A stretch of DNA of 48,382 nt from Candidatus Nitrosopumilus sp. (GTDB taxonomy: Archaea > Thermoproteota > Nitrososphaeria > Nitrososphaerales > Nitrosopumilaceae): positions 1 through 48,382 of the forward strand of contig JAANXA010000015.1 of NCBI GenBank assembly GCA_018263505.1, read 5' to 3'. How positions within the stretch are numbered: the stretch's first letter is position 1; each line of letters begins with the position of its first letter. Below the pieces are notes generated by a model. That model saw only the letters and a program-made list of their open reading frames with translations, was not told the origin of the DNA and ran no database searches. Shown in pieces: positions 1 to 48,382 of this stretch. A program made the position numbers and the translations under genes.

Positions 1-118
1 TGGAACAATTTCTATCCCAAAACAGTTTAGAAAATACATGGATGTTCAAAAAGGAGAATATGTTAAGTTAATTCTTGGAAAAGATAGATTGATTGTTAGA
101 AAAATTGTTATTTCTTAA
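1..118 (+). CDS. AbrB/SpoVT-type DNA-binding protein, C-terminal fragment
   Basis: Reading frame open from the window edge (first full codon at base 2) to TAA at 116-118. The 38 residues begin GTISIPKQFRKYMDVQKGEY and end in a hydrophobic strand with LIVRKI. This matches the swapped-hairpin AbrB/SpoVT fold: I-P-K-x-[FL]-R-K followed by a G-[ED]-x-V strand. Such domains bind DNA as dimers, as transition-state regulators or antitoxins. The N-terminus lies outside the window, so partner domains cannot be judged. It converges on the next gene with a 5-base gap. Confidence 0.6.
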   Translation, partial: GTISIPKQFRKYMDVQKGEYVKLILGKDRLIVRKIVIS

Positions 119-123
119 ATTGA

Positions 124-510
124 TTATCGTTGTTTTTGACTTAGTTTGATTGTTTGATATGTCCATTCTCGACCAGTTCTTACTCTATCCACCCTGCCTT
201 TTGAGGAAAATCTTGCCAAGTAAGTGGAAATAATACTTAGTTTTATAGGCTCATTGAATTCATCTTCATATTTTTCTAGAATGTTTGTAGTTGTGAATTT
301 TCCTATTGGGAAAAATTTATCAACAACATACCAAATTTTTGTGCCTACAGAATCCATATTAGTTGGGTCTTGTTCTTCTTCAATATTCATTAAATCCATC
401 ATTTCAAATATTTTTAATACTTTTTCTCTAGTTACATTACCTTCTAATTTAATATCATAACGTGCGCCATCTGCATCTTCCATATCTATTCTAATCCGTT
501 TTTTTGCCAT
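124..510 (-). CDS. Conserved hypothetical protein with winged-helix-like C-terminus
   Basis: 128 residues, ATG start. The N-terminal third is a charged beta hairpin (KKRIRIDMEDADGARYDIKL) followed by a helix. A linker rich in E, D and N leads to a C-terminal region (residues about 62-125) with the order helix, helix, helix and a basic wing (GRVDRVRTGREWTYQT), which suggests a winged-helix fold. The order of parts resembles the 167-residue protein at 46610-47113. No catalytic motif is visible. It is transcribed away from the candidate origin, so the 480-base non-coding stretch is its upstream region. A transcription or DNA-binding role is inference only. Confidence 0.6.
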   Translation of the reverse strand: MAKKRIRIDMEDADGARYDIKLEGNVTREKVLKIFEMMDLMNIEEEQDPTNMDSVGTKIWYVVDKFFPIGKFTTTNILEKYEDEFNEPIKLSIISTYLARFSSKGRVDRVRTGREWTYQTIKLSQKQR

Positions 511-565
511 TTTTCGAGATCTAAAGGATCAAATGTTAACAATTCAACTGATCCAAGAATCTTAG

Positions 566-585
566 TTAACAAAGTAGTTTGTTAA
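566..585. repeat. Perfect palindrome in origin region
   Basis: TTAACAAA (566-573), a 4-base spacer GTAG, then TTTGTTAA (578-585). Related TGTTAACA octamers occur at 534-541 and 713-720, and TTTTGTTAA recurs near 788. It lies upstream of the gene at 124-510 and on the outer side of the ORB boxes; its role is unknown. Confidence 0.5.
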
Positions 586-669
586 GTTTGACTGCCTGTT
601 CCACGCCTAGACATTATTTTGTTATTAACAATTAATCATTTCAAATCCATTAAATAAAGAAATATCCAT

Positions 670-704
670 GCCTGGAGTGGAAATAAAGGGGGTAGAATTA
701 GGTT
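670..704 (+). repeat. ORB-like box 1 (direct repeat copy 1)
   Basis: Contains CCTGGAGTGGAAATAAAG followed by GGGG and then TAGAATTAGGTT. It matches the copy at 732-766 at 31 of 35 positions (differences at 688, 692, 693 and 695). The core GTGGAAA and the downstream G-run fit the archaeal origin recognition box bound by Orc1/Cdc6. Confidence 0.8.
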
Positions 705-731
705 ATTCACAATGTTAACATCAACCTTAAC

Positions 732-766
732 GCCTGGAGTGGAAATAAAAGGGTCAAAATTAGGTT
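732..766 (+). repeat. ORB-like box 2 (direct repeat copy 2)
   Basis: Second copy, CCTGGAGTGGAAATAAAA followed by GGG and then TCAAAATTAGGTT. It starts 62 bases after copy 1, close to six helical turns, so both boxes would sit on about the same face of the DNA. It is immediately followed by the AT-rich tract. Confidence 0.8.
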
Positions 767-827
767 TTTTTTAATTTTTTTAACATTACATTAACATTTT
801 GTTAATAATTTATTATTTGGACTCAAA

Positions 828-845
828 ACTCACACACCAATATTT
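828..845 (+). repeat. Left arm of inverted repeat flanking the cdc6 promoter
   Basis: ACTCACACACCAATATTT is the reverse complement, at 17 of 18 positions, of bases 981-998 (AAACATTGGTGTGTGAGT). The 13 innermost bases ACTCACACACCAA match perfectly. The left arm overlaps inverted ORB box 3. Confidence 0.75.
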
Positions 846-853
846 CCACTCTC
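835..853 (-). repeat. ORB-like box 3 (inverted)
   Basis: Read on the minus strand it is GAGAGTGGAAATATTGGTG. It shares AGTGGAAATA and a following G-rich stretch with boxes 1 and 2, but points the opposite way, so the AT-rich tract after box 2 lies between boxes of opposite orientation. Confidence 0.6.
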
Positions 854-931
854 TTTTTTTAAAATTTATTTTTTTTAAAAATCTAAATCTAACTAAAAAT
901 AATTAATTACCAACTTAACTACAATTACTAT

Positions 932-942
932 TCTATACTATA
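932..942 (+). promoter_or_regulatory. TATA-like element upstream of cdc6
   Basis: TCTATACTATA, centred about 60 bases before the cdc6 ATG. With usual archaeal spacing, transcription would start near 963 and give a short leader containing the right arm of the inverted repeat. Confidence 0.35.
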
Positions 943-980
943 CCCTCATAATTCAGATATGATAGTATGTTCTTGATAAG

Positions 981-998
981 AAACATTGGTGTGTGAGT
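981..998 (+). repeat. Right arm of inverted repeat, ends at the cdc6 ATG
   Basis: AAACATTGGTGTGTGAGT, complementary to 828-845. It ends one base before the ATG at 999 and contains the alternative GTG start at 993. Together with the preceding bases (AAGAAACATTGGTG) it looks like a degenerate ORB with a GAAAC core and a G-rich tail, so it may be an Orc1/Cdc6 operator. Confidence 0.6.
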
Positions 999-2201
999 AT
1001 GTCAGATCCAATTGATAGGTTACTTGATGCAGCTGAATCTGGAAAATCTATAATTAAAAATAGAGAAATTTTACATTTTACCTATATTCCAAATACTATT
1101 CTACATAGAAATTCAGAACAAGAACAAGTAACTCAATCCTTACTACCTATTTTAAAACAATCAAGACCATCTAATCTCTTAGTTTATGGTAAACCTGGGA
1201 CTGGAAAAACATTGGTAGTTAAAAAAGTAATTTCAAAAATTCAAGATAGGGTAGAAAAATCTAATTTTCCAATTAAATTAGTTTATTCAAATTCAAAAGA
1301 AGAAACAACACTTTATGGATTATTGGTTAGTTTGGGTAGACAATTAAGCCTAACTGACAAAGAATTACCTACAACTGGTTTAGCAATTAGTGAAGTCTTC
1401 AAAAGAATACTAAACAAAATTAATAATAATAAATTTAATGCGATATTCGTAATAGATGAAATTGATTATCTTGCTCAATTAGTTTCTAAAACTGGTAAAG
1501 ATATTTTATATCAACTTACGAGAGCAAATGAACGATTAACTAATGGTTCACTTACTTTGGTAGGTATTTCTAATGATTTAACATTCAAAGAAAAACTTGA
1601 TCCAAGAGTGATAAGTAGTCTTGGTGAGGAAGAAATTGTATTTACAAATTATAATGTTGAACAAATAAAAAAAATTTTAGAGGAAAGAATTCATGAATCA
1701 TTTATTGAAAATTCTGTTGAAGAACCTGCACTAAATCTATGTGCAGCTCTTGCTGGTGGTGAACATGGGGATGCTCGAAGAGCCATTGATTTACTTCGGG
1801 TAGCAGGAGAATTGGCTGAGCGTCAGCAATTAGATAAAGTTTCAGTTGAACAGGTAAGAGAGGCATCACAAAAAATAGAGGAAAATAAAGAAGAAACATC
1901 ACTCAAATCATTTCCATTACATGAAAAATTGATAATTTTAGCTATAATGAAGGCAAATGGTTCTTCTACAGGTGAGATTTATTCATCATACAAAAATCTA
2001 TGTAAAATAGTTGGTCGCGACGAACTCACTCAAAGAAGAATCACTCAAATGTTAAGTGAAATTGAATTATCTGGAATAATTAATGGTAGATTAATTCATC
2101 AAGGAATACATGGCAGGACAAAAAAATTTAAACTCACAATATCTTCTGAGTTAATTAAAAAAACCTTCAAAGATGATTTAACTTTGCAAGATATTGTCTA
2201 A
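999..2201 (+). CDS. cdc6: Orc1/Cdc6 replication initiator (AAA+ ATPase)
   Basis: Binds ORB boxes and helps load the MCM helicase. Counting from ATG 999 (400 residues): Walker A GKPGTGKT at 64-71, Walker B FVIDEIDYL at 150-158, sensor 1 GISNDL at 189-194, sensor 2 GDARRAIDLL at 257-266, then a C-terminal winged helix (about 300-400) that reads DNA. An in-frame GTG at 993 is an alternative start; ATG is preferred because the protein then begins MSDPIDRLLD and the inverted repeat ends just before it. TATA-like CTATACTATA lies at 933-942. Its 3' end overlaps the convergent DP1 gene by 24 bases. Confidence 0.95.
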   Translation: MSDPIDRLLDAAESGKSIIKNREILHFTYIPNTILHRNSEQEQVTQSLLPILKQSRPSNLLVYGKPGTGKTLVVKKVISKIQDRVEKSNFPIKLVYSNSKEETTLYGLLVSLGRQLSLTDKELPTTGLAISEVFKRILNKINNNKFNAIFVIDEIDYLAQLVSKTGKDILYQLTRANERLTNGSLTLVGISNDLTFKEKLDPRVISSLGEEEIVFTNYNVEQIKKILEERIHESFIENSVEEPALNLCAALAGGEHGDARRAIDLLRVAGELAERQQLDKVSVEQVREASQKIEENKEETSLKSFPLHEKLIILAIMKANGSSTGEIYSSYKNLCKIVGRDELTQRRITQMLSEIELSGIINGRLIHQGIHGRTKKFKLTISSELIKKTFKDDLTLQDIV

Positions 2202-3623
2202 ATTTGAATTATAATTTTGATGAAAAACTTGAAATGTTTTTAAATTTACCATTAATGCAATTCCAGGATTTGGTGTCATTCCTACACTTGCCTGAAATGG
2301 TGTTTGTTGTTGCCATGAACCAGAATTGACTAACAAAATTCCTTTGTACATATCTAATTGAGCTTTATGAACATGACCTACATGAAAAATATCAGGAATT
2401 TCTTCAATTACCATAAGATCTTCTAATTCAGGTGCAATTGGTGTTTGACTACCATAAATTGGACTCAAATGTCTTGCTTTCAATAAATGCTTCATTACAT
2501 CTGTAGGTTTATCATAACTTAGACCTGGTGTAGTTTTAACAATATCATCAATACTTTGTCCGTGAAACATTAACACTTTAACACCATTTAAAGAAATCAT
2601 AGCTGGGTTTCCAACCATTACCACATTTTCACTTTCCCACAATTTTGAATTATATTTTTTTGGTATTGCAGGTTGTGGTAATGCTCTTCTTCCAGGATCG
2701 TGATTTCCAGGCATTATGATAATTTTAATATTTTTGGGAATTTTGTCTAATAACCCATTAACTTTTTCTAATTGTTCTTCAATTGTTTGACAAACTAATT
2801 CTTTATTCTGATTTGGATATATTCCAACACCATCTAAAATATCACCACCAATTAGTACAAATCTGATTTTTCTTGCAACAGAATCTGGACTAGATAACCA
2901 TGAAACAAAATCAGAAAATTCCTCTTCCATGAAGTATTTACTTCCAATATGTAAATCAGAGAGAAATACTGCAAATACCTCAGATTCTGATTTATTAGTT
3001 GCCTGTTCTGGGATATCGGGAAATATCAAATCTTTGATAATATATCCAGAATTTTTCCCTGAACTTATTCTTGCCATTACAAGTTGATCGATAAGTAATG
3101 TATCTGCAATTTTCCTTAATTCTTCATCAAAAATAATTCCCTCAAATGAGCCTGATGGATCTTCTAGAATCAATTTAGTAATATTTCGCTCTGAATTTTT
3201 TGCAGTTACTAAACCACATACATACAAATCATCTTCAATTTTGGTTGTTTTTGCAACTGCTAATGATTTTAACATTCTTGATTCTGGTCTATCTGAAATT
3301 ATCTTTTTTAGTTTGTTAAAACGACTAGAAAATAGAGCATTATACCCTTTAACACCTTCTCCTGAAGTTATTTTATTTGTGGGATCTGCTAAAACCTTAA
3401 TCTCACTTTGTAGTCCAGGATCCTCTTTTATCCCAAGATATGTTTCTAAATCATCTTGATTTATTTGAAATAATTTTTGTTTTGTTTTCTCTCTAACTAT
3501 TTCTTTAATCACTCTCTCCAATTTTTGAACATCAACATTTTCCAAAATTTTGAATGCTTCTGGGTGAATTTGGAATCCTTTGTTTAAAGCATAATTTAAT
3601 GCAAAGGTGACTTCCTTTTTCAT
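2178..3623 (-). CDS. polB: DNA polymerase D small subunit (DP1)
   Basis: Small subunit of the archaeal replicative polymerase PolD, carrying the calcineurin-like 3'-5' exonuclease. Counting from the ATG at 3621-3623 (481 residues): N-terminal helical region about 1-80, OB-fold region about 105-200, and phosphoesterase motifs SDLHIGS at 222-228, GGDILDG at 259-265, GNHD at 306-309, FHGQS at 353-357 and GHVH at 416-419, all with metal ligands intact. A longer start (ATG at 3636-3638) adds MMFFD. The shorter one is preferred because TTAATTAA lies about 25 bases upstream, which fits a leaderless transcript. It faces cdc6 tail to tail; the DP2 partner is not in the window. Confidence 0.93.
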   Translation of the reverse strand: MKKEVTFALNYALNKGFQIHPEAFKILENVDVQKLERVIKEIVREKTKQKLFQINQDDLETYLGIKEDPGLQSEIKVLADPTNKITSGEGVKGYNALFSSRFNKLKKIISDRPESRMLKSLAVAKTTKIEDDLYVCGLVTAKNSERNITKLILEDPSGSFEGIIFDEELRKIADTLLIDQLVMARISSGKNSGYIIKDLIFPDIPEQATNKSESEVFAVFLSDLHIGSKYFMEEEFSDFVSWLSSPDSVARKIRFVLIGGDILDGVGIYPNQNKELVCQTIEEQLEKVNGLLDKIPKNIKIIIMPGNHDPGRRALPQPAIPKKYNSKLWESENVVMVGNPAMISLNGVKVLMFHGQSIDDIVKTTPGLSYDKPTDVMKHLLKARHLSPIYGSQTPIAPELEDLMVIEEIPDIFHVGHVHKAQLDMYKGILLVNSGSWQQQTPFQASVGMTPNPGIALMVNLKTFQVFHQNYNSNLDNILQS

Positions 3624-3701
3624 ATCAAAAAACATCATTTGGTTTAATTAAATCTGCGCTTAACTGTTAACCCTCAAATAATGTCAAAATAAATAATTTT
3701 T

Positions 3702-4238
3702 ATGAATAGAATTAGATTAATTTTATTTTTCATTTTTTTAGGAATTTTTAGTGCAGCATTTCAAATTGGTTCCATGTCTACTGTAAGTGAAGAAGATGCA
3801 AATACATTCATGGAAGAATTTGAAAAACTTGTTTTAGATATTGACGGATTTGGAATTTTTACTCATAATACCACAATTGCACTTCCAATGTTCATTCCAG
3901 GATTTGGTGTTGCATGGGGAATTTTTTCTGCTTGGTCTACTGGTTTTGCCTTTGCTGCTATTACAACAACTGCTCCTGAATTAGAGAATATTCCTCCTCT
4001 TTCAATTATTTTTTTATCCCCATTTGGGTTAATGGAAATTTTTGCATACTCTTTAGGAATTTCTAGAAGTTTTATTTTGATAATTGCTATTATCAAAAAA
4101 ACAAATCTTCAACAATTTCTTAAACCAACAATAATTGAAATTGGATTGGTGATTGGTTTTCTTTTAGCAGGCGGGTATTTGGAATTTTATATGATTGAAC
4201 TTGCTCAAGAAACAGATTTTAAAATTTTAGATTTTTAA
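3702..4238 (+). CDS. SpoIIM/DUF95-family membrane protein
   Basis: 178 residues with an N-terminal hydrophobic helix (about 5-23), an acidic outside loop (SEEDANTFMEEF) and then four or so further membrane helices (about 55-75, 80-95, 100-130, 143-165). The run of hydrophobic segments with NTTIALPMFIPGFGVAWG and the closing GGYLEF are typical of the stage II sporulation protein M family, which is widespread in archaea that do not sporulate. The role in archaea is unknown. It is divergent from DP1 and ends 7 bases before the convergent glyA stop. Confidence 0.7.
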   Translation: MNRIRLILFFIFLGIFSAAFQIGSMSTVSEEDANTFMEEFEKLVLDIDGFGIFTHNTTIALPMFIPGFGVAWGIFSAWSTGFAFAAITTTAPELENIPPLSIIFLSPFGLMEIFAYSLGISRSFILIIAIIKKTNLQQFLKPTIIEIGLVIGFLLAGGYLEFYMIELAQETDFKILDF

Positions 4239-4245
4239 TGAATGG

Positions 4246-5568
4246 TTATCTTAGTTTTACGTATTCGTAAGCACCCAGTTTATTATCAAAACAAAATTTC
4301 ACTTTTTGATATTCTTTTCTTAATGATTTCACTTTTGAGAGGATTTTTTTTGGATCCTTTTTCTTAATGATTATTTGTTCAATAAAAGTAGCAATTTCTT
4401 GCATTTCACTTTTTTTCATACCTAATCGAGTAATTTCTGAAACTCCTAATCTAATTCCTCCTGGATGGAAATAATTTCTCCCAGCTTTAATATCACCTGG
4501 AATAAGTTGCCTATTGACAATAATGTTGGCTTTTTCTAAATCTGCTTCGACCTTTCCTCCATCAGAATAATCCAAAACATTTACTGCAATCTGATGTGAT
4601 TGTGTAAACCCTCTACTTTCACCTAACACTTTGAATCCAACATCACTCAAAGCTTCTGCAAATAATTTTGCATTTTTAATTACTTGTATAGCATAATCTT
4701 TACCAAATTCTAAAGCCTCTGCAAATGCAACAGCTTTTCCTGCCATGTTATTAATATGATGACTACTTGTAAGACCAGGAAAGGTTGCTTTTTTAATTGG
4801 TTCTTCATGTTCTTTGGAACCTAAAACTAATCCTCCTTGAGGACCAAACAATGTTTTATGAGTACTCATTGTCATTGTATCTGCGCCTTCACGTAATGGA
4901 TCTTGGAATTTACCACCTGCAATTAATCCTGCAACATGGGCTGCATCATAATTAATGTGAATGTCATATGTTTTAAGAAAATCTGATAACTCCTTAACTG
5001 GATGTGGAAATAAGAATAATGAACCTCCAAACATTGCCATTTTAGGAAGACGATTATTCTTTTTCAATTCCTTTACCTTTTCTTTTGTTTTATCTACATC
5101 AATTGTCATCTCTTGAACATCAAATGGATAAAACTCAATTTCTAATCCATGAACCAACCCTGCTGTTCCAGAATGTTCTTTTTTTCCATGTGAAATATGA
5201 CCTCCTGCAGGAATTGAAGGTGCAATCATTACATCACCTGGATTTGAATATGCTGAATAAACTGCTAAATTTGCAACAACACCCGAAATTGGTCGTACAT
5301 CTGCGAATTTTGCTTTGTATAATTTTTTAGCTAATTTCATACATTCAAACTCTACATCATCAATGTAGATACATCCTGCATAGACTCTTTCCCCAGGCCA
5401 ACCTTCTGCATATCTATTGCCAAAATCAGAAATTATTGCCTCTCTAACTGCTGGACTAGGAATATTTTCACTTGCAATTAATGGAATTGAGTTTTCAAAC
5501 CATTTGTGATGTTCTTTTAATTTTGTAAAAATTTTATTATAAGCTTCTTTATTCTGAGACTTTGCCAT
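4246..5568 (-). CDS. glyA: Serine hydroxymethyltransferase
   Basis: PLP enzyme that interconverts serine and glycine while transferring a one-carbon unit to a pterin carrier. 440 residues, normal family length. Visible motifs: IASEN at 31-35, [15 protein letters not shown] from about 51, the cofactor-binding DAAHVAG at 208-214, and the Schiff-base Lys238 in [12 protein letters not shown] (235-246). The Lys context and several gaps match the archaeal form. It is divergent from the thermosome gene over 105 bases that must hold both promoters. Confidence 0.95.
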
Positions 5569-5642
5569 AATCTGATACTGAATTTTCCCAATTTAAAAAC
5601 ACCGATACTTTGATGACACTCTTCAAAATTTGATCTGGAAGG

Positions 5643-5650
5643 TATAAAAG
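5643..5650 (+). promoter_or_regulatory. TATA box of thermosome gene
   Basis: TATAAAAG, preceded by GGAAGG, with its centre about 27 bases before the ATG at 5674. That spacing predicts a leaderless or near-leaderless transcript. It is one of the clearest canonical promoters in the window, in keeping with high chaperonin expression. Confidence 0.75.
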
Positions 5651-5673
5651 GGGAATCCAGAGATTTTGCAACT

Positions 5674-7386
5674 ATGGGTATGCAAGCAACATCAAAAGGA
5701 AATATGCCTGTTGTTCTTCTTAAAGAAGGCGGTTCAGAAACCAAAGGCCGCGATGCACAAAAGAATAACATTGGAGCATGTAAAATTGTTGCAGAAATTG
5801 TCCATACTAGTTTAGGCCCACGTGGAATGGACAAAATGCTCGTTGACTCTTTAGGTGATGTTACAATTACAAATGATGGTGCAACAATTCTCAAAGAAAT
5901 TGATGTTCAACATCCAGCAGCAAAAATGCTCGTTGAAATTTCTAAAACTACTGATAATGAAGTAGGTGATGGTACAACTTCAGTTGTTGTTTTAGCCGGT
6001 GCTTTACTTGAACAAGCTGAATCATTAATTGATCAAGATGTTCATCCAACAATTATTGTTGATGGTTATAGAAAAGCTGGTAAAAAAGCAAAACAATTTC
6101 TTGAAAGTATAGCAGATACAATTTCTGCAAATGATAAAAATATTCTTACTAAAATTGCAAAAACTTCAATGCAAACTAAACTTGTTAGAAAAGATTCTGA
6201 TCAATTAGCAGAAATCATTGTAAAATCAATTCTTGCTGTTTCAGAAAAAGACAGTGACAAATATGATGTTGATATTGATGATATTAAAGTAGAAAAGAAA
6301 GCAGGTGGTTCCATTAAAGATTCTATGATTATTCAAGGAATTGTTCTAGACAAAGAAATAGTCCATGGAGGCATGCCTAAAAAAATTACAGATGCAAAAA
6401 TTGCTTTAATTAATACTGCATTAGAAATTAGTAAAACTGAAACAGATGCAAAAATTAACATTTCAAATCCTCAACAACTAAAATCATTTTTAGATGAAGA
6501 GAATAGAATGCTAAAAACAATGGTTGACAAAGTTATTGGTTCAGGTGCAAATGTAGTTCTTTGTCAAAAAGGACTTGATGATATGGCACAACATTATCTT
6601 GCCAAAGCTGGAATTATTGCTGTTAGAAGAATTAAAGAAAGTGATCTTACAAAACTTGCAAAAGCAACTGGTGCACGAATTGTTACAAACTTGGATGATT
6701 TATTTGAAAAAGATCTTGGAAGTGCAGAATTAGTTGAAGAAAGAAAAATTGAAGAAGATAAATGGGTATTTGTAGAAGGATGCAAACATCCAAAATCTGT
6801 TACTTTACTTTTACGTGCAGGTTCACAACGTGTAGTAGATGAAGTTGAACGTTCTGTTCATGATGCACTTATGGTTGTAAAAGATGTAATTGAAAAACCA
6901 GAAATTGTTGCAGGTGGTGGTGCACCTGAAACATTTGCTGCAACTAAATTACGAAGTTGGTCTAAAACTCTTGAAGGTAGAGAACAGTTGGCCGTTGAGA
7001 AATTTGCTGATGCTTTAGAATCAATTCCATTAACATTAGCAGAAAATGCAGGAATGGATCCAATTGATACGTTAACTATTCTTCGTTCAAAACAACAAAA
7101 GGGAGAAAAATGGACCGGAATTGATGTAATGAAAGGTAAAATTGGAAATATGAAATCTAGTGATATTATTGAACCACTTGCAGTTAAACTTCAAATTGTA
7201 TCTGCATCTGCAGAAGCTGCTTGTATGATTCTTAGAATTGATGATGTTATTGCCACACAGAAATCAGGTGGAGGACCACCTGGAGGTGAAGGTGGAATGC
7301 CACCTGGAATGGGTGGAATGCCACCTGGAATGGGTGGAATGCCACCTGGAATGGGTGGAATGCCTGATATGGGCGGAATGATGTAG
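5674..7386 (+). CDS. ths: Thermosome (group II chaperonin) subunit
   Basis: Subunit of the double-ring ATP-dependent protein-folding chamber. 570 residues. Equatorial ATP-site motifs: [12 protein letters not shown] at 45-56, NDGATIL at 67-73, GDGTTS at 98-103, and the late GGGAPE. The C-terminus is a flexible Gly-Met tail made of GGMPPGM repeats, as in many archaeal and bacterial chaperonins, probably reaching into the cavity. ATGs at 5674 and 5680 are both possible; the TATA spacing favours 5674. A T-rich stretch follows the stop. Confidence 0.97.
7291..7363 (+). repeat. In-gene 21-bp tandem repeat (GGMPPGM)
   Basis: Three exact 21-base units, GGTGGAATGCCACCTGGAAT plus G, at 7291-7311, 7312-7332 and 7333-7353, then a partial fourth. 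They encode the GGMPPGM tail of the thermosome. Copy number is likely to vary between strains by slippage. Confidence 0.9.
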
Positions 7387-7389
7387 GTA

Positions 7390-7408
7390 GTTTTTAAAAA
7401 TTTTTAAA
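7390..7408 (+). terminator. Probable T-rich terminator after thermosome gene
   Basis: GTTTTTAAAAATTTTTAAA directly after the stop codon. Archaeal polymerase terminates at oligo-T tracts; no strong GC hairpin precedes it. Confidence 0.4.
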
Positions 7409-7438
7409 CAGTTTAATTGATAATTATCTTTATTCTTC

Positions 7439-7720
7439 TTGTTGAATAAAATATCATCTAAACTACAAACGAGTTTTAAGTACGTTTACTTGGTTGCATT
7501 TTTTGCATTATTATCTGGATTTTTCCATCCATTAATTACCAACACAAGTTTTGATAATGTAATAATTGGAATTCTAGTATTGTTTTTAGGACTTGTAGGT
7601 GGAATTTTACTTTACAAGGCAGCAACATCCGAAAAGAAAAATGTGTCATTTCTTGGTGTTGGATTTACTTTAATCACAATTTCTTTGTATTTTATTTTTC
7701 AGATTTCTGGAAGAATTTAA
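7439..7720 (+). CDS. Small membrane protein, family unknown
   Basis: 93 residues with a TTG start (a second TTG follows at once). Three hydrophobic segments, about 15-31, 41-60 and 71-90, separated by short polar loops (the second loop is KAATSEKKN). Basic N-terminus. No motif is recognised. Its TAA and the glnA stop share the tetranucleotide TTAA, so the two convergent genes overlap by four bases. Confidence 0.6.
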   Translation: MLNKISSKLQTSFKYVYLVAFFALLSGFFHPLITNTSFDNVIIGILVLFLGLVGGILLYKAATSEKKNVSFLGVGFTLITISLYFIFQISGRI

Positions 7721-9177
7721 ACATCAAAATACAAATAAAATTCATGAGGATGTGGTCTTATTGCAATCTCACGTTGATCTCTTCTTTCTAATTCAATAAT
7801 TTTATCAATTACATCATTTGTATAAATTGGAAGAAGGAATTTTCTATCACTTTCTAATTCATCTAATGCCTCTCCTAAACTTTTTGGTAAAACACCAATT
7901 CCTTTTTTTTGTCTATCAGATTTCGTCATTTTAAAAATATCATCACGGACTTGATCTCCAGGATCCATCTTCTTTTTTACGCCATCCATACCAGCAGCTG
8001 TTACTGCAGCAAATACAAGATACGGATTTGATGAAGGATCAGGAGCTCTGAATTCCAATCTTTTTAGATGTGCATATTGTTTACCTGTAAGATGTTTTGG
8101 AACTCTTACAATAGCTGAACGATTTCCTGAACTCCATGCTATGTATGCTGGAGCCTCGTATCCTGGAACTAATCTATGATATGAATTAGTCGTAGGATTA
8201 CAAATTGCAGATAATGCTTTTGCATGATTGACAATTCCACCACAGAAATATCTACCAAGTTGACTTAGCTCAATCTCATCATCAGGATCATAAAATGCAT
8301 TTTCTTTTCCTTTCCACAAACTAACATTAACATGCATTCCAGAACCTGAATCCATAGCAATTGGTTTTGGCATCATAGTTGCTACTTTTCCATATTTTTG
8401 TGCAACATTTCTAATTACATACTTGTATGATTGTGCTGCATCAGCAGCATTTGTCATATGATCATATTTTATGTCAATTTCACACTGTCCTGCAGTTGCA
8501 ACTTCATGATGATGATTATCACATAAAATTCCAAAATTTTTATTTAAAATATTGACACATTCATTTCTGTATGGTGTTAAAGTATCGGCTGGCGTTGTAG
8601 GGTAATATCCTTCTTGTAATCCCATTGGATATCCATCACCTTCATTATTCCAAGGAGCTTCTTTTGATTCAATTGAATATGATTGTCCTTTGTATGGCGT
8701 TAAAACATCCCAATGTACTTTATCAAATACAAAGAATTCAACTTCAGGACCCCACGTACTAAAATCAAATCCTTGTGATTTAACAAATCTTTCAGCATTT
8801 TGAGAAATACCTCTTGGATCTCTTGATAACCTGCCCCTATTTTCTCCCCAATAGACATCGCAAAGAAGTCTTGCTGTTTTATTTTCAGTCATCCAAGGAA
8901 TTATTGCAAATGTATTTGGATCTGGTTTTAATAGTAAATCTGAATCATCAATACTTGTAAATCCAATAATAGACGAACCATCTAATTTTGGTAATCCATC
9001 ACGCATTTGTTCCGGTGTAAAAGTATCAGCTGAAATTGTAGTATGATGGAATTTACCAGTTAATCCTGTAAATTGAAGATCAATAAATTGAATTCCTTCA
9101 TGTTTAATTCGTGAGAAAACTTCGTCTGATGAATACGTAACTTGTATTGCTTTACCGTGACTTACTTTATATGGCAA
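7717..9177 (-). CDS. glnA: Glutamine synthetase, type I
   Basis: ATP-dependent synthesis of glutamine from glutamate and ammonium, the main ammonium-assimilation step. 486 residues. Visible: the TGLTGKFHH region near the N-terminus, GPEVEFFVF (metal ligands), the DNHHHEVATAGQCEID segment, MDSGSGMHVNVS, and NRSAIVRVP (substrate and ATP sites). The apparent start is TTG at 9175-9177, with TAA four codons upstream region blocking a longer form; a TATA-like GTATAAAAA lies only a few bases before it, so the true start deserves a check. No PII or other regulatory gene is adjacent; glnK lies 17 kb away. Confidence 0.96.
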   Translation of the reverse strand: MPYKVSHGKAIQVTYSSDEVFSRIKHEGIQFIDLQFTGLTGKFHHTTISADTFTPEQMRDGLPKLDGSSIIGFTSIDDSDLLLKPDPNTFAIIPWMTENKTARLLCDVYWGENRGRLSRDPRGISQNAERFVKSQGFDFSTWGPEVEFFVFDKVHWDVLTPYKGQSYSIESKEAPWNNEGDGYPMGLQEGYYPTTPADTLTPYRNECVNILNKNFGILCDNHHHEVATAGQCEIDIKYDHMTNAADAAQSYKYVIRNVAQKYGKVATMMPKPIAMDSGSGMHVNVSLWKGKENAFYDPDDEIELSQLGRYFCGGIVNHAKALSAICNPTTNSYHRLVPGYEAPAYIAWSSGNRSAIVRVPKHLTGKQYAHLKRLEFRAPDPSSNPYLVFAAVTAAGMDGVKKKMDPGDQVRDDIFKMTKSDRQKKGIGVLPKSLGEALDELESDRKFLLPIYTNDVIDKIIELERRDQREIAIRPHPHEFYLYFDV

Positions 9178-9232
9178 TTTTTATACTTCAATCAAACACA
9201 AATACATCCATCATTTAAGGATTAGGTAGGAA

Positions 9233-9790
9233 ATGTCAGAATCAATTCAAACCAATATCAACTCATTACATAATACAGTATTACAAGAAACTGAAGATGA
9301 TTCTCTTTTAGAAATTGATCAAAATTACTACAGAAATATTTCTGATTTTATAGGAAATTTAAGAAAACAAGAATTTGATGGTGTTGAAAATAAAATTAAA
9401 GATTCGATGATCGAAATGGCTACAGAATTAGCATCATTATTAATCAACATCAGATTAGATAAAATTTCTAAATTAGATGATATTGATATTGGGAACCTTT
9501 TAGATGAAGAAAAATTTATTTTAGATTCACAAGAAGATCAACAAGAAAGAAAAGAAATGATTCTTTCTGCAACAATTAACGGAAAATCAAAATTTTTAGA
9601 ATCTTTAGCACAAAATCATAAAACAAAGAAAATTGTTGTTAGATTTCTTAATGAAGTAGATGAAATTGTAGGTGCCGATTTAGAAAAGTATGGTCCATTC
9701 AAAACTGAAGATATTGCTACTATTCCATATGAAAATGCCCAAGCATTAATTGCTAAAAATATTGTTACAAAAGTTCGTTTTGAAGATTAA
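9233..9790 (+). CDS. GINS complex subunit, GINS51-like
   Basis: GINS joins MCM and RecJ/Cdc45 in the archaeal replicative helicase. 185 residues, with an acidic helical N-terminal region (A domain, about 25-125) and a small C-terminal B domain (about 147-185) reading GADLEKYGPFKTEDIATIP, then AQALI. The YGPF...D...IP...A..L pattern is the hallmark of the GINS51 (Sld5/Psf1-like) B domain, and A-then-B order fits GINS51 rather than GINS23. It is divergent from glnA, and a near-ribosome-site AGGTAGG precedes the ATG. Confidence 0.75.
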   Translation: MSESIQTNINSLHNTVLQETEDDSLLEIDQNYYRNISDFIGNLRKQEFDGVENKIKDSMIEMATELASLLINIRLDKISKLDDIDIGNLLDEEKFILDSQEDQQERKEMILSATINGKSKFLESLAQNHKTKKIVVRFLNEVDEIVGADLEKYGPFKTEDIATIPYENAQALIAKNIVTKVRFED

Positions 9791-9821
9791 GTAGAAATTA
9801 TACCTATTATTTACATAATCT

Positions 9822-10106
9822 ATGTCTCATACAGGTGTTGATGTTATCGATTTTTTATTTTATACAATTTATCCCGTAATTGGAATTTTTATTGTTGAAG
9901 CTATTAGTAGATTAGTTAAAGCTCCAAAATGGATCAAACTTTGGACTCAAGCTTTAGTTTCAATTGGATTTGGAATTTATTATTGGTTTATTTTACCTGC
10001 ACCACAAAATTTCCCATTAACTGCAATGGTAATGTTTGCTTTAGCAATTGCTTTGATTTATCAAGGAAGACGTGCAAAAATTTCTCCTGAAAAAAGTCCT
10101 TACTAA
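9822..10106 (+). CDS. Small three-helix membrane protein
   Basis: 94 residues. Hydrophobic segments at about 8-28, 39-59 and 64-82, and a positively charged tail (GRRAKISPEKSPY), suggesting the C-terminus is in the cytoplasm. No family recognised. It lies 31 bases after the GINS51 gene on the same strand and may be co-transcribed. Its TAA overlaps the TAG of the convergent zinc-finger gene (shared CTAA). Confidence 0.6.
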   Translation: MSHTGVDVIDFLFYTIYPVIGIFIVEAISRLVKAPKWIKLWTQALVSIGFGIYYWFILPAPQNFPLTAMVMFALAIALIYQGRRAKISPEKSPY

Positions 10107-10330
10107 TTTTTAAATTTACCAAAGATTTTTTTGAAGATACTTGTTTCATTTCTTCCTCCATCACGAATTACTTTCTTCTCTCCAAATCTTTTTGCTCTAA
10201 TCTGAGTTAATTTTACACATCTATGTTCTTCAGGCAATCTATGTTCAGCACAAAATGGATCTTTACAATAATTACAATGAAATGGCATATCTATTAGATC
10301 CCCACAATATGCACATTTTTCTAATTTCAT
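10103..10330 (-). CDS. AN1-type zinc finger protein
   Basis: 75 residues. The AN1 pattern is complete: CAYCGDLI, then FHCNYCKDPFCAEHRLPEEH and a final C, giving eight Cys/His ligands for two zinc ions (residues 6-38). The rest is a basic tail (RAKRFGEKK, FKKIFGKFKN). AN1 fingers occur in eukaryotic ubiquitin- and stress-linked proteins and as small stand-alone proteins in archaea; the archaeal role is not established. Confidence 0.85.
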   Translation of the reverse strand: MKLEKCAYCGDLIDMPFHCNYCKDPFCAEHRLPEEHRCVKLTQIRAKRFGEKKVIRDGGRNETSIFKKIFGKFKN

Positions 10331-10428
10331 AATTTATTTAGTTATTTTTTTATTTAATAAAGGTGATAATGTACAAATAATCTGATCATTCTAAACATTT
10401 TTACAATAATAAAATTTGATCCAATTAA

Positions 10429-11169
10429 ATGATTAATGATAAAGTTGCAATAATTACAGGAGCTAGTAGTGGAATTGGAGAAGCAACTGCGTTAACACTT
10501 GCAAAAGCTGGAGTTAAGGTTGCTATTGGTGCAAGAAGAGTAGATAGATTAGAAGAACTAGCAAAAAAAATTACTGCTAACGGTGGAGAAGTTTTCTTCA
10601 AAAAATTAGATGTAACAAAAAGAGATGAATGTGATAATTTTGCAAAATCAGTTTTAGAAAAATGGGGCTCAATAGATATTTTAGTAAATAATGCAGGTCT
10701 AATGCCATTAAGCTTCTTCAAAAATCTCAAAGTCGATGAATGGGATAAAATGATCGATGTAAACATTAAGGGTGTTTTGTATTGTACAGGATCAGTCATT
10801 AATCACATGAAAGAGAAAAAATCTGGTCACATAGTTAATTTGTCATCTGTGGCTGGTAGAATCGTTTTCCCTGCTGGTAGTGTTTATTGTGCAACAAAAC
10901 ATGCAGTAGCTGCATTTACTGAAGGATTAAGACAAGAATTTAGTGTCCGCTCAAATATTCGAGTTACAAGTATTGAACCTGGTGTTGTTGCAACAGAATT
11001 AAATGATACAATTACGGATGAATCTCTCCAAGGATTTGTAGAGAATGCAAAAAAGATGGAAGCATTACAAGCACAAGATATTGCAAATGCAATTCTATAT
11101 GCTGTAGATTCACCATCTCACGTAAATGTAAATGAGATTTTGATTAGACCTACCACACAAGAACGATAA
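10429..11169 (+). CDS. Short-chain dehydrogenase/reductase
   Basis: NAD(P)-dependent oxidoreductase of the classical SDR family. 246 residues. Cofactor motif TGASSGIG at 10-17, an Arg-rich stretch after strand 2 (GARRVDR, favouring NADP), NNAG at 87-90, catalytic Ser140, and YCATK giving Tyr153 and Lys157. PGVVATEL follows, as usual. The substrate cannot be read from sequence. The next gene begins one base after the stop, so the two form an operon. Confidence 0.9.
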   Translation: MINDKVAIITGASSGIGEATALTLAKAGVKVAIGARRVDRLEELAKKITANGGEVFFKKLDVTKRDECDNFAKSVLEKWGSIDILVNNAGLMPLSFFKNLKVDEWDKMIDVNIKGVLYCTGSVINHMKEKKSGHIVNLSSVAGRIVFPAGSVYCATKHAVAAFTEGLRQEFSVRSNIRVTSIEPGVVATELNDTITDESLQGFVENAKKMEALQAQDIANAILYAVDSPSHVNVNEILIRPTTQER

Positions 11170-11170
11170 A

Positions 11171-12319
11171 TTGACAAAAATTCCACATATTGTAATTTTA
11201 GGAGGAGGATTTGGTGGTCTTTCTGCAGCTAATGAAATTAGAAATTCATTAGATTCATCCAAAGTAAAAATCACAATAATAGATAAAAAAGACTGGTTTA
11301 TGGTTGGATTTGCTAAACTATGGATTATGAATGGAACACGAACTTTTGATAATTCTATTGGTTCATTAAATAAATTATCAAAAAAACAAATTGATTTTAT
11401 TAAAGATGAAATTATTGAAATCACTCCAGAAGATAATTCTGTTAAAACAAAATCTAAAACTATTTCATATGATTTTTTGATCATTTCAATGGGAGCTGTT
11501 TTGGCACCAGAAAAAATTTCAGGTCTAGTAGAAAATGGATTTAATTTGTATGATCATGATCAACTCCAGAAAATAAATGAAAAATTAAATAAAATTGAAT
11601 CAGGAAAAATTGCTATTGCAATTATGGGTATGCCTTACAAATGCCCCCCTGCACCATTTGAGGCTAGTTTACTAATAGATTCAATGCTTAGAAAAAGAGG
11701 AATTAGAAATTCTATACAAATTAATGTTTATAGTCCTGCACCAATTACATTACCAGCAGCAGGTCCTGAAATAAGTAAACAAATCAATGATCTGATAAAT
11801 TCGGAAAAAATTATTTTTCATAATTCTAAAAAAATCAAAAACGTAAAAACAAAAAAATTAATTTTTGAAAATGATGAAGCTGATTTTGATATTTTATTAG
11901 CAATTCCACCTCATATTGCACCTAAAGTAGTTTATGATTGTAAATTAGCAACTGAACCTGGATTTATAAAAATTGACAGAAATTGTAAGACACAACACAA
12001 AAATATTTTTGCAGTTGGCGATGTTACAAGTTTAGTTGTTGCCGATCCAGTGACAGTTCCAAAAGCAGGAATTTTTGCAGAAGGAGAAGGAATAACTGTT
12101 GCTAAAAATATTGTTTCAAAACTACAATCTAAAGAAAATATTATTTCATTTGATGGAAAAGGTGGATGTTTCTTAGAATCTGGTAGAGATACTGCATCAA
12201 TTATAGATGTAGACATGTTTACAGAACCAAAACCTTCTACACTTCTTACAGATTCTACCTCAGAAAATCTTTCTAAAAAACTAGATTTTGAGAAAGAGAG
12301 ATTAACAAAATGGCTATGA
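11171..12319 (+). CDS. FAD-dependent NAD(P)/quinone oxidoreductase, SQR-like
   Basis: 382 residues, TTG start one base after the SDR stop. N-terminal FAD-binding GGGFGG at 11-16, a second nucleotide-binding region after about 145, KCPPAPFEA around Cys158 and the closing AVGDVTSL at 281-288 that contacts FAD. The CPPAPFE motif is typical of the sulfide:quinone reductase and flavocytochrome c sulfide dehydrogenase group. The paired redox cysteines of true SQR are not evident (others at 257 and 272), so another donor is possible. No clear membrane helix; the C-terminus is charged. Confidence 0.8.
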   Translation: MTKIPHIVILGGGFGGLSAANEIRNSLDSSKVKITIIDKKDWFMVGFAKLWIMNGTRTFDNSIGSLNKLSKKQIDFIKDEIIEITPEDNSVKTKSKTISYDFLIISMGAVLAPEKISGLVENGFNLYDHDQLQKINEKLNKIESGKIAIAIMGMPYKCPPAPFEASLLIDSMLRKRGIRNSIQINVYSPAPITLPAAGPEISKQINDLINSEKIIFHNSKKIKNVKTKKLIFENDEADFDILLAIPPHIAPKVVYDCKLATEPGFIKIDRNCKTQHKNIFAVGDVTSLVVADPVTVPKAGIFAEGEGITVAKNIVSKLQSKENIISFDGKGGCFLESGRDTASIIDVDMFTEPKPSTLLTDSTSENLSKKLDFEKERLTKWL

Positions 12320-12532
12320 ATTTTTATTTTTCTCTCTTCCTAAATGTTCTAGAATAGCTTTTACTTCAACACCTAAATCTTGATCATTTTTTGATAGATT
12401 TAGTTTTTCTGTAATACTATTTTTAAAGTCTTCATCTTCCGTTTCTATACTTCTTCTTTGAATACAATCTGTATGATCTTTATCGGTAGCCGAAATCTTG
12501 TGACAAATTTTACAAATTTTCATTATATTCAT
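12314..12532 (-). CDS. Small protein with Cys/His zinc-binding pattern
   Basis: 72 residues. CKICHKISATDKDHTDC (residues 7-23) provides three Cys and His residues that could bind zinc; the rest is acidic and helical, ending VKAILEHLGREKNKNS. Family not recognised. Overlaps the convergent flavoprotein gene by six bases. Confidence 0.6.
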   Translation of the reverse strand: MNIMKICKICHKISATDKDHTDCIQRRSIETEDEDFKNSITEKLNLSKNDQDLGVEVKAILEHLGREKNKNS

Positions 12533-12548
12533 TTTTTAATACGACGAT

Positions 12549-12558
12549 TTAATAATTT
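12549..12558 (+). promoter_or_regulatory. TATA-like element of tRNA-Pro gene
   Basis: TTAATAATTT, centred about 27 bases before the first base of the tRNA, the standard spacing for archaeal stable-RNA promoters that start at or near the mature 5' end. Confidence 0.5.
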
Positions 12559-12579
12559 CAATTTATGCCTCTGAGACGA

Positions 12580-12653
12580 GGGATCGTCGTCTAGCTTGGT
12601 ATGATACTAGTCTGGGGGACTAGTGGTCGCAGGTTCAAATCCTGCCGGTCCCA
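12580..12653 (+). tRNA. tRNA-Pro (anticodon GGG)
   Basis: Acceptor stem GGGATCG pairs with CGGTCCC (one G-U). The T arm is GCAGG-TTCAAAT-CCTGC. The anticodon stem CTAGT/ACTAG closes the seven-base loop CTGGGGG, where U33 is followed by GGG. The D arm is AGCTTGGTAT with a weak stem (G-U, U-A, C-G, U-U). No intron. Discriminator A73 is followed by TTA, so CCA is not encoded and must be added; the CCA-adding enzyme gene is 0.8 kb downstream. Confidence 0.95.
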
Positions 12654-12723
12654 TTAAATTTAGTCAAAATTTTGAAATTATTTATAAATAATATAAAAAA
12701 TTCAATTCTAATTTTATTATAAA

Positions 12724-13485
12724 TTATAATTTCAAAATTTTTAATAACTGATCAAAATTTTGTTGTGTTCTTTTTTGTTTGTATTGTTTTAATGCAATAA
12801 TAATTTCTTTTTTAGATGGATTTTTGTAAATTTTTTGAACCTTTTTTGCAATACCTGATCCTATGAAAAATGCTTGAGTAATCGACGTCACATTTGATGG
12901 TTTTCGTTTTGTACTTGAACTTTCAAAATCAATTATCGTTGATTTTGAATTTCCTACGATCACATGTTTAGACATATTGCTCAATTCACCATGATCAAAA
13001 TCTAATTCATCTAATCTATAACAATCTTGAAGAATTTTTTTAATTGTAGATTTTAATTTTTTTGAACTTCCTACACCTTTTAACAAACTTATCCAATCAC
13101 TAATTTTTTCGCCTTTTAGATATTCCATTACAAGAAAATTTTTACTTACTGCAATCATTTTTGGCCCAACATTAACTGAATTAACCAATTTTAATAACAT
13201 TGATTCATTTCTCATATTTTTTCTTTGTGAATCAGTCCTTCTAATTTTTAATGCAACTTGTTTGTTGCCTTTTTTTGCAATAACAACTACTCCAACATAC
13301 CCTTTTCCCAAAATCTCTAATTTTCCAAGTTTGGTTGGACCTGTTAACAATATTGATTTTATACCTAATTTTTCTAATTCATTAATTCTTGATTTTATTT
13401 GACGGTTAGTAGCTTTTGGATATCCAAGAATTTGTGAATATGGTTCTTCAACAAATTTTTTAATTGAAATGAAGGATTGTGTCAT
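12724..13485 (-). CDS. Predicted Ser/Thr protein kinase (COG2112-like)
   Basis: 253 residues. A compact, divergent protein kinase fold: glycine loop GKGYVGVV at 60-67, ATP-binding Lys80 in VALKIRR, Glu94 in the C helix, a catalytic loop around DHGELSN (164-170) in place of HRDLKPEN, and DFE (186-188) in place of DFG. About 50 residues precede the kinase core and resemble a small helical cap. Short lobes place it among archaeal RIO/BUD32-like predicted kinases. It overlaps the end of the upstream cca gene by 26 bases, so the two are probably co-translated. Confidence 0.75.
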   Translation of the reverse strand: MTQSFISIKKFVEEPYSQILGYPKATNRQIKSRINELEKLGIKSILLTGPTKLGKLEILGKGYVGVVVIAKKGNKQVALKIRRTDSQRKNMRNESMLLKLVNSVNVGPKMIAVSKNFLVMEYLKGEKISDWISLLKGVGSSKKLKSTIKKILQDCYRLDELDFDHGELSNMSKHVIVGNSKSTIIDFESSSTKRKPSNVTSITQAFFIGSGIAKKVQKIYKNPSKKEIIIALKQYKQKRTQQNFDQLLKILKL

Positions 13486-14788
13486 CTGTTGAAATCAATT
13501 CGTTTGCTTCCTCTTTAATTGATTTACCCAAATTTTTACTACCAATTGAAACCTTAAACCCTTTTTTAAAATCATTTAGAAGACCTTTTGGTAAACCTGT
13601 TTTGTCTTTTTTTAAAAAATCTGTTAGAAATTGATCAACATCTGTATATTTTCTTTTTTCAAGCGATATTACCTTTCCATTGTTCCCAATCCACATTAAT
13701 TCAGAATTTTTAAGATTCTTAGAAATGAAACTTTTTGAACTGTTTTCTCTGAAAAATTCTGGTCCAGTTTTTAAGTATGTTTGAGAAATTTTTGTAGATT
13801 CTATAAAGAAAAACAAATATGCTTCTTTCTTTTGATCTGTAAATGATTTATTTCTTAAAACAGTAAATCCACCCAATTCTAATTGTGTTGTTAAAGATGC
13901 TGTAGCTCTTTTTATTTGCCCCCAAATAATATCTGGACTTCTAATTTTAAAATTAAATTTTACCACTAGTAGATTTCCCCAATATTTTTTTGAAATTTTG
14001 ATTTTTTTATTTTTGAAAAATGATATTTTGGGTTTTATTTTAAAGGCTCTAGAAATCAAAACAAACTTTCCAATATTTTCCTCAGAAATTGCAGCTGCTA
14101 AATTTCTATTACTGTCAATTGGATCTATAATAATTATTGATGTATCAAATTTTTTTGCGGTTTCACCTATAGTTTGTTTTTCTTTAATTTCAGAAATTGA
14201 TTTTATAAGATTTTCAAAAGTTTTAAAATTAAAAATTAAAACTTCTGAAATATATCCACTAAATCCTTGCTTTGCCATTTCTGCACCATAGATCTCATTT
14301 GCTTTTAGAAATCTCTTCAAAATTCTAATCTCATTTTTCATTTTTGATGTTAATGATTTTTTCATAAATTTTGTATGAAATGGAGATCTATCTGCTGCAC
14401 TTTTCCATTCTCCAAGCCTCACATCATAAAATGGCACAACATTGATCTTTGTTTCATTTATTTTTGCTTCAACATATGGATGTTCAGAATATCTTACATA
14501 TGGAGAATATTCTTTTAGTGATTCAAACCCAATTTGCTTTGAAATCTCCTCAAATTTTTTTTCTGATGTAGATTTTTTAAATTTGATAAATATGTCCACA
14601 TCTGCATCTTTTGATAACCATGTACCTTTTGCAAATGAACCCCCAAATTCCAAATCTATAACTTGAGAATATTTTTTGATCTCTTTTTCAACTAAATTAT
14701 ATGCTAATTTAGCTATTTTGTTTTTTGATTTTTCAATATTTTTTGAAGGAACAACTGTTTGAGAAATTTTTGAAATAATTTGTTTCAT
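13460..14788 (-). CDS. cca: CCA-adding enzyme (archaeal, class I)
   Basis: Adds or repairs the 3' CCA end of tRNAs without a template. 442 residues, usual for archaeal class I. Nucleotidyltransferase signature GGSFAKGTWL (49-58) followed by DADVDIF with the metal-binding aspartates at 61-65. Then the central and tail domains with RSPFHTKFM and an archaeal-type C-terminus. The middle gene of a minus-strand operon: overlaps thpR by four bases and the kinase by 26. Confidence 0.95.
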   Translation of the reverse strand: MKQIISKISQTVVPSKNIEKSKNKIAKLAYNLVEKEIKKYSQVIDLEFGGSFAKGTWLSKDADVDIFIKFKKSTSEKKFEEISKQIGFESLKEYSPYVRYSEHPYVEAKINETKINVVPFYDVRLGEWKSAADRSPFHTKFMKKSLTSKMKNEIRILKRFLKANEIYGAEMAKQGFSGYISEVLIFNFKTFENLIKSISEIKEKQTIGETAKKFDTSIIIIDPIDSNRNLAAAISEENIGKFVLISRAFKIKPKISFFKNKKIKISKKYWGNLLVVKFNFKIRSPDIIWGQIKRATASLTTQLELGGFTVLRNKSFTDQKKEAYLFFFIESTKISQTYLKTGPEFFRENSSKSFISKNLKNSELMWIGNNGKVISLEKRKYTDVDQFLTDFLKKDKTGLPKGLLNDFKKGFKVSIGSKNLGKSIKEEANELISTDDTILHFN

Positions 14789-15327
14789 TTTATAGCTTTT
14801 ACCTCTCCTAGATCTGAATATATTGGCCCTTTAGATGTTAATTCACTTTTTTTTAATTTTACACTAGTAACTTTTTGTATCCCAAAGCTTTTTTCCTTAA
14901 ACTCAGATAATTCTTTTGTTTTGTCTCCAATATTTTTTTTGATTCTAAATATTGTAATATGAGGTTTGAAAGATTTGTCTGAAAAAAATCCCAACGGTTC
15001 CAATAATTTTTGAATCTTTTGTGCTAATTCAATTAATAGATTCCCCCCCTTCATATCTGTCCCAATCCAAATTATTTTTGGAGATTTTTTGCTAGGAAAT
15101 GCACTTATTCCATTCAAATTTACATCGAAACTTGAAAATTCAATTGTTTGAAGAATGTTAATGATTTTTTGTGAAACTTGTTTTGAAATTTCACCTAAAA
15201 ATTGTAATGTAAAATGTAAATTTTTTGGTTCAATTGATTTTGCATCAAAATGATTCTCCTTTTGAAATTTTTCAATCGAATCAATTACGTTTTGATTTGA
15301 AATTTCAATAGCTACAAAGGATCGCAT
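14785..15327 (-). CDS. thpR: RNA 2',3'-cyclic phosphodiesterase (2H family)
   Basis: Opens 2',3'-cyclic phosphate ends of RNA, as in the LigT/ThpR family linked to tRNA half-molecules. 180 residues from the ATG at 15325-15327, beginning MRSFVAIEIS, the normal family start. Two catalytic H-x-T-x motifs: HFTL at 38-41 and HITI at 123-126. The frame stays open upstream to 15711, but that part is antisense to the UPF0200 gene and is not counted. The 70 bases to the divergent UPF0200 gene hold both promoters. First gene of thpR-cca-kinase. Confidence 0.92.
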   Translation of the reverse strand: MRSFVAIEISNQNVIDSIEKFQKENHFDAKSIEPKNLHFTLQFLGEISKQVSQKIINILQTIEFSSFDVNLNGISAFPSKKSPKIIWIGTDMKGGNLLIELAQKIQKLLEPLGFFSDKSFKPHITIFRIKKNIGDKTKELSEFKEKSFGIQKVTSVKLKKSELTSKGPIYSDLGEVKAIK

Positions 15328-15397
15328 TACAACTTTTTTTTGAAGTATCTTTATAATAATTTCCGGTAACTTCATAGACGGCCAATTTTTTAGATAT

Positions 15398-15946
15398 TTG
15401 TTGACAAAATTGATTGTGTGCCTGACAGGAATGCCTGGAGCAGGAAAGTCAACAATTGCTGAAGGATTGAAACCTAAAGGATATGATATTATCAATATGG
15501 GAAATGCTGTACGAAAAGAAGCAAAGAAAAGAAATTTAGAATCTACAAGATCAAATCTTGGAAAACTCATGTTAGAACTAAGAGAGAAAAATGGACCTGG
15601 AGCAATAGCTGAATTAATCAAATCAGAAATTGAATCTTCTCCATCAAATGTAATTTTGATAGATGGTGTAAGATCAAATGACGAAATACAAGTACTTAGA
15701 AAATTTGGCATTGTTAAATTATTAGCAATTCATGCATCAACTGATACTAGATTTGATTTTTTGCAAAAACGAGGTAGATCAGATGATCCTCAAACAAAAG
15801 AACATTTTGAAGAAAGAGATAACAGAGAATTAGGAGTTGGAATTAGCAATTCAATTGCATTATCTGATAATGCAATATCAAATATAGGTCTTACAAAAGA
15901 TGAATTGATAGAATCGGCATTTAAAATAATTCAAAGCTGGATATAA
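15398..15946 (+). CDS. UPF0200-family P-loop kinase-like protein
   Basis: 182 residues, TTG start (TTG at 15398 or 15401). P-loop GMPGAGKST at 11-19, then MGNAVRKEAKKR, REKNGPGAIA, IDGVRSNDE and KRGRSDDP. This series is characteristic of UPF0200, an archaeal relative of dephospho-CoA and adenylate kinases. The substrate is not established. Its stop overlaps the start of the UPF0201 gene by one base, a pairing common in archaea. Confidence 0.85.
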   Translation: MLTKLIVCLTGMPGAGKSTIAEGLKPKGYDIINMGNAVRKEAKKRNLESTRSNLGKLMLELREKNGPGAIAELIKSEIESSPSNVILIDGVRSNDEIQVLRKFGIVKLLAIHASTDTRFDFLQKRGRSDDPQTKEHFEERDNRELGVGISNSIALSDNAISNIGLTKDELIESAFKIIQSWI

Positions 15947-16344
15947 TGAAAATTCCAAATATTGATTGTAAAGTGGAAATAACTTGTATAGTTAATCCTT
16001 CAGAAGATATAGAAAAAATAAAAAAATCAATATCAAATATTTTACCAAATTCAAAAATAGAATTCAAAAATTTTTTAATCTATGCACAATCAAAAGATCT
16101 TTATTCTTTTGAAAAATTTTATGATGTTATTCGTTCTAAAAAATCTTATAAAACATATGCAAGAAATCTTGAAAATAATTTAAAAAATAATTCAACATGG
16201 TTTTATGTTAATAAACAAGCTGCATTTGTCGAACAAATAGCAATTTGTGAAGAAGCAGGAGAATCACCATTAGGACCACTCAAAGTTACTTTAACATCAT
16301 CGAATATTGATGAGATAATTGATTGGATTGTTTTTAATGATTAG
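15946..16344 (+). CDS. UPF0201-family protein
   Basis: 132 residues. Begins with a beta-alpha unit (VEITCIVNPSEDIEKIKKSI), then a helical pair with an ARNLENNLKNNSTWFYVNKQ segment, and ends with SPLGPLKVTL. The STWFYVNKQAAF and ESPLGP signatures mark UPF0201, whose fold resembles RNA-binding ribosomal protein L5 domains. Its start codon overlaps the UPF0200 stop, so the two are likely translated together; a shared RNA or nucleotide role is inference. Confidence 0.85.
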   Translation: MKIPNIDCKVEITCIVNPSEDIEKIKKSISNILPNSKIEFKNFLIYAQSKDLYSFEKFYDVIRSKKSYKTYARNLENNLKNNSTWFYVNKQAAFVEQIAICEEAGESPLGPLKVTLTSSNIDEIIDWIVFND

Positions 16345-16362
16345 AATTAGTTAAGAAAATCA

Positions 16363-16387
16363 ACTCTTTTTTGATTATTTTTTTTAG
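16363..16387 (+). terminator. T-rich terminator after UPF0201 gene
   Basis: CTCTTTTTTGATTATTTTTTTT: two oligo-T runs 20-40 bases past the stop, without a hairpin, as expected for archaeal termination. Confidence 0.4.
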
Positions 16388-16424
16388 TTTTGATTTAAAA
16401 TCTATTTTTTAAAATTATTATGAA

Positions 16425-16796
16425 ATGTTAATTAAATTAGGCATAATTGCAGGAATCATTGTTTTTGGAGGCATAATTTTCTCAGATGAAATAAAATCAT
16501 TTTTTCCTAATTCTTCAGGTGAAACATTTGATTTATTGAAGGATGATATTTCTGATTTAAGTTTAATTGCATCTGATTCTATAGAAAATAAAATTGATAG
16601 TTCTATAGACAAAATTGTAGACAAAACTAGTGATTCGATTAGTACAACAATATCTGATGAAATTAATACCGCAGGAAATAAAATCTCAAATGAAATTTCT
16701 GATGTAAAAGAATCTTCTCAACAAATTATTAAAGAAAAAATTTCTAATTTTAATTTAATCGAATCAATACAAAGTATTTTAACAATAAAAAATTAA
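16425..16796 (+). CDS. Membrane-anchored protein with long polar helix
   Basis: 123 residues. One N-terminal membrane helix or uncleaved signal (KLGIIAGIIVFGGIIF, about 4-20), followed by a tail rich in S, D, K and I with a repeating pattern of polar and hydrophobic residues (KIDSSIDKIVDKTSDSIS) that suggests an amphipathic helix or coiled coil. No family recognised. It ends in TTAA shared with the convergent sir2 gene. Confidence 0.55.
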   Translation: MLIKLGIIAGIIVFGGIIFSDEIKSFFPNSSGETFDLLKDDISDLSLIASDSIENKIDSSIDKIVDKTSDSISTTISDEINTAGNKISNEISDVKESSQQIIKEKISNFNLIESIQSILTIKN

Positions 16797-17515
16797 TTTT
16801 CTTTAAAAATTGAAATTAATTTAGGTAGTATTTCTGCACCTGTTTTTCTTAACACCAAATCCATTTTTGATGACATTTCAGTTTTTTCAGGATTTATTTC
16901 AATTAATTTTGCACTGTTTTGTTTTGCATAAATAGGTAAAGTGTTTGCAGGCGATACTACAAGTGAAGTTCCAATAATAATCATCAAATCACATTGACTT
17001 GCTTTAGCAATTGCATTTTTCCAAACATCTTGTGGTAATGATTCACCAAACCAGACTACATCTGGTCTAAGCATATTCCCACATTTACATAAAGGAGGAA
17101 TTTGAGAAAATTTTTCTATCTGACTACTTTTAAAATTACATACTGTGCATTTTATTTTCATAATACTCCCATGTAATTCAAATACATTTGAACTACCTGC
17201 TTTTTGATGAAGTCCATCTATATTTTGTGTTAAAATTGTAACTGTTGCATATTTTTCAAGTTCTACAATTGCCTTATGTCCTTGATTTGGTTTTGCTGAA
17301 AAAATATTTTCTCTCCGTTCGTTATACCACTCCCAAACAAGTTTAGGATTTTCATAAAATGCTTCAATTGTAGCCAATTTCATAGGATTATAATTCTTCC
17401 AAAACCCATCTTTTCCTCTAAATGTAGGAATTCCACTTTCTTGTGATACACCTGCACCTGTTACAACAACTATTTCTTTGATTTCTTTAATTTGTTTTGT
17501 AATTTCTTCAAACAT
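16793..17515 (-). CDS. cobB: Sir2-family NAD-dependent protein deacylase
   Basis: Removes acyl groups from lysines using NAD+. 240 residues, complete. GAGVSQESGIPTFR (20-33) binds NAD; TQNIDGLHQKAG at 96-107; catalytic His115 in ELHG; zinc ligands Cys123, Cys126, Cys143 and Cys145 (CTVC...CKC, a tighter second pair than usual); PDVVWFGE; and GTSLVVSPA. In archaea a known target is the chromatin protein Alba; no target is evident here. Last gene of prs-Trm11-like-rnz-sir2, overlapping rnz by one base. Confidence 0.93.
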   Translation of the reverse strand: MFEEITKQIKEIKEIVVVTGAGVSQESGIPTFRGKDGFWKNYNPMKLATIEAFYENPKLVWEWYNERRENIFSAKPNQGHKAIVELEKYATVTILTQNIDGLHQKAGSSNVFELHGSIMKIKCTVCNFKSSQIEKFSQIPPLCKCGNMLRPDVVWFGESLPQDVWKNAIAKASQCDLMIIIGTSLVVSPANTLPIYAKQNSAKLIEINPEKTEMSSKMDLVLRKTGAEILPKLISIFKEN

Positions 17516-18414
17516 TATTTAATTTCTATTTCTAAAAGATCTCTTGCAGTAATTACAGAATCATGAATTTCTTCAGCTTCTTCCAAATGCCCTTTTTCAT
17601 CTTTGTATCTAGCTGAAAAATGTGTTAAAATTAAATTTTTTACTCTTGCATTTTTTCCTAATATTGCAGCCTGTTTTGCAGTAGAATGACAAGTATCTTG
17701 TGCTCTTTGTTTTTCTTCATTGAGAAAAGTTGAATCAAAAACCAAGTAATCACATTCAGTGAAAAACTCTTCCAATTTTTCAGTAGGCATTGTATCACCG
17801 GAAATTCCTATTCTTTTACCAGGACGTTTTTGTCCTAAAACTTCTTCAGGTTTGATTATTTTTCCATTAATTTCAATTTGATTACCATTTTGTAATCTAT
17901 TCCATAATTCTCCTTCTGGAATTTTTAATTCATTTGCTTTGTTTACATTAAATCTACCTGGTTTGTCTTTTTCTTCAAATAAGTATGAATACGCTGTAAT
18001 TGAATGATTGGCCTTACATATACGAATAGAATATTTCCCGTTTTCAATAAGTTCTTCATCTTTAATTATGTTGATCAAAATTGGAAATGATAAACCAAAA
18101 TTTAGTACTTTAATATTTGCAGCAATAAACTCATCAATTCCATTTGGGCCAAAAATTTCTAAGGTCTCAGTTCTATTTTGCATCGACATTGTTTGTAATA
18201 ATCCTAAAATTCCTACACAATGATCTCCATGAAGATGCGTCACAAAAATTTTCATTTTTTTATTCCATCCTAAACCTGATTTCATATATGAGATCTGTGC
18301 TGATTCCCCTGCATCAAACATGAGAATTTCACCATCTTTTTCTAAACAAATACATGATAATCCTCTTTTTTCCGTAGGTTGTGCAGCTGATGTTCCTAAG
18401 AATACAAGCTTCAT
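17515..18414 (-). CDS. rnz: Ribonuclease Z (tRNA 3' endonuclease)
   Basis: Cuts the 3' trailer from tRNA precursors, producing the end to which CCA is added. 299 residues, the short (RNase Z-S) form. FLGTSAAQPT at the start, the metallo-beta-lactamase motif HLHGDH at 60-65, SGDTMPTE and the late LTHFSARY. All zinc ligands that can be read are present. It overlaps the methyltransferase gene by four bases (ATGA). Confidence 0.95.
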   Translation of the reverse strand: MKLVFLGTSAAQPTEKRGLSCICLEKDGEILMFDAGESAQISYMKSGLGWNKKMKIFVTHLHGDHCVGILGLLQTMSMQNRTETLEIFGPNGIDEFIAANIKVLNFGLSFPILINIIKDEELIENGKYSIRICKANHSITAYSYLFEEKDKPGRFNVNKANELKIPEGELWNRLQNGNQIEINGKIIKPEEVLGQKRPGKRIGISGDTMPTEKLEEFFTECDYLVFDSTFLNEEKQRAQDTCHSTAKQAAILGKNARVKNLILTHFSARYKDEKGHLEEAEEIHDSVITARDLLEIEIK

Positions 18415-19358
18415 TTAATCAAAATTGTCCTGGTCAAACTTTTATGCCTATAGATTTCATATTTTTTTGAACCTTTAAGTTTTAGATTATCTCCTATCTC
18501 CTTTTTGTACATAATTGCTATTTTTTTCCGTTTAGGAATTACTGATATGAATCTCTTCAAAACCTCTTCAGGTTTTTCACTAGTTTTAGAATTTAATCCA
18601 TATGGTAAATCAGTCACTATTCCATTATATTTTCCAGAAATTTTTTCTATTTCTTGAAAATCAGTGTTAAAAATTTCAGATTTAAATTTATTTTCTTTAA
18701 TATTCTCTTTTGCTATATTGAACATTTTTTTATCAAAATCCATACCAATTGCATGAATTCCCATAGATTCAGCTTCTAAAAGAGTAGTTCCTGTACCGCA
18801 AAATGGATCACAAATCGTTTCTCCTTGTTTTATTCCAATTAGATTAATCATTACTCTTGTTAACTTCCAATCCAATTCATGAGGATACGTCTTTACTTTT
18901 TTTGGTCGTTTTTTCTGTTTCATTGTTTTTGAGAAACCAAAAAAATTTTCTTTATTAGTAAAAATAAGATATACTGTAATGTCTGGATTTTCCATTTTTG
19001 CTTTTGCATGAGAAAATTTTGAAATCATATCACCCATTGAATTTTCTAATTCTGGGATATTGAACTGATTTGATGATAAATTTATTATTCTACAAACAAA
19101 CGTTTTTGCATTTTTAAGAATTTCAAAATTTCCTTCATCTAAAAATAACCCAGACATTTTTCTTAGTATTTGTCCTGATACTTTAACAAAAGATGCACGG
19201 TTTGATATTTCATTCCAATTTGTTTTTGATTGAATTATAACCAAATTTGAAATTATTTTAATTTTAGAAAATCTATCATACATTTTTGCTAATGTAGTTA
19301 TTTCATCTATTGCAAGTTCTAGATAATCTTTAGATAACACAAAAAAACTTTCTGGCAT
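18411..19358 (-). CDS. tRNA (guanine-N2) methyltransferase, Trm11-like
   Basis: 315 residues. N-terminal part (1-140) resembles the ferredoxin-like plus THUMP region that binds tRNA. The C-terminal Rossmann methyltransferase has DPFCGTGT (184-191) for S-adenosylmethionine and TDLPYG (249-254), the catalytic motif of N2-guanine tRNA methyltransferases. Archaeal members make m2G/m2,2G at position 10. It sits in a tRNA-maturation operon with rnz, overlapping its neighbours by four bases and one base. Confidence 0.88.
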   Translation of the reverse strand: MPESFFVLSKDYLELAIDEITTLAKMYDRFSKIKIISNLVIIQSKTNWNEISNRASFVKVSGQILRKMSGLFLDEGNFEILKNAKTFVCRIINLSSNQFNIPELENSMGDMISKFSHAKAKMENPDITVYLIFTNKENFFGFSKTMKQKKRPKKVKTYPHELDWKLTRVMINLIGIKQGETICDPFCGTGTTLLEAESMGIHAIGMDFDKKMFNIAKENIKENKFKSEIFNTDFQEIEKISGKYNGIVTDLPYGLNSKTSEKPEEVLKRFISVIPKRKKIAIMYKKEIGDNLKLKGSKKYEIYRHKSLTRTILIK

Positions 19359-20239
19359 TATTTAATTGCCTTTGCAATTGTATTTGAAATATCAACAAGT
19401 GATGTTTTTCCAGGAATTGTATTTGTACTAACAATTTTTGTAACTCCTGCTTTTCTAATTTTTCTTTCAGCATCATTCATTAATAGAGCATGTGTACATG
19501 CAACAAATACTCTTTTACATTTTTGTTTTTTAAGAAATTGTGTTGCGTTAATTATACTTCCACCAGTACTAATCATATCATCAACTAAAATTAAATCCCT
19601 ACCATTTACTTCATCAACATTTTTTGTAATGATTTTTACCTTTCCAGTTTTTCTATCTCTTTTTTTGTGTAATGCAATAAAATCTAAATCAAATTCTCGT
19701 GCAAATTCTCGTGCTCTTTCTTTTCCTCCTTGATCTGGAGATACAACAAGTGGGTTTTTCAGGCTTAATTTTTTGAAATATTTGACTAAATCTGGAATTG
19801 CAGTCACATTTTTACTTTTAATTGTAAAATAATTGAATCCTATCAAACTATGGACATCTACTGTAATTATTTTTGATGCGCCAACACTTTTGAATAACTT
19901 TGCAAGAACTTTCATCGTTACTATTTCCCCAGGTAAAAACTCTCTATCTTGTCTTGCATATCCCATGTAAGGAATTACTGTAATTACTTCAGATGAAATT
20001 TCTTTGGTTTTAGAAATTAAAGATAAAGCTTGAATTAAATTGGAATCAACAGGTGGATAAATTGATTGTACTATAATTGATTTCTTTTTTGAAATTTTAC
20101 CACTCAATGTAATTTTACTTTCACCATCAGGAAAAATTTTAATTGATGATTTTACTAAATTAGCTTTAATTTTTTTTGATAATTTTCTTGCTATCTCTTC
20201 AGATGTTTTTCCTGAAATTACTGATAAACTACTCAACAA
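19358..20239 (-). CDS. prs: Ribose-phosphate pyrophosphokinase
   Basis: Makes PRPP from ribose 5-phosphate and ATP for nucleotide, histidine and related synthesis. 293 residues. FPDGESKI and SIYPPVD near the N-terminus, GYARQDREF for ATP binding, VDVHS, and the PRPP loop DLILVDDMISTGGSI. The start is TTG (20237-20239, or the next codon). First clear gene of the four-gene tRNA/NAD operon and 44 bases after the channel gene. Confidence 0.95.
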   Translation of the reverse strand: MLSSLSVISGKTSEEIARKLSKKIKANLVKSSIKIFPDGESKITLSGKISKKKSIIVQSIYPPVDSNLIQALSLISKTKEISSEVITVIPYMGYARQDREFLPGEIVTMKVLAKLFKSVGASKIITVDVHSLIGFNYFTIKSKNVTAIPDLVKYFKKLSLKNPLVVSPDQGGKERAREFAREFDLDFIALHKKRDRKTGKVKIITKNVDEVNGRDLILVDDMISTGGSIINATQFLKKQKCKRVFVACTHALLMNDAERKIRKAGVTKIVSTNTIPGKTSLVDISNTIAKAIK

Positions 20240-20283
20240 AAAAATGTAATTTAATGGGATTCTTAAGTTTTGAGAAAAATGAT

Positions 20284-22023
20284 TTACTCATCCCCTTCTC
20301 CTTTACCAATATCCCCAACACCAAATTCATCAATTACTTTATTTCTATCTGGATCTAATTGACTAATTTCTTCAAACTCTTTCTTTTCATCCCCTTGATA
20401 GACAGTTCTAATTGGCCATGGAATTCTAATATCATATTTCTTAAATTCTTCATACATAATCATTCTCAAATCTGTTTTAGTTTTGAATTGAGCTCCATAA
20501 TCTCTAACATAAACCCACATTGAAAAATCAAGTGATGAATCATTAAATTCATTAAATCTTACTACTGGTTGTGTCACTTCAACATGAAGTTCTTTGTCAC
20601 AACCACAACTTGGTTTATTCTCATTTAGATATGGACACCTTTTTTGTCTAATTAGATGTCTACCTTTTCCATCCACAACTTCTTTCATTCCACGTTTTCC
20701 AACTTTAACTAAAATTGAAGCTACTTGACGTGGATTATTCAAATAAGATACTCCAACTTTTACTACAGCAGGAACAAGCTTGTTTTCTTTTGAATAATTT
20801 ACTATTTGAGCATTTACTAGTTGTCTTGTAGGAATAATTGCTATTGATTCATGTAATGCATCTCTAATGTACGTAACCCTTGGAGTTATTTTATGTACAT
20901 TTCCATTATATCCTGTATCTAATTGTACTCTATCCCCTTCCATCACAATTTTGTCTTTTCTAATCATGATATATGCAAAATAATTTTGCATTGTTTCTTG
21001 TAATGCCAAACCAAGACCGATAGAAAATCCACCTGTTGCAGTAGCAATTACAATCAAATCTACTCCCCACCATGCAACAACACCCAAAATTGTTGCAATA
21101 AAAATTCCTACTGGAAGAATTTGTTTTGCAGATTTTGGTAATCCTTCTCTTTTTTTCTTTGCATGTCCTGGAGGACGTGAACTAGGAATTATTGGTTCAT
21201 ACCCATTTTCTCTTTTTTCTTCTCTCCATACATCTATTGGAAATATTTCATCTGGTTTTGCACCTGGTCTTAATTTTCTACCTGATTGATTATTTCCTGA
21301 AATACAATTTTGATAATATTTTTCATACTTTTCACGTTCAGATTTTTTCCATTCTTCAAATGGATCTTTAATTATTTTTTCAAATCCACCAATTGCATTT
21401 CCTTTAGTTGTTCTAAATTGTTCTAAATGATGAAGTCCTTCTTTTGTTTTAAGCAATTCTTCAAATTCTTTTTCATCAATATCTTCTGGTGAAATTTGTG
21501 GTGGATTCCATTTGTATAATTTATGGAATAAATCATCTTTATCATCGATAAATCCTCTCATTTCAAACCAAGCATCAAAATCATCTTTTTCTAAAATTGA
21601 TTTATCACGTTTTGTTAGACTAATTGGAACAAGATGTGAAATGGTATAACCAATTACTAAAATATTAAAAGTGTTGAGGATTTTTGCAAATCTTTCATGA
21701 ACAGAAATTTCTTCATTTTCATTTATTGTCACATCTTCAACTAAAAAAACTCCAGTTTGTACATAGATGTTAATTGCAGTAATCAACGCAATTGCAAAAA
21801 AGGGCAATACAGCTCTTCGCAAAAATCTTGAAAAATGCGGTCTTTTATAATAAAATTTTTGAGAACCTACCCAAAATGAAAATTTTCTATACCCAATAAC
21901 TATCCCAATAATCCCAACAATCATTACAAAAAATGCTAGTTGAAGAGACTCCGAAGATGCTATAAGTTGTGATACAGTTTCAAATTCTCCTACTGAAATT
22001 TGTGTTAATTCTTCTTCGGCCAT
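20284..22023 (-). CDS. Large MscS-family mechanosensitive channel
   Basis: 579 residues from the ATG at 22021-22023; a TTG two codons upstream is less likely. Helices at about 28-46, 70-91 and 116-136, then a long polar stretch (about 140-300) before a fourth helix (301-320) and the pore region ATGGFSIGLGLALQETM with its Gly/Ala pattern. A beta domain (EGDRVQL) and the cytoplasmic vestibule follow. Odd points: the 160-residue insert between helix 3 and the pore, and a Cys-rich insert (CPYLNENKPSCGC, Cys463, 473, 475) in the vestibule that could bind metal. Likely an osmotic release valve. Confidence 0.88.
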   Translation of the reverse strand: MAEEELTQISVGEFETVSQLIASSESLQLAFFVMIVGIIGIVIGYRKFSFWVGSQKFYYKRPHFSRFLRRAVLPFFAIALITAINIYVQTGVFLVEDVTINENEEISVHERFAKILNTFNILVIGYTISHLVPISLTKRDKSILEKDDFDAWFEMRGFIDDKDDLFHKLYKWNPPQISPEDIDEKEFEELLKTKEGLHHLEQFRTTKGNAIGGFEKIIKDPFEEWKKSEREKYEKYYQNCISGNNQSGRKLRPGAKPDEIFPIDVWREEKRENGYEPIIPSSRPPGHAKKKREGLPKSAKQILPVGIFIATILGVVAWWGVDLIVIATATGGFSIGLGLALQETMQNYFAYIMIRKDKIVMEGDRVQLDTGYNGNVHKITPRVTYIRDALHESIAIIPTRQLVNAQIVNYSKENKLVPAVVKVGVSYLNNPRQVASILVKVGKRGMKEVVDGKGRHLIRQKRCPYLNENKPSCGCDKELHVEVTQPVVRFNEFNDSSLDFSMWVYVRDYGAQFKTKTDLRMIMYEEFKKYDIRIPWPIRTVYQGDEKKEFEEISQLDPDRNKVIDEFGVGDIGKGEGDE

Positions 22024-22171
22024 AATCAATCAGTTTTTAAATTAAATTCGTTTCCTTGAATACAAACGTTAAGGTAAATCATTATTATTTATGAAATATA
22101 CTCAAATAATTAAAAAATTTATGCACAAATACCTTAGAACATTTAACAAGGGTTAAGACATAATTTTACAA

Positions 22172-23509
22172 GTGAGCTATCAAGAAACTATTTGGGATGA
22201 TTCACCATCATTAAAATCATACACACTATCTAATTTTAGAAAAATTCCACACATTCAAAATTTATCAGAAAAAACTCAATTTGAAATGGAAGTTGTAGGA
22301 AATGTCTTGCCTTTCAAAGCAAATAATTATGTTGTTGAACAATTAATTGATTGGAATAATATACCAAATGATCCAATGTTTGTTTTGACTTTTCCACAAA
22401 AAGGAATGTTAAAACAAGAACATTTTCAAAAAATGGAAACTGCATTAAAAAACAATTCTGATAAAAAAGAAATTGCATCTGTTGCAAATGAAATTCGTTT
22501 GCAACTAAATCCACATCCTGCAGGTCAAATGGAATTGAACGTTCCAACATTAAGTGATGGAACTAAACTATATGGAATGCAACATAAATACAAAGAAACC
22601 TGTTTATTTTTCCCAAGTCAAAGTCAAACTTGTCATGCATATTGTAGTTTTTGTTTTAGATGGCCACAATTTGTTGGTATGGATGAAATGAAATTTGCAA
22701 TGCAAGAAGGAGAACAACTTGTTCAGTACATTTCAGAACATTCAGAAATTTCTGATATTTTATTTACAGGAGGAGATCCTATGGTCATGAAAGCTAAAAT
22801 GTTTTCAAAATACGTTGACGCTTTAATTGATGCAAAAATTTCAAACCTTAAAACCATTCGAATTGGTACAAAAGTTCTTTCTTATTGGCCATACAAATTT
22901 CTAACAGATTCTGATTCTCAAGAAATGTTAGATGTATTTAAAAAAATTACAGATAATGGAATTCATCTTGCTGTAATGGCTCATTTTAACCACTTGAATG
23001 AATTATCAACTAATGTTGTTAAAGATGCAATTAAAAAAATTAGAGATACAGGAGCACAAATTAGAACACAATCTCCTCTTTTAGCTCATATTAATGACGA
23101 TTCAAAAATGTGGGCAAAAATGTGGACAAAACAAGTTCAGTTAGGATGTATTCCATATTACATGTTTGTTGTTAGAGATACAGGAGCACAACACTACTTT
23201 GGGGTATCTCTAACAAAAGCACATGAAATTTTTAAAAATGCTTACTCTTCAGTTAGTGGATTAGCAAGAACAGTTCGTGGACCTAGTATGTCTGCAACTC
23301 CAGGAAAAGTCCATGTAATTGGTACAACTAGTATAAATAATCAAAAAGTCATTGTTTTGAAATTTTTACAGGGACGAAATCCAAACTGGGTAGATATTCC
23401 ATTTTTTGCAAAATATGATGAACATGCAATTTGGTTAGACGATCTAAAACCAGTATTTTCAGATAAATTCTTCTTTGAAGAAGAAATGGAAAATTTAAAA
23501 TCTCATTAA
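22172..23509 (+). CDS. KamA-like radical SAM aminomutase
   Basis: 445 residues, GTG start. Radical SAM cluster motif C-x3-C-x2-C is CHAYCSFC (Cys154, 158, 161), then TGGDP (199-203), the S-adenosylmethionine-binding strand. The region TFPQKGML, LNPHPAGQM and RTQSPLL matches the lysine 2,3-aminomutase group, which uses PLP as well; a PLP lysine is expected in the C-terminal half but I cannot fix it. Some archaea use KamA to make beta-lysine osmolytes; the partner acetyltransferase is not adjacent. The promoter region at 22030-22171 is AT-rich. Confidence 0.82.
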   Translation: MSYQETIWDDSPSLKSYTLSNFRKIPHIQNLSEKTQFEMEVVGNVLPFKANNYVVEQLIDWNNIPNDPMFVLTFPQKGMLKQEHFQKMETALKNNSDKKEIASVANEIRLQLNPHPAGQMELNVPTLSDGTKLYGMQHKYKETCLFFPSQSQTCHAYCSFCFRWPQFVGMDEMKFAMQEGEQLVQYISEHSEISDILFTGGDPMVMKAKMFSKYVDALIDAKISNLKTIRIGTKVLSYWPYKFLTDSDSQEMLDVFKKITDNGIHLAVMAHFNHLNELSTNVVKDAIKKIRDTGAQIRTQSPLLAHINDDSKMWAKMWTKQVQLGCIPYYMFVVRDTGAQHYFGVSLTKAHEIFKNAYSSVSGLARTVRGPSMSATPGKVHVIGTTSINNQKVIVLKFLQGRNPNWVDIPFFAKYDEHAIWLDDLKPVFSDKFFFEEEMENLKSH

Positions 23510-23589
23510 CTAATTTTTATCCAATTAAATTTATTAGAATTTTAAAAATCATTAAAACACTTTTAAAATAAGATCGATCTTTTAAAATA

Positions 23590-24228
23590 TTGAAAATTAT
23601 TTTTTTAGTTGCAGTTATCTTAATTACTCCAAGTTTAATTGGCTCTGTCTATGGTCATACAGTTGATTCTGTTGGAGACTATAGAGTTGAAATTGGTTGG
23701 ATGAATGAACCAGTTGTTTCTGGTGAAACAAATGCAATTGAATTTTATGTAAGTCCACTTGAATCTGATTTAAAACTTGAAGATCAAATTTTTAAAAATG
23801 GTATTTCAGGATTGAAAAAAACTATTAAAATTCAATTAGTTTTCAAAGATGAACGCATTACACTTCCTTTATCCCCTGATCATGATATTCCTGGAAAATA
23901 TTATGCATTTGTTAATCCAACTGTATCTGGTTTTTATCAAGCAAATATTATGGGTACAATAGTTGATACTCCGATTAGTCTATCCATGCATCCACCAAAA
24001 GTTGATGAACGTTCATACATTGAATTTCCAGAACCATCGGATCTTACATTAACTCAAATTATTGATGGTCACACAACGGTAATTTCAAACATTAGTGATT
24101 TGAAGGAATCCGTAAAAAATCTTGAAGAAACGAGACAACAAAACGATTTGGTATATTCAGGTATAGGTATAGGAATTATTGGAATCATAATTGCAATTAT
24201 TGCTTTGAGTAAAACAAAGAAAAATTAG
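23590..24228 (+). CDS. Secreted beta-sandwich protein with C-terminal anchor
   Basis: 212 residues, TTG start. Signal peptide about 1-22 (IIFLVAVILITPSLIGSVYG), so the mature chain would begin with His (HTVDSVGDYRVEIGW). A beta-rich domain follows (about 28-140), then a helix (SDLKESVKNLEET) and one membrane helix (about 187-205) with a KTKKN tail. A mature N-terminal His is seen in copper-binding CopC-type proteins. The pattern around VEIGWMNEPVV resembles VNLAWEPPVL in the cupredoxin at 30374-31360. Function unknown; copper handling is a guess. Confidence 0.6.
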   Translation: MKIIFLVAVILITPSLIGSVYGHTVDSVGDYRVEIGWMNEPVVSGETNAIEFYVSPLESDLKLEDQIFKNGISGLKKTIKIQLVFKDERITLPLSPDHDIPGKYYAFVNPTVSGFYQANIMGTIVDTPISLSMHPPKVDERSYIEFPEPSDLTLTQIIDGHTTVISNISDLKESVKNLEETRQQNDLVYSGIGIGIIGIIIAIIALSKTKKN

Positions 24229-24298
24229 TTAATACCAGATTTAATATGTAAAAAACTAAAGTATAGGAATTGAAAAATTATTTTAGTTGATGTAATAA

Positions 24299-25444
24299 AT
24301 GGTTGAAAATAATTATGATATTTTAGGAATTGTAGAGGGTTCTACAACAAAAGAAATTAGAGATGCATTTAGACGATTAGCTCTACAATTTCATTCAGAT
24401 CGTGGAGGAGAAAATGAACAATTTATTAAAATAAAACAAGCCTACGAGGATCTCAAAATTGGTAAAAAATACCCTGAGACAGATATTGAAAAACGAAAAA
24501 ATTCACGAGTATATTCAGAAGAAACAGAAGCTGATGTTAAAAGAAGAAATCAGATCTTAGGTCAACAATTATCAAAAGAAATGGAAATTGCTGAAAAATG
24601 GGCTTCTGAATTAAATAAATCAAATTCAACTGCTACAAGATTATTTGGTTCTAAAACACTTGGTGAAATTGAATTAGAACGAAAAGCAAATGGTTCATTA
24701 TCAATTAAAGGAAATTTCATGGCAGGAAGTATTACTTATGATGGTTCAATAACCATGCAAGGAAGTATTACTAGTCCCTCATGGACAAAAGAATTTCAAA
24801 CAAATATTCGTTTAACTTCAGGAGATTTCAAATTTATTAATCCTTTAGATAATAAATTCAAAATTGAAAATGGTGCTAGACTAATTGTTGAAAATGGTGA
24901 TGCTGTATTAGGAAATATTTATGGTAGGAAATTCAGAGTAGAGGATCCAGATGGAAAAGTTGGTGTTTATCAAATTCAAGAACATAGAACACATATTTCT
25001 GCTCCAAATGGAAAAATTATTGCTGAAAATATTGTAGACACTGTTTCAGTTAACGCTGATACAATAATTGTTCTAAATGTTGAAGACGATGTAAAAATTT
25101 CTGCACGAGAAATTTTATTTTACGGAGGAAAATTAACTTATGATTCTATTATAGAATTAAAACAGGGAGGAATAATTAGATTCTTTGAAAATTTTTCAAT
25201 TCAAGGACTGAGTGGCGATGCAACAATTAAACTTGAAAATGGAAAAACTATTAGATTCTTTAATTTAAAAACTAAAAAAATAAGGGATTTGGCTGACGAA
25301 TATGTTCCTAATAAGGAAGATTACATAAAAGATGCCACAATGATTGGGCATGGATTTACAATTACTTATGAAATGTTGGATAATTTATCTAAAAAGCCTA
25401 CAAAACAAAAAACAGGATGGAAATCAAAGTTAGGATTTTCTTAA
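24299..25444 (+). CDS. J-domain protein fused to beta-rich repeat region
   Basis: 381 residues. N-terminal J domain (about 5-60): YDILGIVEGSTTKEIRDAF, LALQFHSDRGGENEQF, IKQAYEDL. The usual HPD tripeptide that stimulates Hsp70 is HSD here (32-34). A charged helical linker (60-115) leads to a long beta-rich region (about 120-320) with short repeated hydrophobic strands and turns (GSITYDGSITMQGSIT, ENGARLIVENGDAV, TIIVLNVEDDV), which suggests a beta-solenoid or bactofilin-like fold. Not a standard DnaJ: no zinc-finger or G/F segment. Role unknown; structural or scaffold function is inference. Confidence 0.7.
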   Translation: MVENNYDILGIVEGSTTKEIRDAFRRLALQFHSDRGGENEQFIKIKQAYEDLKIGKKYPETDIEKRKNSRVYSEETEADVKRRNQILGQQLSKEMEIAEKWASELNKSNSTATRLFGSKTLGEIELERKANGSLSIKGNFMAGSITYDGSITMQGSITSPSWTKEFQTNIRLTSGDFKFINPLDNKFKIENGARLIVENGDAVLGNIYGRKFRVEDPDGKVGVYQIQEHRTHISAPNGKIIAENIVDTVSVNADTIIVLNVEDDVKISAREILFYGGKLTYDSIIELKQGGIIRFFENFSIQGLSGDATIKLENGKTIRFFNLKTKKIRDLADEYVPNKEDYIKDATMIGHGFTITYEMLDNLSKKPTKQKTGWKSKLGFS

Positions 25445-25528
25445 AATTTTAATTTTATATATAAAAATATAATTTTTTATTCTAAGAATTAGCTATTATC
25501 ATAAATAATCCTTTTTCTAGATTAATTT

Positions 25529-26110
25529 ATGAAGAAAATAGAGGCAGTAATTAAGAGAAGAAATTTTCCTACAATTAAAACTAATTTACATTCTATTGGG
25601 ACATTTATTATTGATAAACGAAATTTAGATGATAGTAATATTTACGATGAATCAAAAGGTTCACGTGTAGGCTCTACAGGTTTGAAGGCAATCCCATTGG
25701 CAAAGATCGAAATGGTAGTTTCAGATAAGGATGCAAGAAAAGTTGTTGAAATGATTTCAAGTAATTCTGGTTTATCTGCATCACATGGTGGGAAAATTTT
25801 CGTTTCAGAAATGGAAGAAGTTGTAGATATGGATACTTTAGGTTCAACACAAGACCTTGAAATGTTATCTGAAGAAAAATTAAATTTTTCCTCATTACCA
25901 AAGCGTAGTAGATTTGTTCCTTTACAGAAATTTACATTACATAAATTACAAGTAATTTATGAAGAAAATAAAGAAATTCTTAGAAGTGATTATAGAATAA
26001 AATCTTTTAGCGATTTTGTAAACTATTGTATAATGAAATCAATTCCTACTTTGGAAAAACAGTTGAAAAATCCAACTATTATCTATGAAGATAATTTCAA
26101 TAATTTCTAG
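25529..26110 (+). CDS. PII-like protein with C-terminal extension
   Basis: 193 residues. Residues 1-112 follow the PII/GlnK pattern: MKKIEAVIKRR opening strand, a T-loop-like stretch (RNLDDSNIYDESKGSRVGS), the IPLAKIEMVV strand, DKDARKVVEMI helix, and GKIFVSEMEEVV. The T loop has no matching RGFGRQKG. An extra region (about 120-180, RSRFVPLQKFTLHKLQVIYE onward) is helical and has no match I recognise; it might bind DNA or a partner. It lies 240 bases from glnK and 0.7 kb from amt, which supports nitrogen signalling. Confidence 0.65.
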   Translation: MKKIEAVIKRRNFPTIKTNLHSIGTFIIDKRNLDDSNIYDESKGSRVGSTGLKAIPLAKIEMVVSDKDARKVVEMISSNSGLSASHGGKIFVSEMEEVVDMDTLGSTQDLEMLSEEKLNFSSLPKRSRFVPLQKFTLHKLQVIYEENKEILRSDYRIKSFSDFVNYCIMKSIPTLEKQLKNPTIIYEDNFNNF

Positions 26111-26113
26111 TTA

Positions 26114-26206
26114 TTAGATATAAGGTCCAAAAAGAGCTAATCCAAATAGAGTCATACCTGCTGCTGCAAAAACTAATTTAATTATAAAAATTTTAGATAT
26201 TTTCAT
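26114..26206 (-). CDS. 30-residue single-helix membrane microprotein
   Basis: ATG at 26204-26206, TAA at 26114-26116. MKISKIFIIKLVFAAAGMTL continues to FGLALFGPYI: a basic start followed by one membrane helix. Its ATG overlaps the TGA of the 44-residue frame upstream by four bases (ATGA), a sign of translational coupling. Both lie directly behind glnK on the same strand. No family recognised. Some archaeal membrane complexes contain such single-helix subunits, including ammonia monooxygenase; nothing in the sequence assigns this one. Confidence 0.55.
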   Translation of the reverse strand: MKISKIFIIKLVFAAAGMTLFGLALFGPYI

Positions 26207-26337
26207 ATGACGAAACCAAAAATCAATGGTGGCCCAATAATTATTCCTACTATTATTGCAACCTTTGGAACATCTTTGAGTTTAAGAGGCTGCATTTTTT
26301 GTCTTTGAAATAATTTGCTTTTTAATGTGAATTTCAT
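26203..26337 (-). CDS. 44-residue single-helix membrane microprotein
   Basis: ATG at 26335-26337, TGA at 26203-26205. A basic N-terminal half (MKFTLKSKLFQRQKMQPLKL) and a C-terminal membrane helix (VAIIVGIIIGPPLIFGFVI). It starts 14 bases after the glnK stop and overlaps the 30-residue frame by four bases. Length, positive-inside layout and overlap make a real pair plausible; too short for homology by eye. Confidence 0.6.
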   Translation of the reverse strand: MKFTLKSKLFQRQKMQPLKLKDVPKVAIIVGIIIGPPLIFGFVI

Positions 26338-26351
26338 TACGATTTCACTAT

Positions 26352-26687
26352 TTATCCCCAAATTGTTTCTTCGCCTTCATCACCTGATGAAATATCTACT
26401 GAACGTAAGATTTGAGATATGAAAATTTTACCTACTCTTCCATTTGCTTTGATAATGCCTATGACATCATCTTCTTTTTCTTCAGGAATTACTGCCTCTA
26501 TTTTGTATTTGTCAGTAAATTGTGGGGTAAAAATTTCACTTCCTTTAGATGCATGGATTTCTGGTGCAGGTTTTTTCCCTCTACCTCTAACTTTGGAAAC
26601 AGTTAAACCACCAATTCCAACTTTTTTTAATCCTTCACTAATTGACATTACATCATTTTCTCCAAGTATTGTTTCTACTTTTAACAT
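26352..26687 (-). CDS. glnK: Nitrogen regulatory protein PII (GlnK)
   Basis: Trimeric sensor of 2-oxoglutarate and adenylate state, typically binding and closing Amt channels. 111 residues. Opening strand MLKVETILGENDV, GIGGLTVSKVRGRGKKP entering the T loop (about 37-55), KYKIEAVIPEE, and GRVGKIFISQI. The T loop lacks the Tyr that is uridylylated in proteobacteria. Divergent from amt, with a 17-bp palindrome between them. Two overlapping microprotein frames follow it on the same strand, so it may head a three-gene operon. Confidence 0.92.
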   Translation of the reverse strand: MLKVETILGENDVMSISEGLKKVGIGGLTVSKVRGRGKKPAPEIHASKGSEIFTPQFTDKYKIEAVIPEEKEDDVIGIIKANGRVGKIFISQILRSVDISSGDEGEETIWG

Positions 26688-26711
26688 TACAATTTACATG
26701 ACAATTACACA

Positions 26712-26720
26712 AATATAATT
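26712..26720 (-). promoter_or_regulatory. TATA-like element of glnK
   Basis: On the minus strand the sequence is AATTATATTTG, centred about 27-28 bases before the glnK ATG at 26687, which fits a leaderless transcript. Confidence 0.45.
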
Positions 26721-26735
26721 TCTCATTTTGATAAC

Positions 26736-26752
26736 CAAATGATTATCATTTG
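26736..26752. promoter_or_regulatory. Perfect 17-bp palindrome between glnK and amt (candidate operator)
   Basis: CAAATGATTATCATTTG: two perfect 8-base arms around a central T. The 7-mer TTTGATA also occurs at 26727-26733 and 26750-26756, giving a direct repeat 23 bases apart that overlaps the palindrome. It sits between the two promoters, upstream of both TATA-like elements, so one dimeric regulator could control both genes. Confidence 0.6.
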
Positions 26753-26772
26753 ATATTCAATACTAGCTATGG

Positions 26773-26785
26773 TTATTAATTAAAA
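26773..26785 (+). promoter_or_regulatory. TATA-like element of amt
   Basis: TTATTAATTAAAA, about 22-28 bases before the amt ATG at 26803. The spacing predicts a leaderless or near-leaderless transcript. It lies about 20 bases downstream of the palindrome. Confidence 0.45.
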
Positions 26786-26802
26786 ATCGACTTTTTTCTT
26801 TA

Positions 26803-28113
26803 ATGGTACTTGATTCTGGAGATACAGCATGGATGCTTATTGCTGGTAGTCTTGTTTTGTTGATGATCCCTGCATTGGGACTCTTTGAATCTGGTCTTTT
26901 GAGAAAGAAAAATGCAGCATCAATTTTCATGCAGATCTTTTTTGGCTTGGCAATGCTGAGTGTAATGTGGTTTGTTTTCGGATTTAGTTTATCATTTGGA
27001 GAATCTAATACTGGTTTAATTGGTGGTATGGATTGGGTATTCCTTAAAGGAGTTCCGTCAGATGCACCATTAGAACAATACGCTCCAACTATTCCTGGTA
27101 TGTTATTTGTTAAATTCCAATTAATGTTTGCAGCAATTACACCTCTTTTACTAACAGGTACAATTGCTGAAAGAATGAAGTTCAGTTCATTTGTAATATT
27201 TATCGCAGCATGGTCTATGCTTATCTACTATCCTCTAGTTCACTGGGTTTGGGGTGGTGGTTGGTTAGCACAACTAGGAGTTGTTGACTTTGCAGGTGGT
27301 ATTGTGATTCACACGAGTGTTGGTATGGCTGCTTTAGCTGCAGCACTAGTACTTGGTAAAAGAAGAAATTATGGTCCTGCCATAATGATTCCTCATAGTA
27401 TTCCTCTTGCTGTGCTTGGTTCATCCTTACTATGGCTTGGATGGTTTGGATTTAATGCAGGAAGTGCATTATCTGCTTCAGGTGGTGTAGCAGGAAATAC
27501 TGTTATTGTTACTCACTTAGCTTCTTCTGTTTCTGCTTTAATTTGGGCTGGACTTTCATGGATAAGAACTGGAAAACCTTCGGTTGTTGCTACAATTAAT
27601 GGTGCAATTGCAGGACTTGCTGGAATTACACCTGCATCAGGATTTGTAAGTGTTGAACACTCATTTGTAATTGCAATTGCAATCGGTGTAATATCATACT
27701 CCGGTGTAGTGTTGTTCAAAGAAAAATTAAAGATTGATGATGCACTTGATGTAAGTTCTGTTCACGGAGTTGCAGGAATTGTAGGTGCTTTAGCAATCGG
27801 TATCTTTGCAAGTACCGCAATAAATCCAGGTGGTGTTGATGGTTTACTATATGGAAATGCTGATCAACTTTGGATTCAAGCAGTAGGTGTTGCAGTTGCT
27901 GCTGCTATGGGCTTTGGTGGAACTTGGCTAATTTTACAAATGATTAAACATCTAATTGGAATTAGAGTTTCTCCAGAAGTTGAAGACATTGGTTTGGATA
28001 TTAGTGAACATGCTGAATCAGCATATTCTGATGAAGAAGAATTCATGTTAGATATGGATGAGTATACAGATAATCTAAAAGAAAAAGATGAAATATTTTT
28101 CAAAAAGAAATAA
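26803..28113 (+). CDS. amt: Ammonium transporter
   Basis: Trimeric Amt/MEP/Rh channel that moves ammonium across the membrane. 436 residues with about eleven membrane helices. The twin pore histidines are His170 (FAGGIVIHTSVG) and His321 (SSVHGVAGIVGAL). FGFNAGS and the GTIAERMKF segment are typical. The 40-residue acidic tail (DIGLDISEHAESAYSDEEEF onward) is cytoplasmic and could be a regulatory contact. Divergent from glnK, the usual partner. In ammonia oxidisers it feeds both catabolism and assimilation. Confidence 0.97.
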   Translation: MVLDSGDTAWMLIAGSLVLLMIPALGLFESGLLRKKNAASIFMQIFFGLAMLSVMWFVFGFSLSFGESNTGLIGGMDWVFLKGVPSDAPLEQYAPTIPGMLFVKFQLMFAAITPLLLTGTIAERMKFSSFVIFIAAWSMLIYYPLVHWVWGGGWLAQLGVVDFAGGIVIHTSVGMAALAAALVLGKRRNYGPAIMIPHSIPLAVLGSSLLWLGWFGFNAGSALSASGGVAGNTVIVTHLASSVSALIWAGLSWIRTGKPSVVATINGAIAGLAGITPASGFVSVEHSFVIAIAIGVISYSGVVLFKEKLKIDDALDVSSVHGVAGIVGALAIGIFASTAINPGGVDGLLYGNADQLWIQAVGVAVAAAMGFGGTWLILQMIKHLIGIRVSPEVEDIGLDISEHAESAYSDEEEFMLDMDEYTDNLKEKDEIFFKKK

Positions 28114-28151
28114 CTATATTATCTGAAAAAAGTTATTTTTTTAGGAATAAT

Positions 28152-28529
28152 TTGACTGTAAATTATAATGAGTTAACACAACAAATTCTTGATCTTGATC
28201 AACAAGTAAGATTTGCAGGTGTTGCAAATACTAAAGGTGAGTTAGTGGCTGGTGGACAAAAAGATGGTATTAAAGAAATTTTAACAGGAGATGATGTTAA
28301 AATGTCAATTCATTATGCATTACAAAAACGAGATCTTTATACAAATTTAGCATATAAAATTGGCCATGAAAAATCATCAATTACTGAATTTGATATAGTT
28401 ACATTGATTAGTATTCCAATTAACCCACAAGAATTATTTTTAATAAGCACAGAACCACGTGCAAATTATCTAAAAATCATAGATTCTGTATATTCAAAAC
28501 TTGATTCACTGAATAATTCTGGTGAATAA
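28152..28529 (+). CDS. Small cytosolic protein, DUF6659/roadblock-like
   Basis: 125 residues, TTG start. An alpha-beta domain: helix (YNELTQQILDLDQQVRFAGV), strand, VAGGQKDG turn, helix, then a strand-rich half (DIVTLISIPINPQELFLI) and a final helix. The overall pattern recalls roadblock/LC7-type or DUF6659 proteins found across these archaea; I am not sure of the name. It lies 38 bases after amt and 50 before the sensor cyclase, all on the plus strand, so it may be part of the same signalling unit. Confidence 0.55.
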   Translation: MTVNYNELTQQILDLDQQVRFAGVANTKGELVAGGQKDGIKEILTGDDVKMSIHYALQKRDLYTNLAYKIGHEKSSITEFDIVTLISIPINPQELFLISTEPRANYLKIIDSVYSKLDSLNNSGE

Positions 28530-28579
28530 TTATAGATATTCAAAAATACTAAAATCAATGTTATTAACATAGAAGTAAT

Positions 28580-30358
28580 TTGTCTATCTCATTTAATCTA
28601 AGTAAAAAACTCATTTTTTTAGTCATGATTGTATCAATAACCTCACTCTCAGTTACTGGATTTTTGAGTTTTAATTATGCTGATGAGATTTTAAAACAAA
28701 AAACAGGCGATCAACTTATTGGAGAATCAACAGCACGTGGAGAGACTTTACAACTAATTCTCGAATCCAGAATTGAACAGAATAACATTTTAGCAAATGA
28801 TCCTATGATTCAAATTTTAATTTCTGAAATGAATAAATTTCCTCAAGATGATTTGAAAACAATTAAAGAAAAAAAACGTAAAGACTATTTAATTCAGGTT
28901 CAAGCATTTCAAGAATTAATTGGATTCTCTGTTGGATTAGAAGATGTTAAAATTATTGGAAAATCTGGAAATGTTTTTTTCTCTCTTGATGGTATTAAAA
29001 ATGAAAATTATAGAGATAATGAATTTTTCAAAAAAGGTTTACAGAATCCATTAATTGATTTTGTACCTTCTGATTCAGGTAAAAAAATGATTGTTGTGTC
29101 TCCAGTTTTTAGTAAAGATAAACAATATGATGATGAACCAATCGGAATAATTATTTCTAAAATGCGAACAACTGCATTGGATAATATTTTACTTAATAGA
29201 AGTGGACTTGGAGAATCTGGTGAAGTGTACATTGTGAATAGTGATTTTATTATGTTATCTGAATCAAGATTTTTTGAAAATGCAATTTTTCAACAAGTGG
29301 TAGATACAACTGCTGTCCAAAAATGTTTTAATGAAAATCAGGAATATTTGGGATTTTATCTTGATTATAGAGGTGTACCAATTTATGGCTCTTCTTATTG
29401 TGCAAATGATTTAGGAATTGTTTTACTTGCTGAAATTGATGAAACTGAAATAGAAAAACCAATAAACATTTTGCAAGATAGAATTATTCAAACAGGAATA
29501 ATTATCACAATAGTAATGAGTATTTTCACTTTTGCTATATCAAAAACAATTTCAAGACCTTTGATAAAATTAAAAAGTGCTGCAAACACTATTGCTAGTG
29601 GAAATTTTGATGTAAGAACTAATATTAAAACAAAAGATGAGATTGGAGAACTTTCTTCTGCATTTGATTTAATGGCGCAAAAATTACTAGAATCATTAAT
29701 TGAGATTAAAGAAAAAGAGGATGTAATTAAACAACAAGAAGATATATTGTTACAATTTTCTGATCGAAGTGAAAAATATTGTGTTGGAATGGTAGATATT
29801 ATTAATTCTACAAAAATTTGCTCAAATCTTTCTAATTCAGAGGCAAGTGAATTCTACAAAATATTCATAAATTTCATGGGCACAATTATTAGAAAATATG
29901 ATGGGGTTGTTGTAAAAAACATAGGAGATGCACTTCTTTTTTATTTTGTAGTGGATTCTTCAAAAGAAGATATTATTTTAAAAAAATGTCTAGATTGTTG
30001 TTTAACATTAAGTTCCGAACATACAAATCTTATAGAAAAGTTAGATGAACAAAATTTACCTCAATTAAATTATAGAATCAGTGCAACATATGGAATGGTA
30101 AGAATTGCAAAGTCTTCAACGTCATCTGTTGATGATATTTTTGGAACCACAGTAAATAGATGTGCTAAACTTAATCGAAGCTCATCTGTTAATGGTATAG
30201 TTATTGGTGAGGCCTTTTATGATGTAGTGAAAGATTTTGATAGATTTACGTTCAAAAAAATTTCTAATGACTCAGTTTCATCTACACATGACTTTGTAGG
30301 ATATGCTGTATCAAAAAAATCATTTTTGAAAAATTACTCTAATAGTCAAATACGATAA
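28580..30358 (+). CDS. Cache-HAMP-class III nucleotide cyclase sensor
   Basis: 592 residues, TTG start. Membrane helix 11-33, an extracytoplasmic sensor domain of double-Cache type (about 40-295, with FFSLDGI, VVSPVFSK and GEVYIVNSD), membrane helix 303-322, HAMP (323-378), a coiled coil (375-395), and a cyclase domain (about 398-580). Metal Asp406 (MVDIINS) and Asp450 (NIGDALL) are present, as is Lys446. In the FGTTVNRCAKL motif Asn526 is kept, but the transition-state Arg four residues on is Lys530. It may be an active cyclase of altered efficiency or a degenerate sensor. Confidence 0.85.
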   Translation: MSISFNLSKKLIFLVMIVSITSLSVTGFLSFNYADEILKQKTGDQLIGESTARGETLQLILESRIEQNNILANDPMIQILISEMNKFPQDDLKTIKEKKRKDYLIQVQAFQELIGFSVGLEDVKIIGKSGNVFFSLDGIKNENYRDNEFFKKGLQNPLIDFVPSDSGKKMIVVSPVFSKDKQYDDEPIGIIISKMRTTALDNILLNRSGLGESGEVYIVNSDFIMLSESRFFENAIFQQVVDTTAVQKCFNENQEYLGFYLDYRGVPIYGSSYCANDLGIVLLAEIDETEIEKPINILQDRIIQTGIIITIVMSIFTFAISKTISRPLIKLKSAANTIASGNFDVRTNIKTKDEIGELSSAFDLMAQKLLESLIEIKEKEDVIKQQEDILLQFSDRSEKYCVGMVDIINSTKICSNLSNSEASEFYKIFINFMGTIIRKYDGVVVKNIGDALLFYFVVDSSKEDIILKKCLDCCLTLSSEHTNLIEKLDEQNLPQLNYRISATYGMVRIAKSSTSSVDDIFGTTVNRCAKLNRSSSVNGIVIGEAFYDVVKDFDRFTFKKISNDSVSSTHDFVGYAVSKKSFLKNYSNSQIR

Positions 30359-30373
30359 AAACCCATTAAGAAT

Positions 30374-31360
30374 ATGCAATTGATTTTTTTTCTAATGTTG
30401 GTTTTTTCATTGTCATTTTCTTTTGTATATGCAGAAGAATACATCATTGATATTCCATTTGGAGCATATAATCCAGAATTAAATACACCTGCAGAAGTTT
30501 GGTATGATCCTCCTCAAATTTTTATCACTGTAGGCGATAAAATTACTTGGTATAATGATGATAGAGAAGGTCATACTGTAACTAGTGGAGATAGTGCTGG
30601 AAGATTTGGTTGGATGGATAATAAGCAATTTGGTAATCCTGATGGATTATTTGATAGTGGAAATTTTTCTCCAGGAGAATCGTGGTCATATGAATTTAAA
30701 AAATCAGGAACTTTTTCTTATTTTTGTATAATTCATCCTTGGATGGAAGGAATTGTAATTGTTGAAAAAGAAATTCCAGACTATCCTCATGATTCAACAG
30801 GTAAAAAATTGGAATTTCCTTTATTACAATATACGCCAGATCGTAATATTGAAGTAAATTTAGCATGGGAACCACCTGTACTCAAAACACACGAAAAAAT
30901 TCAATTTGTATATCAATTCTATGATCCAAAAACAAATTCAAATTTAGCAAAAATGAATTATGACTTTACAATTTTTCAAAATGGGAAAGAAATTTTTCAT
31001 GATACAGGACTAAGTCAAATTGGTGGTGATTACAGAAATTTTGTTTTTACTGATTCTGGATCAATTGTAATTAGAATAAATGGAATTCACTCATCTTCAA
31101 TTCTAGCTGAAGAAGGCGTTACTGTATTTGGAGAAATTGAAAACAAACAGCAACGTTCAGTGGATTTTACCACTGCTGTTTATGACAATCCTGAAAAAAC
31201 AACTCACGAGGCTTTTCATATTAAACCTGCTCAAAGATTAACAATGTATTATGAATTAATGATATTCATAATTCTCATTCCAGGTGTTATGTTTATTGCA
31301 GCATTATTTTGGTTAAAGAGAAAACCTGATACATCAGAAGCAAAATCTAGTGCCATTTAA
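30374..31360 (+). CDS. Membrane-anchored cupredoxin (blue copper protein)
   Basis: 328 residues. Signal peptide 1-20. Cupredoxin domain about 22-131 with type 1 copper ligands His67 (REGHTVTS), Cys118, His121 and Met124 (CIIHPWM). A second beta domain (about 148-260) follows, starting VNLAWEPPVL and resembling the secreted protein at 23590-24228. Then a membrane helix at about 292-314 and a basic tail. Such proteins carry electrons outside the membrane in ammonia-oxidising archaea, which rely on copper. It begins 15 bases after the cyclase stop, so may share its transcript. Confidence 0.9.
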   Translation: MQLIFFLMLVFSLSFSFVYAEEYIIDIPFGAYNPELNTPAEVWYDPPQIFITVGDKITWYNDDREGHTVTSGDSAGRFGWMDNKQFGNPDGLFDSGNFSPGESWSYEFKKSGTFSYFCIIHPWMEGIVIVEKEIPDYPHDSTGKKLEFPLLQYTPDRNIEVNLAWEPPVLKTHEKIQFVYQFYDPKTNSNLAKMNYDFTIFQNGKEIFHDTGLSQIGGDYRNFVFTDSGSIVIRINGIHSSSILAEEGVTVFGEIENKQQRSVDFTTAVYDNPEKTTHEAFHIKPAQRLTMYYELMIFIILIPGVMFIAALFWLKRKPDTSEAKSSAI

Positions 31361-31402
31361 TCATAAAATAATAAAAAAGAAGTAAAAATTGATTGAACTA
31401 AT

Positions 31403-31702
31403 CTAATCGATTAATTCAGTCCAACCTTTAACGAAGACTGAGTCTTTATGGAGTGGGACTGGTTGTCCGACTGTAAAGTCCATTGGTCTCATCCAAAAGA
31501 TTGCTTTAGTTGGGCATACACCGATGCATGCACCATCTGTAATACATCTCTCTGGATAAAATACAAATGCTTTACCTCTCTTCCAGCCTTCAACTGGTTT
31601 TACTCTAAGGACATCTGGACCAAGAGTTGTACAGATTTCTACACAAAGTGCACATCCGATACACATCTGTTCACTGATGTCTGGAAGTATTGCTACTGGC
31701 AT
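31403..31702 (-). CDS. Ferredoxin with 4Fe-4S and Asp-containing cluster
   Basis: 99 residues. First cluster motif CIGCALCVEIC (Cys14, 17, 20, 24). The second motif is CITDGACIGVCP: Cys53, Cys59 and Cys63, with Asp56 where the second Cys normally stands, giving C-x2-D-x2-C-x3-C-P. Such Asp-containing clusters are known in a few archaeal ferredoxins and can convert to 3Fe-4S. The tail after residue 70 is not typical of plain ferredoxins. It is a low-potential electron carrier, probably cytosolic; the partner is unknown. A TATA-like GTTATAAGT lies about 27 bases upstream (minus strand). Confidence 0.85.
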   Translation of the reverse strand: MPVAILPDISEQMCIGCALCVEICTTLGPDVLRVKPVEGWKRGKAFVFYPERCITDGACIGVCPTKAIFWMRPMDFTVGQPVPLHKDSVFVKGWTELID

Positions 31703-31797
31703 TATGAAAATAATCCTTGATTCGACACTTATAACATTTATCTAAAAATTGTGAGCTATAACGGTGTTTGAAGATTTGATCGCCTAAAAAATAGAAA

Positions 31798-32406
31798 TTA
31801 TTTTGTTTTTATTTTGTAAATTTTTGAATTTACCTTATCTATATTAGATAATACCAATTCTTCTTCAATTTTTTTAAGAAAATATACTCCTGTATTTTTT
31901 GATTTGATTATCTGCTTACCTCCTGGTGATACTGCCCATTCATTATTCTCTTTTTTTCTAGCCATTGCAGTAACAATAATTGATGAATCACTATTTTTTC
32001 CAAGTGTGGATAGTAGCATTATGCATGAATTGATGAATCTAACAGATTCAAGATCATCAAAAATATTGTAAACCCCATTAAAAGAGTCAATAATTACTAA
32101 AATTTTCTCTTTTGATACTTTTGTGAGAATTTCTAATACTTTTTCCTTCCAATCTGTTTTTTCAGGATTAAAAATAATCAGATTATTTTTCTTTTGAATC
32201 ATTCCTGACTTTACGTATCCTGAATAAAGTAAATCCATATCTACTAAAATTATTGGATTATCTACCGAATTGATCAATCTATAAAGAAATTCTGTTTTAT
32301 GGAATGGTTCTGAACATAATAGAATACTTGGAATATTTTTTCTAAATTCATTTTGAATATGTATTAAATTATTATCCGAAATCCACTCAGGACTTTTATC
32401 CAACAC
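31798..32406 (-). CDS. Degenerate RecA/KaiC-like ATPase domain protein
   Basis: 202 residues, GTG start (or TTG next). Beta-alpha pattern of the RecA core: first strand ILLCSEPFHKTEF (where GxxxxGKT would stand, but no intact P-loop), VDMDLLY, and a Walker-B-like KILVIIDSFNGVYN (101-114), then SSIIVTAMAR. A RadA/KaiC-like fold that has probably lost ATP binding. 26 bases of divergent spacer separate it from the aminotransferase gene. No function assigned. Confidence 0.55.
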   Translation of the reverse strand: MLDKSPEWISDNNLIHIQNEFRKNIPSILLCSEPFHKTEFLYRLINSVDNPIILVDMDLLYSGYVKSGMIQKKNNLIIFNPEKTDWKEKVLEILTKVSKEKILVIIDSFNGVYNIFDDLESVRFINSCIMLLSTLGKNSDSSIIVTAMARKKENNEWAVSPGGKQIIKSKNTGVYFLKKIEEELVLSNIDKVNSKIYKIKTK

Positions 32407-32432
32407 AACTTTAGCATTTTACAGATATAATA

Positions 32433-33584
32433 ATGAATTTAGAATCAAAAGATATTTCTGCTGATTTTCCCAAATCTGATAAAATTTACTTAAATAATGC
32501 ATCTGTATCTCTTATGCCTTTACAGAGTATTAATGCCATGAAAGATTTTCTTATTTCATACAATTCAATTGGTCCTGATTCAAAAGATTCAGAATCATTC
32601 GTAACTGAAAAATTAAGAAAAGTTAGAAAAATAATTGCTCAAATAATTTCTTGTCAACCTGATGAAGTTATTCTTACTCAAAGTACAACTGATGGAATTA
32701 ATTTTGTAGCAAATGGATTATCATTTAATGATAAATCAAATATCATCATTCGTGGAATGACACATGAACATCATTCAAATCTTTATCCTTGGATTAAATT
32801 AAAAGAGAAAATTTCTATCAAAAATTTATCTATAGATAAAGATGGGTTTTTCAAATTAAATGATTTGAAATCCTTAATTGATAATGAAACAAAACTTGTA
32901 GCATTGAGTCATGCTTTGTATAATACAGGCTCAATTTTACCCGTAAACAAAATTGGAAAAATAATTAAAGAAAGATCTTCATTTTTTCTTGATGCAGCAC
33001 AAACTATAGGATGTATAGATAATATCGATGTATCTGAAATTAATTGTGACTTTATGTCATTTAATGGATCAAAATGGTTATGTGGTCCAATGGGCACTGG
33101 TTTATTTTATTGTAGTAGAAAATCAAGTGAGTTATTACAACCACAAACTATTGGTGGTGAATCTGCAATTATTTATGATGAAACAAAACTTGCTTTCAAA
33201 GAAATTCCTGATAAATTCCAAACTGGTTTTAGAAACTATGTAGGAATTGTAGGACTAGAATCATCTGTAAATTATTTACAAAAATTTGGTATGACAAATA
33301 TTCATAAGAAAAATAAATCACTTTCTAATTTATTTAGAGAAGAATTATCAAAAATTAAAAACATTATTTTGTATGGACCTGAGAATCCAAATGATAGAAC
33401 AAGTATTGTTTCTTTTAACATTAAAGGAATTGATACACAACAACTAGTTGATAAACTTGAAAAACAAAATATTATTTTAGCTGTAAGAGAAATTTCTGAT
33501 ACAAAAATTGTACGAGCTTCTCCTCATTTTTTTAATACAGAATCTCAAATTATTCAGGTAATTGACACAATTAAGAAATTATAG
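32433..33584 (+). CDS. Class V aminotransferase/cysteine desulfurase-like
   Basis: 383 residues. PLP fold type I: Thr85-Asp87 region (STTDGINF), the DAAQTIG loop (187-193), and Schiff-base Lys214 in FNGSKWLCGPMG. The C-terminal VRASPHFFNTE is typical of the group. The conserved active-site Cys loop of SufS/IscS (RxGHHC type) is absent, so it may be an isopenicillin-epimerase-like or kynureninase-like enzyme rather than a desulfurase. It overlaps the convergent RAM-domain gene by six bases. Confidence 0.82.
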   Translation: MNLESKDISADFPKSDKIYLNNASVSLMPLQSINAMKDFLISYNSIGPDSKDSESFVTEKLRKVRKIIAQIISCQPDEVILTQSTTDGINFVANGLSFNDKSNIIIRGMTHEHHSNLYPWIKLKEKISIKNLSIDKDGFFKLNDLKSLIDNETKLVALSHALYNTGSILPVNKIGKIIKERSSFFLDAAQTIGCIDNIDVSEINCDFMSFNGSKWLCGPMGTGLFYCSRKSSELLQPQTIGGESAIIYDETKLAFKEIPDKFQTGFRNYVGIVGLESSVNYLQKFGMTNIHKKNKSLSNLFREELSKIKNIILYGPENPNDRTSIVSFNIKGIDTQQLVDKLEKQNIILAVREISDTKIVRASPHFFNTESQIIQVIDTIKKL

Positions 33585-33836
33585 ATTTTCTTGTTCTTCA
33601 ATAACCATCATGGTTAATGTTGATTGAATTTTACTAATCTTTCGAATTTTATTTGTAATTATTGCACGTAACTTTTCGGCATCATCAGAGATTAATTTCA
33701 AAACAATATCATATACACCATAAACACCTTGGACTTCATAGGTAATACTTTCATCTACAAGAAGTTGTTTTACTTCATTGATGATTGATTCATCTGAACC
33801 CAAATCTGAATTTAATAAAACATACGCAATAGGCAC
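33579..33836 (-). CDS. Stand-alone RAM domain protein (Lrp/AsnC effector domain)
   Basis: 85 residues, GTG start. Beta-alpha-beta-beta-alpha-beta pattern of the Lrp/AsnC ligand-binding domain: AYVLLNSDLG, the QGVYGVYDIVLKL strands, and a C-terminal TLTMMVIEE. There is no helix-turn-helix part. Stand-alone RAM proteins bind amino acids and may modify full-length Lrp-type regulators; ligand unknown. Confidence 0.85.
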   Translation of the reverse strand: MPIAYVLLNSDLGSDESIINEVKQLLVDESITYEVQGVYGVYDIVLKLISDDAEKLRAIITNKIRKISKIQSTLTMMVIEEQENL

Positions 33837-33912
33837 ACGAAAATTCTCATCAATGAGTATTTAACTTTTGATGATTCAAAAACTGATTAATCACTAACTG
33901 GGTTCTATTGAT

Positions 33913-34554
33913 ATGAAACCAATAGATCTGACTCTGACAATATCTGAACTTATTCCAAGTTTTCCTGGTTCACCAAAGCCACAATTCATCAATTGGACTG
34001 AATTAAAAAATGACGGATACAATCTTGAATTATTATTTTTAAGTTCACATACTGGAACTCATTTGGATGCACCATACCATTTTTCAAAGAATGGAATTAA
34101 AATCAATCAAATTCCACTTGATAGACTTTTGGGAAAAGCAATTTTGATCAAATTAGAAAAAACAAAAAATTCACCTATAACAAAATCTGATATAGTTTCA
34201 TTTGAAAAAAATAATTTTAAAATTCCTTACGCTTCTTCCATCTTCTTTTATACTGGATGGCAAAAAAATTTGAAAAAAAATAATTATTTTACAGAAAATC
34301 CTGGATTAGATTCATCTTCAGCTAAATATCTTGTATCAAAAAAAGTCAATATGATTGGAATTGATTCCCCAAGTATTGATATTGGAAAAGATGATTCATT
34401 TAATGTTCATAATATTTTTTCACAAAATAATATTTTGATTGTAGAGAATTTAACAAATCTAAATAAAATACCAACAAAAGAATTCAATTTCACAGTTCTC
34501 CCATTAAAACTCAAAGATGCAACAGGTTCCCCTGTTAGAGCAATAGCATCTTAA
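33913..34554 (+). CDS. Cyclase/arylformamidase-family hydrolase
   Basis: 213 residues, metal-dependent hydrolase of the kynurenine formamidase-like group. Signature HTGTHLDAPYHF (His46, His50, Asp52, His56), with the remaining metal ligands expected near DSPSIDIG. Length is typical of the family. The substrate is unknown; no tryptophan-degradation genes are nearby, but the class V aminotransferase two genes away is in the kynureninase-like superfamily, which makes a link worth a look. Confidence 0.85.
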   Translation: MKPIDLTLTISELIPSFPGSPKPQFINWTELKNDGYNLELLFLSSHTGTHLDAPYHFSKNGIKINQIPLDRLLGKAILIKLEKTKNSPITKSDIVSFEKNNFKIPYASSIFFYTGWQKNLKKNNYFTENPGLDSSSAKYLVSKKVNMIGIDSPSIDIGKDDSFNVHNIFSQNNILIVENLTNLNKIPTKEFNFTVLPLKLKDATGSPVRAIAS

Positions 34555-34610
34555 CATTATGTTCAAATAATTTCGCAATGCTAAAAACAGGTAAGCATTG
34601 AATAGGTTTA

Positions 34611-35105
34611 ATGAGTAAACCTGGAAATATTTGGAGAAAAGTTCATGGTAAAATAACAAAAAAACCCACAAACTTCTCATGGTTAATTGATCAAAAACTT
34701 GCTGGTTCTGGATTTCCTACAAGTTTTGATGAATTCAATTGGCTTTTAGACAAAGGTGTTACATCTATTGTTACTATGACTGAAAATTCCTTACCTGATA
34801 ATTGGACTGAAAAAATTAATTATCTGCATGTGCCTACACCTGATTTTCATGCACCCAATATGGATGAAATTGATTCAGCAGTAGAATTTATTCATGAACA
34901 AATTTCTAACAATCAACCTGTAATGGTTCATTGTGCAGCAGGTTTGGGAAGAGCTGGAACAATTCTTGCATGTTATTTTGTAAAATATAAGAAATTTTCA
35001 GCAGAAAAAGCAATCGATAAAATAAGAAATGAAAGACCTGGTTCTATTCAATCTGATGTACAAGAATTAGCTATTGGTTTTTTTGAAAAACATGTTAAAA
35101 ATTAA
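34611..35105 (+). CDS. Dual-specificity protein phosphatase
   Basis: 164 residues. Catalytic HCAAGLGRAGT (107-117), with nucleophile Cys108 and Arg114, and the general acid Asp78 in PTPDFHAP. FSWLIDQKLAGSGFP at the start fits the cyclin-dependent-kinase-inhibitor-3/DUSP23-like group of small phosphatases. Ends in TTAA shared with the convergent 49-residue frame. Possible partner of the predicted kinase at 12724, but this is not shown. Confidence 0.85.
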   Translation: MSKPGNIWRKVHGKITKKPTNFSWLIDQKLAGSGFPTSFDEFNWLLDKGVTSIVTMTENSLPDNWTEKINYLHVPTPDFHAPNMDEIDSAVEFIHEQISNNQPVMVHCAAGLGRAGTILACYFVKYKKFSAEKAIDKIRNERPGSIQSDVQELAIGFFEKHVKN

Positions 35106-35251
35106 TTAACAAATTCTGAAACTAATTTTCCATCAACGATTTTAATTTTCAAAGTTTTATTTTCTTGAAAAAATAATGTTAATTCATCATTTGCATCAGA
35201 GTCTTCAACTTTGACAAGTTCTGACATTTTGATTGCATCAAATTTTTCCAT
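35102..35251 (-). CDS. 49-residue acidic protein (tandem paralogue 2)
   Basis: ATG at 35249-35251, TAA at 35102-35104. Starts MEKFDAIKMSELVKVEDSDA and ends LKIKIVDGKLVSEFVN. It shares with the upstream 50-residue frame a beta-hairpin layout, an acidic centre, and the closing pattern K-x-x-DGK-[IL]. It starts nine bases downstream of the upstream stop. No family recognised. Confidence 0.55.
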   Translation of the reverse strand: MEKFDAIKMSELVKVEDSDANDELTLFFQENKTLKIKIVDGKLVSEFVN

Positions 35252-35260
35252 TTTACTCAC

Positions 35261-35413
35261 CTATTCTGGAATTGAAACGGTTTCAATTTTTCCGTCAACT
35301 GCTTTAATAAACAAAAATCTGTTATCTTTAAGAATAAATGTAATTCCGCCCTCTTTATCTGGTTCTTCAATTTCAAGTATTGGTTGCCCTAATAGACCAT
35401 CATATTTTGCCAT
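35261..35413 (-). CDS. 50-residue acidic protein (tandem paralogue 1)
   Basis: ATG at 35411-35413, TAG at 35261-35263. Starts MAKYDGLLGQPILEIEEPD, then GGITFILKDNRFLFIKAVDG and KIETVSIPE. It resembles the next 49-residue frame (FIKAVDGKIETV against LKIKIVDGKLVSEF). It lies 30 bases after the 178-residue gene. Probably a small beta barrel or sheet; unknown role. Confidence 0.6.
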   Translation of the reverse strand: MAKYDGLLGQPILEIEEPDKEGGITFILKDNRFLFIKAVDGKIETVSIPE

Positions 35414-35443
35414 AATATTTCACTCAAAAAGTTCCTTATATCC

Positions 35444-35980
35444 CTAATTGATTGAAATTTCAATTTCATTAGAATTATTTTTAATATTACCAGGTTCTGT
35501 ATAATCATGTTTTTGCCATGATGCAAATGCTTCAGAACCAATTTTATGATTACCTTCTCCCAAATCTGATGCTTTGAACACAAATTTCTCATTAAAATCA
35601 AATAATTCTTCTTTTACATCATCCTCTGTTAATCGTATAAATGGTTCAAAATTTTTAGCAACTTGAACCCATATTCTTCTATCTTTCATTGGATTGACTA
35701 GCTTTGGATTTCGAGTCCAAAAAATAGATGCTTTTCTATAGGTATCAATAGTTCTACCTAATTCCTTTTTTCTGAATCCACCAGATGTTAGTTTGATTCC
35801 ATATTTCATCTTAAATGATGCGTCATAATTGTTGTATGCTTTAGTCCAATTTACCTCATTAAATGAATCTCTAAGATCCCCTTCTATTGAAAATTGGACA
35901 TTTATCTCAATATTTTCATCAGAAGAGTATTGATCCTTAGATTTTACTAGTTTTATATCTGAAATACGACTTTCCCCCAT
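35444..35980 (-). CDS. Hypothetical beta-rich protein
   Basis: 178 residues from the ATG at 35978-35980 (MGESRISDIKL); a GTG at 36008-36010 would add ten residues. The ATG is favoured because a minus-strand GATATAAA lies 20-28 bases upstream. Mostly beta strands with scattered aromatic residues (NWTKAYNNYDASFKMKYGIK, ASIFWTRNPKLV, RIWVQVAKNFEPFIRL) and no signal peptide. No family recognised. First gene of a minus-strand cluster with the two small paralogues. Confidence 0.6.
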   Translation of the reverse strand: MGESRISDIKLVKSKDQYSSDENIEINVQFSIEGDLRDSFNEVNWTKAYNNYDASFKMKYGIKLTSGGFRKKELGRTIDTYRKASIFWTRNPKLVNPMKDRRIWVQVAKNFEPFIRLTEDDVKEELFDFNEKFVFKASDLGEGNHKIGSEAFASWQKHDYTEPGNIKNNSNEIEISIN

Positions 35981-35999
35981 TTTTAACTGATCATCATGA

Positions 36000-36007
36000 T
36001 TTATATC
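36000..36007. promoter_or_regulatory. TATA element probably shared by two divergent genes
   Basis: TTTATATC, which is GATATAAA on the other strand. Its centre is about 29 bases before the rpoL ATG (36033) and about 24 before the ATG at 35980 on the minus strand. One element may therefore serve both divergent, near-leaderless transcripts. Confidence 0.5.
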
Positions 36008-36032
36008 CACAATAAGTGTTTTTTTGGATTAC

Positions 36033-36311
36033 ATGAACATTGAAGTAATAAATTCTGAATCAAAAGAAATGAGTCTTTCAATGAAAGATGCTGATATCGG
36101 ACTACTGTATGTTATCCAACATGAGCTTTTAAAACAATCAAGTGTGGATTTTGCAGGTGTAATTGTAAAACATCCTTTAAAGGATGAAATCTGGATGAGA
36201 ATTTCTTCTAACTCAAAACCATTAGGAGAAATCAAAAAAGCAACAGATACAGCAATAAAAATTTCTGAAGAATTCAAAAAATTAATCAATTCAAAAATTC
36301 AGGTAAGTTAG
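36033..36311 (+). CDS. rpoL: RNA polymerase subunit L (Rpo11)
   Basis: Small assembly subunit of archaeal RNA polymerase, pairing with subunit D as bacterial alpha does. 92 residues from ATG 36033; an in-frame TTG at 36024 is less likely given the TATA spacing. The family pattern is visible: NIEVINSESKEMSLSMKDAD, GLLYVIQHELLK, VDFAGVIVKHPLKDEIWMRI. The next gene (tfs) starts one base after its stop. Confidence 0.9.
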   Translation: MNIEVINSESKEMSLSMKDADIGLLYVIQHELLKQSSVDFAGVIVKHPLKDEIWMRISSNSKPLGEIKKATDTAIKISEEFKKLINSKIQVS

Positions 36312-36312
36312 A

Positions 36313-36630
36313 TTGAAGTTTTGCCCCAAATGTGAGGTTAAATTAAAAAAAGGTGATTCTGGCCTACAATGCTCAAAATGTGGTTATACTGAAGGTGAAA
36401 AAATTTCACAAACAAAAAAAGTTGTTCAAGAAGAAGAACCTGATTTCTCACTTTTAACTTTTGAAGGAAATGAAGGGGAAGAATCAAATCCTACAATTAA
36501 AATGGATTGTGAAAAATGTGGACATGATGAAGCAGTTTGGTGGATGTTTCAAACTAGAAGTGCAGATGAACCAACAACCAGATTTTATCGTTGTCAGAAA
36601 TGTAAATACACTTGGCGTGATTACACATAA
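36313..36630 (+). CDS. tfs: Transcription factor S (TFS)
   Basis: Rescues stalled RNA polymerase by stimulating transcript cleavage. 105 residues, TTG start. Two zinc ribbons: Cys4, Cys7, Cys20, Cys23, and Cys66, Cys69, Cys94, Cys97. The catalytic acidic pair is in TRSADEP (Asp85, Glu86), so it is the active form. Co-transcribed with rpoL (one-base gap), with pcn 34 bases downstream. Confidence 0.95.
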   Translation: MKFCPKCEVKLKKGDSGLQCSKCGYTEGEKISQTKKVVQEEEPDFSLLTFEGNEGEESNPTIKMDCEKCGHDEAVWWMFQTRSADEPTTRFYRCQKCKYTWRDYT

Positions 36631-36664
36631 CGTTTAACTGGAACTTTGAGTCACAAAAATTGAT

Positions 36665-37411
36665 TTGACTTTTGAAGCAAAAACAAGTGGTTCAGATGAT
36701 CTCAAAGCAATCATATCTGCAATTTCTACACTTGTAGAAGAAGCAACTTTTGTTGCTACTGCTGAAGGAATTTCTTTTAGAGGAATGGATCCTTCACATG
36801 TTGCATTAATTGATATTTCTTGGCCAAACTCTGCATTTGAAAAATATGAATGTGATAGTGATGTTAAATTTGGAGTAAGAATAGATGAATTTTCAAAACT
36901 TATCAAAAGAGCAGATAAAAAAGATAGTATTGAAATAAGTATTTCTGATCAAAACATGTTACTTGTTACAGTTGGAAAAAATAAAAAATACAAAATGCGT
37001 TTAATTGAAAGTTCTGCAACAGATACACCATTACCAAAAATTCCATATGAATCAAAAATCGTTTTATCGTCTTCAAAGTTTGATAAAATTTTGGGAGATG
37101 TACAAGTTGTATCTGACTATCTTACTATTCAAACAAATGATTCTAATGCCGATTTTTCAGGCAAAGGTGATTCTGGAGAAGTTGTAATTGATTTGGAGAA
37201 AGACGATAAAGATATTGAAGAAATTTCCTCAAAAGAGGATAGTGTTGGAACTTATAGTCTTGAATATCTAAATCCTGTAGTTAAGGCAGTAGGCTCAAAT
37301 GCTGGTTTTATTACGTGTGAATTTTCAAGTGCAAAACCTCTAAGAATTGAATTTAAAGTAGCAAATATAGGTAGAATTCACTTTTATCTTGCCCCACGTG
37401 TGGAAAGTTAA
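36665..37411 (+). CDS. pcn: Proliferating cell nuclear antigen (sliding clamp)
   Basis: Ring that tethers polymerases and other DNA enzymes. 248 residues, TTG start. MTFEAKTSGSDDLKAII, FVATAEGISFRGMDPSHVAL, the central FKL-like IDEFSKLIKRADKKD, the long connecting loop near residue 120, and the closing RIHFYLAPRVES. Single PCNA gene in the window, consistent with a homotrimer. Part of rpoL-tfs-pcn-lysC on the plus strand. Confidence 0.95.
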   Translation: MTFEAKTSGSDDLKAIISAISTLVEEATFVATAEGISFRGMDPSHVALIDISWPNSAFEKYECDSDVKFGVRIDEFSKLIKRADKKDSIEISISDQNMLLVTVGKNKKYKMRLIESSATDTPLPKIPYESKIVLSSSKFDKILGDVQVVSDYLTIQTNDSNADFSGKGDSGEVVIDLEKDDKDIEEISSKEDSVGTYSLEYLNPVVKAVGSNAGFITCEFSSAKPLRIEFKVANIGRIHFYLAPRVES

Positions 37412-37446
37412 AGCATTTAAAGATTAAAAAATTTAGATATTTTGAA

Positions 37447-38850
37447 TTGAGACTTGTAATAAAATATGGTGGAACATCAATTTCTACTGCAAAGGATATC
37501 AAAACAATAACAAAAAATCTACATTCCTTATCAAAAAAAAATCAAACTATAGTTGTTTGTTCTGCAATGAGTGGGACAACAGATGATTTAATTGGAATTT
37601 CTGAATCAATAAAAAAAGAAAATAAATCAAAAGGCGAACAACTTGCATCAAAAATCATCAATAGACATAAACAGTTAGCAAAACAACTCATAAAAAAATC
37701 TGACATACAAAAAAAATTACTTAAAAAACTAGATCAAGATTTTACAGAACTTCTTGCATTAATTGATGGAATGGTATTACTAGGTGAAGTTACACCAAGA
37801 TCAATGGATTATTTAATTTCGTTTGGTGAACGATTGTCAATAAAATTAATTTCATCTGCACTAAATGATTTAGGCAAAAAATCAATCCCACTCACTGGAA
37901 AAGAAGCAGGAATTGTAACTGATTCTAATTTTGGTGAATCAAAACCATTAATGGATACAACGAGATTAAGAACATCTAAAGTAATTGATACATTATTTTC
38001 AAAGAAAACAATTCCAGTTGTAGGTGGATTTGCTGGAGCAGATCAACATGGACATGTTACTACTTTTGGTAGAGGTGGCTCTGATTATTCTGCAACAATT
38101 ATAGGCTCTTCGATTAAAGCAGATGAAATTTGGTTAATGAGTGATGTTGATGGATTAATGACAGCAGATCCCAAGATTGTAAAAAATGCAAAATTGATCA
38201 AAGAGGTTTCATATGTTGAAGCAATTGAAATGGCTCTATTTGGAGCAAAGCAAATTCATCCACGAACATTTGAACCTCTATTAACAAAGAAAATACCAAT
38301 GAAGATAAGAAATTCTTTTAATGTAAAAAATGAAGGAACATTAGTCTCATCATCTCCTTCTAAAACTGTAAAAAATACTGTAAAGTGTGTTAGTTATGTC
38401 AAAAATAATGGATTAATCGATATTAGAGGTGGTAGTATGGTTGGAAATCCTGGCACTGCAGCAAAAATATTTGAGACATTAGCCCGAGCTGGAATAAATG
38501 TAATGATGATTTCACAGAACCCATCTGAATCTAGTATTACTATAGTTGTAAAGAACACTGATCTAGATAAAGCAACTAGTTCTTTGGAAATGGAATTATT
38601 AGGAAAAATTATCAAAAGATTAGAAGTTACGACTGATGTATCAATAATTGCTTTAATTGGATCAGGTATGAGAGGTACAATTGGAGTTGCATCCAAAGTT
38701 TTTACTGCAATTCAGAAAAATAAAGTAAACGTGTCTATGATTACACAAGGTTCGTCTGAACTTAATCTAGCGTTTGTTGTAAAAAATTCTGATGCAAATT
38801 CTGCAGTTCGTGCATTACACAATGCATTTACTCTAGATAAAATTCACTAA
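37447..38850 (+). CDS. lysC: Aspartate kinase
   Basis: Phosphorylates aspartate, the first step to lysine, threonine and methionine. 467 residues, TTG start. KYGGTS at 6-11, SFGERLS, GGFAGADQHGHVTTFGRGGS, and two C-terminal ACT domains (about 320-395 and 400-467), which usually bind threonine or lysine for feedback control. It is 35 bases after pcn; co-transcription with replication and transcription genes is notable. Confidence 0.95.
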   Translation: MRLVIKYGGTSISTAKDIKTITKNLHSLSKKNQTIVVCSAMSGTTDDLIGISESIKKENKSKGEQLASKIINRHKQLAKQLIKKSDIQKKLLKKLDQDFTELLALIDGMVLLGEVTPRSMDYLISFGERLSIKLISSALNDLGKKSIPLTGKEAGIVTDSNFGESKPLMDTTRLRTSKVIDTLFSKKTIPVVGGFAGADQHGHVTTFGRGGSDYSATIIGSSIKADEIWLMSDVDGLMTADPKIVKNAKLIKEVSYVEAIEMALFGAKQIHPRTFEPLLTKKIPMKIRNSFNVKNEGTLVSSSPSKTVKNTVKCVSYVKNNGLIDIRGGSMVGNPGTAAKIFETLARAGINVMMISQNPSESSITIVVKNTDLDKATSSLEMELLGKIIKRLEVTTDVSIIALIGSGMRGTIGVASKVFTAIQKNKVNVSMITQGSSELNLAFVVKNSDANSAVRALHNAFTLDKIH

Positions 38851-38888
38851 AATAAAATCATTTAAGGCAATTATTTTAATCAAATTTA

Positions 38889-40352
38889 TTGAAAAAATTA
38901 CTATCTTTTCTAATTATTGGAATTTTTGTAACAAGTTTGGTTTCATTTTCTGTAGTTTCTGATCAATTTGTTGATGCTGGTTCTAGAAAAAAAATTCACT
39001 TTACTCAAACAATTACATCTTCAGAAGATCCTGGTCAGGGACATCAAAATCATCAATTATCACTAATTCTTCCACCAAACAAAGGAACTCTCTATGATGG
39101 TTCAATGACGTTTACATCAAGTGAACCTGTTCAAGTAGCTGTTTTACATGAAATTGATTCTGATGATGCAAGAGGTCAATCTACATGGACTGTTGATGGG
39201 AACACAATCTATGGACTATCTTTAATTGATTCAGAAAAAAAATCTGGTTCTTTTGAATTTACAGGGTCTGCATTAGCATTACATTCAACAGATTCAAAAA
39301 AATTTACTTCAACTGTAAGTATTGATGGCTGGATACGTGGATTACCAATTGATATCATTTCACAAAAAACTGAATTTGAAAAAAAAGAACCAACATCATT
39401 ACTTTCTAGAGTAAACATTCCAGTTACAATTCCTATGCATAAAGGAATCTATAATGAAAATCAAGTTCTTTACATTATTACTGATAGTAGTGACAAAGAC
39501 TATGCACAAACTATTACTGAAAAACAAAATTGGAATGTTGAATTTTCATCAATTATCTCTGATGTGCCAAATGATGTACTTGGGAAATTATTTGTTTTCA
39601 AAAATGGAGTTAAAGGAGATGGTATTTTTGGATTCCAAAATGAAGTGGTTTCAAATACCCCTTCACAAGAATCAGAATATACTGCATTAAATTCTGTAAT
39701 TGAAGTTACATGGAAAAAAGGACAAAAAGAAATCATTTTTGAATCACCTGAAGAAATAATTAATGCAAAAGAAAGTGGTAGAATCAAATTTAATGCAACT
39801 GGAATTGTTTTAAACACACATCAAATTGTTTGGCCAGATGGACAAATGAAAATTATTTCTGAAGAAGCAGTTATTGATAATATATCATATAATGATGGTC
39901 AAATAATAGAAATTAATGAAGAAGATCTTGTTGTAACATTTGTAGCTCATAGGGGTTGGGGCCCAGATGGTAGAACTATTTACTATATTGTAACTGATGC
40001 TACACCTTCAGGTCCTGCAAAAATGATGGGAGTGGTATCATCACCAAAATTATCAAACTTAATTACACATTCATCTGCAAATGATTTATTTCATTTCAAA
40101 AACGGGATTAAGGGTTCAGGTCCTTTAGGATTTCAACCAGGAATTGCTTCAACATCACTTGATGAAAAAAATTACAGTCCAATTTGGAAAATATATCTAG
40201 TAGAATGGAATAATGAAAATTCGGCAAAAATCCTTGAAACTGTCTCTGACATTGATTCATTTCGTTCAGATGATTTATTGTCTGTAAGTATTGCACGACC
40301 AATGAATAATGATCATATAGTTAATTTCCCATTAATAGATCCTTTTCAATAA
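38889..40352 (+). CDS. Large secreted protein with duplicated domain
   Basis: 487 residues, TTG start. Signal peptide about 1-30 (LLSFLIIGIFVTSLVSFSVV). The mature part is beta-rich. Two stretches look duplicated: FVFKNGVKGDGIFGFQNEV (about 236-254) and FHFKNGIKGSGPLGFQPGI, each followed by a W-rich strand (VTWKKGQKE and VEWNNENSAK) and preceded by an YYIVTDAT/LYIITDSS segment. This pattern recalls DUF7482-type proteins of these archaea; the name is uncertain. No anchor motif seen, so it is probably released or loosely bound. Unknown function. Confidence 0.6.
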   Translation: MKKLLSFLIIGIFVTSLVSFSVVSDQFVDAGSRKKIHFTQTITSSEDPGQGHQNHQLSLILPPNKGTLYDGSMTFTSSEPVQVAVLHEIDSDDARGQSTWTVDGNTIYGLSLIDSEKKSGSFEFTGSALALHSTDSKKFTSTVSIDGWIRGLPIDIISQKTEFEKKEPTSLLSRVNIPVTIPMHKGIYNENQVLYIITDSSDKDYAQTITEKQNWNVEFSSIISDVPNDVLGKLFVFKNGVKGDGIFGFQNEVVSNTPSQESEYTALNSVIEVTWKKGQKEIIFESPEEIINAKESGRIKFNATGIVLNTHQIVWPDGQMKIISEEAVIDNISYNDGQIIEINEEDLVVTFVAHRGWGPDGRTIYYIVTDATPSGPAKMMGVVSSPKLSNLITHSSANDLFHFKNGIKGSGPLGFQPGIASTSLDEKNYSPIWKIYLVEWNNENSAKILETVSDIDSFRSDDLLSVSIARPMNNDHIVNFPLIDPFQ

Positions 40353-40400
40353 TCACTTCACTAAACGGATAAATTACTTGAAAAAAAATTCATTTCAAAA

Positions 40401-41195
40401 TTGACTGGAAAACTTTACATCGTTGGTGTTGGTCCTGGTAGCAATGAACATATGACATTTCGAGCAAAAAAAGCAATTGTTGAAAGTGATACAATTGTTG
40501 GATACGAAACTTATGTTAATTTAGTTTCTAATTTAATTGAAGGAAAAACAATTCATAGATATGCTATGACTCAAGAAGTTGAAAGAGCTCATCAATGTAT
40601 TGATTTAGCAAAATCTGGAAAAACTGTTTCACTTGTTTCAAGTGGAGATCCTGGAATTTATGGAATGGCTGGTTTAATTTATGAAACACTTGCAGAAACA
40701 GGTTGGAATCCAAAAGATGATCTTAAAGTTGAAATTATTCCAGGTGTCTCTGCACTTAATTCATGTGCATCAATAATTGGTTCCCCTTTAATGACTGATT
40801 TTGCAGTAGTAAGTATGAGTGATTTGTTAGTGCCCTGGGAAGTAATTGAAAAAAGAGTTGAAGCTGCAGCAAAAGGTGATTTTGTAATTGTAATTTATAA
40901 TCCAGCCAGTAAGAAAAGAGTTCATCAATTACAAAAAACTAGAGAAATTCTTCTAAAATATAGAAAATTTACTACACCTGTTGCAATTATCAAGGGAGCA
41001 TTTAGAGAATCTGAAACAGTAGTAATGACTGATTTAGAAAATCTACCTAGTCATTCAGATACTTTAGGTATGATTAGTACTGTGATAATAGGAAATTCTT
41101 CAACTTACACTTACAAAGATTTAATGATAAACCCTAGAGGATACAAATCAAAATATAATTTAGAAGAACAAACTAATCTAAATCTTAAAGTCTAG
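40401..41195 (+). CDS. cobJ: Precorrin-3B C17-methyltransferase
   Basis: S-adenosylmethionine-dependent ring contraction step of cobalamin synthesis. 264 residues, TTG start. GVGPGSNEHMTFRAKKAI, then VGYETYVNLV, SSGDPGIYGMAG, IIPGVSALNSCASIIG and DFAVVSMSDLLVPWE, all matching the CobJ/CbiH family. Other cobalamin genes are not in the window. It ends in CTAG shared with the convergent tyrS. Confidence 0.93.
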   Translation: MTGKLYIVGVGPGSNEHMTFRAKKAIVESDTIVGYETYVNLVSNLIEGKTIHRYAMTQEVERAHQCIDLAKSGKTVSLVSSGDPGIYGMAGLIYETLAETGWNPKDDLKVEIIPGVSALNSCASIIGSPLMTDFAVVSMSDLLVPWEVIEKRVEAAAKGDFVIVIYNPASKKRVHQLQKTREILLKYRKFTTPVAIIKGAFRESETVVMTDLENLPSHSDTLGMISTVIIGNSSTYTYKDLMINPRGYKSKYNLEEQTNLNLKV

Positions 41196-42238
41196 AAACT
41201 TTTCCTAATTGTTTCATGTAATTCTTCACTAAGATCTAGTTTTTCTCTAATCGGCGAAATGATTTTTACTAAATAATCACTGATTGTTTGTTTCAAATCT
41301 CCTGGATGTAAATTATTTTCCACAAAATCAGCTTCAAGTTCATTATAATTTGAATATGAAATATTACCGCCAAATTTTTCTGGCCTTTCAACATTCATTT
41401 CATTAAATTCATGAAAAATTACCGTTTTTGCAATTTCTAATAATGGATTGTTTATAATATTTGATTCTTCACACCATGCTTTACTAATTTTCTTCTTTAT
41501 CTCATTATCAGTATTATGAATAAAAATTCCTGAATTTGGATCTGATTTACTCATTTTTCCTAATAGTTTAGAATCTCCACTATCTGCAGGTTTTGATAGT
41601 CCTGGCAACAATTTATGGTGAACAGCTACAGGAACTTTCCATTTCATTTTAGGAAAAATTTCTCTTACTAACATGTGGATTTTTCTTTGATCCATACCTG
41701 CATGAGCAATATCAATGTCTAAAGAATGAATGTCAACTGCTTGCATTGCTGGATAAAGCAATTTTGCAACATCGATTTTTTTATCATCTTCAGAACGCCC
41801 CATTATTGTTAGAGTTCTCATTGTTCTAGCAATTGACATATGTTTTGTAAATTTAACAAGCTCAGACCAATATTCTGTTTTCTCTTCATATAATTTTGAA
41901 CCTAAAATGATTTCTGCATCCGGACAAACTAGTTTGAATGCATCTTGATAATATTTTGAAACTTTCGATATTGTTTCCCAATCTCCACCTAATTTATCAT
42001 TAATTAGAGTGTGCCAATCTGCAAGAAAAATTTTACATTTTACACCAGCTTTTGCAAAATCATTAATTTTGAAACCTGTACTAATTAAACTGCCTAGATG
42101 TAAGAATCCTGAAATTTCTAAACCGATGTAATGTTTTGGAGATGAATTTGTCTGAAATAATTCAATTAGTTCATTATTTGTAACAACTTCCTCAGTTGGT
42201 GGTCTTTGAATTAAGTCTATTTTTTCTGTAATATCCAA
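41192..42238 (-). CDS. tyrS: Tyrosyl-tRNA synthetase (archaeal/eukaryotic type)
   Basis: Charges tRNA-Tyr. 348 residues, TTG start, normal archaeal length. Class I motifs: HLGS (47-50) for HIGH and KMSKS at 228-232. YIGLEISGFLHLG at the start, DQRKIHML and the PAMQAVD segment match the archaeal form. No S4 domain. The 92-base gap upstream (42239-42330) holds its promoter and that of the 59-residue gene. Confidence 0.93.
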   Translation of the reverse strand: MDITEKIDLIQRPPTEEVVTNNELIELFQTNSSPKHYIGLEISGFLHLGSLISTGFKINDFAKAGVKCKIFLADWHTLINDKLGGDWETISKVSKYYQDAFKLVCPDAEIILGSKLYEEKTEYWSELVKFTKHMSIARTMRTLTIMGRSEDDKKIDVAKLLYPAMQAVDIHSLDIDIAHAGMDQRKIHMLVREIFPKMKWKVPVAVHHKLLPGLSKPADSGDSKLLGKMSKSDPNSGIFIHNTDNEIKKKISKAWCEESNIINNPLLEIAKTVIFHEFNEMNVERPEKFGGNISYSNYNELEADFVENNLHPGDLKQTISDYLVKIISPIREKLDLSEELHETIRKSF

Positions 42239-42330
42239 ATCAAATCAACTTTTAAGCTGTAAACCTATAAAGTTATTCAAAACAATTGTCAAAATGAAAC
42301 CTATGAATATTTGCTAAGTTTTCATTAATT

Positions 42331-42510
42331 ATGACTCTTGAAGAAGGATTAGAATTAATTGAAAATTATAAGAAAGGACTTCATAAATTTCTAGAATTAT
42401 TACCTGAACAATCTGTTCAATTAGGTCCAGAAATGATACAAACGCTTACAATGAATTCCAAAAATGAAATCAAAAATTTGGAATCCATAGAAAAAGCACT
42501 AAAACGTTAG
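42331..42510 (+). CDS. 59-residue helical protein
   Basis: ATG at 42331, TAG at 42508-42510. MTLEEGLELIENYKKGLHKF, then LELLPEQSVQLGPEMIQTL and a charged final helix (NEIKNLESIEKALKR). Heptad-like spacing of hydrophobic residues suggests a helical bundle. Divergent from tyrS. No family recognised, but the coherent composition favours a real gene. Confidence 0.55.
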   Translation: MTLEEGLELIENYKKGLHKFLELLPEQSVQLGPEMIQTLTMNSKNEIKNLESIEKALKR

Positions 42511-42542
42511 TCAAAAAATCATGATTTTTATTTTCTAAATCA

Positions 42543-42731
42543 TTATTTACAATTTTTTTTATGTTTTCTTAACTCTTCTTGAGTATTAAATTCAGTTCCA
42601 CATGTCCTGCACTTTTCTTTTTTCTTACTGTGTGCAATTTCTTGATGTTTTTTTAATCTACTAGAATCAGAAAGAACAGTTCCACATTTTTTACATTTTA
42701 ATTCATTTTTCTTAGATCCAAAAAATCCCAT
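42543..42731 (-). CDS. Two-finger C2H2-type zinc protein
   Basis: 62 residues. Finger 1: CKKCGTVLSDSSRLKKHQEIAH (Cys13, Cys16, His28, His33). Finger 2: CRTCGTEFNTQEELRKHKKNC (C2HC). A basic linker (SKKKEK) joins them. Classical C2H2 fingers are uncommon in archaea, so this is a clear eukaryote-like domain. Likely DNA or RNA binding. Confidence 0.85.
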   Translation of the reverse strand: MGFFGSKKNELKCKKCGTVLSDSSRLKKHQEIAHSKKKEKCRTCGTEFNTQEELRKHKKNCK

Positions 42732-42828
42732 ATTAAAAATAAGTCATACTATAAAAAATACTTTTTACATGTAATTCATATCAAATTTAACTAAAACTGT
42801 GAATCTATGGATCTATAACCCTAATTTC

Positions 42829-43392
42829 TTATTCATCAAGACTTTTTCTAGGTTTTATACTGAGATAAAATGCATGTGTACTGATAATAAAAGCAGCAAG
42901 AAATACTTTAGTTGCAAAAACTAAATTCCACGGTCTGTCCGGATCTGGATAAGCAACTGATAATCTATCTATATCTGGAACCATTCCATTAATTACTCCT
43001 GCAGTAATCTGTGCATTTAACACTGTGAAATTGTACAACACTTCATAAAGACTAATTATTGAAAATCCCAATAACATTAATTGGAGTAAAGCCATTCGTG
43101 TTCCAACAATTTTATCTCCTGCTGTTCTTCTCCAACCTATTCTGGTCACACAATACCATCCAATGATTGTCGAGAAAAATATCCATGTTGTAACTCTGGC
43201 AAAATTTTCAAAAGGAATTGTTGTATTATGAATTGCCTCACCCATTACATAAGTTCCATTTTCTAACCATTCTATCATTGTGACATATACGCCAAAAATT
43301 AGTGAAGATGTCATAATGAATCCACAAATGTAAAAAATGTATAGATAAACTTTGTAACCTGAATCTGTTTTTTCAAGATGTCTTGGTTTCAT
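42829..43392 (-). CDS. Four-helix membrane protein, lineage type
   Basis: 187 residues from the ATG at 43390-43392; a TTG at 43405-43407 would add MANGI. The ATG is favoured because TTTATATTT lies about 25 bases upstream. Helices at about 15-39, 67-85, 98-123 and 157-177; the outside loops contain NGTYVMGEAIHNTTIPFE and NGMVPDIDRLSVAYPDP. Pattern unlike known transporters. Unknown function. Confidence 0.6.
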   Translation of the reverse strand: MKPRHLEKTDSGYKVYLYIFYICGFIMTSSLIFGVYVTMIEWLENGTYVMGEAIHNTTIPFENFARVTTWIFFSTIIGWYCVTRIGWRRTAGDKIVGTRMALLQLMLLGFSIISLYEVLYNFTVLNAQITAGVINGMVPDIDRLSVAYPDPDRPWNLVFATKVFLAAFIISTHAFYLSIKPRKSLDE

Positions 43393-43474
43393 AATGCCGT
43401 TTGCCAAATTTTGAAATATAAAAATTCATGGTTCTTCAAGGAGATTTATAGACTAGTTATGAACAGAATTTCTA

Positions 43475-44557
43475 TTGAAAATTGCAATTAACATTCCTTT
43501 AGTTGATAAAGAAGAGATTACTGCAGTAACATCCATTCTTAGAAATGGTGTTTTAACTTCAGCTGCTAATCAAGGTGGAAAACATGTTCAAATTTTTGAA
43601 AAATCTGTCTCATCTTTTGTAAAATCAAAATATGTAATTGCCGTTAATTCAGGAACTGCCGCTTTACAGGCTGCTCTTTATGCATTAGATATAGGACCTG
43701 GAGATGAAGTTTTGGTTCCTTCATTTACTTTTGTTGCCACTGCAAATGCAGTTGTATCTACTGGAGCAAAACCAATTTTTGTTGATATACTAAAGGAAAA
43801 TTTCACTATAGATCCTGATGATTTGCAAAAAAAGATCACAAAAAAAACACGTGCAATTATTCCAGTTCACCTATATGGGAATGTATCAAATATAGAAAGA
43901 CTTGATGAAATCTCTAAAAAATACAATTTACCTATAATTGAAGATGCTGCACAATCTTTAGGTTCTACCTATAAACGAAAACATACTGGAACTTTTTTTG
44001 ATATGGGATGTTTTAGTATGTATCCTGCAAAAGTGATGACTTCTGGTGAAGGTGGTTTTATTGTAACTAACAATAAAAAATTACGTGATAAATTATTGAT
44101 GATAAGAAATCATGGAATGGTTCATGGATATGACACAAAAATATTTGGCTTGAATTTACGATTATCTGAAATCAATGCAGCTATCGCTACAGTACAAATG
44201 AAAAAACTTCCCAAATTTTTGAAAATTAGAAAAAATAATGCAAATTTTTTATCAAAATTATTATCTGATCTTAACATTCAATTACCACAACAACAAAAAA
44301 ATGAAAATGTCAATTGGTATCTTTATACAATTACAACAAAACAACGTAATTCTTTTGTGAAAAAACTTAATGAGAAAGGAATTGGTGCAGTTTCATATTA
44401 CCCAACACCAGTACACAAAACTCCTTTTTACAAACTTAAAACAAATCTTCCAATAACTGATTGGGCTTCAAAACATGTTGTATCTTTACCAATTCATCCA
44501 AAAGTAACTAAAACTAACATTGAATTTATTGCTAAAACTATACATGACATATTGTGA
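43475..44557 (+). CDS. DegT/DnrJ/EryC1-family sugar aminotransferase
   Basis: PLP-dependent transfer of an amino group to a nucleotide-sugar ketone, as for perosamine or bacillosamine-type sugars. 360 residues, TTG start. NSGTAALQAAL (58-68), VPSFTFVATANAV, EDAAQSLG (156-163), and Schiff-base Lys186 in FSMYPAKVMTSGEGG. Surface glycan or S-layer sugar synthesis is the likely role; no other glycan genes are next to it. Confidence 0.9.
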   Translation: MKIAINIPLVDKEEITAVTSILRNGVLTSAANQGGKHVQIFEKSVSSFVKSKYVIAVNSGTAALQAALYALDIGPGDEVLVPSFTFVATANAVVSTGAKPIFVDILKENFTIDPDDLQKKITKKTRAIIPVHLYGNVSNIERLDEISKKYNLPIIEDAAQSLGSTYKRKHTGTFFDMGCFSMYPAKVMTSGEGGFIVTNNKKLRDKLLMIRNHGMVHGYDTKIFGLNLRLSEINAAIATVQMKKLPKFLKIRKNNANFLSKLLSDLNIQLPQQQKNENVNWYLYTITTKQRNSFVKKLNEKGIGAVSYYPTPVHKTPFYKLKTNLPITDWASKHVVSLPIHPKVTKTNIEFIAKTIHDIL

Positions 44558-44756
44558 ATATTTTTGGTGAAGTAATTGGAAAAATCTGTAAGGTTATCCT
44601 ACAAATTTCTAAATAATACTATCTAAGCAATTCAAATTCATCTGTTATAGTTTGCACACTCAAGCGTAAATTTACTCAAAAATCTCTGATCCTGGATTTT
44701 TTAATCACATATTCATTGTAGGCAGATATTATCAGAAAATAAAGGAATCGATTTAA

Positions 44757-45023
44757 TCATTAAATTTCAATGAACATCAAAAAATCCAGATCATTTTCGT
44801 ATGCGGAAAAGAAGTTTGGGGTCAAAAATTTGAACATTCATTATTTCAATTACATAAAAATGGAATTGACAAAAATAATAAAATTATTGATTCTGATAAT
44901 CCATATCCGTATCTCACTGTTTCAAAATCTAAAATATAATATTTTCAAAATAATATAACATTAGTAAACTTGATTGATGAAATTAATTTCAAAACAATTT
45001 TAGAAAAAATTAAAATCTACTAA
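44757..45023 (+). pseudogene. Decayed coding remnant with in-frame stop
   Basis: One frame reads SLNFNEHQKIQIIFVCGKEV, then WGQKFEHSLFQLHKNGIDK and a D-N-PYPYLTVSKSKI stretch, stops at TAA 44937-44939, then continues in the same frame as YFQNNITLVNLIDEINFKTI to TAA 45021-45023. No start codon precedes it (a TAA lies at 44754-44756). The composition is protein-like, so it is probably the truncated end of an inactivated gene. Family unknown. Bases 44558-44756 between the aminotransferase and this remnant hold no gene I can support. A chance frame cannot be excluded. Confidence 0.4.
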
Positions 45024-45367
45024 TATCCATTTCTTTGTCTTTCTCTATTAACTTCATTTTTCTTTCTGTATTCTTCTACAATATCATCTGGTGTCAAATT
45101 TAGCTCAAGTGAAGCCTGAACAACAAAATGCCAAATGTCAATTAATTCTTCTCTTGCATCAGATACATCAAACTTTGTTGGAGTTTTCCACCATTTCCAA
45201 TTTGTTGTTCTTTGTAATTCTACTGCTTCGTGCATTATTGCAGTACTTAATGCAGAAATTCTACCTTCTGAATCCTTAGGATATCTGTCAAGATTCATCA
45301 TTTTTGATAATCCTTTTTGTAATTTGAAAATTGTATCTAATCTATCTTGTGAATTTTCTTCAGGCAA
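45020..45367 (-). CDS. Dimeric dUTPase-like (MazG-like all-alpha) protein
   Basis: 115 residues, TTG start. Helical NTP-pyrophosphatase fold: HEAVELQRTTNWKWWK and DAREELIDIWHFVVQASLEL hold the two E/D metal-binding pairs (E46, E49 region; E83-D87 region), and a basic tail EEYRKKNEVNRERQRNGY. The NWKWWK and REELIDIWHF signatures match the dUTPase_2 family. Likely hydrolyses dUTP to dUMP, keeping uracil out of DNA. The remnant's stop overlaps its stop. Confidence 0.82.
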   Translation of the reverse strand: MPEENSQDRLDTIFKLQKGLSKMMNLDRYPKDSEGRISALSTAIMHEAVELQRTTNWKWWKTPTKFDVSDAREELIDIWHFVVQASLELNLTPDDIVEEYRKKNEVNRERQRNGY

Positions 45368-45406
45368 CGATAAATTATTTTGGAAAATTATTAAACTTAA
45401 ATCTTT

Positions 45407-46300
45407 TTAGAATCTAATCATCTTTTCGTATATTTTAATTCGTTTTGAAATATCTCCTTTTTTGATCTTTAACAATCCATCCAATCCATATCTTTCAACA
45501 GCAAATGATCCTAACACATTTCCATAAACTACTGATTTTTTTATTTCTGATAATGTAGTTGATTTTTTATTTGCAAGATATCCTATCATTGCTCCTGCAA
45601 AAGAATCACCTGCACCTGTAGGATCTACTACATCTTCTAATGAAAATCCAGCAGTTGGGAAAATTATATCATCATAAAACATTAGAGAACCATGCTCACC
45701 TTTTTTAATAATTACATATTTTGCTCCCCATTTCATCATTTTTTTTGCACATTTGATTAGATTGAATTCTTTTGTGAGAAGTTTAGCTTCCTCATCATTT
45801 ATCACAACAGCATCTACAGATTTTATCATTTTGATAACTGATTCTCTTTTCGTGGAAATCCAAAAATCAATAGTATCACACATTGAAAATTTAACCTTAT
45901 CAAATTCTTTTAATAATAATGTATTTTGTTCAGGATCATTATTTGCAAGATACACAAATTGTGATTTTCTATAGTCTTTTGGAACAACGGGTTTAAAATC
46001 TTCAAGTACATTTAATTCTGTTTTCAAAGTTGATCTTGTACTTAGTGTATTATCATATTTTCCATCGTAACGAAACGTTTTACCTTTTTTTATAGATAAA
46101 CCTTGTAAATCAAGACGTTTGGATAAAGTTTGATGATGTTTTTTTGGAAAATCTTTTCCAACAACTGCAATTAATCCAGTATCTACAAAATTACTTGCTG
46201 AAATTGCAGCAAATGTAGCTGCACCACCTAAAACATTTTTCAATGTTTTTTTTGGTGTTCTAATAGTGTCTAATGCTGTTGAACCAAAAACAGTAAGCAT
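45407..46300 (-). CDS. PfkB-family carbohydrate/nucleoside kinase
   Basis: 297 residues. N-terminal GGAATFAAISA (25-35), the second PfkB signature DPTGAGDSFAGAMIGY (226-241) with catalytic Asp232, and ATP-site IIKKGEHGSL. The substrate (ribose, fructose phosphate, adenosine or similar) cannot be read. It is 40 bases upstream of the dUTPase gene on the same strand. Confidence 0.85.
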   Translation of the reverse strand: MLTVFGSTALDTIRTPKKTLKNVLGGAATFAAISASNFVDTGLIAVVGKDFPKKHHQTLSKRLDLQGLSIKKGKTFRYDGKYDNTLSTRSTLKTELNVLEDFKPVVPKDYRKSQFVYLANNDPEQNTLLLKEFDKVKFSMCDTIDFWISTKRESVIKMIKSVDAVVINDEEAKLLTKEFNLIKCAKKMMKWGAKYVIIKKGEHGSLMFYDDIIFPTAGFSLEDVVDPTGAGDSFAGAMIGYLANKKSTTLSEIKKSVVYGNVLGSFAVERYGLDGLLKIKKGDISKRIKIYEKMIRF

Positions 46301-46609
46301 TAAAAAAAAATCATTTTTGATGTATAAATTCTATTGCTTGTTAATTTTTAGACAAACAAGAATCAATGAACAAAAATAAAATTAATATGTAAAAATCATA
46401 TCATAACTTTTTATCATTTATAAAAAATTCAATTTATAATTTAATTATATTTTAATATTTTCTGTAATTCTAAGTTAAAAAAAATATTTTAAATGATTTT
46501 GGGCTGAAACTACCAAAAATTCCCAATTTGAATAGAAAGATGGTTAAAAATTGTGTAAATTTTTTGATTTATTCTCTAAGCACATTAGAGCTAATGAAAT
46601 AAATCAAAA
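46301..46609. other. 309-base intergenic region, AT-rich
   Basis: No gene supported. It holds the promoters of the divergent PfkB kinase gene (left) and the 167-residue protein (right). Runs of A and T are long. Near the right end there is a short inverted repeat CTCTAA-GCACA-TTAGAG at 46574-46590, 20 bases before the TTG start at 46610. Its size makes chance likely. No RNA gene or riboswitch fold was recognised. Confidence 0.5.
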
Positions 46610-47113
46610 TTGAACAATAATCAGTCATTGGCTAGAATTAAACTAAAGATAGGAGAAAATGAAATAGAAGTAGATTCTAGAGATTTTTATGTTGATAATC
46701 GAACAATTGGTGAAATAATTGATAATATTTCAAATCACTTACCGGAGAATCAAGCAAAAATTGTTTTTGAAGATGAATCTTCTACAAATTCAACAAAATT
46801 TGAACAACCAACACAATCTGGTTTAGAATTTTTGGATGATGTAGAAGTATTTGAACCTGAGTTTAATGAGCCAAAGTATATCACAACTAGTGAAATTAAA
46901 TCAAAATTACGAATTTTAGAGACTAGTAAATTTTTTGATGCTCCAAAAACTGTTACTGAAACTGTTCAACAACTTAGAGAATATGGTTGGGCAGCAAGTC
47001 CATTAGATGTATCAAAGGCACTAGCAAAAATGGCATCAACTAAAGAAATAATGAAAAATTCTCATGAAAATAGAACTCGTTATTACATTAAAGATTCACT
47101 AATTGCTAATTAG
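46610..47113 (+). CDS. Hypothetical protein with winged-helix-like C-terminus
   Basis: 167 residues, TTG start. N-terminal beta-alpha part (ARIKLKIGENEIEVDSRDFY, IGEIIDNISNHLP), an acidic linker, and a C-terminal region (about 95-165) with TTSEIKSKLRILETSKFF, AASPLDVSKALAKMAS and a wing ending NRTRYYIKDSL. Resembles the order of parts in the protein at 124-510, and both may be small DNA- or RNA-binding adaptors. Unknown function. Overlaps the convergent zinc-ribbon gene by eight bases. Confidence 0.6.
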   Translation: MNNNQSLARIKLKIGENEIEVDSRDFYVDNRTIGEIIDNISNHLPENQAKIVFEDESSTNSTKFEQPTQSGLEFLDDVEVFEPEFNEPKYITTSEIKSKLRILETSKFFDAPKTVTETVQQLREYGWAASPLDVSKALAKMASTKEIMKNSHENRTRYYIKDSLIAN

Positions 47114-47297
47114 ATGAATAAGAACATTTTTCACAATTAGTAAAAATTTCACCATCTAAATGATCAAAGTGTGTTTTACATTGATTACATGTGTGATGCA
47201 TATCAAAATACCCATCTTTTTCAATTTCATCAATTCTATTTGATTCAAGATTTGTACTTTTACATTTAATACAGTGACAACCACATTCAATTTTCAT
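47106..47297 (-). CDS. Small zinc-ribbon protein
   Basis: 63 residues. Cys pairs CGCHCIKC (residues 5-12), CNQC (37-40) and CEKC (55-58), so one or two zinc sites. A charged helix-like stretch lies between. Family not recognised; probably nucleic-acid or protein binding. Confidence 0.65.
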   Translation of the reverse strand: MKIECGCHCIKCKSTNLESNRIDEIEKDGYFDMHHTCNQCKTHFDHLDGEIFTNCEKCSYSSN

Positions 47298-47344
47298 AAT
47301 TTTTTACCGACACTGATGTATAGTTATAAGACTTATACAAATCA

Positions 47345-47500
47345 TTGGACAAAAAGAGAGATATTCCATTAGAAATTGATGATCATTTCAAATTATTTGG
47401 AAAAGAACCATGGGAAGTAGAATATGGTGAAAAATGTCCTATATGTAATATTAGAATTGATGAATATGGATTTTGTTCATGTGGTTCTAGTGGAGATTAA
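47345..47500 (+). CDS. 51-residue zinc-ribbon protein
   Basis: TTG at 47345-47347, TAA at 47498-47500. MDKKRDIPLEIDDHFKLFGK, EPWEVEYGEK, then CPICNIRIDEYGFCSCGSSGD: CPIC plus CSC at the right spacing for a zinc ribbon. Divergent from the previous zinc-ribbon gene, and it overlaps the convergent secreted-protein gene by 14 bases. Confidence 0.6.
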   Translation: MDKKRDIPLEIDDHFKLFGKEPWEVEYGEKCPICNIRIDEYGFCSCGSSGD

Positions 47501-48382
47501 TTTTTTTCATAAATGGAATTGCAATAATTATTAAAAATCCAATTGCCAATGGAGCAACTATTGGAAATTCAGGAATCACTGTAGTCCCAATTACCATTAT
47601 TTGTCCTGCACTTTCGGGTTTCATATTCAACCAAACATGAGTTCCGTTATTGAAATATGTATGATATGGAATTTTTTCATTATCAAGAAAAACTGAATAT
47701 GGTTCCCATAACAATTCTAATGGAATAATAATTGTAATGAATTGATTTTTTTCAACTACATCAAAAGTAATACTTTTTGTTGGTTGATCAAAATTAAATT
47801 CATTAACATCATTATGACTTTGTATCTCAACTAAAAATTCATTATTTTCCCAATTAACATTTTTTAAAATTGTTGGTTGTTCAATTGAATATTCTAAAAT
47901 CATTTGACATCCATGACATGCAATTCCTTTTTTCTCATCTAATTTTATTGGGTTTTCATTTACGAAAATTAAATCTACTTCTTCAGAAAAAATAAATGAT
48001 GTTGTCTCTAAATATTGAAAACTCCATGTCCATACATTATTCACTTTAGTTAGTACATGTTCAAGATCATATTCTACTATTAATTTTTCATTTGATGGAT
48101 TAAGTAAAATTGAATTAGTACCACTAACGGTACCAAATTGTAATTCATTTCCTTGCTCATTCATCACTGAAATATTTGATACTGTTCCATAAATCAAATC
48201 AAGATTCTTTGGCAAACTTGATGAATGAATAACATGTTTTACATGAACTTTTCCGTCCTCATCAATCATAACTTCAACTGATTTTTGTGAAGCTTTTTCA
48301 CCTATTGAGATTTGTGCATTAGCAATAGGCACAAAAGAAATTAGAGCTAAAACTACTAAAATCCCAAAAATCTTTGAATTCA
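47487..48382 (-). CDS. Secreted surface protein with PEF-CTERM-like anchor, 5' end cut
   Basis: The frame runs to the window edge. Its first codon would be xTG with the x base just outside (base 48383), followed by NSKIFGILVVLALISFVPIA and NA|Q, a signal peptide. About 298 residues. The mature part is beta-rich with a Cys pair (ACHGCQMI). The C-terminus reads VIPEFPIVAPLAIGFLIII plus a basic KK tail, resembling the archaeal PEF/PEFG-CTERM signals cut by an archaeosortase. A shorter GTG start at 48330-48332 would lose most of the signal peptide. Likely anchored outside the cell. Confidence 0.7.
   Translation of the reverse strand, partial: NSKIFGILVVLALISFVPIANAQISIGEKASQKSVEVMIDEDGKVHVKHVIHSSSLPKNLDLIYGTVSNISVMNEQGNELQFGTVSGTNSILLNPSNEKLIVEYDLEHVLTKVNNVWTWSFQYLETTSFIFSEEVDLIFVNENPIKLDEKKGIACHGCQMILEYSIEQPTILKNVNWENNEFLVEIQSHNDVNEFNFDQPTKSITFDVVEKNQFITIIIPLELLWEPYSVFLDNEKIPYHTYFNNGTHVWLNMKPESAGQIMVIGTTVIPEFPIVAPLAIGFLIIIAIPFMKKINLH

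Follow-up and report, generated by a model that had tools for sequence, protein, structure and literature searches.

In oriC1 of Sulfolobus, ORB2 and ORB3 are inverted around the DUE (PMC12141716), and the Sulfolobaceae arrangement as a whole comprises Orc1-1, ORB1 to ORB3 and a DUE with a UBP-bound ucm; UBP is described only for Desulfurococcales and Sulfolobales and is considered a recent acquisition there (PMC12141716). The common archaeal ORB motif of Ori-Finder 2 and DoriC reads TCCA[CG]T[TG]GAAA[TC][GA]AAGGGGT, and the taxonomic ORB clusters of the same work contain no thaumarchaeal cluster (PMC4164010). In Nitrosopumilus maritimus (1645 kb), one origin was mapped in vivo by marker frequency, to the extent that the work of Pelve et al. 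(2013) is cited in PMC4010727 and PMC5333045; this is another species, and its anatomy is likened to the present one by its sequence.

Here we analyzed 48,382 nucleotides from Candidatus Nitrosopumilus sp. (contig JAANXA010000015.1, the window), whose intergenic region 511–998 is very probably the chromosomal replication origin of this Nitrosopumilus-like thaumarchaeon, a degree of confidence which covers the origin itself only. In common with Sulfolobaceae oriC1, the locus adjoins orc1-1, carries ORBs with a G-string and has an AT-rich zone of comparable length enclosed by an inverted ORB pair whose G-strings face away from it. Unlike oriC1, it has a weak ORB4, a further direct ORB pair that faces inward with a spacing of 61–62 bp, a TTAAC array and a winged-helix neighbour.

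Initiator gene and ORB boxes

As outlined in Table 1, the boxes lie next to an orc1/cdc6 initiator gene, as the preliminary description had claimed, and the nearest solved chain to its product is S. solfataricus Orc1-1 (2qby_A). The two 35-base repeats of that description (670–704 and 732–766) were recovered by a repeat search of the window with 31 of 35 positions identical and starts 62 bases apart, and the inverted core at 841–851 (TATTTCCACTC, which is GAGTGGAAATA on the minus strand) was confirmed. The description was incomplete in that it overlooked a fourth box at 975–998 and the TTAAC/GTTAAC repeats. In all, four boxes were identified that follow the ORB pattern of a core plus a G-string, ORB4 being degenerate.

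Table 1 Features of the origin locus and its neighbours in the window.
Feature	Position	Strand	Remarks
P0002, 128-aa winged-helix protein	124–510	-	divergent from the origin; single copy, class-wide
GTTAAC element	535–540		about -199 from ORB2
GTTAAC element	565–570		about -169 from ORB2
GTTAA element	581–585		about -153 from ORB2
TTAAC element in TTGTTATTAACAA	625–629		about -109 from ORB2
ORB1	672–697	+	CTGGAGTGGAAATAAAGGGGGTAGAA; repeat search, genome matches, relatives
GTTAAC element, ORB1–ORB2 interval	714–719		offset -20/-19; -20 occupied in 81/86 loci
TTAAC element directly before ORB2	727–731		offset -7
ORB2	734–759	+	CTGGAGTGGAAATAAAAGGGTCAAAA; 62 bp after ORB1
Three TTAAC/GTTAA elements (780, 791, 801)	780–805		10–11-bp steps, 87% AT ORB2–ORB3 gap
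ORB3	829–854	-	minus strand AGAGAGTGGAAATATTGGTGTGTGAG; relatives
AT-rich spacer ORB3–ORB4	855–975		proposed unwinding/MCM-loading zone; genus-conserved block about 880–945
ORB4	975–998	+	degenerate box GATAAGAAACATTGGTGTGTG; overlaps orc1 start region
orc1/cdc6, Orc1-1 type	999–2201	+	Pfam Cdc6_lid and Cdc6_C; NCBIfam TIGR02928 above cut-off

Within the 1.37-Mb assembly the 14-mer GGAGTGGAAATAAA has exactly two exact matches, both at this locus; the reversed pattern, used as control, gave 1+1 matches at one mismatch. The comparison with relatives, which had been proposed along with the initial reading, unveiled that the boxes are kept in over 80 of them. The spacing of ORB1 and ORB2 is 62 bp in 58 loci, 61 bp in 27 and 60 bp in a single one, and distant families also exhibit 61–62 bp; the pair lies about 270–330 bp from orc1. 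The offset between ORB2 and ORB3 is variable (mostly 77–98 bp, box start to box start). Furthermore, a 19-nt inverted repeat (828–846/980–998) was identified as ORB3 together with the degenerate ORB4, both sharing the tail GGTGTGTGAG. The ORB4 core deviates at three positions in the window and is present as the full AGTGGAAA in three other loci (L036, L106 and L174). An ORB4-like box not farther than 100 nt from orc1 was observed in 89 of 115 loci, compared to 0.4 expected from shuffles, and in the loci bearing it the ORB3–ORB4 gap mostly spans 106–129 bp with a median AT content of 0.82. By their sequences we classify ORB1 and ORB2 as strong, direct and rigidly spaced, ORB3 as inverted and ORB4 as weak.

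With respect to the box sequence itself, the initial statement that it differs from better-known ORBs is correct, but the box does not stand outside the ORB family, being the Nitrosopumilaceae version of CTCCAGTGGAAATAAAGGGGT. ORB1 and ORB2 read CTGGAGTGGAAATAAAGGGGT or near variants in Nitrosopumilaceae, and CTCCAGTGGAAATAAAGGGGT or near variants, the usual archaeal form (PMC4164010), in most other families of the class. Since these other families carry CTCCAGTGGAAATAAAGGGGT with the same 61–62 bp pair spacing, the unusual box is regarded as a family-level ORB variant with a change from CTCCAG to CTGGAG. Compared with the Ori-Finder 2/DoriC motif, the window box fits from AGTGGAAAT on, G-string included, and exhibits GG (or AG) instead of CC at positions 2–3, whereby the TCCA/TGGA symmetry is lost. 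Residue 370 in the wing of Orc1 is Arg in all 13 sequences from outside Nitrosopumilaceae and in none of the 28 from inside, and residue 371 is His in 28/28 Nitrosopumilaceae sequences. The box change from CC to GG appears to run parallel to the loss of Arg370, which is a lead and not a proof because the correlation stems from a single evolutionary event; the idea that residue 370 brought about the box change was set aside, this one event being inseparable from shared ancestry.

The same genome encodes a second, divergent Orc1/Cdc6 (437 aa, 29% identical; L291:3179-4492, contig C59). The region upstream of its gene holds not a single ORB and not more than 3 TTAAC per 500 bp, and with neither boxes nor a TTAAC cluster there it was rejected as marking a further origin; this paralogue is probably not an origin-linked initiator.

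AT-rich zones and box polarity

Two AT-rich zones are flanked by inverted ORBs, 767–828 between ORB2 and ORB3 (AT content 0.87) and 855–975 between ORB3 and ORB4 (0.82), compared to 0.707 for the whole window. The AT-rich tract previously noted between the direct and the inverted boxes is therefore real as such, but its implied role as opening zone is less likely than that of the ORB3–ORB4 spacer. The G-strings of ORB3 and ORB4 point outward (divergent) and those of ORB2 and ORB3 inward into their gap; next to orc1 in Sulfolobaceae-like genomes, the AT-rich zone with the ucm lies between ORBs whose G-strings face away from it. With respect to duplex stability, 855–975 holds stretches among the least stable 0.3–0.5% of the window and 767–828 stretches among the least stable 1.5–5%. 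Because of the Sulfolobaceae-like ORB polarity, the lower stability and a genus-conserved block, we consider it rather probable that melting and MCM loading would take place at 855–975 between the divergent ORB3 and ORB4 and not at 767–828. That the 767–828 gap serves this purpose, with its phased TTAAC triplet acting as melting repeats, appears doubtful: its 87% AT, its least stable 60-bp stretch (within the top 1.5%) and the three TTAAC elements phased at 10–11 bp would fit, but its inward G-strings are opposite to Sulfolobaceae oriC1, the ORB2-to-ORB3 offset varies among loci and the gap is less unstable than 855–975.

Within the favored 855–975 spacer, the conserved mid-spacer block has the genus consensus AATTAATTACAAACTAAAC and reads AATTAATTACCAACTTAAC in the window. 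The ucm sequence ATTATACAAAC was not found in this proposed unwinding zone, the mid-spacer block being different from ucm and variable within the family. Identification of the block with Sulfolobus ucm was rejected, as the CAAAC part is not kept in the family (window TTACCAAC, L161 TTACGAAC). In a Cenarchaeum-like locus (L174), a G-rich run, GGAGGGGGAGGGGAGGGGAGGGG, replaces the AT-rich ORB3–ORB4 spacer about 260–300 bp upstream of orc1 and might form a G-quadruplex.

The TTAAC array and the winged-helix neighbour

An unbiased hexamer count over 35 representative intergenic regions yielded TGTTAA as the top word (327 vs 32 expected, z=61) followed by GTTAAC (137 vs 7 expected), both above all ORB words, with 6–19 TTAAC/GTTAA per region. 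The locus is the densest 490-bp TTAAC window in the whole 48-kb window (13, next 6), in 0.4 Mb of a second genome (12, next 7) and in 1.2 Mb of the relative chromosome G092 (14, next 9), which has 1,645,259 bp and which we take to be that of N. maritimus SCM1. Of the three places that rank next in TTAAC density in N. maritimus, one overlaps coding sequence according to an ORF listing. Offsets from ORB2 are fixed in many loci at -200/-199, -169, -153, -110, -20, -7, +46, +57 and +68. Moreover, the array remains beside orc1 in three f2 genomes, in which the P0002 gene is located about 3 kb off, and in G111, where that gene is on a different contig. Since the offsets from ORB2 are fixed and the array stays with orc1 when the P0002 gene moves, we regard the array as an additional origin element, which is probably the binding site of a further protein.

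It is improbable that the array simply serves the divergent winged-helix gene as its operator. Three elements do lie directly upstream of P0002, which has a DNA-binding fold, but many others are situated between the ORBs at fixed offsets, and in f2 and G111 the upstream region of the displaced gene is not enriched whereas the array stays with orc1. Apart from the TTAAC elements, the region upstream of P0002 (511–634) forms a strongly conserved non-coding block with GACTGCCTAGCCCACGCCTAG-type words. An Rfam search of 1–1200 gave two sub-threshold chance matches only, and thus no indication that the conserved 511–650 block is a known RNA.

The P0002 family was detected in 145 of 150 genomes of the class with one match each, and its members adjoin orc1 divergently in 36 of 40 class-level loci. 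Outside the class, 13 genomes from six families (f14, f17, f20, f25, f31, f33) have the P0002 gene directly beside orc1 in divergent orientation; the search of phylum genomes gave no member in families f19, f26 and f28. Family f1 was equated with Nitrosopumilaceae and f26 with Sulfolobaceae according to named loci and motif content. In the AlphaFold model the C-terminal half is confidently predicted as a winged helix; the N-terminal beta-beta-alpha part is separate, and 15 residues are invariant across 31 sequences. The Foldseek hits were winged-helix repressors of a generic kind, all with E values of 0.001 or above. P0002 shares its fold with the BlaI/MecI-type repressors (PF03965, Penicillinase_R) and matches their profile weakly (best family member 1.1e-7), but the window protein stays below the cut-off (14.3 vs 22.6 bits) and has an N-terminal part of its own.

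Its gene linkage suggests a role of P0002 at the origin. In addition to our main reading, and not as an alternative to it, P0002 itself might bind the TTAAC elements and aid initiation as UBP does at the Sulfolobus ucm, a tentative idea at present. It is consistent with the class-wide linkage to the origin, which recurs in six families beyond the class, with the winged-helix fold and the absence of the gene from the ucm-carrying Sulfolobaceae-like family f26; on the other hand, P0002 is present, often beside orc1, in phylum families devoid of TTAAC enrichment, so that co-occurrence is incomplete. Outside the order, and likewise in genomes lacking P0002, the TTAAC array is weak or missing. It is conceivable, if somewhat speculative, that origins of Nitrososphaeria possess a second module of about a dozen TGTTAAC at fixed ORB offsets, bound by P0002, as the counterpart of UBP/ucm where UBP is lacking. 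Judged by title and abstract, the literature surveyed contains nothing relevant on GTTAAC elements at the origins of thaumarchaea or on a winged-helix protein there, which is in itself no proof of novelty.

Strand asymmetry and the proposed origin architecture

The original interpretation as an archaeal oriC is backed by conservation, synteny and the switch points of strand asymmetry. The region upstream of orc1 in N. maritimus has the same gene order, boxes and TTAAC elements as the window. As the assembly of the window consists of 68 contigs, skew was computed on sampled stretches of two complete Nitrosopumilus chromosomes. Measured by the GC-skew minimum, the test suggested at the outset, the locus would fail: the raw cumulative minimum in N. 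maritimus is about 758 kb away. This minimum proved misleading, however, and raw GC skew was abandoned as an origin finder here, its minimum lying on the far side of the chromosome. The corrected skew (T-A at fourfold-degenerate sites, gene orientation removed) switches at the locus in both chromosomes. In N. maritimus switches were found at position 0 and near 745–750 kb, explaining 66% of the variance (at most 2% in permutations); in the second genome (G022) the switch at 495–500 kb, with the orc1 start at 498,539, accounts for 51% (permutation maximum 21%). All 60 bootstraps placed the switch points within about 10 kb in each of the two chromosomes. On the inferred leading strand T exceeds A and, to a smaller degree, C exceeds G, and just right of the origin the window exhibits the same signs (T-A +0.086, G-C -0.254).

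The fourfold sites on the inferred leading strand of G092 have a sign opposite to the usual GC skew. G022 (stretches L215–L234) exhibits a further T-A switch near 190 kb and mostly negative values from about 1.31 to 1.58 Mb, an irregularity which may reflect a rearrangement or a second asymmetry boundary.

That the boxes are mere regulatory sites of orc1, i.e. an autoregulation operator, with the true origin elsewhere, is very improbable, for although the overlap of ORB4 with the orc1 start makes some autoregulation plausible, the asymmetry switches at the locus in two chromosomes, the rigidly spaced ORB1 and ORB2 are remote from orc1 and the second orc1 paralogue lacks such boxes.

For the origin itself we propose that the product of the adjacent orc1 would bind the four ORBs and that Orc1-ATP on ORB3 and ORB4 would direct two MCM hexamers into the AT-rich 855–975 spacer, a loading step which builds on the knowledge of Orc1, ORBs and MCM in Sulfolobus (PMC12141716). 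ORB1 and ORB2, presumably on one helix face and about six helical turns apart, could provide an accessory anchor for further Orc1 or a regulatory pair, and ORB4 over the orc1 start may let Orc1 keep its own expression in check. For the TTAAC array, recruitment of an accessory DNA-binding protein is probable, with P0002 as a candidate.

With a fourth box, strongly conserved TGTTAAC repeats and a conserved gene for an uncharacterised DNA-binding protein, the origin is more elaborate than on first reading. Cumulative GC skew failed to locate the origin in N. limnia (PMC3043068), and our analysis suggests a reason for this failure in the group and which skew works, namely the corrected fourfold T-A skew. 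The change from CC to GG with loss of Arg370 in the Orc1 wing offers a natural switch of initiator/box specificity, and P0002 is a candidate with respect to the question raised in PMC12141716 whether UBP-analogous origin proteins exist in other archaeal lineages. Ammonia-oxidising archaea are very abundant and their origin anatomy is scarcely described in the literature surveyed; the locus yields a testable map of it, comprising box polarity, a rigid ORB pair, a probable loading zone and a second class of elements.
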